From NCBI RefSeq assembly GCF_000024205.1, contig NC_013216.1, positions 2,356,001 through 2,420,000 on the forward strand: a DNA stretch of 64,000 bases, read 5' to 3'. Below are positions 1 through 64,000 of this stretch, one piece after another. This DNA is from Desulfofarcimen acetoxidans DSM 771 (GTDB taxonomy: Bacteria > Bacillota > Desulfotomaculia > Desulfotomaculales > Desulfofarciminaceae). A model generated the notes under the pieces. It was not told the DNA's origin. It worked only from the letters and a program-made list of their open reading frames with translations, and ran no database searches. Position numbers and translations under genes: made by a program. The stretch's first letter is position 1; every line of letters begins with the position of its first letter.

Positions 1-19
1 ATAGATTGTCAAGATCAAT

Positions 20-152
20 TTACATTTTAGGCATTTTACTTAAATACCTATCGGTAAGCAAGGTTAGTATTTTCATAACCAGCTTTGGAGCAATGTTATC
101 TTTAAATTTTGAAGTGTCAGTGCCTTCAAAAGCAATTCTATTTCTCAAATTT
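20..152 (-). pseudogene. TetR-family regulator remnant (C-terminal tail)
   Basis: The minus strand reads about 43 codons in the style of a TetR C-terminal helix bundle (FKDNIAPKLVMKILTLLTDR, then YLSKMPKM and a stop at 20-22). Upstream is a ribosome site GAGGTGA (about 176-170) followed by TTG GAA AAG AAA GTG AAA ATT TGA, a short start in another frame that ends at once. The helix-turn-helix half is missing. The reading is a tetR gene that lost its middle while promoter and operators stayed intact. Assignment to TetR rests on the operator layout and general resemblance only. Confidence 0.35.
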
Positions 153-184
153 TCACTTTCTTTTCCAATCGACTCACCTCGTAA

Positions 185-240
185 ATATCATTAACCGATT
201 CGGTTAATGATATAATAAGACGATTAACCGCATCGGTCAA
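185..240 (-). promoter_or_regulatory. Leftward promoter with two TetR-type operators
   Basis: Positions 185-213 form a perfect palindrome with 14-bp arms and a 1-nt centre (core TTAACCGATTCGGTTAA). A second, imperfect copy with the same core lies at 224-240. The two centres are 33 bp apart, about three helical turns. On the minus strand a TTGACC box (240-235), a 17-nt spacer and TATTAT (217-212) make a good sigma-A promoter lying between and over the operators. This is the usual layout of an autoregulated tetR promoter. The gene it faces, at the left edge, is only a remnant. Confidence 0.7.
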
Positions 241-339
241 CATTATTTCGCTTTAATTATTATCACAATTATTCTAAAAACTTTTCTCTAATTTTATAGA
301 GATATTGTTCTTTTTTATTTTAGTCCCTAAAAAAGTGTA

Positions 340-380
340 TAAAAAAGCGGGTATCTTTATTAGAAAATACACCCGCTGAT
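340..380 (-). terminator. Rho-independent terminator
   Basis: Minus-strand hairpin with arms AGCGGGT (346-352) and ACCCGCT (371-377), followed on the minus strand by a run of T. It lies directly downstream of the leftward gene ending at 394. Confidence 0.7.
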
Positions 381-393
381 TTTCGTATTTAGT

Positions 394-729
394 TTATAGC
401 CCGTAATGAATCATAAACTTGTTTCTTTGTATTGCTTCTTCAATTTTATCCGATAGGACTTGCAGTCCAGTTAAGCCGGTTGAATTAATTATTTTCTCAA
501 ATTGTAGCAGCACCGAAGGTGACAACAATGTTATTCCAGTATATTCAAGTCCTTTAATTGGAAGAGAAATCCTGTAGGAATATGTTTCCAGAAGCCTCAA
601 TTTCTCAAGCAAAGGCTCAATGTAATCATCGTCTACCGCAATGCAGTTATATTTTTCAGGTTCAAAAGTATCATATGAGGCCTCCGGTGCGGGATCTGTT
701 TCAAAAATTCCGAATTCGTGCTTTGCCAT
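394..729 (-). CDS. Conserved hypothetical protein, 111 aa
   Basis: Small acidic soluble protein with no signal peptide or membrane segment. It starts at ATG 729 with GAGGTGA upstream. The N-terminal stretch EPEKYNCIAVDDDYIEPLLE resembles a short family seen in clostridial and Bacteroides genomes, but I know no function for it. Its own terminator follows at 340-380. It is separated by about 100 bp from the next leftward gene, so the two may be independent. Confidence 0.7.
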   Translation of the reverse strand: MAKHEFGIFETDPAPEASYDTFEPEKYNCIAVDDDYIEPLLEKLRLLETYSYRISLPIKGLEYTGITLLSPSVLLQFEKIINSTGLTGLQVLSDKIEEAIQRNKFMIHYGL

Positions 730-825
730 CAGGTCACCTCTATACTCATAAATTTATTGATAAATTGGAATTTGAGAACCTGCCTTGCAGATTTCCAAAT
801 CTGTAAATGCCCTGCTTACTGAAAT

Positions 826-1014
826 TTACTCCGTGATGATAAGCGCTTCCTCAATCAGCGCTTTTGAAATATACATCGCTTTTAGCCTATTTTTGAGGAG
901 TGTATGATGGGAAGTTCCCTCTGGAAATTTCTCCTGTGCTTTTTCACATTTGTGGATGATTGAAGAAACAGCTCGAAGCGCCTCTGCTAATTCCTCTTTG
1001 GTGTATTTATCCAT
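826..1014 (-). CDS. Small helical conserved protein, 62 aa
   Basis: ATG 1014 is preceded by GAGGTGA at a good distance. The protein looks all-helical with a conserved-looking core (KEELAEALRAVSSIIHKCEKAQ ending, then GTSHHTLLKNRLKAMYI). Short proteins of this style are common in Firmicutes near mobile DNA. I recognise no domain or function. Orientation is shared with the preceding 111-aa gene. Confidence 0.65.
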   Translation of the reverse strand: MDKYTKEELAEALRAVSSIIHKCEKAQEKFPEGTSHHTLLKNRLKAMYISKALIEEALIITE

Positions 1015-1206
1015 ATCATTTCACCTCAAATTCCTGTTTATGGGTTATATGAAAAAACCATACTCTATCATCTTATTGTTCAGTTATGAGAAATTCAAAC
1101 ATAGACTCTGAAAGCCCTCATGTCATCTAGAAATGCCACAAGAAACCGGGGCAAAAAATGCATTTTCTCAGTCCTATTTTAGCTCATTCTTTGCTCTAAA
1201 ACCACT

Positions 1207-1330
1207 ACATATAGTGGTTGACTTGCCTTATTTGCCATCAAAACCGCAATTCGTCATTATTATTATCGTTTCAACATGCCTTGAGTGGTCAATAATGATG
1301 CCCGTTAAACCTGGTACGGCCTTGGCGGCA
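1207..1330. repeat. Diverged direct repeat, copy A
   Basis: Shares an ordered series of blocks with 4429-4554: ACATATAGTGGTTGA, CATTATTAT, CATGCCTTGA, GGTCAATAA, GATGCC and GGCCTTGGC. Read on the minus strand, both copies give a related peptide tail (AAKAVPGLTGIIIDHSRHVE here, AAKAPRGSGGIFIDRSRHVE in the other) that ends in a stop, so the repeat may be the decayed 3' end of a gene present twice. The stretch from 1015 to about 1500 otherwise shows no gene. Confidence 0.6.
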
Positions 1331-1499
1331 CTTAATCCATTTTATCTAGAACTCGAACTTTTTATAGAGCGAATAGGATATAATGCCAGAAATCACGAGC
1401 AAAATCAGGTCGATACCGATTCCAGACAACAAAAGCATAGCCTGATGTGCGGAAAAATGCAGGAGGATGTCCTTCAAATTAGTATCTAAAAAAATCACT

Positions 1500-1735
1500 A
1501 GACGAGAGAATAGCGGAGACTAAAAGTAAAATCGAACATCAGGAAATACTGGAACGACAAGTCGTGGCCGAGCGCGACGTGATGAACGGGCGCACCAATA
1601 TATCTCCACCAAAGCATGGAAAGTGGAGGCTACCCGGCTTGCCGCTGAACGTGAAGTCCTGTATCAGGATTACACCCGGATGAAAGAAGAGGCGCGGGAG
1701 GTCGTCCCGTTGTCCTTCCGCACTTTTTAAATTTA
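1500..1735 (+). pseudogene. Relaxase-like C-terminal coiled-coil remnant
   Basis: The plus strand reads LDERIAETKSKIEHQ, EILERQVVAERDVMNG and, after a frame change near 1590-1620, TRLAAEREVLYQDYTRMKEE followed by a stop after SFRTF. Heptad-rich tails of this style end mobilisation relaxases of clostridial integrative elements. No N-terminal relaxase domain is present, so this is a relic of a mobilisable element. The family call is from memory of the pattern and is uncertain. Confidence 0.4.
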
Positions 1736-1898
1736 CATAAGCGCAATATCATTGTATACTGTAATATATAATAATACGTTATATGCACGCAAGCCATACC
1801 CGGCAAAATAGGGGTTGACAAAATAACTTCAACCGGTAAACGCATGGCAGAGCAGACAGATAAATCTGTCTTTTACCGTACCATAGATACAACACAGC

Positions 1899-1945
1899 CT
1901 GAAAAAACGCCGGTTTTTCCTTTGTGGGAAGGGCGGCGTTTTCAG
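1899..1945. terminator. Strong hairpin upstream of the FIST-GGDEF gene
   Basis: Arms CTGAAAAAACGCCG (1899-1912) and CGGCGTTTTCAG (1934-1945) pair almost completely. It lies about 50 bp before the FIST-GGDEF start and could end upstream transcription or form part of the leader. There is no clean T-run, so its role is open. Confidence 0.45.
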
Positions 1946-1997
1946 ATTTGTATCAGCAGTTTTGAATTATAGATACAATGGTGTGAGGGGATATGTT

Positions 1998-4418
1998 GTG
2001 TTTGTAACAGTTGGATACAGTGATAATCCTGATAGTGTGGTCGCCGGAAGGCACGCAGCACAGATTGCTTTGTCAAAAGCCAATCGAGAAGAAAGATGTG
2101 ATTTGGTTTTACTTTTCTGTACTGCAAGGCATAATCAGAGGCTGCTCCGCAACGCAGTAGCGGAGGTGGTGGGTAATAAGTCTTGCATATATGGAGGCGG
2201 CGCTGTAGGTGTTATAACCAATGAATATTTTGGCTATGCTGGCGACCAAGTTGGCATTGCGCTGTTTTGGTTTGAGGATAGCAAGTGTACCATTCTCACG
2301 GAGGAAGGATTGCAAGAAAGCGAACGAAAAACCGGCGTTCGCCTGGGTGAGCGCCTGGCCCAAATTGGAACAACGCAAGTCTCACCTGTTGTGCTGTTTT
2401 ATGACGCGATAGACCGCTCGAAAGGCGACCTGCGCCTGCTGATGGCAACATGGCTTCTGGATGGTTTGGAAAATGGGCTGGGCTTCCTCCCTGACTTGAT
2501 CGGCGCGGGTATGCAGGGCGATCACCTGGGTAGTGAAACCCAACAATACTTTGGCAACAGAATGAGCGTTCACAGTGCCATAGCCCTGACTTTCTCCGAC
2601 GACATTCAGATGAACAGCGTGATCATGCACGGCTGTCATCCTGCTTCGCCTTATTATACAGTCACCAAAGCAGATGGCCCTGTTATTTTAGAAATCAACG
2701 GAAAACCGGCGCTACAGTTCATGGATGAGCTGCTTGGTTCCGCTATTTCGCAAGAATACTATCCTTTTTTCCTGCTGTTAGGCATCAATCAGGGAGAGCG
2801 TTGGAGTGAATATGATGAAAATAATTATGCCAGCCGATTGTGTTTGGGAATTGATAAAGAGCGCAACGGCATTGTCATGTTTGAACCGGATATGGTAGAA
2901 GGTACGGAGTTCCGGCTTATGTATCGCTCCCTGGATTTGGATTATATGAAGCCAAAAATCAACGCCCTCTTTGAACAAATTGACGGGCAAGAAGCTTTAT
3001 TTGCCATGTATATCGATTGTGCAGGCCGATGTGCCGGCTATGGCGGCGTTGATATGGAAGATGCTATCTTAATACAGGAGGCCGTCGACAATCGTATTCC
3101 CTTGCTTGGGATATATACAGGAGTGGAAATCGCTTCAATCGGCGGACGACCGAGGGGATTGGATTGGACTGGTGTATTCTGTATCTTCACAAAAAAGAAA
3201 GCCGGCAAAGGTAACAGCGTTAAACATGAAAATAAGCATGTATGGAACAGGAAGAATATAGGCATCAGGCAAAATCGTGAAATTCCGTTGGATGCAGTAG
3301 TAAAGTTGTGCGAACAGAACGCCGCAAAAATATTGTCGTTGGACGCGCAGTCCATATCTATACGGCATGAGTTGGAACAAAAACGCCGTGGATTTGGCTT
3401 GCTGTCGGAACTATCCGTTTATTTACAGCAGGGTGCCGGTGATGATGATATTTTTCTGCATGTAACCCAGCGGATAAACTCGGCGCTGAATATGCAAAGG
3501 ACAGTGGTGTTATTCCCCAATGACAAAAGTCTTTTTGTACCACACATTTTGCAGGGTTATCCAGAGGAATTAAAAGAGAAAATAACTGAATTGCAAATTA
3601 AAATTGACGCTTCTTTTCTTGAACCGGAAAGTCCGGTTTTGGTCACTGCGGCGGATGATGATACTAAGTTGTCAGATTTTCGGGAAATCTTGAAGCTAGA
3701 GTATTTTATCTCAACCCCTATCGTGGTCAAAAACGAAGTGGTAGCCATCCTGATCACTGGAAGAATGACGGAAGCTGTACCTTTTCTATCTCGACTAAGC
3801 CTCAGCGATGTGGAAACTGTTCAGGCAATCAGCACGCTTCTCGCTTCCGCTTGGGTATATCGACGCTGGAACGATGCCGACAAACTAGCGCAAACCGATG
3901 GTTTGACTGGTCTGCTAAACCGTGGCGCATTGGAACTGCAAACGATAAAGGCATTAAAGAACTGTTTGTCATCAGGAAAAATTTGCACCTTCATCATTAT
4001 TGACTTGGACCATTTCAAACAAGTGAATGACACTTATGGACATTTGGAGGGAGATGCGGCATTGAAAGCCTTGGCACAGGCTTTACGACAGACTTTTCGC
4101 GCAACAGATATTGTGGCCCGAATAGGTGGCGATGAATTTGCAGTATTTTGTACTTTTTGTGATAATGTGGAGCAAATAACCAGAAGGGTTTCACGGCTAA
4201 TAGAGAATTGGAACCATACTCCGCTTGTAACAACAACAGGCGCTGAGTTTTATTCTTCTCTTAGTATTGGCATTTCTGTCGCGCCACATAACGGAACCAC
4301 CTATACCGAACTATTTCAAAGCGCCGATAACGCTTTGTACTGCTCAAAGCAGCGTGGACGCAACCAGTTTACGGTGAGCGGCAGTGACGAAGCAATGAGT
4401 AAATTTTCACCTACTTGA
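1998..4418 (+). CDS. FIST sensor-GAF-GGDEF diguanylate cyclase
   Basis: A roughly 806-residue cytosolic signalling protein. The N-terminal ~370 residues match the FIST_N plus FIST_C sensory module, thought to bind small ligands. A GAF-like domain follows (residues about 430-600), then a GGDEF domain. The active-site motif GGDEF lies near residue 709 in RIGGDEFAVF. The product-inhibition I-site RATD (RxxD) lies five residues before it, so the enzyme should make cyclic di-GMP and be feedback inhibited. Start: the frame is open from TTG 1962, but GTG 1998 has AGGGG (1986-1990) at the right distance. It stands alone between two diverged direct repeats, which suggests it came with mobile DNA. Confidence 0.9.
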   Translation: MFVTVGYSDNPDSVVAGRHAAQIALSKANREERCDLVLLFCTARHNQRLLRNAVAEVVGNKSCIYGGGAVGVITNEYFGYAGDQVGIALFWFEDSKCTILTEEGLQESERKTGVRLGERLAQIGTTQVSPVVLFYDAIDRSKGDLRLLMATWLLDGLENGLGFLPDLIGAGMQGDHLGSETQQYFGNRMSVHSAIALTFSDDIQMNSVIMHGCHPASPYYTVTKADGPVILEINGKPALQFMDELLGSAISQEYYPFFLLLGINQGERWSEYDENNYASRLCLGIDKERNGIVMFEPDMVEGTEFRLMYRSLDLDYMKPKINALFEQIDGQEALFAMYIDCAGRCAGYGGVDMEDAILIQEAVDNRIPLLGIYTGVEIASIGGRPRGLDWTGVFCIFTKKKAGKGNSVKHENKHVWNRKNIGIRQNREIPLDAVVKLCEQNAAKILSLDAQSISIRHELEQKRRGFGLLSELSVYLQQGAGDDDIFLHVTQRINSALNMQRTVVLFPNDKSLFVPHILQGYPEELKEKITELQIKIDASFLEPESPVLVTAADDDTKLSDFREILKLEYFISTPIVVKNEVVAILITGRMTEAVPFLSRLSLSDVETVQAISTLLASAWVYRRWNDADKLAQTDGLTGLLNRGALELQTIKALKNCLSSGKICTFIIIDLDHFKQVNDTYGHLEGDAALKALAQALRQTFRATDIVARIGGDEFAVFCTFCDNVEQITRRVSRLIENWNHTPLVTTTGAEFYSSLSIGISVAPHNGTTYTELFQSADNALYCSKQRGRNQFTVSGSDEAMSKFSPT

Positions 4419-4428
4419 TTGCCCAAAC

Positions 4429-4554
4429 ACATATATAGTGGTTGAGCTTCCTTGTTTACCTTTTTAACCAGTATATATAATCATTATTATACTCTCCACA
4501 TGCCTTGAACGGTCAATAAAGATGCCACCTGAACCTCGTGGGGCCTTGGCAGCG
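4429..4554. repeat. Diverged direct repeat, copy B
   Basis: Partner of 1207-1330, in the same orientation, starting just after the FIST-GGDEF stop codon. Copies A and B bracket the gene and its leader. From 4555 to about 4840 I see nothing further. Confidence 0.6.
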
Positions 4555-4839
4555 AGTTATTATTTCGGTAATTCTACTATTTATACTGTTTGTTGGCCTT
4601 AAAATTCTACTCATCTGCTATTAAATCACTCATCTTTTTTACGTCATCAAAAGAGCAAGCAATGTGATCCAGTTATTTAATGTTTATATAGATAGCAGTA
4701 TTAGTAATTTGAATTGTTCCTAATAAAAAGCAATAGGCTTCTTTATTTAGGAATCTCTCAATACTGCTGATCGAACCTGTCTTATTGTGAGCTCTATTGA
4801 ATACTTATTTTTATCGTTCTTCCTGATTATCGCTTTGCT

Positions 4840-4928
4840 AAAATAAACCTTCGTTTTGGCTATGTGCTTGGCACTATCAACCGTACTCGGGACTTACACC
4901 CGTTAGACTACGCCCATGCCGGGTGCAC
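4840..4928 (-). other. Group II intron 5' fragment (class C-like)
   Basis: Minus strand from 4928 begins GTGCACCCGGCATGGGCGTA and continues with AACGGGTGTAAGTCCCGAG, the familiar opening of bacterial group II intron domain I. It begins two bases after the T-tract of a terminator hairpin, which is the insertion preference of class C introns. The similarity fades near 4840; no domain V or reverse transcriptase is present, so only the 5' end remains. Confidence 0.6.
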
Positions 4929-4930
4929 AT

Positions 4931-4964
4931 AAAAAAGCTGTTGATTAACATCAACAGCTTTTTT
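4931..4964 (-). terminator. Terminator of the acetate transporter gene
   Basis: Perfect 15-bp stem with a 4-nt loop (AAAAAAGCTGTTGAT, taac, ATCAACAGCTTTTTT). It is symmetrical and can act in both directions. It directly follows the transporter stop codon and serves as the 5' exon hairpin of the adjacent intron fragment. Confidence 0.9.
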
Positions 4965-4982
4965 ATCGTACTTTTAAAAAAT

Positions 4983-5588
4983 TTAGTGTGACGATGATTT
5001 TGGACCAATCGGTAATACTACGCGTTTATAAACAGTGTTTAATATTCCAGCAGCAGATGTATACCAAGCACTAAAGGCACAAATTATACCCATTGTACCA
5101 CCTATTTTTGCAGATATAAATTTAAACTCAGCTAAATCAAGTAAAATAAAAGTAATTAAAAGGGTTGTAAAAACTACAATTAGTGCATTATTAAGCCTAA
5201 AACTACCGATCCACATATAAAATGTAAAAATTGTAAATGCGACCAAGAAGATGCCGACTGCTATATTTCCTTGATCCTTAAAATCAAGAATCTTTAAAGC
5301 TTCAAAAAGAACTAAGGTACCTAAAGCAATCCAAAAAGAACCATAAGTAGTGAACGCCGTTGCCCCAAAAACATTATTCTTCTTGTATTCCCACATACCG
5401 GCCAGTACCTGTGCTCCACCACCATAAAACAGTGCCAATGGTAAAAAAACTCCTTTGACTGTTGCAGGTATAAAACCAGCATTAGCCATACTTAACACAA
5501 AAGTAGTCAGAGCAAATGCAGCAAGACCTAGTGGACCCGGATCAGCAATTGATGATTCTCTTATTTCATAAATCTTGTCATCAGCCAT
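4983..5588 (-). CDS. Acetate uptake transporter (AceTr, SatP/YaaH-like)
   Basis: A 201-residue inner-membrane protein with six hydrophobic segments, the normal size for the GPR1/FUN34/YaaH family, which moves acetate or succinate with protons. The family signature near the N-terminus reads DPGPLGLAAFALTTF (consensus NPAPLGL), with the expected Asn replaced by Asp. Start ATG 5588 has GGAGGGGAG just upstream. It is a single-gene unit ending in the hairpin at 4931-4964. Assignment is firm at family level; the exact substrate is inferred. Confidence 0.9.
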   Translation of the reverse strand: MADDKIYEIRESSIADPGPLGLAAFALTTFVLSMANAGFIPATVKGVFLPLALFYGGGAQVLAGMWEYKKNNVFGATAFTTYGSFWIALGTLVLFEALKILDFKDQGNIAVGIFLVAFTIFTFYMWIGSFRLNNALIVVFTTLLITFILLDLAEFKFISAKIGGTMGIICAFSAWYTSAAGILNTVYKRVVLPIGPKSSSH

Positions 5589-6033
5589 ATTTAAACTCCC
5601 CTCCTAATAAGTAGTCATTTATAGCTTATAAAAATTCTTTAAATATAGTTTTTATAACCGCCCCCTTTAATCAAAATTTAAAAACTTTTTAAGATTAAAT
5701 AGGAAGAATATTACTACGTAGAGGCTGCTAAAATTAAAGAATATGACTTAACTGAAAATTAAGAATATACTAATTACAGCTTATTATCCAAAATAAATAT
5801 AACTCAGTCAATTATATAATACCTAACAGTCAAAAAACCCGCTTCAAATGAAAAATACAATAGCTTAAATACTTATTAGTTAAGGACATTAACAGCTAAC
5901 TTAACCTAAGTAATTAAAACAATAAAGATTATAATAATCCTCGTATAATAGAGTCAGAACAACCGAATACGACATGTTCTAAAATAGTAGAATGTTGTGG
6001 TCCGGATGTTCAGGGAACCGGTTCCCATATCAA

Positions 6034-6152
6034 GGGTACCTGGGTTTGATGAAGTCAATAACAATACCACAACAATGCAGTAAAGGTACCTATTAATCAC
6101 GTGAATTACTGCATGTGGGTTACTTATTGGAAGTAGTTGCGCCAAGGTACCC
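6034..6152. repeat. Imperfect 119-nt hairpin (MITE-like or structured RNA)
   Basis: Nested complementary segments run almost the whole length: GGGTACCTGG with CCAAGGTACCC at the ends, CAATAA with TTATTGG, CCAC with GTGG, and ATGCAGTAA with TTACTGCAT around a loop near 6085-6105. A separate 14-bp palindrome, GGGAACCGGTTCCC, lies at 6013-6026. No gene is visible from 5589 to 6757; the rest of 5600-6010 is AT-rich and featureless. Confidence 0.55.
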
Positions 6153-6189
6153 AATCAATGATAGGATGGTGATGTCTATACGAACCGAA

Positions 6190-6757
6190 AATTTTATTGA
6201 CAGAAAAATATCCACAGGCAAATCATTTTCAAAGAGACAGCCCACACTGAAAAATTAGTAAGATGAATTCATCAGTCCTCCTCGCATGTGGTGATATCCA
6301 CAATGCTTTTTAAGTCTGTTTCTCTTTCCCCGTCAGGGTTTGATTCTGACACTTAGAATGTTTGCTTAGCAATTCTGATTTACGTGAGGCTGTTTAAACC
6401 CGGGGGAGTGGTGTTGTCAACTTTCTTTAAAGAGTGCTATAATTTACAATGGTTTAGATAGTACTTTTTAGGTGCCTGTCTGTCAATGTTTGATGAAATA
6501 AGCAATTTAAATAATCATTTAGTTAGAATGATCCCGGTAAGATGGTAAATTCTCAATACCCCGAGCAGCATAGACTGCTTAATAAAGTATGTTTCTTTTC
6601 CTTCTACGTTTTAGTTCTAACACCTAGCCTGTTCAGCATGATAGTTGACCTGGATGGCAGCAGATCCAGGTAGTCTCCCGCTCCATGTCAGTTCTGATTA
6701 CGAGGATGTTCTCGCGTAGAAAACGGAAAAGTTAATCCACTTACCAGAGGTGTTTTT
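6190..6757 (+). ncRNA. Presumed IS110 bridge-RNA region
   Basis: Non-coding left end of the IS110 element. It holds two imperfect direct repeats of about 45 bp (6313-6357 and 6583-6627), each a pyrimidine-rich block ending in CTGACACTTAG or CTAACACCTAG, and a small stem near 6650-6672 (CCTGGAT and ATCCAGG). A bridge RNA is expected here from knowledge of the family; I cannot fold or delimit it. Confidence 0.35.
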
Positions 6758-7984
6758 ATGACAATATCCTTGCATGTTGGCATTGATATTGGTAAGAATA
6801 AGAATGTGGCTTGCTTTATGAAATTAGACGGAACGATTTTGTTGAAAAAGTTAGTTTTCGATAACTCCATTTCAGGTGCCGAGAGTTTGGCATCTAAAAC
6901 TAAAGAGTTATCGATTAAAGATAGCTTTGATCATGTTGTTTTTGGAATGGAAGCTACTTCTTTATACCACTTTCACTTGATGAATTATTTACTAATCACC
7001 GAAGAATTAAAGCCATACAGGCCTACAGTTTACCAACTCAATGCCAGAAGTATCAAGAACTTCAAGAAGTCTTATCCTCCAAAGGGCAAGAACGATGCAT
7101 ATGACGCTTATATCATAGCTGAAAAACTAAGACACGGCAGATTACCTAAACCTTACGAGGTTGATGAGATGTATCTTCCGCTACAGCGACTGACCCGTTA
7201 CAGGTTTCACCTGGTGGGTTCACTTGTGCGAGAAAAAAGTTATTTTTTAACTATGTTGTTTATGAAATTTAGTAATTATGGTGATGTATTCAGTGATATC
7301 TTTGGAGCCACCAGCATGTCTATTATTACCGATTTTTTTGGCCCGGAAGAAATTATTAATACACCACTTGAAGACTTGGTTCAATTGCTTGTGGATAAAG
7401 GAAATAAGCAATTTTCTAACCCTGAAACATTGGCTACTGAGCTAAAACGAATTTGCCGTGAATCCTACCGGATGAGTCCGAAGCTCACGGATTCGGTTAA
7501 TCTGATTCTTGAAACCAGTATGAATAATATCCGCTTTTTTGAGCAAACCATCCGCAAATTGGACAGTGTGATTGCCAGGGATATGGCCAAGCTCTCGAAT
7601 CCATTGATGTCAATCAAGGGAATTGGGCCAGTGTTTTCCGCCGGCATTATCTCTGAAATTGGGGATATTAACAAGTTCGAAGATCAGTCCCAGTTAGCTA
7701 AATTTTCAGGTATCACCTGGAATAGCAATCAATCCGGCGAATTTGACGGTGAAGATAAACCCCTGAATAGGGCTGGAAACCGGTATCTCAGGTATTATCT
7801 GATAGAAGCTGCGGACAGTTTGAGGAGACATAATGACGAGTACCGAGCTTACTATCAAAAAAAATTTCAAGAATCAAAAAAACATGCCCATAAACGAGCT
7901 CAGGTTCTTACAGCTAGGAAGTTTGTAAGGCCGGTTTTTTCCTTACTTTCAAAGAACCAGCTTTACAGGTCGGACAGGGGATAG
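6758..7984 (+). CDS. IS110-family DEDD transposase
   Basis: 408 residues. The N-terminal RuvC-like domain shows HVGIDIGK (first Asp), FGMEATSLYH (Glu) and KNDAYDAYIIAE (the Asp pair). The C-terminal Tnp domain begins at SIKGIGPVFSAGIISEIGD and carries the serine-containing GITWNSNQSGEF segment, where the nucleophile serine of the family lies. Both halves are intact, so the enzyme is probably active. It acts by bridge-RNA-guided recombination. ATG 6758 has CAGAGGTG upstream. Confidence 0.93.
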   Translation: MTISLHVGIDIGKNKNVACFMKLDGTILLKKLVFDNSISGAESLASKTKELSIKDSFDHVVFGMEATSLYHFHLMNYLLITEELKPYRPTVYQLNARSIKNFKKSYPPKGKNDAYDAYIIAEKLRHGRLPKPYEVDEMYLPLQRLTRYRFHLVGSLVREKSYFLTMLFMKFSNYGDVFSDIFGATSMSIITDFFGPEEIINTPLEDLVQLLVDKGNKQFSNPETLATELKRICRESYRMSPKLTDSVNLILETSMNNIRFFEQTIRKLDSVIARDMAKLSNPLMSIKGIGPVFSAGIISEIGDINKFEDQSQLAKFSGITWNSNQSGEFDGEDKPLNRAGNRYLRYYLIEAADSLRRHNDEYRAYYQKKFQESKKHAHKRAQVLTARKFVRPVFSLLSKNQLYRSDRG

Positions 7985-8012
7985 CTGTTTAAATAACTGC
8001 GGTAACGGTGCT

Positions 8013-8062
8013 GATTAATATTCCTGCGGTTGTCTGCTGCCAACTGGCTAGGAATATTAATT
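8013..8062. repeat. Hairpin after the IS110 transposase
   Basis: GATTAATATTCCT (8013-8025) pairs with AGGAATATTAATT (8050-8062) around a 24-nt loop. It may end transcription or form part of the element's right end. Confidence 0.5.
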
Positions 8063-8113
8063 ATCATAGTTATCCACAGGTAAAAGAGTGGTGATGCACT
8101 GAAATATTATTTG

Positions 8114-8152
8114 TGCACCAATATATGTTTTTCCCTGAGCTTTATTGGTGCA
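8114..8152. repeat. Inverted repeat, possible operator
   Basis: TGCACCAAT (8114-8122) and ATTGGTGCA (8144-8152), 21 nt apart. On the minus strand this lies inside the stretch that follows the orphan fluoride riboswitch. The role is unknown. From 8153 to 8379 nothing else is seen. Confidence 0.35.
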
Positions 8153-8379
8153 AACAATAACCATATTTTAAGATTATGCCTTAATATCAGGGAATAATTT
8201 TATAGCCGCAACAGGAATTTTTGGGTGTTTCTGTGGTGGTTAATTTTTTATACCCAAAAACAAGGAAAAATATGTTTTTAAATTCCCTCTTGACATATTA
8301 CCCTAGCACTTAAATACTTAACTACATAGGCTGAAAGTTACATGACAAATCTATAAATAGTAAAATTATTATATTTCTA

Positions 8380-8458
8380 AATAAAAAAAGACTTCTCCCG
8401 TGGCATTTACCCGGTAGAAGCCATTAGCTTTTCAGCGTTAGGCAAGACTCATCGCCTA
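8380..8458 (-). promoter_or_regulatory. Fluoride riboswitch (crcB motif), orphan
   Basis: Minus strand starts GGCGATGAGTCTTGCC, continues TAACGCT...AGCTAATGGC and runs into a terminator stem (CTTCT-CCG with CGG-AGAAG) followed by seven T. Sequence order and spacing match the second riboswitch at 11707-11790 and the crcB-motif consensus. A fluoride-binding RNA of this kind switches on fluoride exporters or fluoride-sensitive enzymes. No gene follows before the IS110 element and none beyond it until the acetate transporter. Confidence 0.8.
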
Positions 8459-8587
8459 TTAATTTAATATATAATACCACATTAAAATGTTATGTCAGTA
8501 TTGAGTCTTAAATCTTACATCATTTTATTTGGTTTCCAAAACCTTATAATAGCTCAATAATTACGATGGCTATGAAATTCCACAAAA

Positions 8588-8842
8588 TCATAATTCCATG
8601 CTCTGCGCCTTCCTGTTACCAGACAACTGACCCAGCACCACCAACAGTCCGGCCATGGCTAATATCCCAGTAAGGGTACCAAAGTAGAAAGTAACCGAAG
8701 GGCCAAACCCCTCAATCACTCCCACAACAGTTGGGGTAGCCCCCAGTTGACTCACCAGAAAGAGGGGAATCAGTGGATATACCATTTCACTGCCAATATC
8801 GGTAAACAGACTGGTAAGTCCGGTTAAGATAATATTAAACAC
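8588..8842 (-). pseudogene. MFS transporter with internal deletion
   Basis: 84 residues, against about 400 for a complete transporter. The start (LTGLTSLFTDIGSEMVYPLI, then PLFLVSQLGA) is a clear MFS first helix and loop; after GVIEGFGPS it jumps to a short C-terminal-like membrane helix (LTGILAMAGLLVVLGQL). GTG 8842 lies 16 bp after the enolase stop, so it was the last gene of the riboswitch-controlled unit. MFS proteins occur in fluoride-riboswitch regulons, which fits, but this one cannot work. Confidence 0.7.
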
Positions 8843-8858
8843 ACAATCACCACACTCG

Positions 8859-10139
8859 TTAAACTCGATTTAACTCTTTCAAAAGTACCGGACCAGCAAA
8901 AGCCGGGCTTTGAATTTGCTCCTCAATGCGTAATAACTGATTGTACTTGGCTACCCGCTCGCCCCGGCTCAAAGAACCTGTCTTAATCTGCCCCAGGGAC
9001 AGTCCCACCACCAGGTCACTGATGAAGGTGTCATCGGTTTCCCCTGAGCGGTGCGAAACCACGGTACGGTAACGGTGTTCCTTGGCCAGTTTGCAGGTTT
9101 CCATTGTTTCAGTTAAGGTACCAATCTGGTTTAACTTGATTAAAATAGCATTACCAATGCTCCGCTCAATACCCTTCTTAAAGATGGCCGGGTTGGTGAC
9201 AAAAATATCGTCCCCCACCAGTTGTACCTTGGAGCCTAGTTTTTGGGTAAGTTTTTCCCAACCGGCCCAGTCTTCCTCGGATAAGCCATCTTCTAAGGTA
9301 ATAATGGGATATTTGCCAAGAAGATCTCCGTAATAATCAATCATTGCCCCACTGTTTAACACCTTTCCCTCAAAATGATATCTGCCTCCCTTGTAAAATT
9401 CGCTGGCAGCTACATCTAAGGCGAGAAAAATTTCCTTTCCTGGATGGTACCCCGCCCTTTCAATAGCTTGTATGATAAATTGCAAAGCTTTTTCGGTGGA
9501 CTCGATATTCGGTGCAAAACCTCCTTCATCCCCCACGGCTGTACTATAGCCATTTTCTTTTAAGAGTGCTTTCAAAGAGTGAAAGGTCTCAGACCCGGCA
9601 CGCAAGGCTGATTTGTAATCAGTAAAACCTGCCGGTACAATCATGAACTCTTGGGTGTCAATGATGTTGTCGGCATGCTGCCCACCATTAACTATATTCA
9701 TCATAGGCACCGGTAATTCCCAGGCTCCCATCCCTCCCAGATACTGATAAAGAGGTACCCCAAAAAAATCCGCTGCAGCTCTGGCTACTGCCAGGGAAAC
9801 CCCCAGGATGGCATTTGCCCCTAAGCGCTCTTTGTTTTCGGTACCATCAAGCTTGATCATAAGATGATCCAACCCTCGCTGATCCACTGCATCTAGACCG
9901 TTGATTTCTTGGGCAATTTCCCGGTTGACGTTTTCTACTGCTCTAAGAACTCCTTTACCATGAAAACGATCCTTGTCCCCATCCCTTAGCTCCAGTGCCT
10001 CTCGTGTACCAGTGGAGGCACCGGAGGGAACAGCAGCCCGGCCCCGGCTCCCGTTTTCCAATACAACATCCACCTCTATCGTTGGGTTCCCCCTTGAATC
10101 AAGGATTTCTCTGGCAATGACTTGCTGAATCTTTGACAT
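8859..10139 (-). CDS. eno: Enolase (phosphopyruvate hydratase)
   Basis: Complete 426-residue enolase, converting 2-phosphoglycerate to phosphoenolpyruvate in the cytosol. Visible landmarks: [12 protein letters not shown] at the start, [36 protein letters not shown] (catalytic Glu), DVAASEF and [10 protein letters not shown] (metal ligands), [12 protein letters not shown] (catalytic Lys) and SHRSGETDD. Variants such as GGQHADN suggest a divergent, possibly secondary enolase. Enolase is inhibited by fluoride and is a known fluoride-riboswitch gene, and a riboswitch lies upstream in the same unit. ATG 10139 has GGGAGGAG upstream; the gap to the preceding gene is 19 bp. Confidence 0.96.
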
Positions 10140-10158
10140 ATTTACTCCTCCCTTAATA

Positions 10159-11679
10159 CTATATAGTAGTGATTTCTTGCTTTATTGTTAACAGTTTTCG
10201 CTTGATTTCGTCCAACTGTCCTAACGTTTTCTGCAAAGAATTTTCTGTTAAAGTTATCTCATTTTCACTCTCTCGTTTTTTATCCACGGCGCGTTTTAGT
10301 GCCTCCTTAGTACCTGAAATAGCAGAGTTAATCTTACCCTCCAGCAAGACTTTAAAACGCCTACTGCTTACCTCGACCTTTTCTGCCAGGTGATGTCTGA
10401 TGCGCCCGCAATTTTTGTCAAGTTGGTTTTCAGTTTTCTTATGCAACTCTTTTAAAATTATTTGGCCGGAAATAAACCTGGGCAATAATGATTGCATTTT
10501 AACAGCATCAATATAATAGTACATAGAGGTTATTTCTTCACCAATAGAATAAAACAAGCTACCATATTCCTGAAGTGTTTCCACTCCGGTAAAACCCATA
10601 ACCGGTATGTCAAAAATTTCAGCCGCCTGGTGTATAACTACTTTCAGCAGATGGTTTGTCTTATCAATAAAACGGCTAACCATTTTCTCGTATTTACGAA
10701 TAACTTCAGCCTCTACCTCAGGGAGCCATTGATTGAGGATTTTTTCAGTTTCCATATTGACATACCCGGTTATTTGTTCCATTAGCCGGCGAGAAGACAA
10801 ATCCTTATATTCTTGATTCAATCTCTCAATCTCTTTATCGAAGAAACGTATTCTCTCTTCCTTATATAGATTAATAATTGCTTCTAATTCTTGTAGAAGT
10901 TTTTTAATCTCCCCATCAAGAATATACATATTGTCCTGTTGTTCCTGGTGCATTTTAAGTATAGCCTGGTCAAACAAATCAATTTTCTCCAACAACTCAT
11001 GAACAGGCGTATTTAAAGCCTTAACTTCCAAATTAATACCCATACTGAGTTCTGATACAGCATTTAAAGCTTTGGTTACGCCTACCCCAATAATTGTATT
11101 ACCCTTTTCCTTCATTAAAAAATCCCGCAGTATTTGGTTGAATTGTGGGAGTCTGCTTTTTTCCAGCATCTCCTCATCACCTTTTATCCTACCCTCCAGG
11201 GCAAACTTAGCCGATAACGGGCAAATAACCGGGTTATCAAACTTTGCGTGGGAAGACAGTACTTTTTCAGAAAACCTTAAGGCCTCCTCCACACCGGAAT
11301 CATCTAAATAATCAATTTTATTTAATATAAAAAAAGTCTTGGCCGAATATTGATTAATAGCCTGTAAAAATTCAATTTCTGCCCGACTTATTGGGGGATC
11401 AACAGAGATAAGAAAAATAGCGGCATCCATTTTGGGTAAATAACTATATGTTTCGTCATCATTATTCCGGTAAATTGAACCAACACCTGGCGTATCAATC
11501 AATATCAGTCCATCTTTTAAATAATCAGAAGGATAGGTGACTGTAACGTAACGAACCTGTTTCTCGTTTTCCGGATTCTTTTCCTCAGTAACAAACAGGG
11601 GAAGATCCTTTATACCTATTTCTCTTGAGTTTCCGTCCTTAAAACATACCTGAACACTTATCTGATCGCCATACTCCAT
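10159..11679 (-). pseudogene. Dynamin-like GTPase lacking its P-loop
   Basis: 506 residues of a bacterial dynamin-like protein. The G3 motif (LIDTPGVGS, near residue 60) and the G4 motif (NKID, near 138) are present, followed by long helical stalk and trunk segments. The N-terminal ~100 residues with the Walker A P-loop (GxxxxGKS) and G2 threonine are absent: the protein opens at MEYGDQISVQVCFKDGN, which in relatives lies after those motifs, and a stop codon precedes it in frame. GTP binding should fail. The deletion edge lies only about 30 bp from the riboswitch terminator, so deletion probably joined the two. Confidence 0.75.
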
Positions 11680-11706
11680 AAGCCTACATATTTATAAATC
11701 ACAGAG

Positions 11707-11790
11707 ATAAAAAACAAAATGGCTCCTACCTTAACATTTGTCAGGTAGGAGCCATTAGCTTCACAGCATTAGGCGAACTCCATCGCCATA
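11707..11790 (-). promoter_or_regulatory. Fluoride riboswitch (crcB motif)
   Basis: Minus strand reads GGCGATGGAGTTCGCC (11787-11772), then TAATGCTGTGAAGCTAATGG, and enters a 10-bp terminator stem GGCTCCTACC/GGTAGGAGCC (11753-11744 with 11730-11721) followed by a T-rich tract. This matches the fluoride riboswitch consensus, including the GCTAATG-CTCCTACC block shared between aptamer and terminator. It controls the leftward truncated GTPase-enolase-MFS remnant unit. Confidence 0.9.
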
Positions 11791-12050
11791 AAGTTAACTT
11801 AATTATATCACACATGTTATATCAGGCAAACTTTTTTAATTTTAATTAGTTTATAATACCGCTCTTCGAAGTTATTTAACTTATAAGCCCAGGTAATAAT
11901 CAGATTAAACCACTATTTGCCAATAAATTCACTCTAATAGAAACCTATTTCCCCTAGTCAAAAATAACAACTCTAATAAAGCATAATTGATTTCTTGAAA
12001 GCATCATTCGATACAATTCTTATCATCATGTATTAATATATTGTATATGA

Positions 12051-12998
12051 TCACTGCGATCCTCTCGGTGTAATCTTTATAAGTTTGTAAAACATATCAT
12101 CCTTATTTATCTTCTCGGTTTTAACATCATATTCTTTTATGACAGTGCCAGGTACAAATAAAATTCCCGTATCAAGTCTAGCAGCCTCTAAGTATACTTG
12201 AAGCTGTTCCATTGCTGCTTGCTCTCCTCCCAATGCTAAACCTCTTTTTAATTCAAGAATAATCTTCTTGCCATCTTGTTCTAAAATAAAGTCAGGTCTA
12301 TATCTTTCTTTCTCTCCAACAGTAATATCTCTATATATATATATTTCTGAGGCAGTATAATTCAAAAAAGCATTTAACTTGCCTGCAATCTCATATTCAT
12401 TAATCACTGAAGATAAATCTCCAGTTTTCATATCAATAGTAAAATCCAAAAGCAAATCAATCACATATTCATCGAATTCTTTCTTCAATCTATTAACGCG
12501 CCCCATAACTTGTTCAAATGCTGCCGCCATATTTGACATCTGCTTATTATAAGCAATTTTCTCTGAGATTTGGTTTATTAATAGATAAATAAATGACATT
12601 ACTGTATTAATTGCAAGTACTGCTTCTTCTTCAGTAAATGATAATGAATAATCGTGAGTTGAAGAATTTCTCCAATTTTTTCTGTACTCAGAAAATAAAT
12701 TTTTTACTCGTTCATTAAAAACTTGATTCTCTGAAAAATACTCCTCTATTCTATAAGGTGTTATGGCATTTAAGTTTCTTTGTGTAAATACTTTATAGGC
12801 TTCTTTTAGAATTCCCTCATAAGCTTGATTTGTCCTATATATAACATCATTAAAATATTCGTCGTCAAGTTTCTTAACTCCATTTTCAAAATACATTAAT
12901 GCTCTTTCAATATGTGTCATAACTGATGAGATCCCTTTAATTTTTTCATATGCATTGATTTTTTTTATTTTGTCCTGAATAATAGCTGCAAAATCCAT
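12051..12998 (-). CDS. HEPN-like + PD-(D/E)XK nuclease protein
   Basis: 315 residues with two apparent domains. Residues about 20-180 are helical and contain RNSSTHDYSLSFTEEEA, an R-x4-H arrangement as in HEPN ribonuclease-like domains. Residues about 225-300 look like a restriction-endonuclease fold: RYRPDFILEQDGKKIILELKRG gives the Asp, then Glu-x-Lys active-site set, followed by a QLQVYLEAARLDTGILFVPG helix-strand unit. It stands alone, with about 260 bp upstream of the GTPase unit on one side and relic DNA on the other. Likely a nuclease of a defence or stress type; the target is unknown. I do not recognise the exact combination. Confidence 0.6.
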   Translation of the reverse strand: MDFAAIIQDKIKKINAYEKIKGISSVMTHIERALMYFENGVKKLDDEYFNDVIYRTNQAYEGILKEAYKVFTQRNLNAITPYRIEEYFSENQVFNERVKNLFSEYRKNWRNSSTHDYSLSFTEEEAVLAINTVMSFIYLLINQISEKIAYNKQMSNMAAAFEQVMGRVNRLKKEFDEYVIDLLLDFTIDMKTGDLSSVINEYEIAGKLNAFLNYTASEIYIYRDITVGEKERYRPDFILEQDGKKIILELKRGLALGGEQAAMEQLQVYLEAARLDTGILFVPGTVIKEYDVKTEKINKDDMFYKLIKITPRGSQ

Positions 12999-13317
12999 TT
13001 ATCCATCCCCCATATACTTCTAAATATAACTTCCACTTATATATAAACTATAATATGCCGCATACTTGGTTGGGTCAGAAAGATATTCTCTACTTTTTTC
13101 TTGATCTTGCCCAAGTGACCACAACTTAAATAAAATAGCTTCCCCCCAATGACATATGGTTTACACAGTATGACAACTTGGGTGAAACGGGTTGATTAAA
13201 ACCCTCATGAATTAAATGAGAAAAGTTATGATTATTAAGACAAGGTAGTCTGTCATATATGTTTTCAGATCCCTCCGAGGACTTCTAATATTGACTATTT
13301 TTATTTTCTAAAATTTT

Positions 13318-13601
13318 TTACTGCTCTAATAATACTTTTTCTTTCCATTCATTTTTTGTAATAACTTCAAAACTCATGGCAATCCGAACTTGCCTTCGTT
13401 TCAAAGTGTTATATTTTTAACAAGCATAAACTAGGTTATATGGCTTTGTAACACCCCTTTCATATGTAGGAATTATATGCTCAACAACACCATTGATGCT
13501 TGTTATAATTCCACAGTATTGGCAAATGTAACAATCCCCCTCACATATAAGTTTACGGATATTTTTATTCTGAAAAATAGTTTCAGTTAAGCCTCTAGCA
13601 T
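13318..13601 (-). pseudogene. HNH endonuclease relic
   Basis: Minus strand encodes CEGDCYICQYCG, then VVEHIIPTYERGVTKPYNLV, a zinc-type HNH core (CxxC...EHIIP). The frame is broken by TAA where AAA is expected in YAC-K-KYNTLK, and the N-terminal part ends at a stop near 13601. The frame then runs on to a stop near 13320. The rest of 12999-13800 shows no gene. Confidence 0.5.
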
Positions 13602-13839
13602 ACGTTTACGAAATAAATTAATTTATCGTTTTATAAGCTATTTTTGAACTCAGCAAGTCTTGATATTGCTGGCTTTTTATAATTTTAGGAGTAGTACAGA
13701 AAAATGATATTTGGATATATCCTGCTATACTGTTGGCTACGCCAAGAACGTAGTAACTAATTTACATAAATGATTAAAAAATAATTCCATATAATCTAAA
13801 ACAATCCAAAGTGACCTTTGCTTTTCGTTTCCCGAGCGA

Positions 13840-14656
13840 TTAGATAAAACCAGTATTCGGGAGGTACGCATAAATCCGGCTCATAAGACCCGCTTCTTTG
13901 AAGTGGAGTATAATCTATCATGACAAGCCAGTAGTGCTGCCTTCCCTGGATAACAATCGCATCCTGGGCATAGATCTGGATGTAGATAACCTGGCTGCCT
14001 GTGCATCCACCACCGGGCATGTCTTATTAATTGACGGCAAGCAACTCAAGGCCGCCAACCAGTGGTATAACAAAGAAAGAGCCAGACTGCAGTCGATTAA
14101 AGACCTGCACAACATTAAGAGTGAAACCTACAAGCTGGCTGCTCTTGCCGTATCCCGGGAAAACTTTATCACCGACTACTTGCGGAAAGCTGCCAAACAT
14201 ATTGTGGAATTCAGTATCTCCCTGGAGATTGGCACCGTGGTAGTTGGTGTAAATAAGGAACAAAAGCGGGGAGTCAACATTGGCCTTGTTAACAACCAGA
14301 ACTTTGTACAAATCCCCCTCTGGAAGTTCCGGCGTGTTCTGAAAAACATCTGCGATAAGTACGGTATCACCTATATTGAGGTAGAGGAAAGCTACACCAG
14401 TAAAGCCAGCTTCCTTGATAAGGATTTTTTGCCGGAGTACGATCCCGCGAACAAAAATGAATACACCTTCAGCGGTAGACGGATTAAGCGGGGGTTGTAT
14501 CGAACAAAAAACGGTTGTGTTATTCATGCCGACATCAACGGTGCAGCGAATATCATCCGCAAGTACCGGTCGGATGGGGATTTTTCCGTCCTGGATAAGG
14601 GTATATTATTAAATCCCTACCGGGTGCAGGTTCTAAATACACCCCACCACCGGTAG
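13840..14656 (+). pseudogene. tnpB: TnpB-type RuvC nuclease, truncated and frameshifted
   Basis: The open frame from 13898 gives 252 residues of a TnpB/OrfB (IS200/IS605-type) RNA-guided nuclease: RuvC-I Asp in ILGIDLDVDN, RuvC-II Glu in YIEVEESYTSKASFLD and RuvC-III Asp in HADINGAANI. This branch lacks the usual CxxC zinc ribbon. The earlier part (IREVRINPAHKTRFFEVEY) sits in another frame and joins by a frameshift near 13905; the N-terminal third is gone. No tnpA is present. In this family a guide (omega) RNA overlaps the 3' end of the gene and the right end. Confidence 0.75.
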
Positions 14657-14753
14657 CCCAGAAAAAGAAAAAGTAAGGCAGCGGCGTAAGCGACTGCTTA
14701 GAGGTGATTGTACTGCCCTCGTGGTTCGACCTCGGAATCCTCTGGCTTTAGCC
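14657..14753 (+). mobile_element. Right end of the TnpB element (guide-RNA region), left part
   Basis: Follows the tnpB stop and is expected to hold the 3' part of the guide RNA. The terminal hairpin CCTCTGGCTTTAGCCTGGGG can be rebuilt by joining 14739-14753 to 16320 onward after removing the IS4-family element and one target copy. The remaining right end continues to about 16340. Confidence 0.5.
14744..14753. repeat. Target duplication, left copy
   Basis: GGCTTTAGCC, itself a palindrome and the core of the TnpB-element hairpin. It is repeated exactly at 16310-16319 on the other side of the IS4-family element. Confidence 0.9.
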
Positions 14754-16309
14754 CTTATCTTTACCCACAAGTATCAGATGGATGAAAAAGATCCCACATA
14801 GTGGTTAGATCTTGAAGACGCCGGAAGCCACGCCAGAGGACCTTAAGGCCGGGGTAACCGTCCCTTTTACGTCCGAGAAAACCGCCAAGCTTGGCAATCC
14901 AAAGTACTGCTGTTTGTAAGTTTGGTGGGTTATCGGGTAAAATAGTTATCTTATGAATAGCAGCGTAAAGGGCACCCCATTCACTGTTACTAAGAACAAT
15001 TGTGCAAGGTGCATCAGGAGTTTGCCTGGCTTGATAAGTAAGCCAAAGTAATTGAGAAGCTACCATGCTATACACGGCAATAGCACGCATAAGACGGTCT
15101 TTAGTTTCTAATTGAAGTTTTTCTACTTGGCAACCGCTTTTCAAAATATAATGATACCGCTCAATCCGCCAGCGATAGGTATCCCAGGTTAAGTATTGCA
15201 GTGCATCATCAATGGTAGTAACAGGCAGGGTAGTTAACAGCATCCACTCTATTGGCTTTTCTCCTTCGGGTGGCGATTGTTCATGAACAAGCAGGGCATT
15301 AAGAGTAGGTGCAGCTAATTTTTCTTTCCCCCGATGTTTCGGTGGTTTTAAGGTAACAGTGGCAGCCTGTAAAGTAAGAACAACAGCCTTTCGTTCCGGG
15401 CGCTTATCGGCACGTGGTATATTGATAACCGTACGGCCCAATGCCGGGGCGCTTTCAACAACAGGCCATAGGTAATCATGCGACTGATCAATGCGGCAGT
15501 TCCAAGCGGCACGGACCAAGATATCATACTGATTAGCACTGGCTAGGAGAAAGAGGTCAAAAATATCACTTTCTCTGTCACCCACCATTACTACTTTGGT
15601 AAAGGGAGAAACCGTTTCGGCTACTTCCCGGGTAACATCAATCCAGCGAACACTTTCCTTGTCTTCGATAGGTCGCTTTTTATGTGTTTTCTCCTTGGGT
15701 TCTAGTGAACGTACCCATAAGCGATGGGCCAAGATTCCTAATGGAACTCCTTCAGCGGATGCAGCAAGACAAGAATGTAGAAAGAAGCCGGAAAGACCCG
15801 CTTGACCGATAGGTCCCAACCCTTTTATTTCTCGATGTAAGGTATAGTTGAAAATGGTGGTATCTTGGATGGCCAAAACCACCGGTTGATTCTTGATTTT
15901 TTCTATAGTGGCCTTTCTGTGTGCATCATATATGGCTTCAACAGTTACTTTCTCGTTATCAAAGAAACGATAGGCAGCCTTGACATCGCTCCACTGACCA
16001 AGTGCTTCAGGCAAAGATTTTTCTGGATGCTCAATAAGGCTTGCAACCAGTGAAACCAGTCGATGAGTGAGACGGGTATCACCAAAGTTAGCCGTACCGC
16101 ACTCTTTAGTTGCCCAAAGCATTGATTGATTTGTTGGTTTGAGAGATACAGGTAAATTATTCATGAGACAATTTTAGAAAATTTTTGACAATGCGTCCAT
16201 TACCATATTTAAGCATCATAACCGATTTGGGTAATTTATCACACATTTTCTGCGTATAGCATAAGCAGATTCATTCTATCTTACTCAAGGACTTATGGGT
16301 AAAGATAAG
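14754..16309 (-). mobile_element. IS4-family (Tn5/IS50-like) insertion sequence, 1556 bp
   Basis: Bounded by terminal inverted repeats CTTATCTTTACCCACAAGT (14754-14772) and the complement of 16291-16309 (CTTATCTTTACCCATAAGT), 18 of 19 identical, and by a perfect 10-bp duplication GGCTTTAGCC. Limits are exact. One transposase fills the element. Near-perfect ends suggest recent activity. Confidence 0.93.
14761..16164 (-). CDS. IS4-family Tn5-like DDE transposase
   Basis: 467 residues. The N-terminal Tn5-type DNA-binding segment reads WATKECGTANFGDTRLTHRL. Catalytic residues: Asp in LAIQDTTIFNY, Asp in VMVGDRESDIFDLF and Glu in YRWRIERYHYILKSGCQVE (the YREK-type motif). A C-terminal dimerisation-type region follows. 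It appears intact. The stop lies 7 bp inside the element's left end. Confidence 0.93.
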   Translation of the reverse strand: MNNLPVSLKPTNQSMLWATKECGTANFGDTRLTHRLVSLVASLIEHPEKSLPEALGQWSDVKAAYRFFDNEKVTVEAIYDAHRKATIEKIKNQPVVLAIQDTTIFNYTLHREIKGLGPIGQAGLSGFFLHSCLAASAEGVPLGILAHRLWVRSLEPKEKTHKKRPIEDKESVRWIDVTREVAETVSPFTKVVMVGDRESDIFDLFLLASANQYDILVRAAWNCRIDQSHDYLWPVVESAPALGRTVINIPRADKRPERKAVVLTLQAATVTLKPPKHRGKEKLAAPTLNALLVHEQSPPEGEKPIEWMLLTTLPVTTIDDALQYLTWDTYRWRIERYHYILKSGCQVEKLQLETKDRLMRAIAVYSMVASQLLWLTYQARQTPDAPCTIVLSNSEWGALYAAIHKITILPDNPPNLQTAVLWIAKLGGFLGRKRDGYPGLKVLWRGFRRLQDLTTMWDLFHPSDTCG

Positions 16310-16319
16310 GGCTTTAGCC
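16310..16319. repeat. Target duplication, right copy
   Basis: GGCTTTAGCC, exact copy of 14744-14753. It is followed by TGGGGAGAATGTCAAT, the remainder of the TnpB element's right end. Confidence 0.9.
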
Positions 16320-16485
16320 TGGGGAGAATGTCAATCATACCTACATATATTAACTCAATGGTGTTTTTATAAAACCTTATAGAGAGAGGGATGGCCCTGC
16401 CGCCCTCAACATCTCCTTTATTTAACTTTTATTATAATTGTTAGGCGATGTGATTTTAAACTCGTTTTAACCGAATACCGTTTAT

Positions 16486-16520
16486 ACAAGCTAAAGCAAT
16501 AAGTCAACCCCGGTTTATTT
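16486..16520. repeat. Direct repeat, copy 1
   Basis: ACAAGCTAAAGCAATAAG followed by TCAACCCCGGTTTATTT; about 31 of 35 positions match the copy at 16877-16912. The two copies bracket the 35-aa gene and its terminator. Confidence 0.7.
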
Positions 16521-16616
16521 GTCCGATATAATGAGTTGAACTTATGCTTTATACCCTTATAGTCGGCTGTTATCGTAGGATACAAGTCTTTATCCGAAAA
16601 AAAATATTGGCATACT

Positions 16617-16724
16617 TCACACGTTTAAGGTAACTGTGATCGACTGAGTACCTGTGCCTTCCAAAACTTGAGTTCCGTCTGTACCGCCAGCGGTCGGGGT
16701 CATGTAAACGTGAATGTAAGCCAT
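16617..16724 (-). CDS. Small protein, 35 aa
   Basis: ATG 16724 is preceded by a strong TTAGGGAGGC site 6-7 nt upstream. The product (MAYIHVYMTPTAGGTDGTQV, then LEGTGTQSITVTLNV) is short, beta-prone and Gly/Thr-rich, reminiscent of phage or tail-associated small proteins. No function can be assigned. It lies between two copies of a 35-bp direct repeat. Confidence 0.45.
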   Translation of the reverse strand: MAYIHVYMTPTAGGTDGTQVLEGTGTQSITVTLNV

Positions 16725-16821
16725 ATTAAATGCCTCCCTAAAATTAAAATAAGGACAGATAAACTGTCCCTTACTCTAAAGGTTAGGTGTGGCGTGTATT
16801 TACAAGTTGTTTATAAAACAC

Positions 16822-16856
16822 AAAAAACCGAGGGTTAATCCCCTCAGGCTTTTTTG
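16822..16856 (-). terminator. Terminator-like hairpin
   Basis: Minus strand CCTGAGGG and CCCTCGG pair around a short loop, with A-run and T-run on either side, so it can act both ways. It follows the 72-aa gene on the minus strand. Confidence 0.6.
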
Positions 16857-16876
16857 TTATATTTCGCACATTTTTT

Positions 16877-16912
16877 ACAAGCTCAAGCATTAAGTTAACC
16901 CCGGTTTATTTT
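16877..16912. repeat. Direct repeat, copy 2
   Basis: ACAAGCTCAAGCATTAAG followed by TTAACCCCGGTTTATTT, partner of 16486-16520. Confidence 0.7.
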
Positions 16913-16931
16913 AACGGGAGTATGGGAAAGA

Positions 16932-17150
16932 TTATATATCAAGACGTTTTAGAATTTGAAGAATATTTTGATCATTTGATGTATTTAGATTATTTGATTG
17001 CTTGAGCCTTACTTCTGCTTCATACTCCGCAATCCAATCTCTCCTACCGTCAGAACTGGCTGGGGTTAAATATAGACTAGATACAGTTATTCCTTTAGGA
17101 CAATTAGTTTTCATGCTTGATAATACCCCGTTTTGATTTGGTATTACCAC
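16932..17150 (-). CDS. Small hypothetical protein, 72 aa
   Basis: GTG 17150 has CTGGAGA six bases upstream, which supports a real gene. The mid-part VSSLYLTPASSDGRRDWIAE looks conserved but I do not know the family; the C-terminal third is Asn-rich and probably disordered. It is the downstream neighbour of the pRiA4b-like gene on the same strand. Confidence 0.4.
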   Translation of the reverse strand: MVIPNQNGVLSSMKTNCPKGITVSSLYLTPASSDGRRDWIAEYEAEVRLKQSNNLNTSNDQNILQILKRLDI

Positions 17151-17191
17151 GTATTCTCCAGAAACTACAAAACTTCAGTATTCCATTTTCT

Positions 17192-18655
17192 TTACAAAAT
17201 CAGTTTGTTTGAAATTTTTCTCTTGCTCCACCCAAGGCTTTGTGCCCATGCCTTAGAATTATTTCGTTCTTCTTTGTCTTCACCTTCATAAATATCCCTC
17301 AGGAAACTTATAAAGCCATGCATTCCTCCTACATCATCAAGAACAAATACTCCGTCCTTATGGATGCATACAGGCTTATGTTTTGTTAATACCGTCGCTT
17401 CTGCATCCAATAGTTCCTCTTTTGAAATATAGGCCTTTTGAAGTAATTCCTTGCAATCCCTTTCCTTAGTAATGATTATTGTCCAATCATCTCCAAAATC
17501 ATAATTGTAGATCAGTTTATGTGTTACCGGAAAGATATCATTATCATTACAAACATTCTCATCATTGAAAGCTAGAACCGCTGCTACTTCAAGGCGTTCA
17601 AGCAAGCTTTCTACCCCACTCTCCATAGTAATGGAATTATTCATTTCTTCCAGAGTTAATTCAATAAACGGTGCTTTTTTTATAATTCGTAGTTTTTCTT
17701 TACCCTTTCCCCTACTCCTATTCATATAATCACTAAAAGATTCCTGAACCTCAAGAATTGGAAACTGCTTAATTAATTGTTTAATATCATTTTGAGCCCA
17801 TTCATAATCTTCTGTAATACCATTGAAGAAATATGGCCCTGTATATTTTTTCTTAAGCCATGTTTTTATACTCCCACTTTGGTAGTCATCATCCCAAAAA
17901 ACATCATGCTCACACTCACTAGGAGGCTGGAAAAGTATACCGACTAAATCAGCCCACCCTTTTACAGTTCCACCTGTTAACCTGTTATAGACTTCCTCAG
18001 GCAAAATAAATCTGCGTAAATGAGAATTCTGCCATCCAAATAATCTTTGTATCGCATAGTGCAAGTTATGAAGAAGCATATCGGATGGAATTAAAATATC
18101 TCTGCTGATTGAGTCTCCTGTTGATGATTCTCCGTATTTGTGCAGAATCGCTTTCTCTGCGTCATCCAAATGGTTGTCTTTTAATTCCAGATGAAGATGT
18201 ATTGCTTTAAACACATTTTTATTGTGATAACATTTATTGGTCATAAACTTTTCCTTTCTTATTGGCAAATTTCTTTTGTCATCTTTATTTATTGGCTTGT
18301 TTACAAAGTTTTCACGGGCAATATTAATTCTTTTTCTATATGATTTACTCTTTTTAGCGTCTATTGTTGGTTCCGGGCCCGTATAAAGATTTTTTTCATA
18401 TGGCAAAAATGCAGTAACTCTGTTTGCTGATGTATCTAATTCAGCAGCAATTTCTGAAATGCTTTTGCCCATACTTCTTCTTTTTCCAACCTCCAGGCTA
18501 AAATCCGTTTCGTATTCCCCTAATGTAATAAGAATTTTTCTAACCTTTGCATACGAAATTTTCAGTTCATCCGCTGTCTTTTGTAAAGAAGCGGTCTTTT
18601 TATAAGATTTTAATACTTCCTGCATAAATGCTAATGTAGTTGTTGGTTCATTCAG
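17192..18655 (-). CDS. HTH + plasmid pRiA4b ORF-3-like protein
   Basis: About 487 residues. The N-terminal ~100 residues contain two helix-turn-helix-like segments (ASLQKTADELKISYAKVRKI and KSISEIAAELDTSANRV). From about residue 150 the protein matches the PRiA4_ORF3 family: AIHLHLELKD, ILIPSDMLLHNLHYAIQRLF, GWQNSHLRRF, YNYDFGDDWTIII and DDVGGMHGFISFL. The function of the family is unknown; it is common on plasmids and islands. Start: the frame is open from TTG 18700, but CTG 18655 follows AAAGGGGTGG at a suitable distance, and no in-frame ATG is near. Confidence 0.8.
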   Translation of the reverse strand: MNEPTTTLAFMQEVLKSYKKTASLQKTADELKISYAKVRKILITLGEYETDFSLEVGKRRSMGKSISEIAAELDTSANRVTAFLPYEKNLYTGPEPTIDAKKSKSYRKRINIARENFVNKPINKDDKRNLPIRKEKFMTNKCYHNKNVFKAIHLHLELKDNHLDDAEKAILHKYGESSTGDSISRDILIPSDMLLHNLHYAIQRLFGWQNSHLRRFILPEEVYNRLTGGTVKGWADLVGILFQPPSECEHDVFWDDDYQSGSIKTWLKKKYTGPYFFNGITEDYEWAQNDIKQLIKQFPILEVQESFSDYMNRSRGKGKEKLRIIKKAPFIELTLEEMNNSITMESGVESLLERLEVAAVLAFNDENVCNDNDIFPVTHKLIYNYDFGDDWTIIITKERDCKELLQKAYISKEELLDAEATVLTKHKPVCIHKDGVFVLDDVGGMHGFISFLRDIYEGEDKEERNNSKAWAQSLGWSKRKISNKLIL

Positions 18656-18930
18656 TTTTATCCACCCCTTTAAAAATATAGTGTTAATACACGCCAGCAA
18701 GGCTAGTATATCCTATATTCCAACTAGTGTCAATACACGGTTTGGATTTTAGAAAACATGGGACAAGCAAATAAGCGGTGTCGAGAATAACATAAACAAG
18801 CGCTTCTTTTTTAATAAGGATACCTATAAAGATATTAATATCCGGTATATACTTTGACATACTTTTAATGATGCTCAATATCCTATGACATTACAAAAAC
18901 AGCACTCTCAAAGTTACATTAAACAGAAAG

Positions 18931-19659
18931 CTATCTATAGTTTGTAAACCAGTAACTATAATCATTTACAGGCAAATAATTTTCGGACTTCACATCGACC
19001 ACTTCAAGATCACAAAGTGGAAAAACATATCGTTTTTTCTTTTTTGCAATATTAACAAGTATTCCATATAAATCATCTGTGCTATCAATGCTTAAAACAG
19101 TAAGTTTATCTCCTTCTTGCAATGATCCGCCCCTCTGCTCCTCAGATATTTCCGCTTCAAAGGGAAATCTTAGAGTTTTACTCAAATAGTTTTTCCACTT
19201 TTTATAGGCTTCCAGCATAACATTCTCTTTAATGTCTCCTAAACGTGCGTAAATTCTTAAATCCTGTTCATCAAGAGGGAAGAAAGCTTCTTCAGATTCT
19301 TCTTTAGAATTTTTGTGAATTTCTGCCTTTTCCAGAATTTCCGTATCAGGGGATGCACTTTTTATTTTTAACAGCATATCCATGACATCAGTACTTTCAT
19401 CCGCTTTTTCCAGAGTTACTGTTTTTTGTTCCTCATAGTCAATTTCAATTTTTTCTGTCGATTCTCTATAATAAACAACGGATTCTATCTTATCCCATCT
19501 TAAATATATAAAATTTTTATTAAGCGAGGAGGAAATCACTATACCCTTATCGTAAATGATGATATCCGGATTCATAAGTACTGCATCAATGTTTTCATGT
19601 CCACCTAAATAGTCAAGCTTGTATTTTGCAAGCTCTTTGCCATATAAACTTTTATCCAT
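18931..19659 (-). CDS. CcbP-like C-terminal domain protein
   Basis: 242 residues. The N-terminal ~80 residues look like a PH-type small beta domain (IIIYDKGIVISSSLNKNFIY, then LRWDKIESVVYY). The C-terminal ~100 residues (WKNYLSKTLRFPFEAEIS, then GDKLTVLSIDSTDDLYGILV and VFPLCDLEVVD) resemble the calcium-binding CcbP family. An acidic linker joins them. It follows the 63-aa gene by 6 bp, so the two form an operon. The assignment is by pattern, and calcium binding is not shown. Confidence 0.55.
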   Translation of the reverse strand: MDKSLYGKELAKYKLDYLGGHENIDAVLMNPDIIIYDKGIVISSSLNKNFIYLRWDKIESVVYYRESTEKIEIDYEEQKTVTLEKADESTDVMDMLLKIKSASPDTEILEKAEIHKNSKEESEEAFFPLDEQDLRIYARLGDIKENVMLEAYKKWKNYLSKTLRFPFEAEISEEQRGGSLQEGDKLTVLSIDSTDDLYGILVNIAKKKKRYVFPLCDLEVVDVKSENYLPVNDYSYWFTNYR

Positions 19660-19665
19660 GCCACA

Positions 19666-19857
19666 TCAAATCCCATCCATATTTTTTATAATACCTTGCA
19701 ATAACATCCTCTTTTTTTCAATCTCGCGCTTGACTTTCATAGCGGTATTTGACTCAATCTCAAAGGCACTTGACAGCTCACTTATCATATACTGCTCTAA
19801 ATTGAGTTCCTTTTGCAATTCATCCATCAATTCACTATTTTCCATCTGAACCACCAT
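19666..19857 (-). CDS. Small coiled-coil protein, 63 aa
   Basis: Helical, charged and heptad-rich (ELMDELQKELNLEQYMISEL, then REIEKKRMLLQGI). The frame opens at ATG 19857, but ATG 19845 has GGTGG in front and may be the true start. Its stop is 6 bp before the CcbP-like gene, so it is probably co-expressed and may be a partner or adaptor. Confidence 0.5.
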   Translation of the reverse strand: MVVQMENSELMDELQKELNLEQYMISELSSAFEIESNTAMKVKREIEKKRMLLQGIIKNMDGI

Positions 19858-20063
19858 TATATTTTTAATTACAACCTTACACTATCCTTCTTCCATTTGT
19901 CCATTAACAAACCAATTTCCGAAGGTATTCTTTTTTTCTTCATAAAATTATAGCACGAACGATTGGTCGAACCTGCAGGCTTCTATATGTCAGGAATTCC
20001 ACAGCCGCTTACACGCAAAACAGGGCGACTCCTTTTTATAGAGCAACCCTGTTACTGTACACA

Positions 20064-20378
20064 TTATAAAATTCTGAGCCAGTCGCGTCTGCCGTACAGA
20101 ATTCTTTCGACATCAACCACCTTGTTCCTCTCATCAATTGAAAAGAACACAACGTAGTTCTTTACGGGTAACTTTCTGTACCCCATTTGGGATAGGTGTT
20201 CGTCTGCGACAAGCGGACAGCGCTGCGGCATATCTGACAAACCCACCATTGCTTCTTCAAGAAGCTCCATCATATGGAGCGCTGATGTGGGAGCGGACAG
20301 TTGAGAAGCAATATACCGGACAATGTCCCTGAGGTCATTTTCGGCCGGTTCGGATATGTCTACTCTATATTCCGCCAT
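20064..20378 (-). CDS. RelE/ParE-type toxin
   Basis: 104 residues, the normal size. Family landmarks are EPAENDLRDIVRYIASQL at the start, ALHMMELLEEAMVGLSDMPQRCP in the middle, then YRKLPVKNYVVFFSIDE and VERILYGRRDW at the end. Such toxins cut mRNA or block gyrase; the ParE side seems closer. Its start overlaps the antitoxin end by 14 bp, the usual antitoxin-first arrangement. Confidence 0.88.
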   Translation of the reverse strand: MAEYRVDISEPAENDLRDIVRYIASQLSAPTSALHMMELLEEAMVGLSDMPQRCPLVADEHLSQMGYRKLPVKNYVVFFSIDERNKVVDVERILYGRRDWLRIL

Positions 20379-20637
20379 CGGAGATACCCTGTTTGATATC
20401 CTTCATGACCTCGTGAAGCGGACGTTTCTTTCCGGCTTTGACAGCCGCTCTCCCTTCGTTAAGCAGACGATAGAGTTCCAGCTTGCCGCTGAGCGCTTCA
20501 TAAGTCTCAATACTCATGACCACCAAATCTCCCTGTCCGTTTTTTGTGATAAAAACAGGTTCGCAGCTTTCACGGCAGAAGGTGGAGATATCGTTATAGT
20601 TGTTACGCAGGTCTGTACTGGATTTTATATTTGGCAT
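20365..20637 (-). CDS. Phd/YefM-type antitoxin
   Basis: 90 residues. MPNIKSSTDLRNNYNDIS and EPVFITKNGQGDLVVMSIET are the Phd/YefM DNA-binding fold; the C-terminal tail would wrap the toxin. ATG 20637 lies after AAGGAGG, with an out-of-frame ATG five bases earlier. Expected to repress its own promoter. Paired with the toxin at 20064-20378. Confidence 0.88.
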   Translation of the reverse strand: MPNIKSSTDLRNNYNDISTFCRESCEPVFITKNGQGDLVVMSIETYEALSGKLELYRLLNEGRAAVKAGKKRPLHEVMKDIKQGISDGGI

Positions 20638-20823
20638 AGCATTTTTACCTCCTTGAGAAATCTAAAGATATTATGCCCGAATTTCTTTAGATTGTCAATG
20701 AGGCTGCCACTTTGATTTCCCGCCAAAGTGCATCACTGTATGCCATATATAACGCCTCAATTCTATTTTAAGTTTATGATAATTCAGAAACATTCATAGG
20801 TAAGAGCATTTTTCTGCTTATAG

Positions 20824-21090
20824 CTACTTCCAATCTAATATATTATACTTAGCCAATAATTCCCGTGATAATTTCATACCTTCATCTGTTATTACTACGG
20901 ATTTGGAGCGACGGCTTCCCTGCCGGATGTAATCTTCCTCATCCAGTTCACTAATAATATCAAAATCATATCCCTTCCAAGACATATCTAAATCTGATCC
21001 AAGATGGCCCCGTCCATTAAATCTTGTTAAATACATCAGCAACATGGTCAATTCTTTAACAGCCTTCTCTGGATTAGTCTTGTCCATCAC
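20824..21090 (-). CDS. DUF6429-like small protein, 88 aa
   Basis: Acidic and aromatic, with WKGYDFDIISELDEEDYI in the centre and a C-terminal SKSVVITDEGMKLSRELLAK helix. This resembles the DUF6429 family, found mostly near mobile elements in Firmicutes and of unknown function. ATG 21090 has GAAAAGGAGAGG upstream. It is a single gene. Confidence 0.55.
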   Translation of the reverse strand: MMDKTNPEKAVKELTMLLMYLTRFNGRGHLGSDLDMSWKGYDFDIISELDEEDYIRQGSRRSKSVVITDEGMKLSRELLAKYNILDWK

Positions 21091-21224
21091 AAACCTCTCC
21101 TTTTCATGGTGAAATTACAATTCCATGGTTATGTAATTTTTATGACGATTATCATGCTATATAAATCGGGCTTCATCAGACATTGTTGGAACGCTACCCC
21201 GGCAATCCATATTTCCGCTTATTT

Positions 21225-21345
21225 GAGGGCGGCATGCTCTCTGCGGACGCTTTTTAATCTTTTGCCTTTGTTCATCTGTCATTTTTATATCCCTGGACAA
21301 GCATTCATCACTTTAAAATTAATATTTGTCAAGGGGGGGTTGTGT
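21225..21345 (-). pseudogene. 5' fragment of the HTH/zinc-finger gene copied at 42.5 kb
   Basis: Minus strand reads MTDEQRQKIK preceded by a G-run leader, like the start and leader of the gene at 41995-42504 (MTDEQRQKIKSLRYQG). After KIK the sequence diverges. Leader match: GCATTCATCACT and TTGTCAAGGGGGG at 21301-21339. This is a truncated second copy of the same unit. Confidence 0.55.
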
Positions 21346-21424
21346 TTCAAAAATCACTCTCATGGGTTGGGACATCCTGTAATGCTTATTAGAAAGGATG
21401 CCGAATTTATTGTTAAGGATGATT

Positions 21425-21748
21425 TTAGTCCTCACTCAGCTCATCTGAAAAAAGGATTGACAGATAATCACGCACGCCATTCAAAATACGATAAACTGAA
21501 ACAAATTCTCCTTCAATCTTGTAAAATATAAGATAAACACCACAAACAAGAAAACGGTAATTTGTTTTTATATTGATCTTGGTGTCAAGCGAGACTCCTA
21601 TTTCAGGAAAATCAGCTAACTTTTCTATCTTTGAATAAATGGAAGTTCCCATCTTTGCAGCTGCTCCCTGATTATCTTCGGCAATGTAGGCTTTTATTTG
21701 CTGTACATCAGCAATGGCCATAGGGTTGATTCTAATTTTGTATTTCAT
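21425..21748 (-). CDS. RelE/ParE-type toxin
   Basis: 107 residues: YKIRINPMAIADVQQIKAYI, then KIEKLADFPEIG, YRFLVCGVYLIFYKIEGE and VYRILNGVRDYLSILF. Typical ParE/RelE fold order. The gene is 2 bp downstream of its antitoxin. It is paralogous in type to the module at 20.1-20.6 kb but clearly diverged. Confidence 0.88.
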   Translation of the reverse strand: MKYKIRINPMAIADVQQIKAYIAEDNQGAAAKMGTSIYSKIEKLADFPEIGVSLDTKINIKTNYRFLVCGVYLIFYKIEGEFVSVYRILNGVRDYLSILFSDELSED

Positions 21749-21750
21749 CT

Positions 21751-21999
21751 TTAGATCTCCAATGCTTTTTTGAGGTCATCAAGGGATTTCCATTCCTCTC
21801 CTGTTTTAATGGCATCCTTCGCCTCAACAAGCTTTGACAAAAGCTTAATAACTGCCTGCTGCTTTTCATATTCCTGCATATCCATAAGCACATAGCAACC
21901 TCTACCGTTTCTGGTCAAAAATACGGGCTCCCCAACCTGGCAAGAATGAAGAACCTCGTTATAATTTCTCAAATCTGAAACCGGTTTAATATTTGGTAT
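21751..21999 (-). CDS. Phd/YefM-type antitoxin with ATA in place of ATG
   Basis: The natural N-terminus PNIKPVSDLRNYNEVLHS aligns with the antitoxin at 20365-20637 (PNIKSSTDLRNNYNDIS), but the codon at the expected start, 21999-21997, is ATA. GGAGGT lies exactly seven bases before it, and a stop codon precedes it in frame. Translation must start at ATA or at a later TTG (about 21972), which would remove the first strand of the fold. The rest (EPVFLTRNGRGCYVLMDMQE) is intact. Confidence 0.75.
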   Translation of the reverse strand: MPNIKPVSDLRNYNEVLHSCQVGEPVFLTRNGRGCYVLMDMQEYEKQQAVIKLLSKLVEAKDAIKTGEEWKSLDDLKKALEI

Positions 22000-22222
22000 T
22001 TTTCACACCTCCAAATCTTATTGTGTTGTAATTATTATATGCTAATAGCTCGTAAAATTCAACGTTGTATTTGACAGCAAATAACGAGCTCTGTATATGT
22101 GTAGGAGGTTCGATCATACCGTACCATGTAGATACAGTTTTGTAAAAAATTACAACACCCTAAAAACAAAGGGGTCACTAAACTGCCACTTTGTACCTTT
22201 CGGAGTTTAGTAAAATGTAAAT

Positions 22223-22504
22223 TTACAGTTTTGAATTCCAATACTCAACAAAAGCTTTGTAACCCCGGACATCTGCACAGTAAGGTAGCAGCTGTTCTCC
22301 TTTTAATATGAAGGAATATATAACCTCAATACCATTTCGATAAGCCCGTTCCATTCTATGCTTTCCGTCAATAATTTTAAACATACCCGATCTGATTTCT
22401 GCCTGGAGTACAGGTTTTTCAACATCCACATTAGACAAATGCTCTTCATTTACCGAACGGCAAATGTGTGATTTAGGCCACTCTTTAACATTAATCTGTT
22501 CCTT
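22223..22504 (-). pseudogene. ParB-like domain protein, 5'-truncated
   Basis: Reads EQINVKEWPKSHICRSVNEE, then HLSNVDVEKPVLQAEI, KIIDGKHRMERAYRNGIEV and a C-terminal AFVEYWNSKL. The IxVKEWPxSHI...IDGxHRxxRA pattern is a ParB/Srx-type core. An in-frame TAG just upstream (about 22510) and the lack of a start codon with a ribosome site suggest that the 5' end is lost. Role unknown. Confidence 0.5.
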
Positions 22505-22627
22505 CTATATAGCCCTTTTGTTTTGAGCAATTAAACTATTCCAACAATAGCGAAAAATATAAGTGATTTAATACTCAATTATATGAATTGTTCTGTTATC
22601 AACAGTGTTATTTTTTTATACTCATGT

Positions 22628-22760
22628 TCAACCTTAAATCGCCCTCAAAGCTTTGATTTTACTGTATTTGTACTTAAAAAATGCCGTTTGTAGTGTAGAC
22701 TTTCAGATGTCTCTCAAGCCTTTATTTTCAAGGCTTTGAGGGCTGGCAAAAATTGTTGGT
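22628..22760. repeat. MITE-like inverted repeat segment
   Basis: GCCCTCAAAGC (22640-22650) and GCTTTGAGGGC (22733-22743) pair over about 80 nt, with outer TTCAACC (about 22628) and GGTTGAA (about 22758) also complementary, and an inner AAGCC/GGCTT hairpin. It carries no gene. The stretch 22505-22980 holds nothing else. Confidence 0.4.
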
Positions 22761-22979
22761 TGAAAGTAAGTTTCTAGTAATTGTGCTTTAAAATTTAGAA
22801 AGGTAGTTTTCTATTGGCTACCTTAGCTATTCCTGTGAGTTTTGTTAACACAATACACCTACCTCTGTTTGTGTAGTTTGTGGGTCCCTTGTATGAACGA
22901 TAGTATGTTACCGCCTTTCCTCCGCAGACATTACTCTGCATCTTTGGTATTATGCAGTAATCCGACTACTTATGAATAT

Positions 22980-23343
22980 GCCGGGCAAAAATGAACAATT
23001 AGACCGGCGAGATTGAACAGTGTGATCGTTTGAAACTGAACACCCCTACCGGCGAAGTTGAACACTCCGGAAGGCAAACTTTAAAACAGCCTGACGGCTG
23101 ATGGGGGCTCTGCCCTCAAACTCCCGAGGTTTATCGCATTGGTTTTCCAAGGAGAGTGATATTATGATTTGCTTTAATAAAAGAAAAGAGCGACATAAGT
23201 ATACCATGAGGCTAATCGGCTTTCATTGTACAGCTTTTGCGGTCAAGGTGTTCAACTTAAACCGTTTAAATGTTCAACTTCGGCAGTCAAGGTGTTTTTT
23301 CTCACCGGTATATTCAACTTACCCACCTTTTGGCTCTCTAACT
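22980..23343. mobile_element. Internally deleted IS21-family element
   Basis: Several copies of a TTGAACA-type terminal motif occur at both sides: GGCGAGATTGAACA and GGCGAAGTTGAACA near 23005-23070, and their inverted forms GTGTTCAACTT, TGTTCAACTTCGGC and TATTCAACTTACC near 23247-23320. Such multiple end repeats mark IS21 elements. The interior lacks istA and istB, so this is a roughly 360-bp non-autonomous derivative. It cuts off the group II intron on its right. Confidence 0.5.
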
Positions 23344-23479
23344 TTGTTATCGTTTGTCGGCCATACTCCAATTTTCTGAAGGATGAGTAATTTCTCCCAA
23401 GTTAACGTATCATGACTATATCTAGCATGCTAGGTTCTACGACCCCGGGGAGGCCTGTCTGTTCTTGCCTGATCGACTA

Positions 23480-24762
23480 GTAGAACGATTCCTAATTAAC
23501 ATACCAATAAGCTAGTTGAATAATATAATTTCTACTAATAATTTAAATTATTTCAATATCATCCATTTTGTACTTCCAGCGGTAAACAGTAGGACAATCA
23601 TTAATTTCTTTTATATATTTGTAAATTCTATCTTTTAATTCTTCTTTAGTTTTTACCCTAATAGCCCTCAGCATTGATTTAGCCATTTTGCCAAAAAATG
23701 ATTCAATTAAGTTTAACCAGGATCCATGTTTTGGTGTAAAAACAAATTCAAAACGATTTGGGACAGTACTAAGATAAGCCCTTGTTTCTTTTGAAATATG
23801 AGCGGAGTGGTTGTCCAATATAATTACTATTTTCTCTATATCTTTGTAGTACTCACTTATCATTTTTAGAAACTCTACAAACTCAATACTACGATGGCGG
23901 TCTTCTACTTGAGCTAAGATATGACCTGTTACCAAATCAATACCGGCCATGAGACTAAGTGTACCATGGCGAACATATTCATAATCACGAGCAAGACATG
24001 AATACGTTCCAGGAGAAGGAGGAAGATCCGGAGCAATATTTTCTATAGCTTGAATACCGGGTTTTTCATCATATGATATATAAGCATACATTGATTGTTC
24101 ATCATTTTTTGATACCATTTCAACTTCTTTATAGACATATAACACGTTAGCCATTTTTTGTTCAAATTCTGGATCCCTTTTTTCCAAGTAATATTTAATT
24201 TTATGTGGCTTAACATTGTTTGCTGAAAGTATTTTTGATACTGTACCTTTTGCTAGATTTTGCAGGGTTGGATGGCCATTTTCTACACAATGATTTCGTG
24301 CATGTTTGGCTAATAAATCTGTTGTCCATAATTCATAGCTATATCCAAATTCCTTAGGTTTTTGGCAAGCAAGAGAAACAAGCCACGCTTTATCTTCCTT
24401 GGTTATTGTATCCGGCCTGCCTGAACGAGGAAGATCATTGAGTGCCATATCTAAGCCAAATTGTAAAATTTTATCTGTATGTCGTTCTACTTTTGCACGG
24501 TTAGTCTCTAATATTCTACCAATTGAAGCTATTGTTTCTCCTTGATGATACAAGAGAAACATTTTAGCCCGTTCAATATGACTCACACTTTCTGTTCTTG
24601 AATGTATAATTTTTTCTAATCTATTTATTTCTTCTGTTGTCAAATCTAATTTTGCTCTTTGACTTATGAATGGCATAGTTTGGTCTCCCCACCTGTTATG
24701 TATTATAGGAAATTATATACCATGCCGATTTGTGGTTCAATGATAATTAAGAATTGCTCTAC
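23480..24762 (-). mobile_element. IS630-family insertion sequence, 1283 bp
   Basis: Flanked by TA on both sides (23478-23479 and 24763-24764). Terminal inverted repeats start GTAGAACGATTCCTAATTAA on the left and GTAGAGCAATTCTTAATTAT on the complement of the right end. It carries one transposase and sits inside the group II intron fragment. Confidence 0.85.
23543..24676 (-). CDS. IS630-family transposase (DDE_3)
   Basis: 377 residues. The N-terminal HTH has SVSHIERAKMFLLYHQGETI and IGRILETNRAKVERHTDKIL. The catalytic triad is AYISYDEKPGIQAI (Asp), IVIILDNHSAHIS (Asp) and HGSWLNLIESFFGKM (Glu). It appears complete and probably active. Family members insert at TA, in keeping with the flanks here. 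Confidence 0.93.
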   Translation of the reverse strand: MPFISQRAKLDLTTEEINRLEKIIHSRTESVSHIERAKMFLLYHQGETIASIGRILETNRAKVERHTDKILQFGLDMALNDLPRSGRPDTITKEDKAWLVSLACQKPKEFGYSYELWTTDLLAKHARNHCVENGHPTLQNLAKGTVSKILSANNVKPHKIKYYLEKRDPEFEQKMANVLYVYKEVEMVSKNDEQSMYAYISYDEKPGIQAIENIAPDLPPSPGTYSCLARDYEYVRHGTLSLMAGIDLVTGHILAQVEDRHRSIEFVEFLKMISEYYKDIEKIVIILDNHSAHISKETRAYLSTVPNRFEFVFTPKHGSWLNLIESFFGKMAKSMLRAIRVKTKEELKDRIYKYIKEINDCPTVYRWKYKMDDIEII

Positions 24763-24984
24763 TAGACAGATGTTGCCTTCTGCACTGTCCACTACATCGG
24801 CCCTCCCGTTTGGGGATTTCGGGGCTAAATCACTTCAGCTTTTGCTTCCGGCCTACTAGTTTGCTGTCTACGCTTAGAAACACGGGTCACCCCGTGCCTC
24901 CCAAGACTCGCTATAGAATGGTTGGCTAAACCTTTTCTAATGGGGTTCCCACCCACTATATGATGCGCCCTTAGCTTGGCGCAC

Positions 24985-25082
24985 GAACAAACCCCAGCAA
25001 AAGATCTAAGAAAGAAATCTAGCCATAAAATTTTGTATCATACTGGTTCTACCTCTTTGCCTAATCAACTGTCAGTATTTAA
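24985..25082 (-). repeat. 98-bp segment shared with 52552-52649
   Basis: Reverse complement of 52552-52649 with only about two differences. At both places the shared sequence ends in TTTGCTGGGGTYTGTTC and is followed at once by a group II intron-like 5' end (GTGCG here, GTGTG there). Confidence 0.85.
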
Positions 25083-25155
25083 GCACAAACAATATATGTA
25101 AATTATAGCAAATTACTTATTTTTTTCATATCATGCAATAAAGGAGGTCATAATA

Positions 25156-25695
25156 TTGTCTGATGAGATTAAGCTAAAGAATATAAAATACAAATATTAC
25201 CCAACTTATATGTACTATACCCAAAATGCTTGCCCCAATGCCCTGCAATTAATAGAAAGCTCTGTCCAAAGTGAAAAAGAAGATGAGATGTTTTATGATT
25301 ATTTACTTAGAATGTCACCGTCTGAAGAGCAAAAAAGTATTATAGTCTCAATACGTGATGATGAAAGAAAGCATAACAAAATGTTCCGGGAAATATATTA
25401 CCAGTTGACGGGGAAAGATATTCCTCCAGCACCGGATGTGACTTTCAAGAGGCCCAAAAGCTATTTAGATGGAATTCAACAGGCAAAATTTGGCGAACTG
25501 GCAGCAGTTGAAAAGTATCGACAGATTTTATTCGGCTTAAGTTTCTTACCTTATAGAAATATGCTCACAGAGATATATACTGATGAGCTAAAACACGCTG
25601 ATAAGTGGAATTTCTTATACACAATTAACTATACTAATGCAATGTGTAATAAAGAGCATAATAAAACGTGCAAGCCTATTGCAAACAAAGAATAA
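25156..25695 (+). CDS. Ferritin-like di-iron protein (rubrerythrin-type)
   Basis: 179-residue four-helix protein with two pairs of metal ligands: SVQSEKEDEMFYDYLL and the ExxH of RDDERKHNKMF, then FGELAAVEKYRQI and the ExxH of YTDELKHADKW. No C-terminal rubredoxin CxxC pair is present, so it resembles ferritin-like proteins rather than full rubrerythrin. Likely role in iron or peroxide handling in an anaerobe. Start TTG 25156 follows AAAGGAGGTC. It is a single gene ending in the terminator at 25790-25824. Confidence 0.8.
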   Translation: MSDEIKLKNIKYKYYPTYMYYTQNACPNALQLIESSVQSEKEDEMFYDYLLRMSPSEEQKSIIVSIRDDERKHNKMFREIYYQLTGKDIPPAPDVTFKRPKSYLDGIQQAKFGELAAVEKYRQILFGLSFLPYRNMLTEIYTDELKHADKWNFLYTINYTNAMCNKEHNKTCKPIANKE

Positions 25696-25789
25696 TTTTT
25701 TTATCAAACTGTATTAAGTACTGAACTTTCACCATCTCAAAAACTGAATTTATCTCCGAATGAATCATCTAATAATTTAATAACGCTAT

Positions 25790-25824
25790 AAAAGCCGAGG
25801 CACATATTTCTCCCGGCTTTTTCT
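25790..25824 (+). terminator. Rho-independent terminator
   Basis: AAAAGCCG and CGGCTTTTT pair around a loop with a T-run; it follows the ferritin-like gene. Confidence 0.8.
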
Positions 25825-26031
25825 TTGTTTCATGCTTAATTCACATTTCATTACTATTAGCAGTTGAGTATTCCGGGCGATATTACACCACCTGTCCGGT
25901 TGTAGGAAACCGTCATACCGGCTGAAAGGAAACCGTTATTCCGGTAGCAGAAACCGCAAATGAAACTTCCTTTATAATGTATTTATGCATCATAAATATG
26001 ATGTAAATACATTTGAAGGGGGTCATTTTAA

Positions 26032-26652
26032 GTGACCAAGTACCGAGAAATCCTTAGGCTTCATAGCTTGGGATTTAGTCAGCAGAACATTGCTTACAGT
26101 AGCAGTGTTTCAAAGAAAACGGTCAACCGGGTCATCAATAGAGCAAAGGAATTAAATATTTCCTGGCCATTAGATGACAATCAAACTGACGCTGTATTAG
26201 AAGGAATCCTGTTCCACAAGACAAGGCAGGAAAACGTCAAAAAACGTATGCCTGACCTGAACTATATCCGCAAAGAGCTGCTCAAAAACGGAGTCAGCAA
26301 AAAGCTCCTATGGACGGAATACATGGAAGATTGCCGCCTTAACGGTGAGGAGCCGCTCATGTATTCCCAGTTCTGCTATTACATTCAGCAGGATGAGCAG
26401 AAACGCCGTGCAACCATGCATATTGGGCGTAAACCGGGTGAACAGGTGGAGGTAGATTGGGCAGGCGACCCTGCACACATCATAGATCCTGATACTGGTG
26501 AAATTATTGATGTCCATTTGTTTGTCGGGGTTATTACCTATAGCCAATATGCTTATGTGGAAGCCTTCATTAATGAAAAACAGCAGGCCTTTATAACCGC
26601 CCATGTTCACATGTATGAGTATTTTGGCGGCGTAGCCAAAATACTTGTATCC
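26032..26652 (+). pseudogene. istA: IstA transposase, N-terminal part
   Basis: About 207 residues: HTH (KYREILRLHSLGFSQQNIAY, then SVSKKTVNRVINRAKEL) and the first part of the DDE core (GEQVEVDWAGDPAHIIDPDT, first Asp, then FVGVITYSQYAYVEAF and ILVSD). It is cut at the RIT left end, after which a chimeric tail of some 17 codons is read before a stop at 26703. GTG 26032 follows AAGGGGGTC. It continues at 31064. Confidence 0.85.
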
Positions 26653-26740
26653 GATTATGCCGCAGAAATGATTATCGGCGACGCATACAGAAAAGCCACA
26701 TGATGACGGCTTCATATTTTAAAAGTGCGGAATAATTTTT
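26653..26740 (+). repeat. RIT 1 inverted repeat, left
   Basis: 88 bp, complementary to 30951-31038 except at two positions. Inside it, ATTATGCCGCA near one end and TGCGGAATAAT near the other are themselves nearly inverted copies, suggesting paired recombinase sites. Confidence 0.9.
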
Positions 26741-26790
26741 CACATTCTGGACAGACTTAATGCTGAAATGCTACGAACGGATGTGAAAAC

Positions 26791-28044
26791 ATGCCTCGAT
26801 TAACTGATTTTATAAATCTTTCGAATGAATTAAAACGGGTTCCAATCTCGGAACTGATTGTGAAGGCAAAGTCGCTGGTAAAAGCAAAGAGATACTCGCA
26901 GAGTACAATATGGCACTACAATGAAAGGTTCAATGATCTCCAACATAGCTCGGCCCTATTTAACACAGAAAAACTCTCGGAAAAATTTATTGCTCAGTAT
27001 ATTGAAGAAGGAATGCAAAAGAGTCCTAAACTTGCTCGTAGTAGTGTCCAAAGAAAAGCGCTTCTTAACTTGATCGCGGCAGCCGTCAACACTACTCCTG
27101 TTTTCACTAACGAAAAAGATGCTGATAAAATCCAAATCAAGTCTCTTCGAGAAAATCTAAATACCTATAATCAGTATCTCAGAGAACAAGAAAAAAGAAA
27201 GGAAACGATAAAATCATATCTTCAGGTAGCGACAAAATTTCTACTTTATCTGGATAAAAATAAAAAGAGCAATTTCTCTAAAGTCACGGCAATTGATATC
27301 CGGGAATTCATTACTGATTTAGGCGCCAAATGGTCGCCAAGAAGCATGCGGATTGTACCGTCACAACTCAAAACCTACCTGAAATTTGCGGGATTCCCTG
27401 TGAACGCCATACTTTTCTCGAGCTTTCGCGCCCCCCGCAAGAGCAAACCAGTCCGTGCTATGAGTTTTGAAAATGTAGAAGCTCTTTGGAAATATATTGA
27501 GGGCGATGATGGGGATTTAAGATCAAAAGCGATAGTGACAATACTGCTTGCGACAGGCATGAGGCCGGTTGACATTACCGAACTCAAACTTGATGATATT
27601 AACTGGAACAATGACAACATCGGCTTTATTCAAAGCAAAACAGGCGAAGGCATGAATATTGAACTCTTTCCTGTGATGGGTTCAGCGATTATCAGATATA
27701 TGACCGAAGAACGCCCTAAAGGAACAGGAGCGAAATTTATTTTTCTTACAAAAAAGGCTCCATACCGCGGACTCACTCCATCCGTTTGTAATTGCATTTT
27801 AAAAGTTGCCTTAGAAAAAATCGGCGTCACTTTTGTCGCGGACGGACTTCATTGTCCGAGAGCAGTAAGGCGCAGTTTAGTATCACGAATGATTGCAAAA
27901 GGTGTCCCTGTACAAAATGCCGCTGCGGCTATCGGGCATGTCGATGAAAAATCTGTTGATTTGTATACTGAACTGGATGTGAAAAAGATGAGATCTATCT
28001 GTCTGCCTATACCGAATCCTATGAAAGAATGGTTGTCAACCTAA
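26791..28044 (+). CDS. RIT 1 tyrosine recombinase, first gene
   Basis: 417 residues. N-terminal SAM-like core-binding region (about 110-210: YNQYLREQEKRKETIKSYLQ). Catalytic region: Arg in LLATGMRPVDITEL (about 256), Lys in QSKTGEGMN, the HCPRAVRRSLVSRM segment supplying His/Arg, His in AAIGHVDEKSVD and Tyr in DLYTELD (about 390). It makes a complete active site plausible. The stop TAA overlaps the next start as TAATG. The ribosome site in front of ATG 26791 is weak. Confidence 0.85.
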   Translation: MPRLTDFINLSNELKRVPISELIVKAKSLVKAKRYSQSTIWHYNERFNDLQHSSALFNTEKLSEKFIAQYIEEGMQKSPKLARSSVQRKALLNLIAAAVNTTPVFTNEKDADKIQIKSLRENLNTYNQYLREQEKRKETIKSYLQVATKFLLYLDKNKKSNFSKVTAIDIREFITDLGAKWSPRSMRIVPSQLKTYLKFAGFPVNAILFSSFRAPRKSKPVRAMSFENVEALWKYIEGDDGDLRSKAIVTILLATGMRPVDITELKLDDINWNNDNIGFIQSKTGEGMNIELFPVMGSAIIRYMTEERPKGTGAKFIFLTKKAPYRGLTPSVCNCILKVALEKIGVTFVADGLHCPRAVRRSLVSRMIAKGVPVQNAAAAIGHVDEKSVDLYTELDVKKMRSICLPIPNPMKEWLST

Positions 28045-29909
28045 TGGCTTATAAAAAACAACAAGATAGGCTTCTCAGCCCCTTAACTAAAGAAATCGAG
28101 GAATTTATTGACTTCAAGCAACAATCAGGCTCCCTGTATACAAGTTCTGAGTTTGCGCTAAAAGCCTTTAATAGATTTTGTGCCGCGGTGGAAAACCAAG
28201 CCTTGACTCCTCAACAATTAGCTGAGGCCTGGGTAAAGTCAGGTGATGATAAACCAAAATATGATGGTGGTTGCTGTGTCAGGCAACTCGGGCAGTACCT
28301 TACCGCGCAGGGGCACCCCAAAGCATTTACTGTACTCAGCGCTAAAGGAAACACCCCTAGGCTGCTTGGTATAAATTCTGGTCCTTTTGTCAGGGAAATC
28401 AAGGAGTTTGTTGATCAAAAAAGATCAGCGGGTCGAAAATATATTTCCGAGGGGTACTGTCTAAAAGCCTTCGATAAATTTTGCGCTATGAAGGAGAATG
28501 AATTTTTGACTCCCCAGCAGTTGGCAGACGCCTGGTGCGGGAAGGTTAGAGAAAAAAACACCGCTAATATTGGGATGATTAGAGAGTTAGGCATGTACCT
28601 CACCATGCAGGGTAGTACGAAATCTTTTGTGGTTCCTTATGCGAATGGAGATATGCCAAAACCGCCATTTACCGGGTACACAGGTTCGTTTGCGGAAGAA
28701 ATCGTATCGTTTCTTAAAACGAAAAGATCTGCCGGTTTGAAGTACAGACATGAGGAGTTTCGCCTAAAGGACTTCGATAAATTTTGTAATGAGCAATCTA
28801 ATTTGAAATTGTCTCTGCGGCAACTGGCTGACGCGTTTATACATTTCCAAGAGGAACGCGGCTATTCCAAGAGCAGAAGAAGTACCTCCGTTATTAAAGC
28901 ATTCGGTAACTATCTTACTAATAATGGTTGTTCAAACGCTTTTACTATCATTGATAAAAATTTCGTCGCTGGCCCATATGCGGAAGAGATATCGGCTTTT
29001 GTCGCCTTCAAAAAATCTTGTGGATTTAAGTATCTCAATTCCGGTTACCATCTGAGGTCTTTCGATGTGTTTTGCGCCTCGAAAGAAAACGAATCTCTGA
29101 CCCCTCAACAATTGGCTGATAAATGGGTTCTAAAAAGAGACAATGAACATCCGAATACACGTGCTGGCCGGGTAGACCCAGTCAGAGTTTTCGGCAAATA
29201 TCTTACAAGCATTGGACATGCCAAAGCTTTTACGATTGCGGTTGATGCCGCGCAAAGGAGGTCTCCTAAGCCTCCATATCTATTTTCAGAAGACGATATT
29301 GATATATTCTTTGGCGCATGCGCTGAATTGAAGCCGGATGAAAAAGAACCATCCATGCACATCGTTCTTACGGCGGCGTTTTTATTTATGCACTGTATGG
29401 GTGTCAGGACATGTGAATTAAAAATATTGATGGAGAATGTGAATCTTGAAACCGGCGAAGTCATCATTATTGACGCCAAGACCGGTGAACGGTCTGTGTA
29501 TATGAGCGAGGAGTTATCTGAATTTCTTTTCAAATACAATTTAGTGATCGAAAAGATTTTTCCGCGTCACAAGTACCTATTTCCCGCATCCGTAAGCCGA
29601 TCCCGTAACGACTTTGCCAAACACTTCAGGGAAATATGGACGTCCAATGTCCCCGCCGTGGAGCATGGGGGACCCAGGTTATACGATTTTCGTCACCATC
29701 TTCTATATCGAAATGTTGAATTGTGTATGCGAAACGGTGATGATGTGAATGTCCTGCGGCCATATTTAATGAGACATATGGGGCATAAGTTGCCGGAGAG
29801 TTTCCAATATTACTTCCATCTATCACCACCAATTCGAAAAGAGGTATCCCAGATCAAAAAGAGCTTGGACTGGATGATACCTGACGTTCCGGAGGTTCCA
29901 TATGAGTAA
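28044..29909 (+). CDS. RIT 1 tyrosine recombinase, second gene, four repeated domains
   Basis: 621 residues from ATG 28044, coupled by TAATG (the frame opens at 28029). About 400 residues consist of four tandem ~100-residue repeats, each with the pattern FxxEIxxFxxxKxSxGxKY, LKAFDxFCxxxExxxLTPQQLAdxW and YLTxxGxxKAFT (starting near residues 15, 115, 215 and 310). The C-terminal catalytic domain has MGVRTCELK (Arg), DAKTGE (Lys), LYDFRHHLLYRN (Arg with Tyr where His is usual), MRHMGHKLPES and the Tyr region SFQYYFHL. The repeats resemble multiplied core-binding domains. Confidence 0.85.
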   Translation: MAYKKQQDRLLSPLTKEIEEFIDFKQQSGSLYTSSEFALKAFNRFCAAVENQALTPQQLAEAWVKSGDDKPKYDGGCCVRQLGQYLTAQGHPKAFTVLSAKGNTPRLLGINSGPFVREIKEFVDQKRSAGRKYISEGYCLKAFDKFCAMKENEFLTPQQLADAWCGKVREKNTANIGMIRELGMYLTMQGSTKSFVVPYANGDMPKPPFTGYTGSFAEEIVSFLKTKRSAGLKYRHEEFRLKDFDKFCNEQSNLKLSLRQLADAFIHFQEERGYSKSRRSTSVIKAFGNYLTNNGCSNAFTIIDKNFVAGPYAEEISAFVAFKKSCGFKYLNSGYHLRSFDVFCASKENESLTPQQLADKWVLKRDNEHPNTRAGRVDPVRVFGKYLTSIGHAKAFTIAVDAAQRRSPKPPYLFSEDDIDIFFGACAELKPDEKEPSMHIVLTAAFLFMHCMGVRTCELKILMENVNLETGEVIIIDAKTGERSVYMSEELSEFLFKYNLVIEKIFPRHKYLFPASVSRSRNDFAKHFREIWTSNVPAVEHGGPRLYDFRHHLLYRNVELCMRNGDDVNVLRPYLMRHMGHKLPESFQYYFHLSPPIRKEVSQIKKSLDWMIPDVPEVPYE

Positions 29910-30951
29910 AAGAAAACAAGACGCTGACGTAAATGAGTTCTGGTCATTAGCCCGATCATTTCTTAAAGTGTATTTACCAAATGCGCGAGAAGTCTCCCAG
30001 AATACTGTAAAAGCCTACAAACAGGCACTGGAGACTTTAATCAAATATCTTGAGGATTCTGGATTTACCAGAGACACTATCACGATTGGAACGTTTACGC
30101 CCGCGTGTATTGAAGGTTTTATGGTTTGGATGTCTAAAGAACAAAATTGCAAACCGCGAACCTGTAACTTAAGGCTTTCGGCGATTAAAACATTTCTTCG
30201 ATATTGTGGTCATCATGTAATCACCAATGAATCGATCAGCCGCGAAGTACTTGAGCTTCCGATGAAAAAGGTTCGAAAAGAAAAGATTGAATACATGTCC
30301 AATGGAGCTACGGCTGCTATTATGAATGCTCCAGACAACAGGAGACTTATAGGCAGACGAAACAAAGCTATGCTATCACTGCTCTATGATAGCGCCGCCA
30401 GAGTTCAGGAACTCGTAGATATCAAGGTGGACGATCTGTATTTAAATGAGAAAGCCAGCGCGGACGGTGAGTCATTTGTTACTCTACGCGGAAAAGGCGA
30501 TAAGTTGCGGAACGTCAATTTGTCGCCCAAGACTGCTAAACTCATTCAATCATACTTGAATGAGTTTCACCCCAGGGAGAATCGCGGCGCGCCGCTGTTT
30601 TATACAAAGAGGGCCGGTTCGCTGTGGCCACTGTCTGTAGACTCTGTTAGCAGAATTTTAAAGGAAAACGCGGATAAAGCTCGTTTGTGCGTTCCAGACA
30701 TTCCGGAAAGAATTCATTGTCACTTGTTAAGGAAGAGCCGGGCTATGCACTTATATATAGCAGGTGTACCTTTGCCTGTGATCATGGAATTACTTGGACA
30801 CGCAAGCATGAATACCACATCCGGCTTCTATGCTTTTGTCACATGGGAAATGGTGAGCGAAGCGATGAAAAAGGCAAATGAAGGTCACTTGGAAGGTGAA
30901 ATGTTGTGGAAGGAACCTAATGTCCGAAAACAATTGTATACTTTGGATTAA
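29902..30951 (+). CDS. RIT 1 tyrosine recombinase, third gene
   Basis: 349-residue XerC-like recombinase. Core-binding domain near 10-115, catalytic part with YDSAARVQELVDI (Arg), LRGKGDKLRNV (Lys), HCHLLRKSRAMHLY (His, Arg), ELLGHASMNTTSGFYAF (His, Tyr). All active-site residues are present. It overlaps the second gene by 8 bp, and its stop codon touches the right inverted repeat. Confidence 0.9.
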   Translation: MSKRKQDADVNEFWSLARSFLKVYLPNAREVSQNTVKAYKQALETLIKYLEDSGFTRDTITIGTFTPACIEGFMVWMSKEQNCKPRTCNLRLSAIKTFLRYCGHHVITNESISREVLELPMKKVRKEKIEYMSNGATAAIMNAPDNRRLIGRRNKAMLSLLYDSAARVQELVDIKVDDLYLNEKASADGESFVTLRGKGDKLRNVNLSPKTAKLIQSYLNEFHPRENRGAPLFYTKRAGSLWPLSVDSVSRILKENADKARLCVPDIPERIHCHLLRKSRAMHLYIAGVPLPVIMELLGHASMNTTSGFYAFVTWEMVSEAMKKANEGHLEGEMLWKEPNVRKQLYTLD

Positions 30952-31038
30952 AAAATTATTCCGCACTTTTAAAATATGAAGCCGTCATCATGTGGCTTTT
31001 CTATATGCGTTGCCGATAATCATTTCTGCGGCATAATC
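30951..31038 (-). repeat. RIT 1 inverted repeat, right
   Basis: Complement of 26653-26740, 86 of 88 bases. It is followed by the one-sided palindrome 31041-31063. Confidence 0.9.
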
Positions 31039-31063
31039 AGGTTTATACCGAATTCTGTATAAC

Positions 31064-31993
31064 CCGGACAACTGCAAAACTGCCGTGATACATAAAGGTG
31101 GCTGGTACAATCAGCAGTTAAATGCCGTTTACCACGAGATGGCCGAACACTACGGTACTGCCATCATTCCTGCCAGGGTTAGAAAACCCAAAGATAAGCC
31201 AAACGTAGAGGGTTCTGTAGGCAATATATCCACATGGATTACCGCTGCGATGAGAAATGAACAGTTCTTTTCACTGTCTGAATTAAATCGCGCTATTCGG
31301 GAGAAGTTGGAGGCCTTCAACGCCCGGCCTTTCCAAAAGAAAGAGGGCAGCCGGTTAAGTCTCTTCCGCGACGAAGAACTGCCATTACTGGCGCCATTAC
31401 CTGCTACCCCTTATGAACTGGCCGAATGGAAAGAAGTCACCGTTCAGTTCAATTATCACATATCCGTCGGCGGAATGCTATACTCGGCCCCTTACGAATA
31501 TATAAAACGTAAGGTTAACGTCAGGATAACAGATAAAACAATTGAAATTTTCTATAACCAAAACCGCATAGCCTCCCATCGCCGTCTTTACGGACGCAAA
31601 GGGCAGTACAGCACCATAGTAGAACACATGCCGGAAGACCACCAGAAATATCTGGAATGGAACGGCGATCGTTTCCGCAAATGGGCTGAGCAAATTGGAA
31701 GCAATACGCATCAAGTAGTAGATGCCATACTTACCTCCAAACGTGTGGAACAGCAGACTTACAAAAGCTGTATGGGGCTTTTAAAGCTGGCTGACAAATA
31801 TTCAGTCGAGCGTCTGGAAGCCGCCTGCAATAAGGCACTTTCCTATACAGCCACCCCCAGTTATAAGAGTATTAAAACATCCTTACCACTGGGCAGGACA
31901 AGTCACCAAGTGAACCGGTTAAACCGGAAACCACACACAATAACTACGGCATTACAAGAGGTGCCGGCTATTACAGGAGGTAAACATCTATGA
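31064..31993 (+). pseudogene. istA: IstA transposase, C-terminal part
   Basis: Resumes at PDNCKTAVIHKGGWYNQQ (second Asp region of the DDE core) and continues through ARVRKPKDKPNVEGSVGN (catalytic Glu region) to the C-terminal beta-barrel segment (YSAPYEYIKRKVNVRI) and LKLADKYSVERLEAAC. Cut from its N-terminal part by the RIT element. Its stop overlaps the istB start (ATGA). Confidence 0.85.
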
Positions 31994-32766
31994 CAAACCA
32001 AAGTACTATTGATAAATTAATTGAAATGCGCTTGACCGCCATGTCCAACTCTTTCCGCAATCAATTGACTGATGCCAAAATGAAGGATGTTCCTTTTGAG
32101 GATCGGTTTGGCATGCTAGTGGACATAGAATACAGCAACCGAAAAAATAACCGTTTAAAACGACTGATCCGGAATGCTGATTTTGATCAGCCAGGTGCCA
32201 GTGTCATGGACATTGATTATACATCCGGACGCAAGCTAAACAAGCAGCTTATCGTCAGGCTGGCCACCTGTGAATATATCACAGAATACCGTAATATTTT
32301 CATTACCGGCGCCACAGGTAGCGGTAAAACATATATGGCCTGCGCTTTTGGTATGGAAGCCTGCAAACAGCATTATACGACAAGGTATGTAAGGCTCCCT
32401 GACCTTCTAATTGACCTTGAAATAGCAAGGAATGAAGGCACCTACAAAAAGGTCATGGCGAAATACGCTAATCCATTATTGCTGATTATAGATGAATGGT
32501 TACTGTTAAAACCAAATGAAAATGAGCGTAAAGACATCTTCGAATTATTACATCGCCGCAGGAAGAAATCCTCCACCATCTTCTGCTCACAATACAGATT
32601 AGATGGTTGGTATGAGCAGCTCGGTGGTAGCGATGGCCCGCTGGCGGATGCCATACTGGATCGTATCGTTCATGATGCATATAAAATCAATATCGAAAGC
32701 ATTGATCCGGCGAAAGACGTTTCCATGCGTGAGGTTTACGGTTTAGATAAAATGCTTAGTGAATAA
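31990..32766 (+). CDS. istB: IstB helper ATPase of IS21
   Basis: 258-residue AAA+ ATPase of the DnaC type that directs IS21 target capture. Walker A is GATGSGKTYMACAFG, Walker B LLLIIDEWLLL, and the sensor region STIFCSQYRLDGWYEQLGG. ATG 31990 overlaps the istA stop. Intact, but useless in cis while istA is split. Confidence 0.93.
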   Translation: MTNQSTIDKLIEMRLTAMSNSFRNQLTDAKMKDVPFEDRFGMLVDIEYSNRKNNRLKRLIRNADFDQPGASVMDIDYTSGRKLNKQLIVRLATCEYITEYRNIFITGATGSGKTYMACAFGMEACKQHYTTRYVRLPDLLIDLEIARNEGTYKKVMAKYANPLLLIIDEWLLLKPNENERKDIFELLHRRRKKSSTIFCSQYRLDGWYEQLGGSDGPLADAILDRIVHDAYKINIESIDPAKDVSMREVYGLDKMLSE

Positions 32767-33186
32767 GTAAGAACTAAAGGGCGGTGTGAAACATGACGAA
32801 TTAGAGCCACCCGCGCGAGGTTCCATGCCATTGGCGCGCAACGCAAGAACCAGAATCATTTAGCCGCCTCTTAGTCCTTGCGTTAGGCTGTGGACAGTGC
32901 CGCCCTGTGGACAACCCTTCGGGTTGACGCACAAGGCTTGGATAACGCTTCGCGTTATCCACACTGCCCACAGCCACTGCTACTTTAAAAAAACGACCAT
33001 AACAATAACTAAAACCAAAAAAACCAAGTTGGGTAGATAGTAGTAGCCCAGTATTCCCAAATAGGTAGTTAACGTCACACCGGAACTGTGACTCTACCGC
33101 ACAGAAATACTAATATCAACATTAATGGCGGTTTCCCAGTTCCGGACTGACGGTTTCCGTTATTCCGGAACTGCGGTTTCATCGCA
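32767..33186 (+). other. IS21 right-end region with hairpins
   Basis: GC-rich non-coding stretch with complementary blocks GGCTGTGGACAGTG (about 32889) and CACTGCCCACAGCC (about 32960), and GATAACGCTTCGCGTTATCC, a near-perfect short hairpin. The terminal repeats end near 33186. Confidence 0.5.
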
Positions 33187-33486
33187 ACGGTATATCCAGT
33201 TGTGCAAAAACTGTTTGATTCATACCGGGTAGAGGAACAGGCTTATAAGGGTTGCCTGTCCCTGTTAAAACTGGCAGACAAATACTCGCCTCAACTCCTG
33301 GAAAACGCATGCAGAATAGCACTTATCCGAATTCCCAATCCCCGGTATAAAAATATTAGACTAATACTCGAATCCGGTCAAGATAAAAAGGGGGATGGAA
33401 CTCTCCAATCTTATTCCTCATCATCCAATAAGTATGCCTGCGTAAGAGGTGCATCTTATTATAGAGGTGGAAGCCATGAAGAATGA
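33187..33486 (+). pseudogene. istA: IstA C-terminal fragment of a second IS21
   Basis: About 100 residues similar to the end of the first IstA: VVQKLFDSYRVEEQAYKGCL, then SLLKLADKYSPQLLENAC. It begins exactly where the first IS21 ends, so the rest was lost by insertion or deletion. Confidence 0.8.
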
Positions 33487-34222
33487 GACAACAAGGAAGC
33501 TGAAAAACATGCGTCTTCCGGCATTTGCGGAAGCTTATCAAAAGCAGGTTGAGAACGAGAAGGAATATCAGTCATTATCTTTTCATGAAAGGCTGGCGCT
33601 TTTAGCAGATGCAGAATTCGATTCCAGACATAACAATAATATCAGGCGTCTGATTAAGAATGCTAAATTCACAAATTCATCCGCTTTTCTTGGAAATATT
33701 GAGTATCTCCCAGACAGGCATCTGAACCGTGATCTTTTGGAAAGCCTGGCCGATAATGAATATATCCGTCAGCGCCTGAATGTCATCCTTATAGGAGCCA
33801 CTGGATGTGGCAAAACATATATTTCCAATGCACTTGGTGTCAACGCCTGCCACGCAGGTTATAAAACGAGATACATCCGCCTCCCCGAACTGTTCAGCGA
33901 ATTTGAAGCTGCAAGGGTTCAAGGGAAATATCAGCAGCTCATGAAGCAGTATCAGAAATATTCCCTGATGATTTTGGATGAATTTCTCCTGATTCCTGCA
34001 TCTGATACAGAACAGAGGGACTTGCTTGAACTGATGGAGTCCCGATGCAGACAATCGTCTACTATCATCTGTTCTCAGTTTATTACTGAAGGTTGGCATG
34101 AAAGACTGGGAGGTAGCGCCCTGGCCGACTCCATTCTTGATCGGGTTATACCATCAGCGTATACCATGATAATTGATGGGGATGTTTCCATGCGTCAGAG
34201 AAAGCGACGAATACCCGAATAA
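33476..34222 (+). CDS. istB: IstB helper ATPase of the second IS21
   Basis: 248 residues. Walker A GATGCGKTYISNALG, Walker B LMILDEFLLIP, sensor STIICSQFITEGWHERLGG. ATG 33476 overlaps the end of the istA fragment. Clearly diverged from the IstB at 31990-32766, so the two IS21 elements are different. It is complete but has no partner. Confidence 0.92.
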   Translation: MKNETTRKLKNMRLPAFAEAYQKQVENEKEYQSLSFHERLALLADAEFDSRHNNNIRRLIKNAKFTNSSAFLGNIEYLPDRHLNRDLLESLADNEYIRQRLNVILIGATGCGKTYISNALGVNACHAGYKTRYIRLPELFSEFEAARVQGKYQQLMKQYQKYSLMILDEFLLIPASDTEQRDLLELMESRCRQSSTIICSQFITEGWHERLGGSALADSILDRVIPSAYTMIIDGDVSMRQRKRRIPE

Positions 34223-34335
34223 TATGACCCAATTAAGGAGCCATCCAAAGGGTGGCTCCCACCATCAACTCAATGGTTCTATGTTACGGATTAGGTGGCT
34301 CTAATTCTGAAGATTTGGTGGCTCCGCCACCACGT
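34223..34335 (+). mobile_element. Right end of the second IS21
   Basis: Repeated GGTGGCTC motifs (about 34244, 34304 and 34318) with AGGAGCCATCC in the opposite sense near 34236. The stretch 34336-34605 shows nothing. Confidence 0.45.
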
Positions 34336-34610
34336 AATATTCAAGTATTAACTGTTATCATATTTAAACATAAATGGGATAACTTCAAATATCTCATAAG
34401 TTACCACTGTTACTAGAAAATTCTAATTTATAAGCTTATAGTGCATGATTTCCTATAACTATAGGTATTGACTGATTCACCATTTTTAACAATAGTATTG
34501 TCCCTTATTCCACTTGAGATATAATATAGCAAAAATATTGTCAGCATTTAGTGTATCAAACAAATGCAATATATTCAAGTAACTATTTAGTTTACCTATT
34601 CAAACACAAC

Positions 34611-34642
34611 AAAAGACATCTACCGGATAGTAGATGCCTTTT
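34611..34642 (-). terminator. Rho-independent terminator
   Basis: AAAAGACATCTAC (34611-34623) and GTAGATGCCTTTT (34630-34642) form the stem; it is downstream of the leftward nuclease gene ending at 34760. Confidence 0.75.
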
Positions 34643-34759
34643 ATTCTTCTAATTCATTTTAATATCTACAAAACTATAGCTGCTCAATTACCAAAAACCT
34701 TCTAAAGCCACTATTTACATTGGCCTCTTAAACCGATAAATACCAGTTCTACATATATT

Positions 34760-35704
34760 TTAAGAGCATTTTTCTTTCATACTAAGGGAATCAACATAAA
34801 TTCTTCCCATTGTCTGTGCCGCCTTGATTTTCATATCTAACATTTTTCTAAAAGTATACATTTCTTCTGTCACTAAAACAATATCTCCACCATCGACTAA
34901 AACTGTTTTTAATGCTTTACCATTTTGAAGTGCACTAACTGAGGCATCAGAAAATCCATTAACCGATATAAAAATACCTCTACCATACATCTTACCTTCA
35001 ACTTTATGTGCAAATTGATAAAGGTCATTTGATGCGCTTAATTTATCATTCCATTTGGCCTCAATAATATAATGTTCTCCATCATACTTAATAGATCCGT
35101 CTATCTGCTCTCCCACGATTTTAAAAGGTTCAGTAACTTCTAACTTTTCAAACAAACATAACTTTCTTAAAAAATCCTCAAAAAGGTATCCACGCTGCTG
35201 AAGATTAATGGCCTTACCAGCTTCATCCTTGCTACTAAAAAGTTTCAAAAATATATTTTTTAAATCATTAATCGTTGTATTAATCTCTTTAGATTTTTTC
35301 TCAAACTCTTCTCTTTTCTGCCTTTCCTGTTTGATTCGGCTATCTCTTATTTCCTGTAATTGTTTTAGATGGTTAATATTCCGTTTAGCAATGTTTCTAT
35401 TAAGTTTTTTGATTGTATCAAAATAATATGAATTAAAATAATCCCACTGAGTTAAAGACATTAACATAGACCTAAACTGACCTATACCACCATCATTTCG
35501 TGCCTCAAGCCTATCAAACATTGTATCAACAATGCTATTCCTAAACATTTTATCATATACACTCTCAGATAATAATTCTCTACCCGTACAACCGCTGTTT
35601 TTAAAGAAATCTATTATATCCTTCTTAGGCCAAAATATTGATAGTATACATTCTTTCATACAGTCCATTATATCTTTAGGAAAAGTTTTACCCATATGTA
35701 CCAA
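34760..35704 (-). CDS. Mrr-like PD-(D/E)XK nuclease
   Basis: 314 residues. The N-terminal ~100 residues are helical (KDIIDFFKNSGCTGRELLSE), a charged coiled coil follows (about 105-150), then a restriction-endonuclease domain: RGYLFEDFLRKLCLFE, EQIDGSIKYDGEHYIIEAKW (Asp, Glu-x-Lys), then KVEGKMYGRGIFISVNGFSD. It stands alone between mobile elements, like many Mrr-type modification-dependent or defence nucleases. Start is TTG 35704 or the ATG 9 bp downstream; GAGGTGA lies upstream of both. Confidence 0.7.
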   Translation of the reverse strand: MVHMGKTFPKDIMDCMKECILSIFWPKKDIIDFFKNSGCTGRELLSESVYDKMFRNSIVDTMFDRLEARNDGGIGQFRSMLMSLTQWDYFNSYYFDTIKKLNRNIAKRNINHLKQLQEIRDSRIKQERQKREEFEKKSKEINTTINDLKNIFLKLFSSKDEAGKAINLQQRGYLFEDFLRKLCLFEKLEVTEPFKIVGEQIDGSIKYDGEHYIIEAKWNDKLSASNDLYQFAHKVEGKMYGRGIFISVNGFSDASVSALQNGKALKTVLVDGGDIVLVTEEMYTFRKMLDMKIKAAQTMGRIYVDSLSMKEKCS

Positions 35705-35884
35705 ATCACCTCACCCTTTTCATCTTAATTACTATGGCAAATAAAGAATGATTGACTATTAAATTAGTAACTTACAAGAAGCACCTGCCCCTATTAGCAG
35801 ATGCCCTAAATTCATGATTACATTATTTTCTGAACTACAAATAGATCACATGGGTAAAATTAATTTATATAACCCAGGTTTCGC

Positions 35885-37754
35885 ACTAAGGGATCAGTAA
35901 ACTGGGAACCACTGCCAAACCTTATTTTCTAAAATTATCCTTAAACCATTTCTCAATATGATAAGAAAAATTGATTGCTGAATTAATAACCTCTATTAAT
36001 TCAAGTGGATGTGGTAAGTTAAACAGATTAACCAATACATCAATAGTATTAGGAATATTCGTCCCATTCCAATGGTGTATACCAATAGGCTGCAACCTTT
36101 GTTCTGAGATAGTTAGGTCGCCAAGTTCTCTCTGTAATTTTTGGGGAGACATCTTTTTGCCATTTTTAGCTAACAGCCAGGCTGCTAAATTAAGCACAAG
36201 CATAGCCAATACTTTTAAAAAGCAATAGGCATCTACTCTTTCAGGATTGCGAAGGAATACTTGTTGTAAATCAAGAGAACCCTTCAAAAACCTAAAACTG
36301 ATTTCGATGTCGTTCCTACCACGATAGCGGGTAAGCAGTTCATTAGCATCAACCTTCTCTTTGTCATGGTTGGTTAAAAGCACAAAGATACCGTCGGTTT
36401 TCTCAAGCTCTGGAATTATAGCTTCATCTTTTGACCAGGACATAACAATAGCATTATGTTGATTTAGTTTAATTGTTACATTAAACAGCCTACGCATTTC
36501 AGGCTGCCCTTTAAAAATATTATCTACTGCTTTTTCACAGGCTTCCTTCGTAATTAAGTTACGTTTGTTGAGCTTACCATTTAGTTCTACTAATGCATCT
36601 TCTGTGCTGGTTATACGCTTTTGACGACGCTCTTGTTCCTTAGGTTTTTTGTTTAAATCACAATAAATAACCGCCCTTATAGTATGTGTCGCAAATATTC
36701 GCTTACTTTTTTTGAGTTGCTTTTTGTTCTTACTACCCTCTGAGGGAGGCTCAAGTTTTACCTTAAACGTATATTTTGTCTCTAACGCCTCGTAGTGTCT
36801 GGGTAGATTTCTTTCTATTTCTTTCTTAGAGCGATAGTCAATAGCAGCAAAATCATCTTTTTTAGCCTCATTTAATTGCTCTAAGACCCAATTCTTTGAT
36901 AGCTCATCCTTGAGTGGACCTATAAAAAAGGCCTTTTGGTTGCTATTAGTAAGCATCAAATGCATATTATCTTGGGTTAGGATACCACGATCAATAATCA
37001 TCTCAAATTCTTGGTCATCGGTAATCTCTTTAACCTTCTCGAATGAACGCTCAAAAGTCGTACCGCCTTGAACATTACCGGAATCAATTGATGATGTTAC
37101 CGGCAAAGATGCACCAGAGGCTATCGTAAGATTAAGGATTAATTGTTTTAAACCCGGTAGACCACCATACCCGTATTGAACTTTATCGTTATCCTCCATA
37201 ACACCAGAGACTGGAATGGAGGATGTGTCATTGTAAAAAGTGTTAAGTGGAACTCCAAATTTCTTGGATGCTGATAAAACAATATCCTGCAATACATTAG
37301 CCATATATTTTGCATTTGAGTTTATAGCGTCAAGGGCTCTACCCATTTTGTCATCATTAAATTTTTCGGACGGTATACCGAGTATTGTTTCGACTTGCCA
37401 GTTTTCACAAGCTTCTTCAAATTTATATAAACGGGTGAGATCTTTATTTCTGCCCAGCATGTCGCCAACCATTATTTCACATGCCAAACCAGTACTTACC
37501 CGACATTTAGAACCGTTGGCTCTGTCTTCACGTAGATGCTCATAAGTAACATATTCTTCGCCTATAAAGTTGTCAATTATTTTACCGATGCCCAGGCTTC
37601 TTGCTAAAAAGACACCGATAAGTACTGCACCTGAGGGATCTGCCTTCGGAACTTCTACTTTTAATTCGGGCATTATCTTCATCAATATTTCGGGGGGTAA
37701 TTTAGCTAGTTGTTCTAAAATAGGTTGTAAGTCCATGACGATCCCTCACTAATA
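35885..37754 (-). mobile_element. IS1634-family element, copy 1
   Basis: The right limit is set where this copy and the second copy (ending near 55066) stop matching, after CCCTCACTAATATT. The left end has CACTAAGGGATC, a partial inverted match. One transposase; complete. Confidence 0.7.
35922..37736 (-). CDS. IS1634-family DDE transposase
   Basis: 604 residues. The N-terminal domain runs to about 130. Catalytic residues: Asp in NTFYNDTSSIPVSG, Asp in FEMIIDRGILTQDN and Glu in RYRGRNDIEISFRFLKG. A complete gene with all motifs; a nearly identical but broken copy lies at 52.7-55.1 kb, showing recent movement. Confidence 0.92.
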   Translation of the reverse strand: MDLQPILEQLAKLPPEILMKIMPELKVEVPKADPSGAVLIGVFLARSLGIGKIIDNFIGEEYVTYEHLREDRANGSKCRVSTGLACEIMVGDMLGRNKDLTRLYKFEEACENWQVETILGIPSEKFNDDKMGRALDAINSNAKYMANVLQDIVLSASKKFGVPLNTFYNDTSSIPVSGVMEDNDKVQYGYGGLPGLKQLILNLTIASGASLPVTSSIDSGNVQGGTTFERSFEKVKEITDDQEFEMIIDRGILTQDNMHLMLTNSNQKAFFIGPLKDELSKNWVLEQLNEAKKDDFAAIDYRSKKEIERNLPRHYEALETKYTFKVKLEPPSEGSKNKKQLKKSKRIFATHTIRAVIYCDLNKKPKEQERRQKRITSTEDALVELNGKLNKRNLITKEACEKAVDNIFKGQPEMRRLFNVTIKLNQHNAIVMSWSKDEAIIPELEKTDGIFVLLTNHDKEKVDANELLTRYRGRNDIEISFRFLKGSLDLQQVFLRNPERVDAYCFLKVLAMLVLNLAAWLLAKNGKKMSPQKLQRELGDLTISEQRLQPIGIHHWNGTNIPNTIDVLVNLFNLPHPLELIEVINSAINFSYHIEKWFKDNFRK

Positions 37755-37874
37755 TTTATTCTTATTAGTGATAATTCGACACAAAAAACAGAGATCCTTC
37801 CAGTTTATGGATCAGTTTTTTTTATGGTTGTAATTAATATTATTTATGCTCCACTATTTTACAGGTTTAGATTT

Positions 37875-39074
37875 TTATCTTGCGGAAGGTGGGATATAAT
37901 CTTTCAAATGTATAATCTGGGATTTATCCTCTTCACCCTTAGATAGTGTTCCATGCTTCAGACATAATAGATCTTCAATTTGTTCAGGATACATTGATAA
38001 CCCCTTCTGAGCTAATTCAGCTAAAAGTTGCTTACCTGAAAAAACATTATTATTTATCAACATATCTACAGCTGATTGCAAAATATTATTTTGTAGTTTA
38101 TATTCAGTATCCAAAGGTTCATTTTTTCTCCACCCATTCTTCGACAACTGACGCATCAAATATTGAAACTGATTATTTGTAACTACTTTTAGCTGATATG
38201 CTCTGTAAATCATGGCCGCAATAGAAACATTCCATTTTTTCTTAAGATGTAAATAGTAATCAAGTGTAGTCGGGTATGGAGAAACATCTTGTCTAAATGT
38301 TTCTTTTGGCAACAAAAATGCTCCAGCAAAAATGTTTGCTTGGCGCTCCCTTGCTCGAAATTCTTCCTTAGAGATTAATTCTAAATCCTCACTCCATGGA
38401 TGTAATAGGATATGACCTAATTCATGCGCCATATCAAACCTAGCTCTAGCAATTGTTTGCCCATATGCGGATATTGCGATTAAGTAAACTTCACCCTTAT
38501 TAACATTAGTACGTTGGCTAAATGCATCTATTTTTTCCGCATCAGCATCAAAACTCGTTACAATCATTCCGTTAGATTCAAGAATATATCTTAAATCTAG
38601 TATAGGCTCAGATCCCAATCCCCAATATTTCCTTATTTTATCAGCAACATCTTCTATATTCTGTAACTCTTCATCTGTTTCAAAAACTTCGGTTAAGGAA
38701 AAGTCAATGTATGGAATTTTTAATGAAGGAAAATCAATATATTCAAACAGCGTTAAATATATTTGAGATAGATACTCAAGCTTGATCTTCTGTGCGGTTC
38801 TATCTTTTTTAGTTACACTTGTTAATGCTCTAAAATATGTCGCATCGGTACTAACTTTAAAATCACTCTCTTGTAAAAAGAAGTCCCGAGGAAATCCTAA
38901 AGCTACCGATATTTTTGAGATATTATCCCATTCAGGCTTGTTGTTTCCATTTTCATATAGAGAGAGTGATTGTTTGCTTATATTTGTAATTTTAGAAAGC
39001 TCCGTTAATGTATACCCATTATACATCCTTGCACTTTTGAGACGCTCTCCGTTAAATTTCTTCTGCTTTTTCAT
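37875..39074 (-). CDS. XRE-ImmA/IrrE metallopeptidase regulator
   Basis: 399 residues. N-terminal Cro/CI-type HTH (GYTLTELSKITNISKQSLSL, then YENGNNKPEWDNISKIS). The middle ImmA/IrrE (COG2856) domain has the zinc motif RFDMAHELGHILLHPW (HExxH near 215) and RERQANIFAGAFLLPKE with the third ligand. Such proteins cleave or oppose a repressor or act as antitoxins. It overlaps no neighbour but follows the 248-aa gene by 26 bp, so the two probably form one operon. Confidence 0.9.
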   Translation of the reverse strand: MKKQKKFNGERLKSARMYNGYTLTELSKITNISKQSLSLYENGNNKPEWDNISKISVALGFPRDFFLQESDFKVSTDATYFRALTSVTKKDRTAQKIKLEYLSQIYLTLFEYIDFPSLKIPYIDFSLTEVFETDEELQNIEDVADKIRKYWGLGSEPILDLRYILESNGMIVTSFDADAEKIDAFSQRTNVNKGEVYLIAISAYGQTIARARFDMAHELGHILLHPWSEDLELISKEEFRARERQANIFAGAFLLPKETFRQDVSPYPTTLDYYLHLKKKWNVSIAAMIYRAYQLKVVTNNQFQYLMRQLSKNGWRKNEPLDTEYKLQNNILQSAVDMLINNNVFSGKQLLAELAQKGLSMYPEQIEDLLCLKHGTLSKGEEDKSQIIHLKDYIPPSAR

Positions 39075-39100
39075 GTACTCATCTCTCTAAATTTATAGTT

Positions 39101-39847
39101 TTATAATTCTTTTGAAGTTTGCTTTAATTTAACAAGACTCTTATCTGTAAATTTCAACAAGCCTTCGTTAGAATTAGCTTGAGGCAATTCTGAGTGTTCT
39201 GTTAAACTAACAACCTCAGTAAGCTTACTATAATCCGGTTTGATATAATCATTAAGGCACATTTCATCATATACATCTAGGTCTTTATCAAGAACCCATG
39301 CTTTAACATCAGACAATTGACCAGCTTGAGTGTGAAATGCAATTAAACAATGCCTATAACCTTGTGCTGCTTTTAAATTTTCACCACAAAGCGAATTAAA
39401 ATCATTTAAAAAAGTATCTTGATCATATATTTCTGTATAAAACTCTGTAAACGCTAATTGTTTGTACCTTGCTTCAAATTCTGCGTTTAATATTGTTACA
39501 AAAGTTTGTAAATAATGTGGTGAAGTTCTATTCTTGTTTTTGTTTTTAACTCTCTTTAATCCTGTTTGCCGCATTATTGTGTATGCAATTTTATTCTTAT
39601 CATCTACTACCATATTACTTTTCCAACTATATCTGTTAAATTTAAACATTCTATATTCTGGTGGTAAATATTTTACAAGGTTACTATTAATCCAATCATG
39701 TACACACTTGGGAACTCCGTTTGTTGTGTCTGGGTGAAATTCTTGCATATATCTCTTATAATCATCTTTAAGAGCCACATTAATACAGTTAACTATGTAC
39801 CTACAAAAATTTTCCGGAATTTTATCACTGATTAATAATTCACCCAT
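39101..39847 (-). CDS. Hypothetical partner of XRE-ImmA, 248 aa (DUF5986-like?)
   Basis: Soluble protein with SWKSNMVVDDKNKIAYTIMR and SPHYLQTFVTILNAEFEARY in the middle and no recognised catalytic motif. It resembles a family I recall as DUF5986, found next to XRE/ImmA genes, but I am not certain. It is the first gene of a two-gene unit with the regulator 26 bp downstream, an arrangement like toxin-antitoxin or stress-response pairs. Confidence 0.5.
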   Translation of the reverse strand: MGELLISDKIPENFCRYIVNCINVALKDDYKRYMQEFHPDTTNGVPKCVHDWINSNLVKYLPPEYRMFKFNRYSWKSNMVVDDKNKIAYTIMRQTGLKRVKNKNKNRTSPHYLQTFVTILNAEFEARYKQLAFTEFYTEIYDQDTFLNDFNSLCGENLKAAQGYRHCLIAFHTQAGQLSDVKAWVLDKDLDVYDEMCLNDYIKPDYSKLTEVVSLTEHSELPQANSNEGLLKFTDKSLVKLKQTSKEL

Positions 39848-40739
39848 CTCATTACCTCTCTATTAAAATTTATAATAGTAGTTTTACATATATCTTAATA
39901 TTTGTCAAGTGTGTTTTATTTGTGAATGAATTTTTACGTTTAGAAATTTAAAAGGCGAATACTTAATTTCAAATGTAATGCCCCGTTTGACATTTATATT
40001 TGTAGCTAATCTCAACAATATGTAAATTTGTTCAATATATACTTCCAATATAGCGATGGATAGGCGCATTCCTCAATATCTACACTTTTACCTCAATCGA
40101 AAGATAGAGTAGAACGATTTAGATAGTATCTGAGAATTTTACTAATCCACCCATATTAAAAAACACCTACCCCTCCCGGCAGATGCCCTTTAACATATGT
40201 AGATTCGTTTTTAGCTCCTACTTATCCATCCCAACCTCAACCGTAACCTTTTTACCCTTTTCCCCAACCTTATAATCCTTCCTATATAGTAATGCACAGC
40301 ACTCCACATGTGTTTTGGCTGCTAGGTGATACAAATACTCAAAATTGTTTATCTTTCAGAGGGGGGTATTTTAGGGGGGGGGGCGGGGGTGTAAGGTTAT
40401 ACCAAATACGCAAAATGATTAAATGATTTACAGGCTAGAATTTTTGAAATTGCTCATTTTACCAGGCTTTATTGTTTCACGCAAAAACTCTGTAGCCCCA
40501 TAATTCAATTTGCGCATACCCACTGCAACTTATCCTTGCGCTTTTTTAAATGACATATACCCCCTGAATAATCTGAAATGGCCTTGCATTCGATCTACCT
40601 GTGCTACCTAAATCAAAACAGCACGGTAGCACGGTCTTTGACTAATCTTACTTACCGTCCTGAGTGTTCACGTAGCGTCATACTACTTTCATCTATGCTA
40701 AGTTACGGGAACACCTTGTTATTCGAAGCAATGACACCC
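39848..40739. other. Gene-free stretch with a long G-run
   Basis: No convincing gene. At 40361-40389 six G, then ten G, C and five G lie close together, which could form a G-quadruplex. Remnant-like text CACCTACCCCTCCC...GCAGATGCCC near 40166 resembles part of the terminator-like text at 35782-35806. Confidence 0.5.
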
Positions 40740-41843
40740 TTAAGAATCGCTAATCATTGATAATCTTCTCTCTGCAATTGAATAATGCTTCTCGTAATTT
40801 AATTTATGTAGGTATTCTGGTAATTCCTTTTGTGGGTAACAAGCATTCCAAAATTGAATAGCCGCTTCAACACTTAATTGAGAAGTTATCTTTATTTTAG
40901 AAATCCATTCGTCAGGTTTATTCCAAATTTTTTCTTTAACCGGTGAATAATGAACTGACGAATCTCTAACACCTTTTATTTGTGTAAGAAGAGTTAGAAA
41001 TGGCTCTTTCATTTGATTCATATCTAATGTCTTGATAATTGATTTTTTATCATCTCTTATTATTTCTTGATACTTTTCAATTTTATATTCCAAGGAAATA
41101 TAAGAACCCTTTTTCTTACCAAGTAGTATTTCTCTCTCACTGTCTGTTAAATGATTTTTATTTCTAAGTGCATAGTCGTAACCCACACTGTTAATAAATG
41201 CTTCAATAAATGAATAAAAACTTAGAAGACCTAATCTGCTGTATGTAGATATTGTCTGATTAAAGTTAGAAAATAGTTCTCTTTCCTCATCACTATCGAT
41301 GTCTAAATCTTCAGTTTTGTATTTACTTGCTAATAAATGCATCCTTTTATAAATCTTCTCAGCATTAACTAACATAAAAAATGCATCTCTAATTAAGAAC
41401 TCTTCCTCAATGTTTATGCAATAGGCATGATGCCCAATACCTATTTTAGTATGATATGGAAGATTCTCTGGAAGTGGTATTAAAAAATCAAGTCGTTCAT
41501 CAAGCCAACCATACTCTATTCCGATTAAGTATAAATCTTGATTACTCTTAAACAACTCATTAAATTCTAAACCAATTCTTTTCATTCCCTTTTTGGGTTT
41601 AAAATACTGTTTATAATTATTATATAAATTCACAAGTAGCTCATTAATTGAATCCCTTTTCATGTCTAGTTCTTGATCACTGCAATTTTTCAGAAAATCC
41701 CCGAGATCTATAATAGCCTGTTTTACTGATTTATCAATGAGACTACCATGCCCCTTTGGAGTAAGTGACATAACAAGTTGAATATAGTATAAACGTATTA
41801 ACATATCCTCTCTGAATTGTTCAACTTCTTGAAGCATTACCAT
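40740..41843 (-). CDS. HEPN-like protein, 367 aa
   Basis: All-helical soluble protein. The end contains GVRDSSVHYSPVKEK, an R-x4-H arrangement as in HEPN ribonucleases, after a LLSFYSFIEAFINSVGYDYA helix that often precedes it. It stands alone within a defence-rich stretch, so an abortive-infection or toxin role is plausible but unproven. Start ATG 41843 has AAAGGTAG upstream; the frame itself is open from TTG 41855. Confidence 0.55.
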   Translation of the reverse strand: MVMLQEVEQFREDMLIRLYYIQLVMSLTPKGHGSLIDKSVKQAIIDLGDFLKNCSDQELDMKRDSINELLVNLYNNYKQYFKPKKGMKRIGLEFNELFKSNQDLYLIGIEYGWLDERLDFLIPLPENLPYHTKIGIGHHAYCINIEEEFLIRDAFFMLVNAEKIYKRMHLLASKYKTEDLDIDSDEERELFSNFNQTISTYSRLGLLSFYSFIEAFINSVGYDYALRNKNHLTDSEREILLGKKKGSYISLEYKIEKYQEIIRDDKKSIIKTLDMNQMKEPFLTLLTQIKGVRDSSVHYSPVKEKIWNKPDEWISKIKITSQLSVEAAIQFWNACYPQKELPEYLHKLNYEKHYSIAERRLSMISDS

Positions 41844-41994
41844 ACTACCTTTCAAAATAGATTTTCGTAATGTTTCACATATCTTTAAGAGCCAACCTCA
41901 AGTTGGTAGGTACTGAACTCTCAAAAAGGTCGGACACTAGCTCCGATATCTTAATAAGTTGATAATGTTAGCTATTTGATTTATCCGGAAATTC

Positions 41995-42504
41995 TTATGC
42001 TTCATTATTTGCCAAGAGTAAATCCTTAAGCCATTTCGGTAAATGGTTCACCTTTTTGAACTCCAGGATTTTATTTGCAACTTCTGCAGCATCCTCTTCT
42101 CGCCAGAATCGGTCTTTGGTATAACAATTATGACTACAGTATTTTCGCTCCTTAATCCCCAGGGTTTTAAATTCATTACCGCAATACTCACAATAAGAAG
42201 TGTATGATTTTCGGTGAGTTTTTTCCCACTCTGCTTTGCAGTTCATTGAGCAGTATTTTCTCTTGCGTCCTAAGCTATTCTGCTCAAGTTTTTTGCCGCA
42301 ATTAAGACAAAGAGTAAATAAGAACTCCTCTTTCATTATTTTTTTATATCCCGCCACTAACTCTGTTGCAAATCCATGCAAGCCGTTTCTTTTACAATAA
42401 CCCCTAATCGTGTCTCTTGATAATCCAATGGCTTTTGCTATTTCTTTATAGCCGAAACCCTGATAGCGCAATGATTTAATCTTTTGCCTTTGTTCATCAG
42501 TCAT
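41995..42504 (-). CDS. HTH and zinc-finger protein, 169 aa
   Basis: The N-terminus is a sigma/Hin-type helix-turn-helix (KSLRYQGFGYKEIAKAIG, then LSRDTIRGYCKRNGL). The rest has three Cys-rich knuckles: LCLNCGKKL, KYCSMNCKAEWE and YCEYCG...KYCSHNC. Proteins of this make-up travel with clostridial mobile elements and are often called sigma-70-like. The leader carries the hairpin at 42524-42565. A truncated second copy with leader lies at 21225-21345. Confidence 0.65.
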   Translation of the reverse strand: MTDEQRQKIKSLRYQGFGYKEIAKAIGLSRDTIRGYCKRNGLHGFATELVAGYKKIMKEEFLFTLCLNCGKKLEQNSLGRKRKYCSMNCKAEWEKTHRKSYTSYCEYCGNEFKTLGIKERKYCSHNCYTKDRFWREEDAAEVANKILEFKKVNHLPKWLKDLLLANNEA

Positions 42505-42523
42505 AAATTATATCCCCCCCTTG

Positions 42524-42565
42524 ACAAGCATTCATCACTCAATAAGTGATATTAGTCAAGGGGGG
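42524..42565 (-). promoter_or_regulatory. Conserved hairpin in the leader of the HTH gene
   Basis: CCCCCCTTGAC and GTCAAGGGGG pair as the outer stem, with ATCACT and AGTGAT as an inner stem. It lies about 20 bp upstream of the start at 42504. The same leader, partly decayed, precedes the gene fragment at 21.3 kb. Confidence 0.6.
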
Positions 42566-42685
42566 TGTTACTTATTTATTAGTTTCTTAAGTAGAAAACC
42601 TATATCACTAAAATAGCTTTGGGTACACATTTCCGAGTTTCAATGGTTATAGAAAGTAAGCTGTTGCAATTATATAAGATATAAC

Positions 42686-42945
42686 TCATTTAGCAAAATA
42701 ATGAATTATTTCAATACTTAATTTCTTTATTAAATCTAAATCTTCTTTCTTTAACAATTTAATTTCTCTACTATTTGGCTTTAATCTCCAATCAAATTCC
42801 TCCTTGGAATGAGCTATAGCGTTTCTAAGAGAATAAATTCTTTCTTGTAACTTTTCTAAGATCTTTTCGTTAGTGCTTTCATTTCCATTAAAGATAAATT
42901 TATCCCACGTTCCGCATCTAGCATATACAAACACAAGCAATTTTG
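42686..42945 (-). pseudogene. HEPN C-terminal fragment, cut off by an IS
   Basis: About 86 residues. LQERIYSLRNAIAHSKEEFD gives the HEPN motif RNAIAH; the tail EDLDLIKKLSIEIIHYF is the usual closing helix. Its 5' end stops at the left end of the IS1634-type element at 42946. It is best read as the 3' part of the gene at 44960-46111, displaced by that insertion. Confidence 0.65.
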
Positions 42946-44925
42946 CTTTAGGCCGATAAATTTACTTTTATTAACATGACATATTATTGAATTTACACTT
43001 TTTATACCTTACTATTGAATTTTATATTTACATTAATTCAATATATTTACATTGCAATAAATGCAAACCACCTTAATGTTTTTAAATAAACAAATTTAAC
43101 ATTTTAGGGTGAGTAGTTATGGGTTTATGATACTATATATAATTCTTTTAGGTATATCGACTCATCAAATCCTGTCAACCGGATTATTTCTAATTGTTGT
43201 TTGCTTGTTTTGGTTGGTAAATATCTCTCTTTCTTTCCTAATTTATAGGTAATATGAATTATTGTAAAGTTCGTCATCTCTTGCAAAATCAACATTCCTG
43301 TTGGTTGTTTAACTTTTGAACGATAGCTTAATTGAAGGGCTTTCCCTTCTGCTGCTAGATTTTGTCTAACTCTACGTTCCATAAGTGCATAAATTAACAG
43401 GGTTATCAAGAATATATATCCAAGTGCTTTTACTCTTGACGGCTTTTTCAAAAAGACTTGACCTAATATTGCGGGGTTTTTTAGAAAGCGAAAGCGCATT
43501 TCCACTGTGTTTTGTTCTTTGTAATGCCGAAGGATTGTTTCTGCTGTATTTTCCCTTGGATTTTTTAAATTGGTGATCAGTACAAATGTTGATGCCCTTT
43601 CTTTTGCCATTTGCCAAGCCGTTTCATTCATTACACTAACTATAGCCTTTATGCGATAAATTATTTTTACGGGGGACTTTTCTTTTGTTTTGGGGCGCCC
43701 TACACCTTTTTTTTCTTCAGCAATTACTTCTGCATCTAAATGGTAGAACTGTCCGTCTTGTTTCTTTTTCATATGTCTTAAGTACGAGATGGCATCTTTT
43801 TCGCAAGCAAATTCTCGTTTACCAATTTCTTTACAGATTTTTTCTAATTTTTTCTGTTCATTCTCAGCAGTACGTTTCAATGTTTTTTCTTTCTTTTGAT
43901 CAAGATTTGATGAATGTACGATAATAAACCGGTAACGACGGTCGCCCAATTTCACTTTTATGGACTGAAGCTTATATACAGCAGCGTTTTTATCCAGCGA
44001 TATATTCTCTATTTCTTGCCACTTATCTTGGCGAAAGGCCCAATCTTTAAGTGACGGTACTATTCCAAATGTCTCAGGAATTCGGGATATGAAGCGAATG
44101 TTTTTCTTGGCTAAATGTTTTAGGTTATCTATGGTAACCAGTTTTGAATCAGCTACGTATATGGTTTCTGGACTATTAAGTGATTTTAACATTTCCGGCA
44201 ATTGTTCGATTATTTGTTGATTCCATTTCACATCGTTTAAGTTGCCATCGTTTATTGTTCCCATAAGAGGTATTCCTTCGGGAGTTACTACTGCACCAGC
44301 TACTATTTGCTTACAGTCCCGATGGCCGTCTTTGTTAAATCCTCGAACTATGTTTAATGTCTCCGACGAAGCATTGGCATAATCTCCATAAACAGTAATG
44401 GATGTAGTATCACCATGTGCTAAATCTACTCTAAAACGGTGTTTTAAATGTGCTTGTAAAACTATGTTAGAATACAAATGGTCTAGATTTGATTCAGCTA
44501 ATCGATCCAATGTATTTCCTAAAGCATCGTCGTTGAAATCAGTTGCTTGTACCGTTGGACCAAATAATGCTTCTACGTCCATATCTTTAAAAAATTCAGA
44601 TACTCGGTACAAAGGTTTTCGGTCTGTCAATATGTTTATAATCATGGCTTCTACATAAAGGCCTGGTGAATTATTACATTGTTTTTCATCCCAGATTACC
44701 TGATTGTTAATGATTTGTACTAAATTTATTTCTCGGGTAAGTGCAGCTATTATTGCGCTGGGCCCCACCTGTAAGCTATTAATATTTTGTAGTATTTGGT
44801 TTTCCATTTACTTACCCCCCTAATCTATTAAGGAGGCATTTGACATCATTGCTTGTTTTTCCTGCAAAAAAAACATCTATTACCATTGCATTTTTCAACA
44901 AAAAATATTTAAATTTCAGCCTAAG
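42946..44925 (-). mobile_element. IS1634-type element, second lineage
   Basis: Ends CTTTAGGCCGATAAATTTA at left and, as complement, CTTAGGCTGAAATTTA at right. One transposase, unrelated in sequence to the copies at 35.9 and 52.7 kb beyond family level. It separates a HEPN tail from the long gene on its right. Confidence 0.65.
43125..44807 (-). CDS. IS1634-type DDE transposase
   Basis: 560 residues. The N-terminal ~100 residues resemble DUF4277. Catalytic residues: Asp in DLAHGDTTSITVYG, Asp in TIYVADSKLVTIDN, Glu in NTVEMRFRFLKNPAILG, with LGYIFLITLLIYALMERRVR closing. It appears complete. ATG 44807 follows a TTAGGGGGG stretch. Confidence 0.92.
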   Translation of the reverse strand: MENQILQNINSLQVGPSAIIAALTREINLVQIINNQVIWDEKQCNNSPGLYVEAMIINILTDRKPLYRVSEFFKDMDVEALFGPTVQATDFNDDALGNTLDRLAESNLDHLYSNIVLQAHLKHRFRVDLAHGDTTSITVYGDYANASSETLNIVRGFNKDGHRDCKQIVAGAVVTPEGIPLMGTINDGNLNDVKWNQQIIEQLPEMLKSLNSPETIYVADSKLVTIDNLKHLAKKNIRFISRIPETFGIVPSLKDWAFRQDKWQEIENISLDKNAAVYKLQSIKVKLGDRRYRFIIVHSSNLDQKKEKTLKRTAENEQKKLEKICKEIGKREFACEKDAISYLRHMKKKQDGQFYHLDAEVIAEEKKGVGRPKTKEKSPVKIIYRIKAIVSVMNETAWQMAKERASTFVLITNLKNPRENTAETILRHYKEQNTVEMRFRFLKNPAILGQVFLKKPSRVKALGYIFLITLLIYALMERRVRQNLAAEGKALQLSYRSKVKQPTGMLILQEMTNFTIIHITYKLGKKERYLPTKTSKQQLEIIRLTGFDESIYLKELYIVS

Positions 44926-44959
44926 TTTATCTGTTTGTAATAATTATTGATTTATTTCC

Positions 44960-46111
44960 TTAAGGGTACGGAATGTGGGATTTATGACTTGTTTTATTAT
45001 ATTTAATCTCAATTTTATAAAGTCTTTGAATGTTATTTTCCTTTATTTCAGGCAATTTAACATCTATTGATTCTGCAGTTTCTTCTCCAGCTTTTCTTAC
45101 TATAGTTTCAAGAGAAATAAGCTTTAGGACTAATAATAGTGATTGTTCTTCTTTATAAATTTTCTTATCTACAACAATAATATCTTTGATTTCTTTAGAT
45201 AATTTGTAAATTTCATCTTCCTTAAAATAAAGTGTTGGATTTCCCAGGTTCTTTTTAATTAGATTATTGATATTGTGTAAGGCTGACCTATCAAAATAGT
45301 ATTCCAGTACATGGTATAAGTCTAAATACTCAAACCGAAAATCATCATGAGTACTAGAACTCAAATAATAAATGAGACTTTCTAAATCGTATTGTCGATA
45401 AGGTAAATTAGTGCAGTCATCGTCCCCAGTTTCATTAAGTTTGAATTTTAACAATTTAGTACTATTAGATAATCCTTCTGGAATGATTAAAATATCAATT
45501 ATTGTATTGTAATAAAATATTACATTTATTAACTTACATACCTTTTCCTCGTCTGGCATTTCTTCATTATAATTTTGAAAATCAATTAAAATATAACTAA
45601 ACTCATCAAAACAATCTGTTAAATCACTTTTATAACTAGCAAATCTACTTATTTCAGGGCTAAATTTAGTGCGGAAATTCATCTCTACTAATAAATAAAT
45701 TAATCGCAACGAAACTTCCATACACAGTTGGGATGTAATGACTTTATCACCTTCAGGATTACATAATAACTTTAAACGACTCTTTTTCTTCTCTAAATTT
45801 ATGATTCTATTATTAGATAGTAGGGGACTAATAATTTTATTTTCTTCCAAATTAAAAATATTATCTATAATTTTCTGATTAGTCAACGCAATTTGAAAAC
45901 CATTGTTTTTTAATTCGTCATCTATAAGGGCTATTTCTTCAATTTCTTCAGGTGATAAGTTCATTTCAAAATCAAAAGTATCATCCTGAAAATTTATTTT
46001 TAGTAAATCTCCATCAATAGTGGCATTAGTAATTATGTAATTACTGTGTGATTGAATCCATTCATTAAACTTTGTCTCAATCCAGTTTTTTGTGTTTTCC
46101 GCTTTGGTCAT
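44960..46111 (-). CDS. Large partner protein of the ParB/DUF262-like gene, 3' end displaced
   Basis: About 383 residues, soluble and acidic, no known catalytic motif. A helical stretch FEYLDLYHVLEYYFDRSA, followed by NNLIKKNLGNPTLYFKED and EEQSLLLVLKLISLETIV, is the type of sequence that precedes a C-terminal HEPN domain. The frame ends at 44960, only about 35 bp before the IS1634-type element, and the missing HEPN tail lies beyond it at 42686-42945. ATG 46111 has TGGGGGATATT in front and lies 16 bp after the upstream gene. Confidence 0.6.
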   Translation of the reverse strand: MTKAENTKNWIETKFNEWIQSHSNYIITNATIDGDLLKINFQDDTFDFEMNLSPEEIEEIALIDDELKNNGFQIALTNQKIIDNIFNLEENKIISPLLSNNRIINLEKKKSRLKLLCNPEGDKVITSQLCMEVSLRLIYLLVEMNFRTKFSPEISRFASYKSDLTDCFDEFSYILIDFQNYNEEMPDEEKVCKLINVIFYYNTIIDILIIPEGLSNSTKLLKFKLNETGDDDCTNLPYRQYDLESLIYYLSSSTHDDFRFEYLDLYHVLEYYFDRSALHNINNLIKKNLGNPTLYFKEDEIYKLSKEIKDIIVVDKKIYKEEQSLLLVLKLISLETIVRKAGEETAESIDVKLPEIKENNIQRLYKIEIKYNKTSHKSHIPYP

Positions 46112-46127
46112 AATATCCCCCAAAATA

Positions 46128-47285
46128 CTAAATAAAGTTGCTTCCTAAATTCCAATCTAGATAATCAACAGTTGTAAAGTACATAAGAAAAGTATAAAAA
46201 ACCATCCTTCTTCTTTTTTGGCCAATGTTTGATTTGATTTTTTCACTACTCGCTTCATACTTCTGTAGACTCCAGGGGTCTAAGTCGCCATTGTCTAATA
46301 AATTAATTAGCCTTTCTTTTTTTCGATTAAATTGTTCATCATCGCAATCCTTTCTTGCCTTTCCTAAAGCGGCCATAAATGGAATAAAGAAAACATCTGA
46401 ATCTGCAAAAATACCTTTAAACTTTTCTAACACTTGCCGATCATATTTTTCTATTTGTTTTTTATGTAATGTGTCTATTACCCAAACAAGATCTTGCATT
46501 AAAAAGTCATTTTTAACAAAGGCAGATTCTTGAAGATTCTTCTTTATATCCAAACTGTCCATAATAGAAATAGCAGTAGCCTGTTTTTTCGGAAAAATGC
46601 TCTCAGTGTTATAAGCAATGATCCCTTCAACTAAGTTTGATATATTAAACCCTAAACTTTCCCTTCTCTTTCTTTCCTCTTCCCGAGTAAAAATTTCTAT
46701 TTGATATTTGCTATTTAATTCGTGTTTAAGTGGTAACTCTAAAATTTCAAATTGATGTTCTAAATCCATTGGTGTTTGCCCAGCATTAAGAGATACCATT
46801 TTATACAAAATACCATTAACAGTTAAGCTAGTCCAAATTTCAACTCTTATTTTTATGTCGTCTAAAAATTGATCTATAGTTAATATATTCGGTGTGCTTA
46901 ATATTTTTAAATCGTCTTCAGTTTTCCTGGACAGTATTTTTAATGCATATAAAATGCAATTTGTCCTTTGTAAACCATCCAACACCTGAACATTTTCTTC
47001 CTCAATCTCCATATCCTGTACAATCATATTAACATCGTCAAAAAACAAACTTATTGTTGGTATTACTACTCCTCTTAAGAGATCCTTAACAAGCTTCTGA
47101 TAGATCAAACTTTTTTTTATACTTATTATTCTTCTCTGGAATTCATTTGAATGGGTATTGATTTCAGTTATAAGATTTACATATTCTCTTATACTTAAAT
47201 AACAGTTATGACATCTACCACCAGTGGCTCTATCTTCTAAAGCTGTCTGAGCAATTTCAGCAAAGTGTATCTTTTTTATACTCAT
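46128..47285 (-). CDS. ParB/DUF262-like protein
   Basis: About 385 residues. EFQRRIISIKKSLIYQKLVK, then VVIPTISLFF and ENVQVLDGLQRTNCILYAL give the FQRR...IP...DGxQR order of the DUF262/ParB-Srx fold (as in GmrSD or DndB-type proteins), where a DGQQR-like loop binds nucleotide. The C-terminal half is helical and charged. Start ATG 47285 follows TGGAGGAAAGC; the frame opens at 47303. It leads a two-gene operon with the HEPN-tailed gene. I know no described system with exactly this pair. Confidence 0.6.
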   Translation of the reverse strand: MSIKKIHFAEIAQTALEDRATGGRCHNCYLSIREYVNLITEINTHSNEFQRRIISIKKSLIYQKLVKDLLRGVVIPTISLFFDDVNMIVQDMEIEEENVQVLDGLQRTNCILYALKILSRKTEDDLKILSTPNILTIDQFLDDIKIRVEIWTSLTVNGILYKMVSLNAGQTPMDLEHQFEILELPLKHELNSKYQIEIFTREEERKRRESLGFNISNLVEGIIAYNTESIFPKKQATAISIMDSLDIKKNLQESAFVKNDFLMQDLVWVIDTLHKKQIEKYDRQVLEKFKGIFADSDVFFIPFMAALGKARKDCDDEQFNRKKERLINLLDNGDLDPWSLQKYEASSEKIKSNIGQKRRRMVFYTFLMYFTTVDYLDWNLGSNFI

Positions 47286-47349
47286 GCTTTCCTCCATTTT
47301 CAAACGGTATATATAATTATACTACCCAAAGAAACTAATTCCTTTATAT

Positions 47350-47705
47350 TTCTCCTTACCATCCTTTAATGTACACGCAAGATTCAAAAGTCCTGAAATT
47401 ACTCCACGCTGTTCGGGCTTTGCCAATGCCATGATTGCAGCATTATGGACGATTCCATTATTTGACGTTTGAAAGAGGGGCAAGACTTTCATTTAAAATA
47501 GCAATTTTTATTGCAACCCAATAGGGCTGTAAGATGAAGTAAAGCATTCAATGCCAAAACTAATCATTCCAAAAATCATTACAGGGCGATTCCCGAATCG
47601 CGCTGCAGCTTTCCCTGCTATTGTTGTAACGAGTGGACATGCCACTATTAGCATTCCAATTTCGGAGGGCTTTTGCTCTAGCGCGGCATCGATTACCCGG
47701 TTGCA
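47350..47705 (-). pseudogene. MFS (DHA2-type) transporter fragments
   Basis: Minus strand reads EQKPSEIGMLIVACPLVTTI and AGKAAARFGNRPVMIFGMI (transporter loop with a GNRP motif), a stop, and further along NNGIVHNAAIMALAKPEQRG and VISGLLNLACTL, which lies much later in such transporters. An internal deletion and stops make it a relic between the operon and McrC. Confidence 0.55.
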
Positions 47706-47787
47706 ATTTATCCTGAAATGAAGGTATCTTTTCATCCCCCAGCAACGTTTTGTAATGCCCTTTACTCGGCTTGGGATTTTTGATAAT

Positions 47788-49107
47788 TTATGTATTTGTA
47801 ATAGCGAGCACCGCAGAAATTCGTTGTAGAAATTCCATTTTCTCTTTTTCGAACTCTCCTGCATCGGTAACATTAAACCCATCGATAAAAAATGTAGCAT
47901 TTGTCTCATTTGAACTGAATAGAGAATCACTTTTACAATTTAACGGAAGAGATTTCTCTAAGGGGTAAATCAAACCGCCAGCCAGTAATCTTTTTCCTTG
48001 TGCGTAATAATTCATATAGGTATGGATTTGAAAAAAGTCATTTCTATCAACATCCAGACTGCTATAATTCATGGCTTTGTATTTTGCATCAAAAACAGCA
48101 ACATCAGCGCCTCTTTTCACAACTATATCGGGTATCAGACATCTTTTGAAAAAAGTATCTTCATAAACTACAGCATAATCCAACATTACCTTCCATTTAT
48201 CCTTTTTAAGATGTTTGCTTAATGCTGTACGAATATACAGTTCCCAGATTTCTGCCATATCGATAAAAAAACTAAAGCCATTCTGTGATTGTGTGCATAC
48301 GGACTTTGATGGTGTTTTATTATTTATTATATCCCAGGAGAAATCTACTACTTCTCTAAATGACTGGTAAATCTCTTTATAGTTAATTCTGTCATATTCG
48401 TTTTGGCTAACACTCTGACTTGAGAACCGAGAGCTTTTTAAAAGGTTGATTATTTCACGAGCGTTATCCGGAAGGCTTAATATCCCTAGTTCATAATCCT
48501 TAACTAAGATCCAATAAGCCTGTACTAGTATCCTGGCTATGGTTTCGTCTATCTCTTTCTCGTAAAATTCAGAAACAACTTGTTCCTTTGTAAGCAAAGA
48601 AATAACTGATTTTTTAACGTTGATTCGTCCTTTAACATTATATCCTGTGTAATTTTTCTTAACGTTATGACGAGGAAGCCCATGCTTATTAGCATTTGCC
48701 AACTTATGCAGCCAAATAAAAGAGATTAGCCGCCTTATCAAGAAGCCAAAATCGTTCTTTCTTTGTAATGCTGCATTTGAAGTCACCAACTTAACATTGA
48801 ATATTTCTTCTATCATCTTGAACAGGAACAGTTCTCCATACCGTGGCTCTATAACAATGTCATAATTCCGATTGTTATAACTGAAACTTGCGTTACCAAC
48901 ATAGCGCCCTGCCCGCCACATCCTTTGCCAGTAATCATACTCTAATACCTTAGAAGCATCATCGTCAGCATAACGCTTAGGTGAAAATCTGAAAACATTC
49001 TTTGTGCAATCATAGGAATGCGCAAAATGGCGAATTGCTTCTTCACATATAGACGTAACCTCAAAAGTTAAGCAATCCTTCGCTCTAATTACCTGGCTAT
49101 CCAACAT
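47788..49107 (-). CDS. mcrC: McrC nuclease subunit
   Basis: 439 residues. The N-terminal domain (VGNASFSYNNRNYDIVIEPR) binds the McrB ring; the C-terminal PD-(D/E)XK domain has RCLIPDIVVKRGADVAVFDAKYK (Asp, Asp-x-Lys). With McrB it forms a type IV restriction enzyme that cuts modified DNA. The start overlaps the end of mcrB by 11 bp, so the two are translationally coupled. Intact. Confidence 0.9.
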   Translation of the reverse strand: MLDSQVIRAKDCLTFEVTSICEEAIRHFAHSYDCTKNVFRFSPKRYADDDASKVLEYDYWQRMWRAGRYVGNASFSYNNRNYDIVIEPRYGELFLFKMIEEIFNVKLVTSNAALQRKNDFGFLIRRLISFIWLHKLANANKHGLPRHNVKKNYTGYNVKGRINVKKSVISLLTKEQVVSEFYEKEIDETIARILVQAYWILVKDYELGILSLPDNAREIINLLKSSRFSSQSVSQNEYDRINYKEIYQSFREVVDFSWDIINNKTPSKSVCTQSQNGFSFFIDMAEIWELYIRTALSKHLKKDKWKVMLDYAVVYEDTFFKRCLIPDIVVKRGADVAVFDAKYKAMNYSSLDVDRNDFFQIHTYMNYYAQGKRLLAGGLIYPLEKSLPLNCKSDSLFSSNETNATFFIDGFNVTDAGEFEKEKMEFLQRISAVLAITNT

Positions 49108-50854
49108 TAAAGTATATTCCTTCTAGATCACTTAGCGTTTCCTGCAAGGTATTTTTATCTTTGTTTCCTAAGAACGCTTCTATCATCGGCTTGATGTTTA
49201 AATTCCATATAACTTGGGCGGGTCCCTTGTCTTTGTAAACAGGTATCTTTTCTATGTAACCGGGTTTACCTTTAAACCCACGGGCAACTTCTATTATATC
49301 TGCAAAAAACGTATGTCCAATTTCATATTGCCTGCCTAATTCATCCATGGCAGCTATACGGGCATTTAGCTTTTCGGCGTTATTAATATACTTTTCCAAT
49401 TGTTCTTCTTTAAACCGCATAGTTCCTCTTTTCGAATCAATTATTTGTGCTAGCATACTTCTGTCAAAACCGTAAAAAAACCATGCAAAACGCCTTCGCA
49501 GAGCAAAGTCAATACGTTCAATCGAAAAATCTATTTCATTCATTGTCCCAATAATATATATATTTTCAGGAATGATTACTTTAAAATTACCTAAAACCAA
49601 ATCAATTTCCTCTTCACGATTCTCAATGGCAGAAAATACTTCTCCAAATAACCGTGATAGATCAATTCGATTAATCTCATCTAAAATTAATACATGGGGC
49701 ACTTTATCTGCATCATCCTTGATTCGTTTGCATAATTTCAAGAAATAACCTTCGGCTGGCCTTGTCTCCCCCTGGTAAATCTGTGTCCCGGCGATAAAAT
49801 CTTCATAACTATAGTTCGGATGCAGTTGAAGTCGATGTATCTTATCGGACACATCAAGCTTTCCATCAAAATACTTGGTTAGATTCGCTTTATCCTGCTT
49901 GAATGCTTCCTGCAATACAAATGACTCAGCAATTGACTTTGCAGAAAACGTCTTTCCCGTACCAGGAGGCCCATAAAGGATAATTGATTTTTTATATTTT
50001 AATGCTTGATACTCTGAGTACTCTGAATCCGACATCCAAGGATTCCATATTCGCAACAGTTTTTCTTCATCATAAAAATCGAAATCTTTGCTTATGCCAT
50101 TTTTATCGTTTAACTTACTTCTAATCTCAAAAATTTTTTCATCTAAATTCTTGGCATCGAAACTGCTCGGATCTAACAACACGTCAAAGCTGTCTACAAT
50201 CAGCGTTTTATGCGCATCAGATGCAATACGTTCATAAAATTCCGGCTTGGAAAGATGGAGCAAAATATTATACATCGCACAAGTTGGCAGTTCTTTTCCT
50301 TCTCTTAGTGTAAAAATTTCTTTGACAGCTTTTTCCGCGTCGGGCTTCTGGTACTTACCATATAAACATACTGTTTCAATCATTTGCTTTGCGCTTTGCA
50401 GACTCTCTGGTTTATGTAGTTTCAGATATCTTATTAATCGTAAGTTAAATACGATCTCCCAATATTTATTTTGCTTATGATACGTGCCTGCTGAACCAAA
50501 CCCTCCAAAGAAATGGTTACTTCCAACGGTCATATTCTCTGGCATACAAATTTTCACAGCCCGTTTCTTTCCATCAACAGTAATATCGTTTACTGCCATA
50601 GCCCAAAGCCAATTTGCATGTGCAAAAACATTTTTAACATCATCAGAAGCATCACCAAATTGCTCTTTAATCTTATCTTCATAATTTCTTTTACCTTCTT
50701 TGGCGTTATCCACGAACCTATTAATACATGCATCAATGTTTTCAACAGTAAATATTTCTTTTTGTTCACTGAGCAGACTGTTATTATTTAAGATAGAGAC
50801 CTCAATAAAACTATCAAAGCTAGCATAGATACCGGTTGAATGTTTTACCCTCAT
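49097..50854 (-). CDS. mcrB: McrB GTPase/AAA+ subunit
   Basis: 585 residues. The N-terminal ~290 residues are a variable, probably DNA-recognising part. Motor domain: Walker A YGPPGTGKTFSAKSIAES, Walker B HVLILDEINRIDLSRLFGE, the McrB signature IIGTMNEIDFSIERID and the arginine pair FALRRRFAWFF. In this family GTP is used to drive translocation. First gene of the mcrBC pair; about 330 bp without a gene lies upstream (50855-51185), where I see only AT-rich DNA. Confidence 0.93.
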   Translation of the reverse strand: MRVKHSTGIYASFDSFIEVSILNNNSLLSEQKEIFTVENIDACINRFVDNAKEGKRNYEDKIKEQFGDASDDVKNVFAHANWLWAMAVNDITVDGKKRAVKICMPENMTVGSNHFFGGFGSAGTYHKQNKYWEIVFNLRLIRYLKLHKPESLQSAKQMIETVCLYGKYQKPDAEKAVKEIFTLREGKELPTCAMYNILLHLSKPEFYERIASDAHKTLIVDSFDVLLDPSSFDAKNLDEKIFEIRSKLNDKNGISKDFDFYDEEKLLRIWNPWMSDSEYSEYQALKYKKSIILYGPPGTGKTFSAKSIAESFVLQEAFKQDKANLTKYFDGKLDVSDKIHRLQLHPNYSYEDFIAGTQIYQGETRPAEGYFLKLCKRIKDDADKVPHVLILDEINRIDLSRLFGEVFSAIENREEEIDLVLGNFKVIIPENIYIIGTMNEIDFSIERIDFALRRRFAWFFYGFDRSMLAQIIDSKRGTMRFKEEQLEKYINNAEKLNARIAAMDELGRQYEIGHTFFADIIEVARGFKGKPGYIEKIPVYKDKGPAQVIWNLNIKPMIEAFLGNKDKNTLQETLSDLEGIYFNVG

Positions 50855-51185
50855 CTTCTCATCCCGCCTATTGAATTTAGCTTAATCGTTTCTACCATGA
50901 TATTGTGTCTTAGCAATATTATAGCATTGATACTCATATCATGTATAACTGGTTAAGTGGCATATACAGCTGATGAACGCCAATAATACAAAAATATTTT
51001 ACATAAGCTCTTAATACATACCATAATTATATAATAGTATTGCCTTATAATCGACTATCCCAGATCTTAGTCTCCCAAACGTTATCCAACCCCTGTATCA
51101 AAGACCTTATTTTTCTCATTTAAGAACAACAAAACAAGCCGGTCAAGGTGATAAATATCCACCCCAGCCGGCCTACTTTCTATTT

Positions 51186-52440
51186 CTATTCAATTATGCA
51201 TTCGACTTCTGTTCCGTCAAGCAAACCAACTATCACTCTGCCCTCATCATATAATACTACTTTTTCCGTGAACGCAAAATATAAGGCTATATCAAATTCC
51301 TTGATCTGCCCTGTCTCAGTTATGATTTTTGAAAACTGCTTTGCTTTGTAGCGTCGAAGCGGATTATCGCTTTCCTGTAATCCTTTCCACTTATCGAAAA
51401 AGTAATTCTTGTTTTTGACAAGCGTATTAAATATATCAACGAAAGCCTGATACAAAACCCTGTCGTCAATATGCCTGCTTTCGCAACCCTTTTTCCCCTT
51501 CGCCGGATATTTGCCGTTGCATCGCCAGACAATCCTTCTTAGCCTTTCATCGGTTGAGTTCCAAACTTTTCTGCCAAAAAGGCTGCCGCAATGACCACAT
51601 ATCACCCTGCCTGCAAAGGGATTATCCGCTGTAGCATAATCAATTTTTTTAATACCATGTTTCTCTGCAAAAGCTCTCCGTCTTTCCATTTCAAGCTGGA
51701 CCGCTTCCCACATATCCTTATCAATAATGGCCGGGTGGCTTTCCTCTACATAATACCGGGGAATCTGGCCGGTGTTCACCACTCTTTTCTTGGTCAAAAA
51801 ATCTACTGTATAAGTCTTTTGCAGTAGGGCGTCTCCTTTATATTTTTCATTACTCAGCATTTTCCTAATGCTGCTTTCATACCATTTAACTTTGCCGTTC
51901 CAGTTTGGAACCCCCTCCGCCTCAAGCGCCCTGGTGATCCCGTTTGGCCCCTTACCGTTCAGATAGTCGGTATAAATCCTTCTGACAATCTTGGCCTGCT
52001 TTTCATTGATGATAAGGTTGCCATCTTCATCTTTATCATATCCCAGGAATTTTGTATGGTTGATTGTTACTTTGCCCTGTTCAAATCGCCTTCTGATTCC
52101 CCAGGTTGAATTTTCCGAGATCGACCGAGATTCGTCTTGGGCCAGTGAGCTGAGAATGCTTAAAAGCACTTCTCCCTTTCCGTCCAAGGTATTAATGTTC
52201 TCTTTTTCAAAAATAACCCCAATCCCCAGGTCTTTAAGCTGACGGACATAATTCAAACAATCCAAAGTATTTCTCGAAAACCTTGATATGGATTTAGTAA
52301 TAATCATATCAATTTTTCCCGCCTTGCAGTCCTCAATCAGTTTATTGAACTGCTCTCTCTTTTTAGTATTGGTTCCTGAAATACCCTCATCGGCAAAAAT
52401 CCCGGCAAACTCATAATCGGGGTGATTGTTTATGAAAGTG
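51186..52440 (-). pseudogene. Large serine recombinase lacking its catalytic serine
   Basis: About 415 residues of a large serine integrase/transposase: EFAGIFADEGISGTNTKKRE, MIITKSISRFSRNTLDCLNY (the SISRFSRN helix), the recombinase domain (LGYDKDEDGNLIINEKQAKI) and the zinc ribbon (RVICGHCGSLFGRKV, then RCNGKY...GCESRHID). The first ~45 residues with the catalytic Ser are missing: homology begins abruptly near 52440 at a hairpin. An inactive relic of an integrative element. Confidence 0.8.
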
Positions 52441-52445
52441 CTCGA

Positions 52446-52484
52446 AATAATTTGAAAAGAGAAAAACGTTCTTTTCAAATTATT
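52446..52484. repeat. Perfect hairpin at the recombinase break point
   Basis: AATAATTTGAAAAGA (52446-52460) and TCTTTTCAAATTATT (52470-52484) pair fully around a 9-nt loop. It marks the place where the serine recombinase sequence stops. Confidence 0.7.
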
Positions 52485-52551
52485 AACAAGGGTCTGTCCC
52501 TAATAAAATAATTCCAATTACTCACTCTTATTCATGAGGGTCAGACACTTA

Positions 52552-52649
52552 TTAAATACTGACAGTTGATTAGGCAAAGAGGTAGAACCAGTATGATACA
52601 AAATGTTATGGCTAGATTTCTTTCTTAGATCTTTTGCTGGGGTCTGTTC
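52552..52649 (+). repeat. 98-bp segment shared with 24985-25082
   Basis: Inverted near-identical copy of 24985-25082, ending TTTGCTGGGGTCTGTTC before the GTGTG of a group II intron-like fragment. 52485-52551 shows nothing else. Confidence 0.85.
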
Positions 52650-52715
52650 GTGTGGGAGCAGTCGTCAAGGCTGAGAATCTAATGGCGTGAAAGTCGCCTA
52701 TCACCAATTAGCCGA
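52650..52715 (+). other. Group II intron-like 5' fragment
   Basis: Starts GTGTGGGAGCAGTCGTCAAG and includes AATGGCGTGAAAGTCGCC, comparable to the GTGGGTGGGAACCCCA block of the intron at 23345-24984. It is only about 65 bp long and is then joined to the broken IS1634 copy. Confidence 0.4.
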
Positions 52716-53933
52716 TTACCATTTAGTTCTACTAATGTATCTTCTGTGCTGATTATACGCTTTTGACGACGCTCTTGTTCCTTAGGTTTTTTGTTTAAAT
52801 CACAATAAATAACCGCCATTATAGTATGTGTCGCAAATATTCGCTTACTTTTTTTGAGTTGCTTTTTGTTCTTACTACCCTCTGAGGGAGGCTCAAGTTT
52901 TACCTTAAACGTATATTTTGTCTCTAACGCCTCGTAGTGTCTTGGTAGATTTCTTTCTGTTTCTTTCTTAGAGCGATAGTCAATAGCAGCAAAATCATCT
53001 TTTTTAGCCTCATTTAATTGCTCTAAGACCCAATTTTTTGATAGCTCATCCTTGAGTGGACCTATAAAAAAGGCCTTTTGGTTGCTATTAGTAAGCATCA
53101 AATGCATATTATCTTGGGTTAGGATACCACGATCAATAATCATCTCAAATTCTTGGTCATCGGTAATCTCTTTAACCTTCTCGAATGAACGCTCAAAAGT
53201 CGTACCGCCTTGAACATTACCGGAATCAATTGATGATGTTACCGGCAAAGATGCACCAGAGGCTATCGTAAGATTAAGGATTAATTGTTTTAAACCCGGT
53301 AGACCACCATACCCGTATTGAACTTTATCGTTATCCTCCATAACACCAGAGACTGGAATGGAGGATGTGTCATTGTAAAAAGTGTTAAGTGGAACTCCAA
53401 ATTTCTTGGATGCTGATAAAACAATATCCTGCAATACATTAGCCATATATTTTGCATTTGAGTTTATAGCGTCAAGGGCTCTACCCATTTTGTCATCATT
53501 AAATTTTTCGGACGGTATACCGAGTATTGTTTCGACTTGCCAGTTTTTACAAGCTTCTTCAAATTTATATAAACGGGTGAGATCTTTATTTCTGCCCAGC
53601 ATGTCGCCAACCATTATTTCACATGCCAAACCAGTACTTACCCGATATTTAGAACCGTTGGCTCTGTCTTCACGTAGATGTTCATAAGTAACATATTCTT
53701 CGCCTATAAAGTTGTCAATTATTTTACCGATGCCCAGGCTTCTTGCTAAAAAGACACCGATAAGTACTGCACCTGAGGGATCTGCCTTCGGAACTTCTAC
53801 TTTTAATTCGGGCATTATCTTCATCAATATTTCGGGGGGTAATTTAGCTATATAGAAACGATTAATAAAGTAATGGTAATTTTTACTCCTATCCTGTAAA
53901 ATAGAATCAAGTGTGGGGAGGGGTATTATTACC

Positions 53934-54461
53934 ATGAGGAAATTGCATTTAAACAATCCACAAAATTTAACCATTGAGGATTTGAATAAGATAAAAAGAG
54001 AAACACCATATAAACTAAGATGCAGAGTTCAAGCTGTCATTCTTGTCATGAAAGGGAGACAAGCAAAGCAGATTGCCGAATATCTTGATATAAGTGAACA
54101 AACCATAAGAAAATACGTTGCTTACTTTAATGAAGGTGGAGTTGAAAAACTGCTTCATGTATCAAAAAAACCGGGAAGACCGCCAAGGCTAACCAATGAA
54201 CAAAAAGAAGAGGTCAAAGAGGTACTGAAAAAATCACCATCAGAGGTTGGTTTTAGTACCCATACTACTTGGAATTGTAAAACCCTCGCTGCTTACATTC
54301 ATGATACATACGGCATTAAATATACATCAGATGGTGTTTGGCGCATGCTTCTTAAGATGGATTTTCGTTATAATCGTCCCACTTATGTATTAGCCAAAGC
54401 TGATCCGGAAAAGCAAAAAGCTTTTCAAGATGAGCTGGAAGAGTTAAAAAAATCTCACTGA
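53934..54461 (+). CDS. IS630-family transposase, first frame (HTH part)
   Basis: About 175 residues: HTH (QAKQIAEYLDISEQTIRKYV) and the linker LHVSKKPGRPPRLTNEQKEE, then a winged-helix-type WRMLLKMDFRYNRP segment. It ends at a TGA right after a run of seven A (54445-54451). ATG 53934 lies after GGGGAGGGG. The catalytic part follows in the +1 frame. Confidence 0.85.
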   Translation: MRKLHLNNPQNLTIEDLNKIKRETPYKLRCRVQAVILVMKGRQAKQIAEYLDISEQTIRKYVAYFNEGGVEKLLHVSKKPGRPPRLTNEQKEEVKEVLKKSPSEVGFSTHTTWNCKTLAAYIHDTYGIKYTSDGVWRMLLKMDFRYNRPTYVLAKADPEKQKAFQDELEELKKSH

Positions 54462-54464
54462 ATG

Positions 54465-54984
54465 TGAAATACTCCTATATGTGGATGCATCTCACATTAG
54501 GGACTATCAAGGTTTACAACGAGCATGGTTCCCAAAAGGTGAGCAAAAAAAGATTAAGACCTATGGACACCATGCAAAAGTTACATTATACGGTGCTTTA
54601 AACTACTATACGGGTAAAGTTTTTTGTGTAAATTATGACAAAATCAATGCAGAAAAATTCAAAGATTTTCTTAAAAAATTGGTATCACATTTTTTAAAAG
54701 ATGACATTTCTAAAATTTACATTGTTCTTGATAATGCAAGAGTTCATCATGCAAAATTACTTAAAGACTTTTTAGACGAGCATAAGGATCATCTGTTTTT
54801 GAAATTTCTTCCACCCTACTCACCCAATCTGAATTGCATAGAAGAGTTATGGAAATGGTTAAAAAATACAGCTATTTATAATCGCTTTCATAAAAATGCT
54901 TCAGAAATTCAAAAATCTGTTGACTCGTTTTTAGAGGAAATCAAATGCTGTTCGGAAGATGTGAAAAAGAGACTTTGCGTTTAA
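54465..54984 (+). CDS. IS630-family transposase, second frame (DDE part)
   Basis: Catalytic domain with ILLYVDASHIRDYQG (first Asp), IYIVLDNARVHHAKLL (second Asp) and PPYSPNLNCIEELWKWLK (Glu). It is read in the +1 frame relative to the first part; slippage on the seven-A run, or one A fewer, would give a single transposase. GTG 54481 could start it alone, but without the HTH. Confidence 0.85.
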
Positions 54985-55149
54985 TTTATAACGATATTTA
55001 TTATTTCGGTTCTATATAGTTGTTCTAAAATAGGTTGTAAGTCCATGACGATCCCTCACTAATATTGTAAGTATTCAGTGAACCGGCTATAAAAATCAAA
55101 AATCGCAAATCAAAAAACTGAGTAATATATTGGGTAAGTCGTATTGGAC

Positions 55150-55188
55150 AAAAAAAGACCACCTCTTATTTATAGAAGTGGCCTTTAA
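55150..55188 (-). terminator. Rho-independent terminator
   Basis: Stem AAAGACCACCTCT with AGAAGTGGCCTTT, just after the stop of the DUF4338 gene. Confidence 0.7.
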
Positions 55189-55216
55189 TAATAAACATTA
55201 GCTTTTCTGAAATTAT

Positions 55217-56104
55217 CTATGCATCAACCAAAATACTGCGAAAATCATTTATGAGAGGATAAAGATAAATATCTTTAACTGGCAATTTATACTCATTAAA
55301 TATATCCAGTTTACCTCTGCCTTTTGTGCAACCAACAAACATCCAATTGGCGGCTTTATAACATGTACCAATAAACCGATCCTTTTCCACAAACGTCTCC
55401 AACAATACCGGATTGTAACCGTAAACATCTTGCCAATCGCCTGGTAGTCTTTTTGCACAAAGAGAGAGAATTTTAGAAGCAAGGTTTTTGGAGTTCACCC
55501 ATGGTAAAATCAAAAATCGGGAATTATTAACGACCAGATGAAGCTTTTCCGTTCGCTGATCTTTAGACCAACCAATCCAAGTATCCCTGGGTTGTACCTT
55601 CCAGGCTGCAGCGGAAAAACCTATTGCTCCTAGATAGCCTAATGGACAAGTGATTAGATAACGGATCTGTGCTCCGGGTAAAGGCTTATAGCCTAAATAG
55701 TGATAACGCTCAATAAATTCATTCCATAAATAGGAGTCTTTTTTAGAAATAACACGCTGTATTTCTAAAGGTGTTAGTTTCCCAGCAGGCTCTATAATTG
55801 GATCTTTGGGATCGCCTTCCGGAGTTTGACGGGAAAATTTATCTCCATTACCATAGCGGTGTCTGGGTGCGGGCAATTCAATCAAACCGGATCTATATAG
55901 TTTTAATAATGCTACCCGGCAACTCATATCTTTTAAACCACCGTCCGGCTTAAACCACCCGAATACCAAACAAACCTCACGAGATATTTTTTGCCGTGAG
56001 GCTGACGGGTTATCGGTTATAAATTTTCTAATTAGCACCAGGTCATCATAACTAAAAACTCTCCCGCAGATTTTCTTGGGGAAATCCTCATCAGTAATAA
56101 TCAT
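55217..56104 (-). CDS. DruA-like DUF4338 protein
   Basis: 295 residues. The whole length fits the DUF4338 family, the DruA component of Druantia: FIERYHYLGYKPLPGAQIRY, GAIGFSAAAWKVQPRD, NNSRFLILPWVNSKNLASKI, LLETFVEKDRFIGTCYKAAN and VGCTKGRGKLD. The start ATG 56104 shares a base with the tnpC stop (TAATG), so it is translated together with the IS66-type transposase. No druB-E genes are nearby. It is therefore likely a cargo or accessory gene of the element and not a Druantia locus. The frame opens earlier, at 56125. Confidence 0.85.
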   Translation of the reverse strand: MIITDEDFPKKICGRVFSYDDLVLIRKFITDNPSASRQKISREVCLVFGWFKPDGGLKDMSCRVALLKLYRSGLIELPAPRHRYGNGDKFSRQTPEGDPKDPIIEPAGKLTPLEIQRVISKKDSYLWNEFIERYHYLGYKPLPGAQIRYLITCPLGYLGAIGFSAAAWKVQPRDTWIGWSKDQRTEKLHLVVNNSRFLILPWVNSKNLASKILSLCAKRLPGDWQDVYGYNPVLLETFVEKDRFIGTCYKAANWMFVGCTKGRGKLDIFNEYKLPVKDIYLYPLINDFRSILVDA

Positions 56105-56372
56105 TATATTGCCCTCCCCAAGCACATGGAGTACTTTTTGGCGACATTCTCAGGAATATTCCATGGGAGAAGTGTCTCCAAGTTAGTAGGCGGTTCACCG
56201 TTTTTTGCACACTCATCAAAATAATATCGTAAGTATGCTTCACCGTTTAATCCGTGCATGGCAGCCGTCTGAAATATAGACATACAAGCGGCCGCAAGGT
56301 CGCCACTCCAAAGGGAATGGGTACCGTAATAATTCTTACGTCCTAAGGCTACAGTACGTAATATACGTTCGG
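56104..56372 (-). pseudogene. tnpC: IS66 TnpC transposase, C-terminal part
   Basis: About 88 residues: VAERILRTVALGRKNYYG, THSLWSGDLAAACMSIFQTA, MHGLNGEAYLRYYFDECA and LLPWNIPENV. This completes the IS66 transposase after its interruption by RIT 2. It ends TAATG into the DUF4338 gene. Confidence 0.85.
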
Positions 56373-56402
56373 CTACTAATCCTCATATGAGAATAACGCA
56401 GT

Positions 56403-56482
56403 TTATCCTCAACATTAGAAAATCCTCAGGATTGTATGAAAGTAGCTTAAATCAAGGATATACTTATTCAATCCTGAGGATT
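56403..56482 (+). repeat. RIT 2 inverted repeat, left
   Basis: 80 bp, perfectly complementary to 60452-60531. It contains two short palindromes, AATCCTCAGGATT and AATCCTGAGGATT. Confidence 0.95.
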
Positions 56483-56485
56483 ATT

Positions 56486-57523
56486 TTATCTCAAGCCACA
56501 CAGTTTGGCCATTTCTTCTTCATTACATGATGTCCATAATGGTTCCTCGTTTGTCTGCTCTGGTATTTCTACGGATTCAATTGCTTTTCTAAGCATTTCT
56601 ATCGACGGTTTTGCATAGACTTTTGTTGTTTCAGTTGATGAATGCCCGAGGATTCTTGATACAAGCTCAAGTTCCACGCCGTTTTGATAGAGGTCGGTTG
56701 CCCTTGTCCGCCTAAACATATGCGGATATACTTTTAATGGTATCTGAAGACATTTCTCTCTTGCGCTATTTGCATATTGCTTAATAAAGCGTTCTACATT
56801 TCCGGGAGACATCCTGTCTGTAACTCCTTTAATCCTGGTAATGAATAGATATTGATCCATGTTTAAATCATTCTTATGATACACCGACAAATATTGTTTT
56901 AGATGCTCTGCTGTTTTAGGAGTTATAGCAACGATGCGTTCTTTATTCCCCTTTCCTGAAATTCTTATGTAAGGATTATCGGTTCGTAGGGAAAGGTCCT
57001 TCAGTGTAAGGCATAACAACTCATCCAATCTTACTGCGGAATCATAAAGAAGTATCATAATAACCCGGTCACGTAATCCCATTTTCGTATTTGGTGGTTG
57101 CTGCAGGATGGCAGCAAGAGCTTCTTCTGTTAATGTTTCTTTTTCCTTTTTTGGAATCTTACACTGTGGTATTTTGGAAATACTTAATGCGACTGACTGG
57201 ACTGCAATATCTCTATCGGCAGCAAACCATAGATAGGACTTTAATGCGGTAAGCCTTTGATTGCAGGTTCCAGGGCTATTGTTATTATCCTTTAGATATA
57301 TGATAAATTCCTGAATACATTTCTGATTACAGTCGGCAAATTTAAAAGCAGCAACCGATATGTGGCACTCATCATACAGATAACGCCTGAAAACTGTAAG
57401 AGAATCTTTGTATGATTTAATAGTTTTAGAGCTTCTTCCTAATTGGCGTGGAAGATATGTTTCAAGAAACTCCAATGTCATGGAAAAAAACAGTGTTCCG
57501 GTCTGTAGTCCTTTATTCTTCAT
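56486..57523 (-). CDS. RIT 2 tyrosine recombinase, third gene
   Basis: 345-residue XerC/D-like enzyme. Core-binding domain near 10-115. Active site: LLYDSAVRLDELLCL (Arg), ISGKGNKERIV (Lys), YPHMFRRTRATDLY (His, Arg), ILGHSSTETTKVYAKP (His, Tyr). Complete. It overlaps the second gene by 11 bp. Confidence 0.9.
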   Translation of the reverse strand: MKNKGLQTGTLFFSMTLEFLETYLPRQLGRSSKTIKSYKDSLTVFRRYLYDECHISVAAFKFADCNQKCIQEFIIYLKDNNNSPGTCNQRLTALKSYLWFAADRDIAVQSVALSISKIPQCKIPKKEKETLTEEALAAILQQPPNTKMGLRDRVIMILLYDSAVRLDELLCLTLKDLSLRTDNPYIRISGKGNKERIVAITPKTAEHLKQYLSVYHKNDLNMDQYLFITRIKGVTDRMSPGNVERFIKQYANSAREKCLQIPLKVYPHMFRRTRATDLYQNGVELELVSRILGHSSTETTKVYAKPSIEMLRKAIESVEIPEQTNEEPLWTSCNEEEMAKLCGLR

Positions 57524-58487
57524 AAGGAACCACCTCCGGGATCACTCTTCCTGACAGGGAGTCTTTCTTTCGAACAATCTGAAACGCCTTGTCCACCTGA
57601 TGATAATAGTAAAAGGTGCCTTCTACGCTGGAATGGCCAAGATATCTACTAAGGTAAGGCATCATAGTGTTCAGGCTGGTTCCCTCCAGCATCCATTCGT
57701 TCATCCGGTTCACAACAAAAGTATGCCTCAGTGCGTGTATGGTCGGAGCTTTGTCACAAGCATCTGCAAATGGTGTCATGTTCCAGAACTGTTTGAACTT
57801 TTTATACATGCTTGTTTTCCGTATAGGTTGTCCCTGGACTCTTCCCGGAAAAAACCATTCAGAGCCGGGCAGTAAGGATACCATCCTTTTATGGTAATTC
57901 CGGCATAGATCAGCAACGTCGTCAGCCATGTATACCAGCCGATCCTTATTACCTTTTGACTGTACGATTTTTAAAATACCATCTTCAAGATTTACATCCT
58001 TTACTTTAAGATTACAGACTTCTGCCAGCCGTAAACCACAGCAGTAATAAAGCCGGAAGATGACCTGGTACTCTATAGAAAAACGCTGCCATTTTTCTTT
58101 ATCGGGAAGATATGAATCGATTACATGATATAAGCTTTTTAATTCCTCTGTACTTAATATATGAGGAATGGTGGTAACTGTTGAAGCTGTCTGACGGGGT
58201 ATGTATGAGTTGATTCCCAGTGAATTCATATATAGAGATAATTGCCGAATGAAAGAAACCCTTTGATTACGGTAATTAATTCCCTCTGTTTCTCTTTGAA
58301 CAGCCCATTTCATTACCAGTTCCCGGGTTATAACAGTATCACGGAAGCCGTTATCGACACAAAAATCATCGAATGTTTTAAGGATATAAGCTTCATACTC
58401 ATATAGGAAACCATCAGCCCTTTTTTGACAGATCAATCCTTCGATATATGGAGCAAGGCTGCTGCGATAAACATAGGTTTTTTTCAT
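57513..58487 (-). CDS. RIT 2 tyrosine recombinase, second gene
   Basis: 324 residues. YYCCGLRLAEVCNLKVKD (Arg), QSKGNKDRLVYM (Lys), TIHALRHTFVVNRM (His, Arg), YLGHSSVEGTFYYYHQV (His, Tyr). All catalytic residues present. It overlaps the first gene by 4 bp (ATGA). Confidence 0.9.
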   Translation of the reverse strand: MKKTYVYRSSLAPYIEGLICQKRADGFLYEYEAYILKTFDDFCVDNGFRDTVITRELVMKWAVQRETEGINYRNQRVSFIRQLSLYMNSLGINSYIPRQTASTVTTIPHILSTEELKSLYHVIDSYLPDKEKWQRFSIEYQVIFRLYYCCGLRLAEVCNLKVKDVNLEDGILKIVQSKGNKDRLVYMADDVADLCRNYHKRMVSLLPGSEWFFPGRVQGQPIRKTSMYKKFKQFWNMTPFADACDKAPTIHALRHTFVVNRMNEWMLEGTSLNTMMPYLSRYLGHSSVEGTFYYYHQVDKAFQIVRKKDSLSGRVIPEVVPYEE

Positions 58488-60388
58488 GACAGCATCCCTC
58501 CCTTCACCTCAATGCCTTTCAGTGAAAGGGCACATTGCCTCATGGTATCACCATCTGTTGCCAGATATTTAAGGACGGTTGATGTGTCGCTATGACCGAG
58601 CGAATTTGCTATCGTATCAACATTAGTTTTGCTTTTAAGCATGCGCGATGCAAATGTTTTTCTGATGATATGGAAGCCATGTTTTCGTTTGTTTAACGCT
58701 TTGTTTAGAGCACGGCGACAACAGCTTGTGTTAAGTTTGCCGTAAGGAACTCTGTGGGTAATAAATACATAATCGGAAGTTACACGGGGCCTTCCGTTCA
58801 TGATATACCTGTACAGACTGTTTCCAACATCCACCGACATGGGAAGTTTTAAAAATCTGTCGGTTTTCTGCTGCTGCACAGAAATTGTGCGTTCCTTCCA
58901 TGAAATATCGGACAGTTTCATTCCTGTAATATCAGAGGCACGCAGTCCCATACGGAGTCCGATGAGAACAATGGCTGTGCTTCTTAATTCCATAGGCTTT
59001 TCTGCATTTGACCTGAAACTATAAACAGAAGCAACTTCTTCTTCCGTAAGTATCTCCACGATTTCTGTTTTTTGTGCGCATTCAGTGGTCAGAGCCAACT
59101 GAAGCGTTACTGGTAAATATCCCATGTCGGCAAGATAATCCAGAAACCGGCGTATCCTCACACTATAGGCATTTTTTGCTTCTGCTGTTGAATGAGGATC
59201 TGAAATATGGAATTCTTTTATGATTTCAGGGTTTATCATAGCACAACATGTGATATTTTTCTTGTCAAGAAATTTCAAAAATCTTAGGCACGAAGAACGG
59301 TACATACTGACTGTGGAGACGGAATTTCCTTCTTTCTTCTTCTTTGACAGAAAATCTAGAACCAGGCTGCGGCTCCATTCGGGTAGTGTGTTAATGGAAT
59401 CTTCTTTATACGAATATACGATATTTGGCTTGATATCCCCATATACCCTATATTGTTCAAAAAGTTTCATGGCACGCCTGTAAGATTTCCACTGAACAGT
59501 GTAGTTTTTAAGGCAGATACACCAGTATTCTGCTGTTTTGTATGAATAACCGAGTCCGTTTGCCTCCAGAAAGATATACAGTTCTCTCCATGCTTTGCGG
59601 AAAACTTTTCTCATCGTTTTTGAATAATTATGACGGTCAAGATTAGTATCGCCCAATTTCTTAGCAATGGAATAGTACTCAGTTGCGGGAATTTTGCCTG
59701 AAGTCTGGTCTAAGGAATATATATAAGATCTTTTTTTCACATCAGGAAGTTCATCTATGATAATTATCCTCGGTACGATAAATCGGTCCAATGAATACGT
59801 CAGTGATGCAGGTATCAAATCTTTACCGGCCAGATATTGAAGGAAATGCCGTATATTACGGTTGTATAAGTTTTTAGCCTGAACGGTACTGTGTTCACTT
59901 TGGTAATAATACCCTATAACGTTTTTGTGGTTGATATCCTCTATATTCTTTCCGCCGATGATACTGATGTAAATCAAGAATTTAGAACAGGCTACCCTGT
60001 GTTCTGCTACATAGCCTTCGCTGAATGAGTGCGAGATATTATTCAGGTAACCATCCAGCAACAGTCGGCACCACAAAGGAAGCCTGTCATAGTTACAGGA
60101 ATTTTCATATACATAGCTATCGGTGCTAATGCACCCATTTCTCATAACATCATTAAGCCGGAAAAGTGAAAGTCTGGACATTTTAAATTTAGAACGCTTC
60201 CAGCCCGGTTTATTATTGTTTAACCACTTTAGCGCTTCTTCAGGTGAATAAGAAATCTGTTTTTCTTCCAGATACTGTTTGAACGAACGATAACAATGTA
60301 AATGACCGTAAATGACAGACATTGAAAAATGATTTTCGATAAGATATTTATTTACCTTACCAACTGCATTGTTATAATCTTGATACAT
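58484..60388 (-). CDS. RIT 2 tyrosine recombinase, first gene, repeated N-domains
   Basis: 634 residues from ATG 60388, which has CGAGGAGGT upstream (the frame opens at 60502 inside the inverted repeat). The N-terminal ~430 residues contain repeated core-binding-type units; two are plain: VQAKNLYNRNIRHFLQYLAG and AEAKNAYSVRIRRFLDYLAD, each followed by a LIPASL/YLPVTL segment. Catalytic part: LRMGLRASDITGMKL (Arg), QQQKTDRFLKL (Lys), HGFHIIRKTFASRML (His, Arg), LGHSDTSTVLKYLA (His, Tyr). Confidence 0.88.
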   Translation of the reverse strand: MYQDYNNAVGKVNKYLIENHFSMSVIYGHLHCYRSFKQYLEEKQISYSPEEALKWLNNNKPGWKRSKFKMSRLSLFRLNDVMRNGCISTDSYVYENSCNYDRLPLWCRLLLDGYLNNISHSFSEGYVAEHRVACSKFLIYISIIGGKNIEDINHKNVIGYYYQSEHSTVQAKNLYNRNIRHFLQYLAGKDLIPASLTYSLDRFIVPRIIIIDELPDVKKRSYIYSLDQTSGKIPATEYYSIAKKLGDTNLDRHNYSKTMRKVFRKAWRELYIFLEANGLGYSYKTAEYWCICLKNYTVQWKSYRRAMKLFEQYRVYGDIKPNIVYSYKEDSINTLPEWSRSLVLDFLSKKKKEGNSVSTVSMYRSSCLRFLKFLDKKNITCCAMINPEIIKEFHISDPHSTAEAKNAYSVRIRRFLDYLADMGYLPVTLQLALTTECAQKTEIVEILTEEEVASVYSFRSNAEKPMELRSTAIVLIGLRMGLRASDITGMKLSDISWKERTISVQQQKTDRFLKLPMSVDVGNSLYRYIMNGRPRVTSDYVFITHRVPYGKLNTSCCRRALNKALNKRKHGFHIIRKTFASRMLKSKTNVDTIANSLGHSDTSTVLKYLATDGDTMRQCALSLKGIEVKGGMLS

Positions 60389-60451
60389 GAAAGTACCTCC
60401 TCGATATTTTGGTAATTTCAGTATCATGCAATTTGTGGTAGTGTACAATAA

Positions 60452-60531
60452 AATCCTCAGGATTGAATAAGTATATCCTTGATTTAAGCTACTTTCATAC
60501 AATCCTGAGGATTTTCTAATGTTGAGGATAA
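60452..60531 (-). repeat. RIT 2 inverted repeat, right
   Basis: Perfect complement of 56403-56482. The reading frame of the interrupted tnpC runs through it to a stop at 60484. Confidence 0.95.
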
Positions 60532-61926
60532 GGCCAAGTTGTTATCCATTGGAACATGGACATAGTGCACAAATGTGGTGAGCTCGTCCCAGTTCTTTTG
60601 AGCACTTTCCAATACCTTGCGCTGAAGGGAATGCAAGTTGGCACTTTTTAATTCATCAGTACATTTTTGTGCCATATCTTCTAAAGCAAATTCTAGCTTT
60701 AACTGAGCCCTGGCAAAGGATAAATGGTCATCTTGGGCATCCAAACGGTCATTATTTAGTTTATAAATGTATCCAATGAACTCAACCCATTCATCGGACC
60801 AGAATTTTAATGAAGGCAAGGATTTACCGACATCAATAAAATCCCTGCGAAAATGAGCCCAGCAAAGGGCTTTAATTAAGCCACCATTGAGATTGGTGAG
60901 CTTATTATAGGCGGAATAACGATCACAATTTAATATTCCATTAGCTTGCTGTCCGAAATGGGCATAAGGAACCTGACTGGAGCGGTGCTCATCCAATATA
61001 AATAGAGCAGTTTTATGGGAAACAAAAACCCACATCCACCAGTTATGACCTTTTTTATCCTCTACAGGAACATAACTCATCCAGCTGGTTTCATCTACAT
61101 GCCAGTGCTGTTCACTACGATTTATTTCTGCCAGCAAATTGTATAGTGGCAGTAAGGTTTGCAGTAATAATTTAAACCCACCGGTTAAGGTTCCTTCAGA
61201 CACTGACAATCCATGCATCAACAACATTGTATTTAAACGGTGTAACGGAATTTGGAAAAAATATTTTGCAATTAACAGATAGGCCCAAAAATTATTAGAA
61301 AACTTGCTCTTGGGTATAACCTGAGGATCTTTAGGGGCAGTAACAAATCTTTGTCCAGGGCAATTACATACCCGTACAGCCCTTTTGCGAATATGTTTTT
61401 TGCGCACAATTCTAACTTCGTAATCAATTTCATACGAATCTTCAGTAAGGCAAGTGTCTTTTAGTGGTAATCCGCAACAAGGACACAGCAACTGATCTTC
61501 CGGAATTTCGTGGAGGGCTTCCACCTCAGGAAGTTCAGGAATCTTACGACCATGACCTTTATGACCGAGTTTGCCACCGCGTTTTTTAGGCGTGATAACA
61601 GTGGTTTTTCCATTGCAAGTTATATCACAATCACCGGTAGTTTTTCTGCTATCCTCTTTTTTCGAAGTAGGTGTATCGACTCTCTCTGAAGAGGTTCCAA
61701 AAAGAGCATGATTAAGTTTGTTAATCCTGGCCGTTAGACGTTCATTCTCTTCGTTCAAACTATCAAGATATTTTTGCAGTTGCTCAATTTTACCGGTGAG
61801 ATAAATAATATCATTTTCTTTTTCCAAAACAATCTGCTGGATAAAAGAACAATCTGGAAATGAGCAAGGTGTACCACGAAGTGTAAATGTATGTGAAGTT
61901 AATTGAGAAAGCTGTAAGTTATTCAT
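60532..61926 (-). pseudogene. tnpC: IS66 TnpC transposase, N-terminal part
   Basis: About 464 residues: N-terminal coiled coil (IIYLTGKIEQLQKYLDSLNE), leucine-rich ALFGTSSERV, zinc ribbon LLCPCCGLPL, DDE core with HWHVDETSWMSY (Asp), GILNCDRYSAYNKL (Asp) and ALCWAHFRRDF, and PMDNNLA just before the break, where the Glu region would follow. The remainder lies at 56104-56372. Confidence 0.9.
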
Positions 61927-62023
61927 ATGATATATGTTACCAGAAAGATTATAACGTGTTCAGTTTTTTGGGGAAGTTTTTTATCTTTCATTTTATTTTA
62001 TAGCGGGATCACTGAATATGTAC

Positions 62024-62520
62024 CACCGCTCTTACCTTCCATTTTCTTTTCTTCCTTAACGCTGAGAATAGAATACATCATCATAAGCGATACAATTGCG
62101 TGTTCACCACCAGATAAACCGCCACGCTCGGTCACCACCCTAAGCTGTTGTTCATGGGTCTTTTTAAACCACATAACTAGCCGGCGATGGCCACTACCCT
62201 CTTCTTTATTGCGATATTCAAGTTGAACAGTGTAGTTCATAGGAACGAAAACTTCATTCAGTCTTTCGGAAATTGCCCGGACGGAACTGGTAATGATACC
62301 TTCAACCGTTCTATAGTCAGACTCAACGATATTTCTGAAAGAGGCAAGTTCCTCCTCAAGTCGTTGTTTGTAACGCATATTCTTCTCAAGCTCTAGTTTT
62401 AGAATCCGTTTAAAGCTGGTGCCCCCTTGGAAACAGGATATTCTTTTGGAAAAATCGGATTTTACTTCAATTCTTTCAAGCTTTATTACTCTATCTGCTT
62501 TTAAGAAAGTCTGAAAAACT
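62024..62520 (-). pseudogene. SMC/RecF-like ATPase, internal fragment
   Basis: About 165 residues of an ABC-type coiled-coil ATPase: coiled coil LEKNMRYKQRLEEELASFRN, then the signature RGGLSGGEHAIVSLMMMYSI. Walker B and the end are removed by the IS66 end at 62023; the N-terminal half is also missing, its frame merging into the end of the PIN gene. It could belong to a Wadjet-like, RloC-like or other defence ATPase; I cannot tell which. Confidence 0.55.
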
Positions 62521-63021
62521 AGCAGCTCCCAATTTTCTTCGCTTTGCCAACATGGAAGCCCAAATGGCATTTCCTTCATCCTCAGTTATCAATCTCTTAC
62601 TATAGGCTTCAACGAGAATATTTCCTGTAGTAATATGCTTTAATTGAAACTCCTTGACATAATCACCAATATCACGCAAATTATTACTGGCAACAATACC
62701 CCTATTTTCTTTTGCTAAAGCTATTGATGCAGCCTCTCCCTTACCAATTAATTTCTGTCCTTTACCCGGTTCAACCGTCAATCTGTAAAACATATTATAT
62801 TCTTCTGTTCCTACTACAATTTCAACTATCTTAGCTTGACCGGCGGAAACCATTGCATCAATACGACCTTTCAAATGTATTATTCCAGGGCTTAATAATT
62901 CACCATAAACTGGTCTTGGAATTACGATTCTCCCGAGATATAACTGTGCCAATAAACTCTCATTCCTAACCCATAAAAAAGCGGAAATACAATCAGTGTC
63001 GAAGAAAAGCGAATCAATCAA
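62491..63021 (-). CDS. PIN-like ribonuclease toxin candidate
   Basis: 176 residues with PIN-type acidic positions: SLFFDTDCISAFLW (first Asp), IPRPVYGELL (Glu), KGEAASIALAKENRG (Glu), ASNNLRDIGDYV (Asp). PIN proteins cut RNA and serve as VapC-like toxins. Its start overlaps the ImmA/IrrE gene end by 8 bp, so it is the last gene of a three-gene unit. Confidence 0.7.
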   Translation of the reverse strand: MIDSLFFDTDCISAFLWVRNESLLAQLYLGRIVIPRPVYGELLSPGIIHLKGRIDAMVSAGQAKIVEIVVGTEEYNMFYRLTVEPGKGQKLIGKGEAASIALAKENRGIVASNNLRDIGDYVKEFQLKHITTGNILVEAYSKRLITEDEGNAIWASMLAKRRKLGAASFSDFLKSR

Positions 63022-63769
63022 CTAATTCGCCTCCTTCACTCTCATCACCATAGACAATGTCATCACGAAAAGCATCTAATAGCCACTCTTCATATTTGCC
63101 ATTAGATATAACATCAGATTGCAAGAGATTTTCAGCTTGCTTTATATAATGACCATAAGTTCCCTTGTTTTCACTCTCTGGCGTAGGTTTATACAATGAA
63201 GTATCATAACCCAATTTTGCAGCAGTTAAGATGACATTCTTTTGCATGCCCGCTGCATCAGACTGAGACAGTTCACCTTCTTCCTGTAAGCGAAAAAGCA
63301 TTGCCTGTCTGCTAACACCAAAATACTGCTCCAATTTAATGACATCTTTAATAACTAAATTCCGTTTTGCTACGCTTTTTATCTCTTCAATTTTTTCGTA
63401 CAAAGCTGCTGGTGGCATCAGCAAATAAGATGCAAACTGATCAGCAGACTTCTCAGTTTGGTTTCCGCCCCCAATTTTACTCGGACAAATTGTTGAGATC
63501 ATATCTTCATCAAAATAAAGATGATATAACTCGTGAGCCAGCGAGAACCTCTGTCGACCAATAGACATACCTGAATTCACAGCTATTACTGTAGATGTAT
63601 TGTTTTTTAGACATGCACCACTTATTTTTTCTCCCAAAGGATACTTGACTAATGTCACATTTTCAAGCGCATACACTAAAGCAAAAATGTCAATAGGAGA
63701 AGTATTATCTTCTCCTAACTTTTTTCTGACACTGAATGCCTTATTACTTAAAGCCATCTTATCAATCAT
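63014..63769 (-). CDS. ImmA/IrrE-type metallopeptidase
   Basis: 251 residues. Zinc motif QRFSLAHELYHLYFDED (HExxH) and EKSADQFASYLLMPPAAL with the third ligand; the C-terminal part has a winged-helix-like VSRQAMLFRLQEEGEL. It overlaps the upstream XRE gene and the downstream PIN gene by 8 bp each. Expected to act as regulator or protease antitoxin in the unit. Confidence 0.88.
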   Translation of the reverse strand: MIDKMALSNKAFSVRKKLGEDNTSPIDIFALVYALENVTLVKYPLGEKISGACLKNNTSTVIAVNSGMSIGRQRFSLAHELYHLYFDEDMISTICPSKIGGGNQTEKSADQFASYLLMPPAALYEKIEEIKSVAKRNLVIKDVIKLEQYFGVSRQAMLFRLQEEGELSQSDAAGMQKNVILTAAKLGYDTSLYKPTPESENKGTYGHYIKQAENLLQSDVISNGKYEEWLLDAFRDDIVYGDESEGGELVD

Positions 63770-64000
63770 TCATTGTCCCTCCAGCGATTTTATCCATCAG
63801 CATTTGGTTCAATGCAATTCTATTAATTACAGCCAGAGCCTCCAAATCTTCACATTCAATCCCCGTAGTGCGAAAAGCAAAGCTTACAGATGATCTGCAC
63901 TTATCTGGTGATGCAATGACTGATACTGGGCAGCAAAATAAAGCTGCAATTTTATCCAGCATATCCGAACTAATGGCACGCTCTCCTGATTCAAATTTTG
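63762..64000 (-). CDS. XRE-family regulator, partial at window edge
   Basis: Runs off the right edge. The visible part begins KFESGERAISSDMLDKIAAL, the end of a Cro/CI helix-turn-helix, followed by FCCPVSVIAS and a C-terminal dimerisation-like helix. First gene of the XRE, ImmA/IrrE, PIN unit and probably its autorepressor. Confidence 0.75.
   Translation of the reverse strand, partial: KFESGERAISSDMLDKIAALFCCPVSVIASPDKCRSSVSFAFRTTGIECEDLEALAVINRIALNQMLMDKIAGGTMND

Follow-up and report, generated by a model that had tools for sequence, protein, structure and literature searches.

A RIT element in an IS66 transposase gene of Desulfofarcimen acetoxidans and the putative active-site target of its lineage

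The element described here, El1, lies within a window of 64,000 nucleotides of the Desulfofarcimen acetoxidans DSM 771 genome. El1 is a RIT (recombinase in trio) element, a transposon complete with its own tyrosine recombinases. Comparison of its junctions with those of its relatives indicates that its lineage very probably homes on the codon for the catalytic Glu of IS66 transposases and moves via a circle with a double recombination core.

El1 and the interrupted IS66 transposase gene

Three mutually overlapping ORFs, ritA, ritB and ritC (Table 1), all match Phage_integrase (E 4e-24 to 6e-31). These matches and the coordinates agree with the preliminary description, made from the sequence of the window, of a perfect 80-bp inverted repeat around three overlapping recombinases. 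The repeats are 100% identical over 80 bp and 98% identical over 85, and the copy at the RitA end contains the palindrome AATCCTcAGGATT twice, 28 nt apart. There is no fourth gene between the repeats, and the accessory genes of SE and GInt elements (tfp/srap, ginC/ginD) are absent.

Table 1. Coordinates in the window of El1, its genes and the interrupted IS66 element
Feature	Position	Strand	Remarks
El1, whole inserted RIT element including the one-sided extension	56371..60531	-	junctions read directly; tnpC frame restored when both flanks meet at the 6-bp spacer
Terminal inverted repeat, RitA end	60452..60531	-	perfect 80 bp; begins TTATCCTCA
Terminal inverted repeat, RitC end	56403..56482	-	
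ritA	58484..60388	-	tyrosine recombinase, 634 aa from its ATG; N-terminal part enlarged, internally duplicated
ritB	57513..58487	-	tyrosine recombinase, 324 aa
ritC	56486..57523	-	tyrosine recombinase, 345 aa
Inner spacer sp1, ACTGCG	56397..56402	-	
20-bp near-palindrome TTATTCTCATATGAGGATTA	56377..56396	-	8/10 pairs
Outer spacer sp2, GTAGCC	56371..56376	-	codons VA
Target-derived 6-bp spacer TTGGCC	60532..60537	-	codons LA of NN-LA-E; same 6 bp in homologous insertion L048
IS66 tnpC, 5' part	60532..61926	-	465 codons, ending PMDNN plus LA
IS66 tnpC, 3' part	56107..56370	-	begins at the presumed catalytic Glu codon GAA
IS66 terminal inverted repeat, distal	55067..55094	+	28 bp; pair 86%
IS66 terminal inverted repeat, tnpC start side	61996..62023	-	28 bp; same pair, 86%

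Joining the two parts of tnpC at the 6-bp spacer gives a 553-aa TnpC, raises the DDE_Tnp_IS66 score from the 175 bits of the 5' part to 203 bits and adds a match to the IS66 C-terminal domain. Aligned with three uninterrupted TnpCs, to which it is 53–56% identical, the joined protein has no gap at the junction, where it reads PMDNNLAERILR; the Glu just after the junction is presumably the catalytic Glu of the IS66 family. The proposal that a RIT element sits inside an IS66-type tnpC is therefore upheld, the halves aligning as one transposase. Since a search of 113 genomes of the class for nearly identical uninterrupted IS66 DNA returned one distant match only, the empty site of El1 rests on this protein alignment. 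It had also been considered that the 80-bp repeats might belong to IS66 itself, but they are not IS66 ends: IS66 has its own, separate 28-bp pair. Another remnant of the IS66 end on the tnpC start side lies at G000:C1:3093481.

In the direction of tnpC the junctions read AACAAC-TTGGCC-[TTATCCTCAAC ... GTTGAGGATAA]-ACTGCG-TTATTCTCATATGAGGATTA-GTAGCC-GAACGT. The insert thus runs past the repeat, on the tnpC 3' side only, by a 20-bp palindrome flanked on either side by a 6-bp spacer (56371–56402). The split of tnpC between PMDNNLA and VAERILR, as first described, is real except for its exact border: the insert extends past the repeat and the V of VAERILR comes from the donor-derived spacer. We read sp2 as a putative footprint carried from the donor, and the near-palindrome would represent two recombinase half-sites placed back to back.

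A near-identical full copy of El1 was not found in its genome, so that its present activity is conjectural. A stray El1 fragment has CRISPR spacers alongside; these spacers gave no significant match to the window, to the second element of this genome (El2, below) or to the recombinase trio of L028.

Insertion sites of El1 relatives and of other RIT lineages

Searches with El1 RitB led to elements in Clostridium punense (L030), Desulfosporosinus (L031) and Ignavibacterium (L032) and to L047, L048, L057 and L071; in L031, L032, L048, L057 and L071 the element occupies the IS66 position of El1, antisense to tnpC in L057 and L071. El2 (L026), in the same genome as El1 and with RitC 61% and RitB 59% identical to those of El1, interrupts a different IS66 tnpC (ELSNNRA^ENAIRP) with the same codon position and end layout. 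As read from these junctions, all nine clear IS66 insertions of the lineage fall at a single codon position, NNx[AGS]^E, adjoining the catalytic Glu (El1, El2, L048, L057 and L071; the 5' halves L031 and L032; the remnant L118/L119; and the two 3' halves of L030). In L118/L119 a repeat of El2 type, accompanied by a remnant of RitC, cuts an IS66 tnpC at this codon. L030 has a tnpC 3' half on each side, with a 6-20-6 joint between each half and its repeat, as expected from recombination between two insertions. In the complete insertions the extension lies on the tnpC 3' side in 5/5 (3 sense, 2 antisense).

The shared position could in principle reflect an ordinary RIT of loose specificity in merely abundant IS66 elements, a single old IS66::RIT composite having been inherited or spread horizontally. 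A RIT in IS66 is already on record (PMC2864759), and on the RitB tree every IS66-inserted element falls, together with L047, in one clade (100/100 for the trio-bearing insertions). However, the interrupted TnpCs are of clearly different types (PMDNNLA, ELSNNRA, PFDNNRA, PFDNNQG and LEIDNNRS) and carry the element in both orientations, which argues for separate insertions; other lineages have identical RIT copies in two different genes, and spacers differ synonymously between ends (see below). We therefore regard this reading as very improbable. The specificity is not absolute, since L047, 88–90% identical to El1, is intergenic and without the extension.

Some 40 more RIT loci were read in genomes and plasmids of Bacillota, a sampling that began from El1 RitB and is neither random nor exhaustive, with several target calls made by eye. 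El1 relatives appear to lie mostly in conserved active-site motifs, usually of enzymes of other mobile elements. Joined empty sites fall at GH^EKGNVEN (L089), at TT^ERYLGY (L058) and, in IstA, at L^VSDN (RIT 1, the other RIT element of the preliminary description), CD^N (L105) and RK^PKDKPxVE (L053, L067 and L078). Other insertions are at the IstB Walker A motif (L056, L075), tyrosine-recombinase FH^DLRHT and PHS^MRHS (L028, L087), intron reverse transcriptase (RT) Q^GG (L081, L096, L098), C5-methyltransferase (MTase) GGSP^CQ (L074), amidoligase SC^GIHVHV (L076) and an HExxH motif (L095). A Pfam scan of ten joined proteins confirmed IS66, IstB, Phage_integrase, DNA_methylase, RVT_1 and Amidoligase_2; the joined RIT 1 target gave a weak rve match plus a Mu-transposase C domain and the joined L089 protein no match. 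Three sites are non-catalytic, in the C-terminal part of an IS66 transposase (L100), a repeated MTase motif (L083) and a methyltransferase N-terminus (L069). The joined-ORF calls for L049, L050, L066, L068, L072, L073, L079 (script), L088, L090–L092, L094, L097, L099 and L101–L104 were judged unreliable because a clear palindrome, repeat or coding target was absent, and do not count towards the targets; for L079 and L093 the reading by eye covered only one side. Targets cluster on the RitB tree, with 10 changes compared with 22 in shuffles.

The one-sided joint and a proposed circular intermediate

The one-sided joint is family-wide at the level of sequence. In 25/28 end-called RIT loci a 20-mer in which 8/10 or more pairs are palindromic stands 6 nt from the mirrored repeat end; that score occurs in 3% of random 45-position windows (0.07% of random 20-mers). 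Its position outside the terminal repeats and on a single side would suit an extension foreign to the element, either the trace of a previous insertion that was later excised or a palindrome native to the target. Its recurrence at a fixed 6-nt distance in unrelated target genes argues against this origin, as do its half-sites, which resemble the repeat ends of their own RIT lineage, and the uninterrupted genes, which have no palindrome. The identical copies L076 and L077 also carry the same 32 bp. A foreign origin of the extension is thus extremely unlikely.

The plain-side spacer often does not match sp2, as in El1 (LA/VA) and RIT 1 (VSDN/VPDN); both remain in frame. Read in the frame of the target, the two are synonymous in L028, L053, L078, L081, L083 and L087 and, by eye, in L096, L098 and L105. 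As the differing spacers are mostly synonymous, one of them is taken to be the footprint of the previous target; a broken gene escapes selection, so a synonymous difference suggests that the earlier target was of the same type. Read in reverse complement, sp1 likewise corresponds to motif codons in several elements: in El1, CGCAGT would encode RS within the NNxxE motif, and the equivalents are LA in L048, PD in RIT 1 and DFR in L028.

Two pairs of copies at different sites bear on the form of the joint. L076 and L077, 100% identical over 3479 bp, occupy two amidoligase genes of a single genome in opposite orientation, and both contain TGGATG-TTATGCAAAGCTTCACATAA-CATCCA, on the right repeat in one and on the left repeat in the other. 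L080 and L081 (99.88% over 3455 bp) lie in two intron RT genes and the palindrome likewise switches repeat. Both pairs appear to show the outcome of a circle joint of the form repeat-6-palindrome-6-repeat opened at either spacer. A simple joint (repeat-6-repeat) in an element like SE, GInt or Tn916, with the palindrome as a mere accessory binding site, would agree with the 6-bp spacers with donor and target footprints described for SEs (PMC10214605). Against such a joint stands the change of repeat in the two pairs, with the spacers in the order that a repeat-6-palindrome-6-repeat circle predicts, and SEs and GInts also require non-recombinase genes that El1 lacks, making it highly improbable here.

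In the double-core reading that we prefer, the three recombinases would excise or copy out El1 as a circle whose joint would consist of the right repeat, 6 bp (sp1), the 20-bp palindrome, 6 bp (sp2) and the left repeat, giving two mirror-image cores. Either core could then recombine, with a 6-bp stagger, with the 6-bp target spacer that separates the Glu codon of tnpC from the NN codons. The mirror symmetry of the cores would let the element land either way round in the gene, and because a palindrome half-site would always join the same target side, the 26-bp extension would stay on the tnpC 3' side. After integration the 6 bp of the target would stand at one junction and those of the previous target at the other. 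The target half-sites have no obvious likeness to the repeat ends, which counts against this explanation.

Three recombinases, known systems and implications

RitA, RitB and RitC form three single clades (support 99/99, 100/100 and 97/97), each taking in El1, RIT 1, pHG1 and eight other RITs. El1 and RIT 1 are 26–33% identical at the protein level, in line with the initial view that they are distinct lineages. They are not unrelated, as had been suggested: besides the three clades they have gene order and the repeat-6-palindrome-6 end layout in common, and their gene sizes differ because the N-terminal part is enlarged in RitA of El1 and in RitB of RIT 1. Nor can El1 be said to have moved more recently, the ends of RIT 1 being 98% identical over 88 nt; dating by repeat identity was rejected, since both elements stand at about 98–100% and repeat identity is no clock. 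A scan of viral contigs found no RitB relatives.

RIT elements are exemplified by those of Cupriavidus metallidurans CH34 and plasmid pHG1 (Van Houdt 2012, PMC3414803; Janssen 2010, PMC2864759), and the closest known RITs to El1 RitB, such as that of Cupriavidus pHG1, are 32% identical. Known RITs, like El1, carry an overlapping A-B-C trio of tyrosine recombinases in about 3.5–4.2 kb, with inverted repeats adjoining a palindrome. An interrupted IS66 tnpA, two radC insertions, repeats of 28–29 bp with a palindrome, and insertions in transposase genes were already recorded (PMC2864759; PMC3414803). El1 differs in its longer repeats and in its RitA, whose N-terminal part is duplicated and which has about 634 aa compared with 420 aa in pHG1. 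Residues 21–232 of El1 RitA have a second match farther downstream in El2 RitA (E 5e-20), the sign of an internal repeat, and an AlphaFold model, poor (mean pLDDT 55) and used for its helix count only, predicts four four-helix groups ahead of the catalytic domain. RitA proteins of RIT elements have two sequential core-binding domains (PMC8138268). We infer a division of labour among RitA, RitB and RitC; a mirror-image joint, in which repeat, palindrome and target half-sites need separate handling, may be the reason for three recombinases.

SEs (strand-biased circularizing integrative elements) and GInts resemble RITs in having several tyrosine recombinases, inverted end motifs and 6-bp spacers. 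Unlike RITs, they are organized as intA-tfp-intB-srap and ginABCD, respectively, and carry cargo, and the circle joint of SEs has a single C'-6-C core where that of RITs would have two mirror cores around the 20-bp palindrome. In SEs the donor and target 6-mers within the 6-bp spacers act as fingerprint and footprint (PMC10214605). Tn916 and Tn554 also move by tyrosine recombinases, but lack the trio and the palindromic double core; Tn916 has 6-bp coupling sequences and Tn554 more than one recombinase. RITs and RIT insertions in IS66 were known before, while the active-site rule and the double-core joint appear unreported: the searchable literature, which did not cover Ricker 2013 (Plasmid 70:226), gave no account of that rule, of a 6-20-6 two-core joint or of codon footprints.

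For the family as a whole we lean, with less confidence than for El1, towards reading RITs as active-site-homing parasites, mainly of other mobile elements, with each lineage recognising one motif at the DNA level, a palindromic two-core joint and up to two codon-level footprints. The lineage motifs in this reading are the IS66 Glu, IstA Asp or Glu, IstB Walker A, integrase HxxR, intron RT QGG, MTase PCQ and HExxH.

In the accessible literature, which describes RITs from about 2010 onwards, their movement is not demonstrated, their ends are not clear and no reason is given for three recombinases. From the natural junctions one can read exact ends and a target rule and predict the circle joint, which makes a first transposition assay straightforward, and the spacer footprints offer a reading, in DNA, of each element's earlier location. 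Inteins and homing introns target highly conserved active-site codons, so that their site is found across divergent homologues. The similarity to RIT targets is one of analogy only, as RITs destroy the target protein and there is no splicing. A DNA transposon that targets conserved active-site codons would be following a strategy like that of inteins, and would at the same time put rival mobile elements out of action.

Host IS66 element and its borders

The IS66 element whose tnpC is split by El1, a RIT element (recombinase in trio), carries a DruA-domain gene (PF14236) that separates tnpC from the distal end of IS66; PADLOC returned no match for this gene. The 8-bp flanks of the IS66 element show no matching duplication and a truncated ATPase-like ORF abuts one of its ends, which together suggest a rearrangement later than IS66 insertion. 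A PIN-like ORF (weak PADLOC match to PDC-S70) adjoins an ImmA/IrrE-like ORF (weak match to capP/PDC-M69B), possibly a toxin-antitoxin or defence pair.

Coordinates of features in the window and at compared loci
Feature	Window	Other locus
DruA-domain gene	55217-56125	
IS66 8-bp flanks	55059-55066; 62024-62031	
Truncated ATPase-like ORF	61998-62579	
PIN-like and ImmA/IrrE-like ORFs	62491-63769	
RIT 1	26653-31038	
Additional trio		L028 1819-5258 (G000:C1:3864000-3872000)
El1 fragment	58413-58671 (identical segment)	L027 1841-2099 (G000:C1:943840-944098)
Clostridium punense RIT		L030 4923-9120

Recombinase trios in the source genome

RIT 1 interrupts IS21 istA at the catalytic Asp codon of IstA (VSD^N, the caret marking the insertion point), its outer spacer reading VPDN, and has the same joint as El1 (6-bp spacer, 20-bp palindrome, 6-bp spacer). 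An additional trio is inserted in a phage-type integrase gene at the catalytic motif FHDLRHT. Elsewhere, a CRISPR array of at least 28 repeats, none of whose spacers matches the window, is followed immediately after its final repeat by a 259-bp piece 100% identical to the ritA/ritB boundary of El1.

RIT copies in relatives

Genome G590 holds two identical RIT copies (L076 and L077), each in a different amidoligase gene. In Clostridium punense, the RIT has the complete 32-bp joint at both sides, each flank contains an IS66 tnpC 3′ half, and an older RitA remnant lies nearby; this region is a nest of IS66::RIT recombination.
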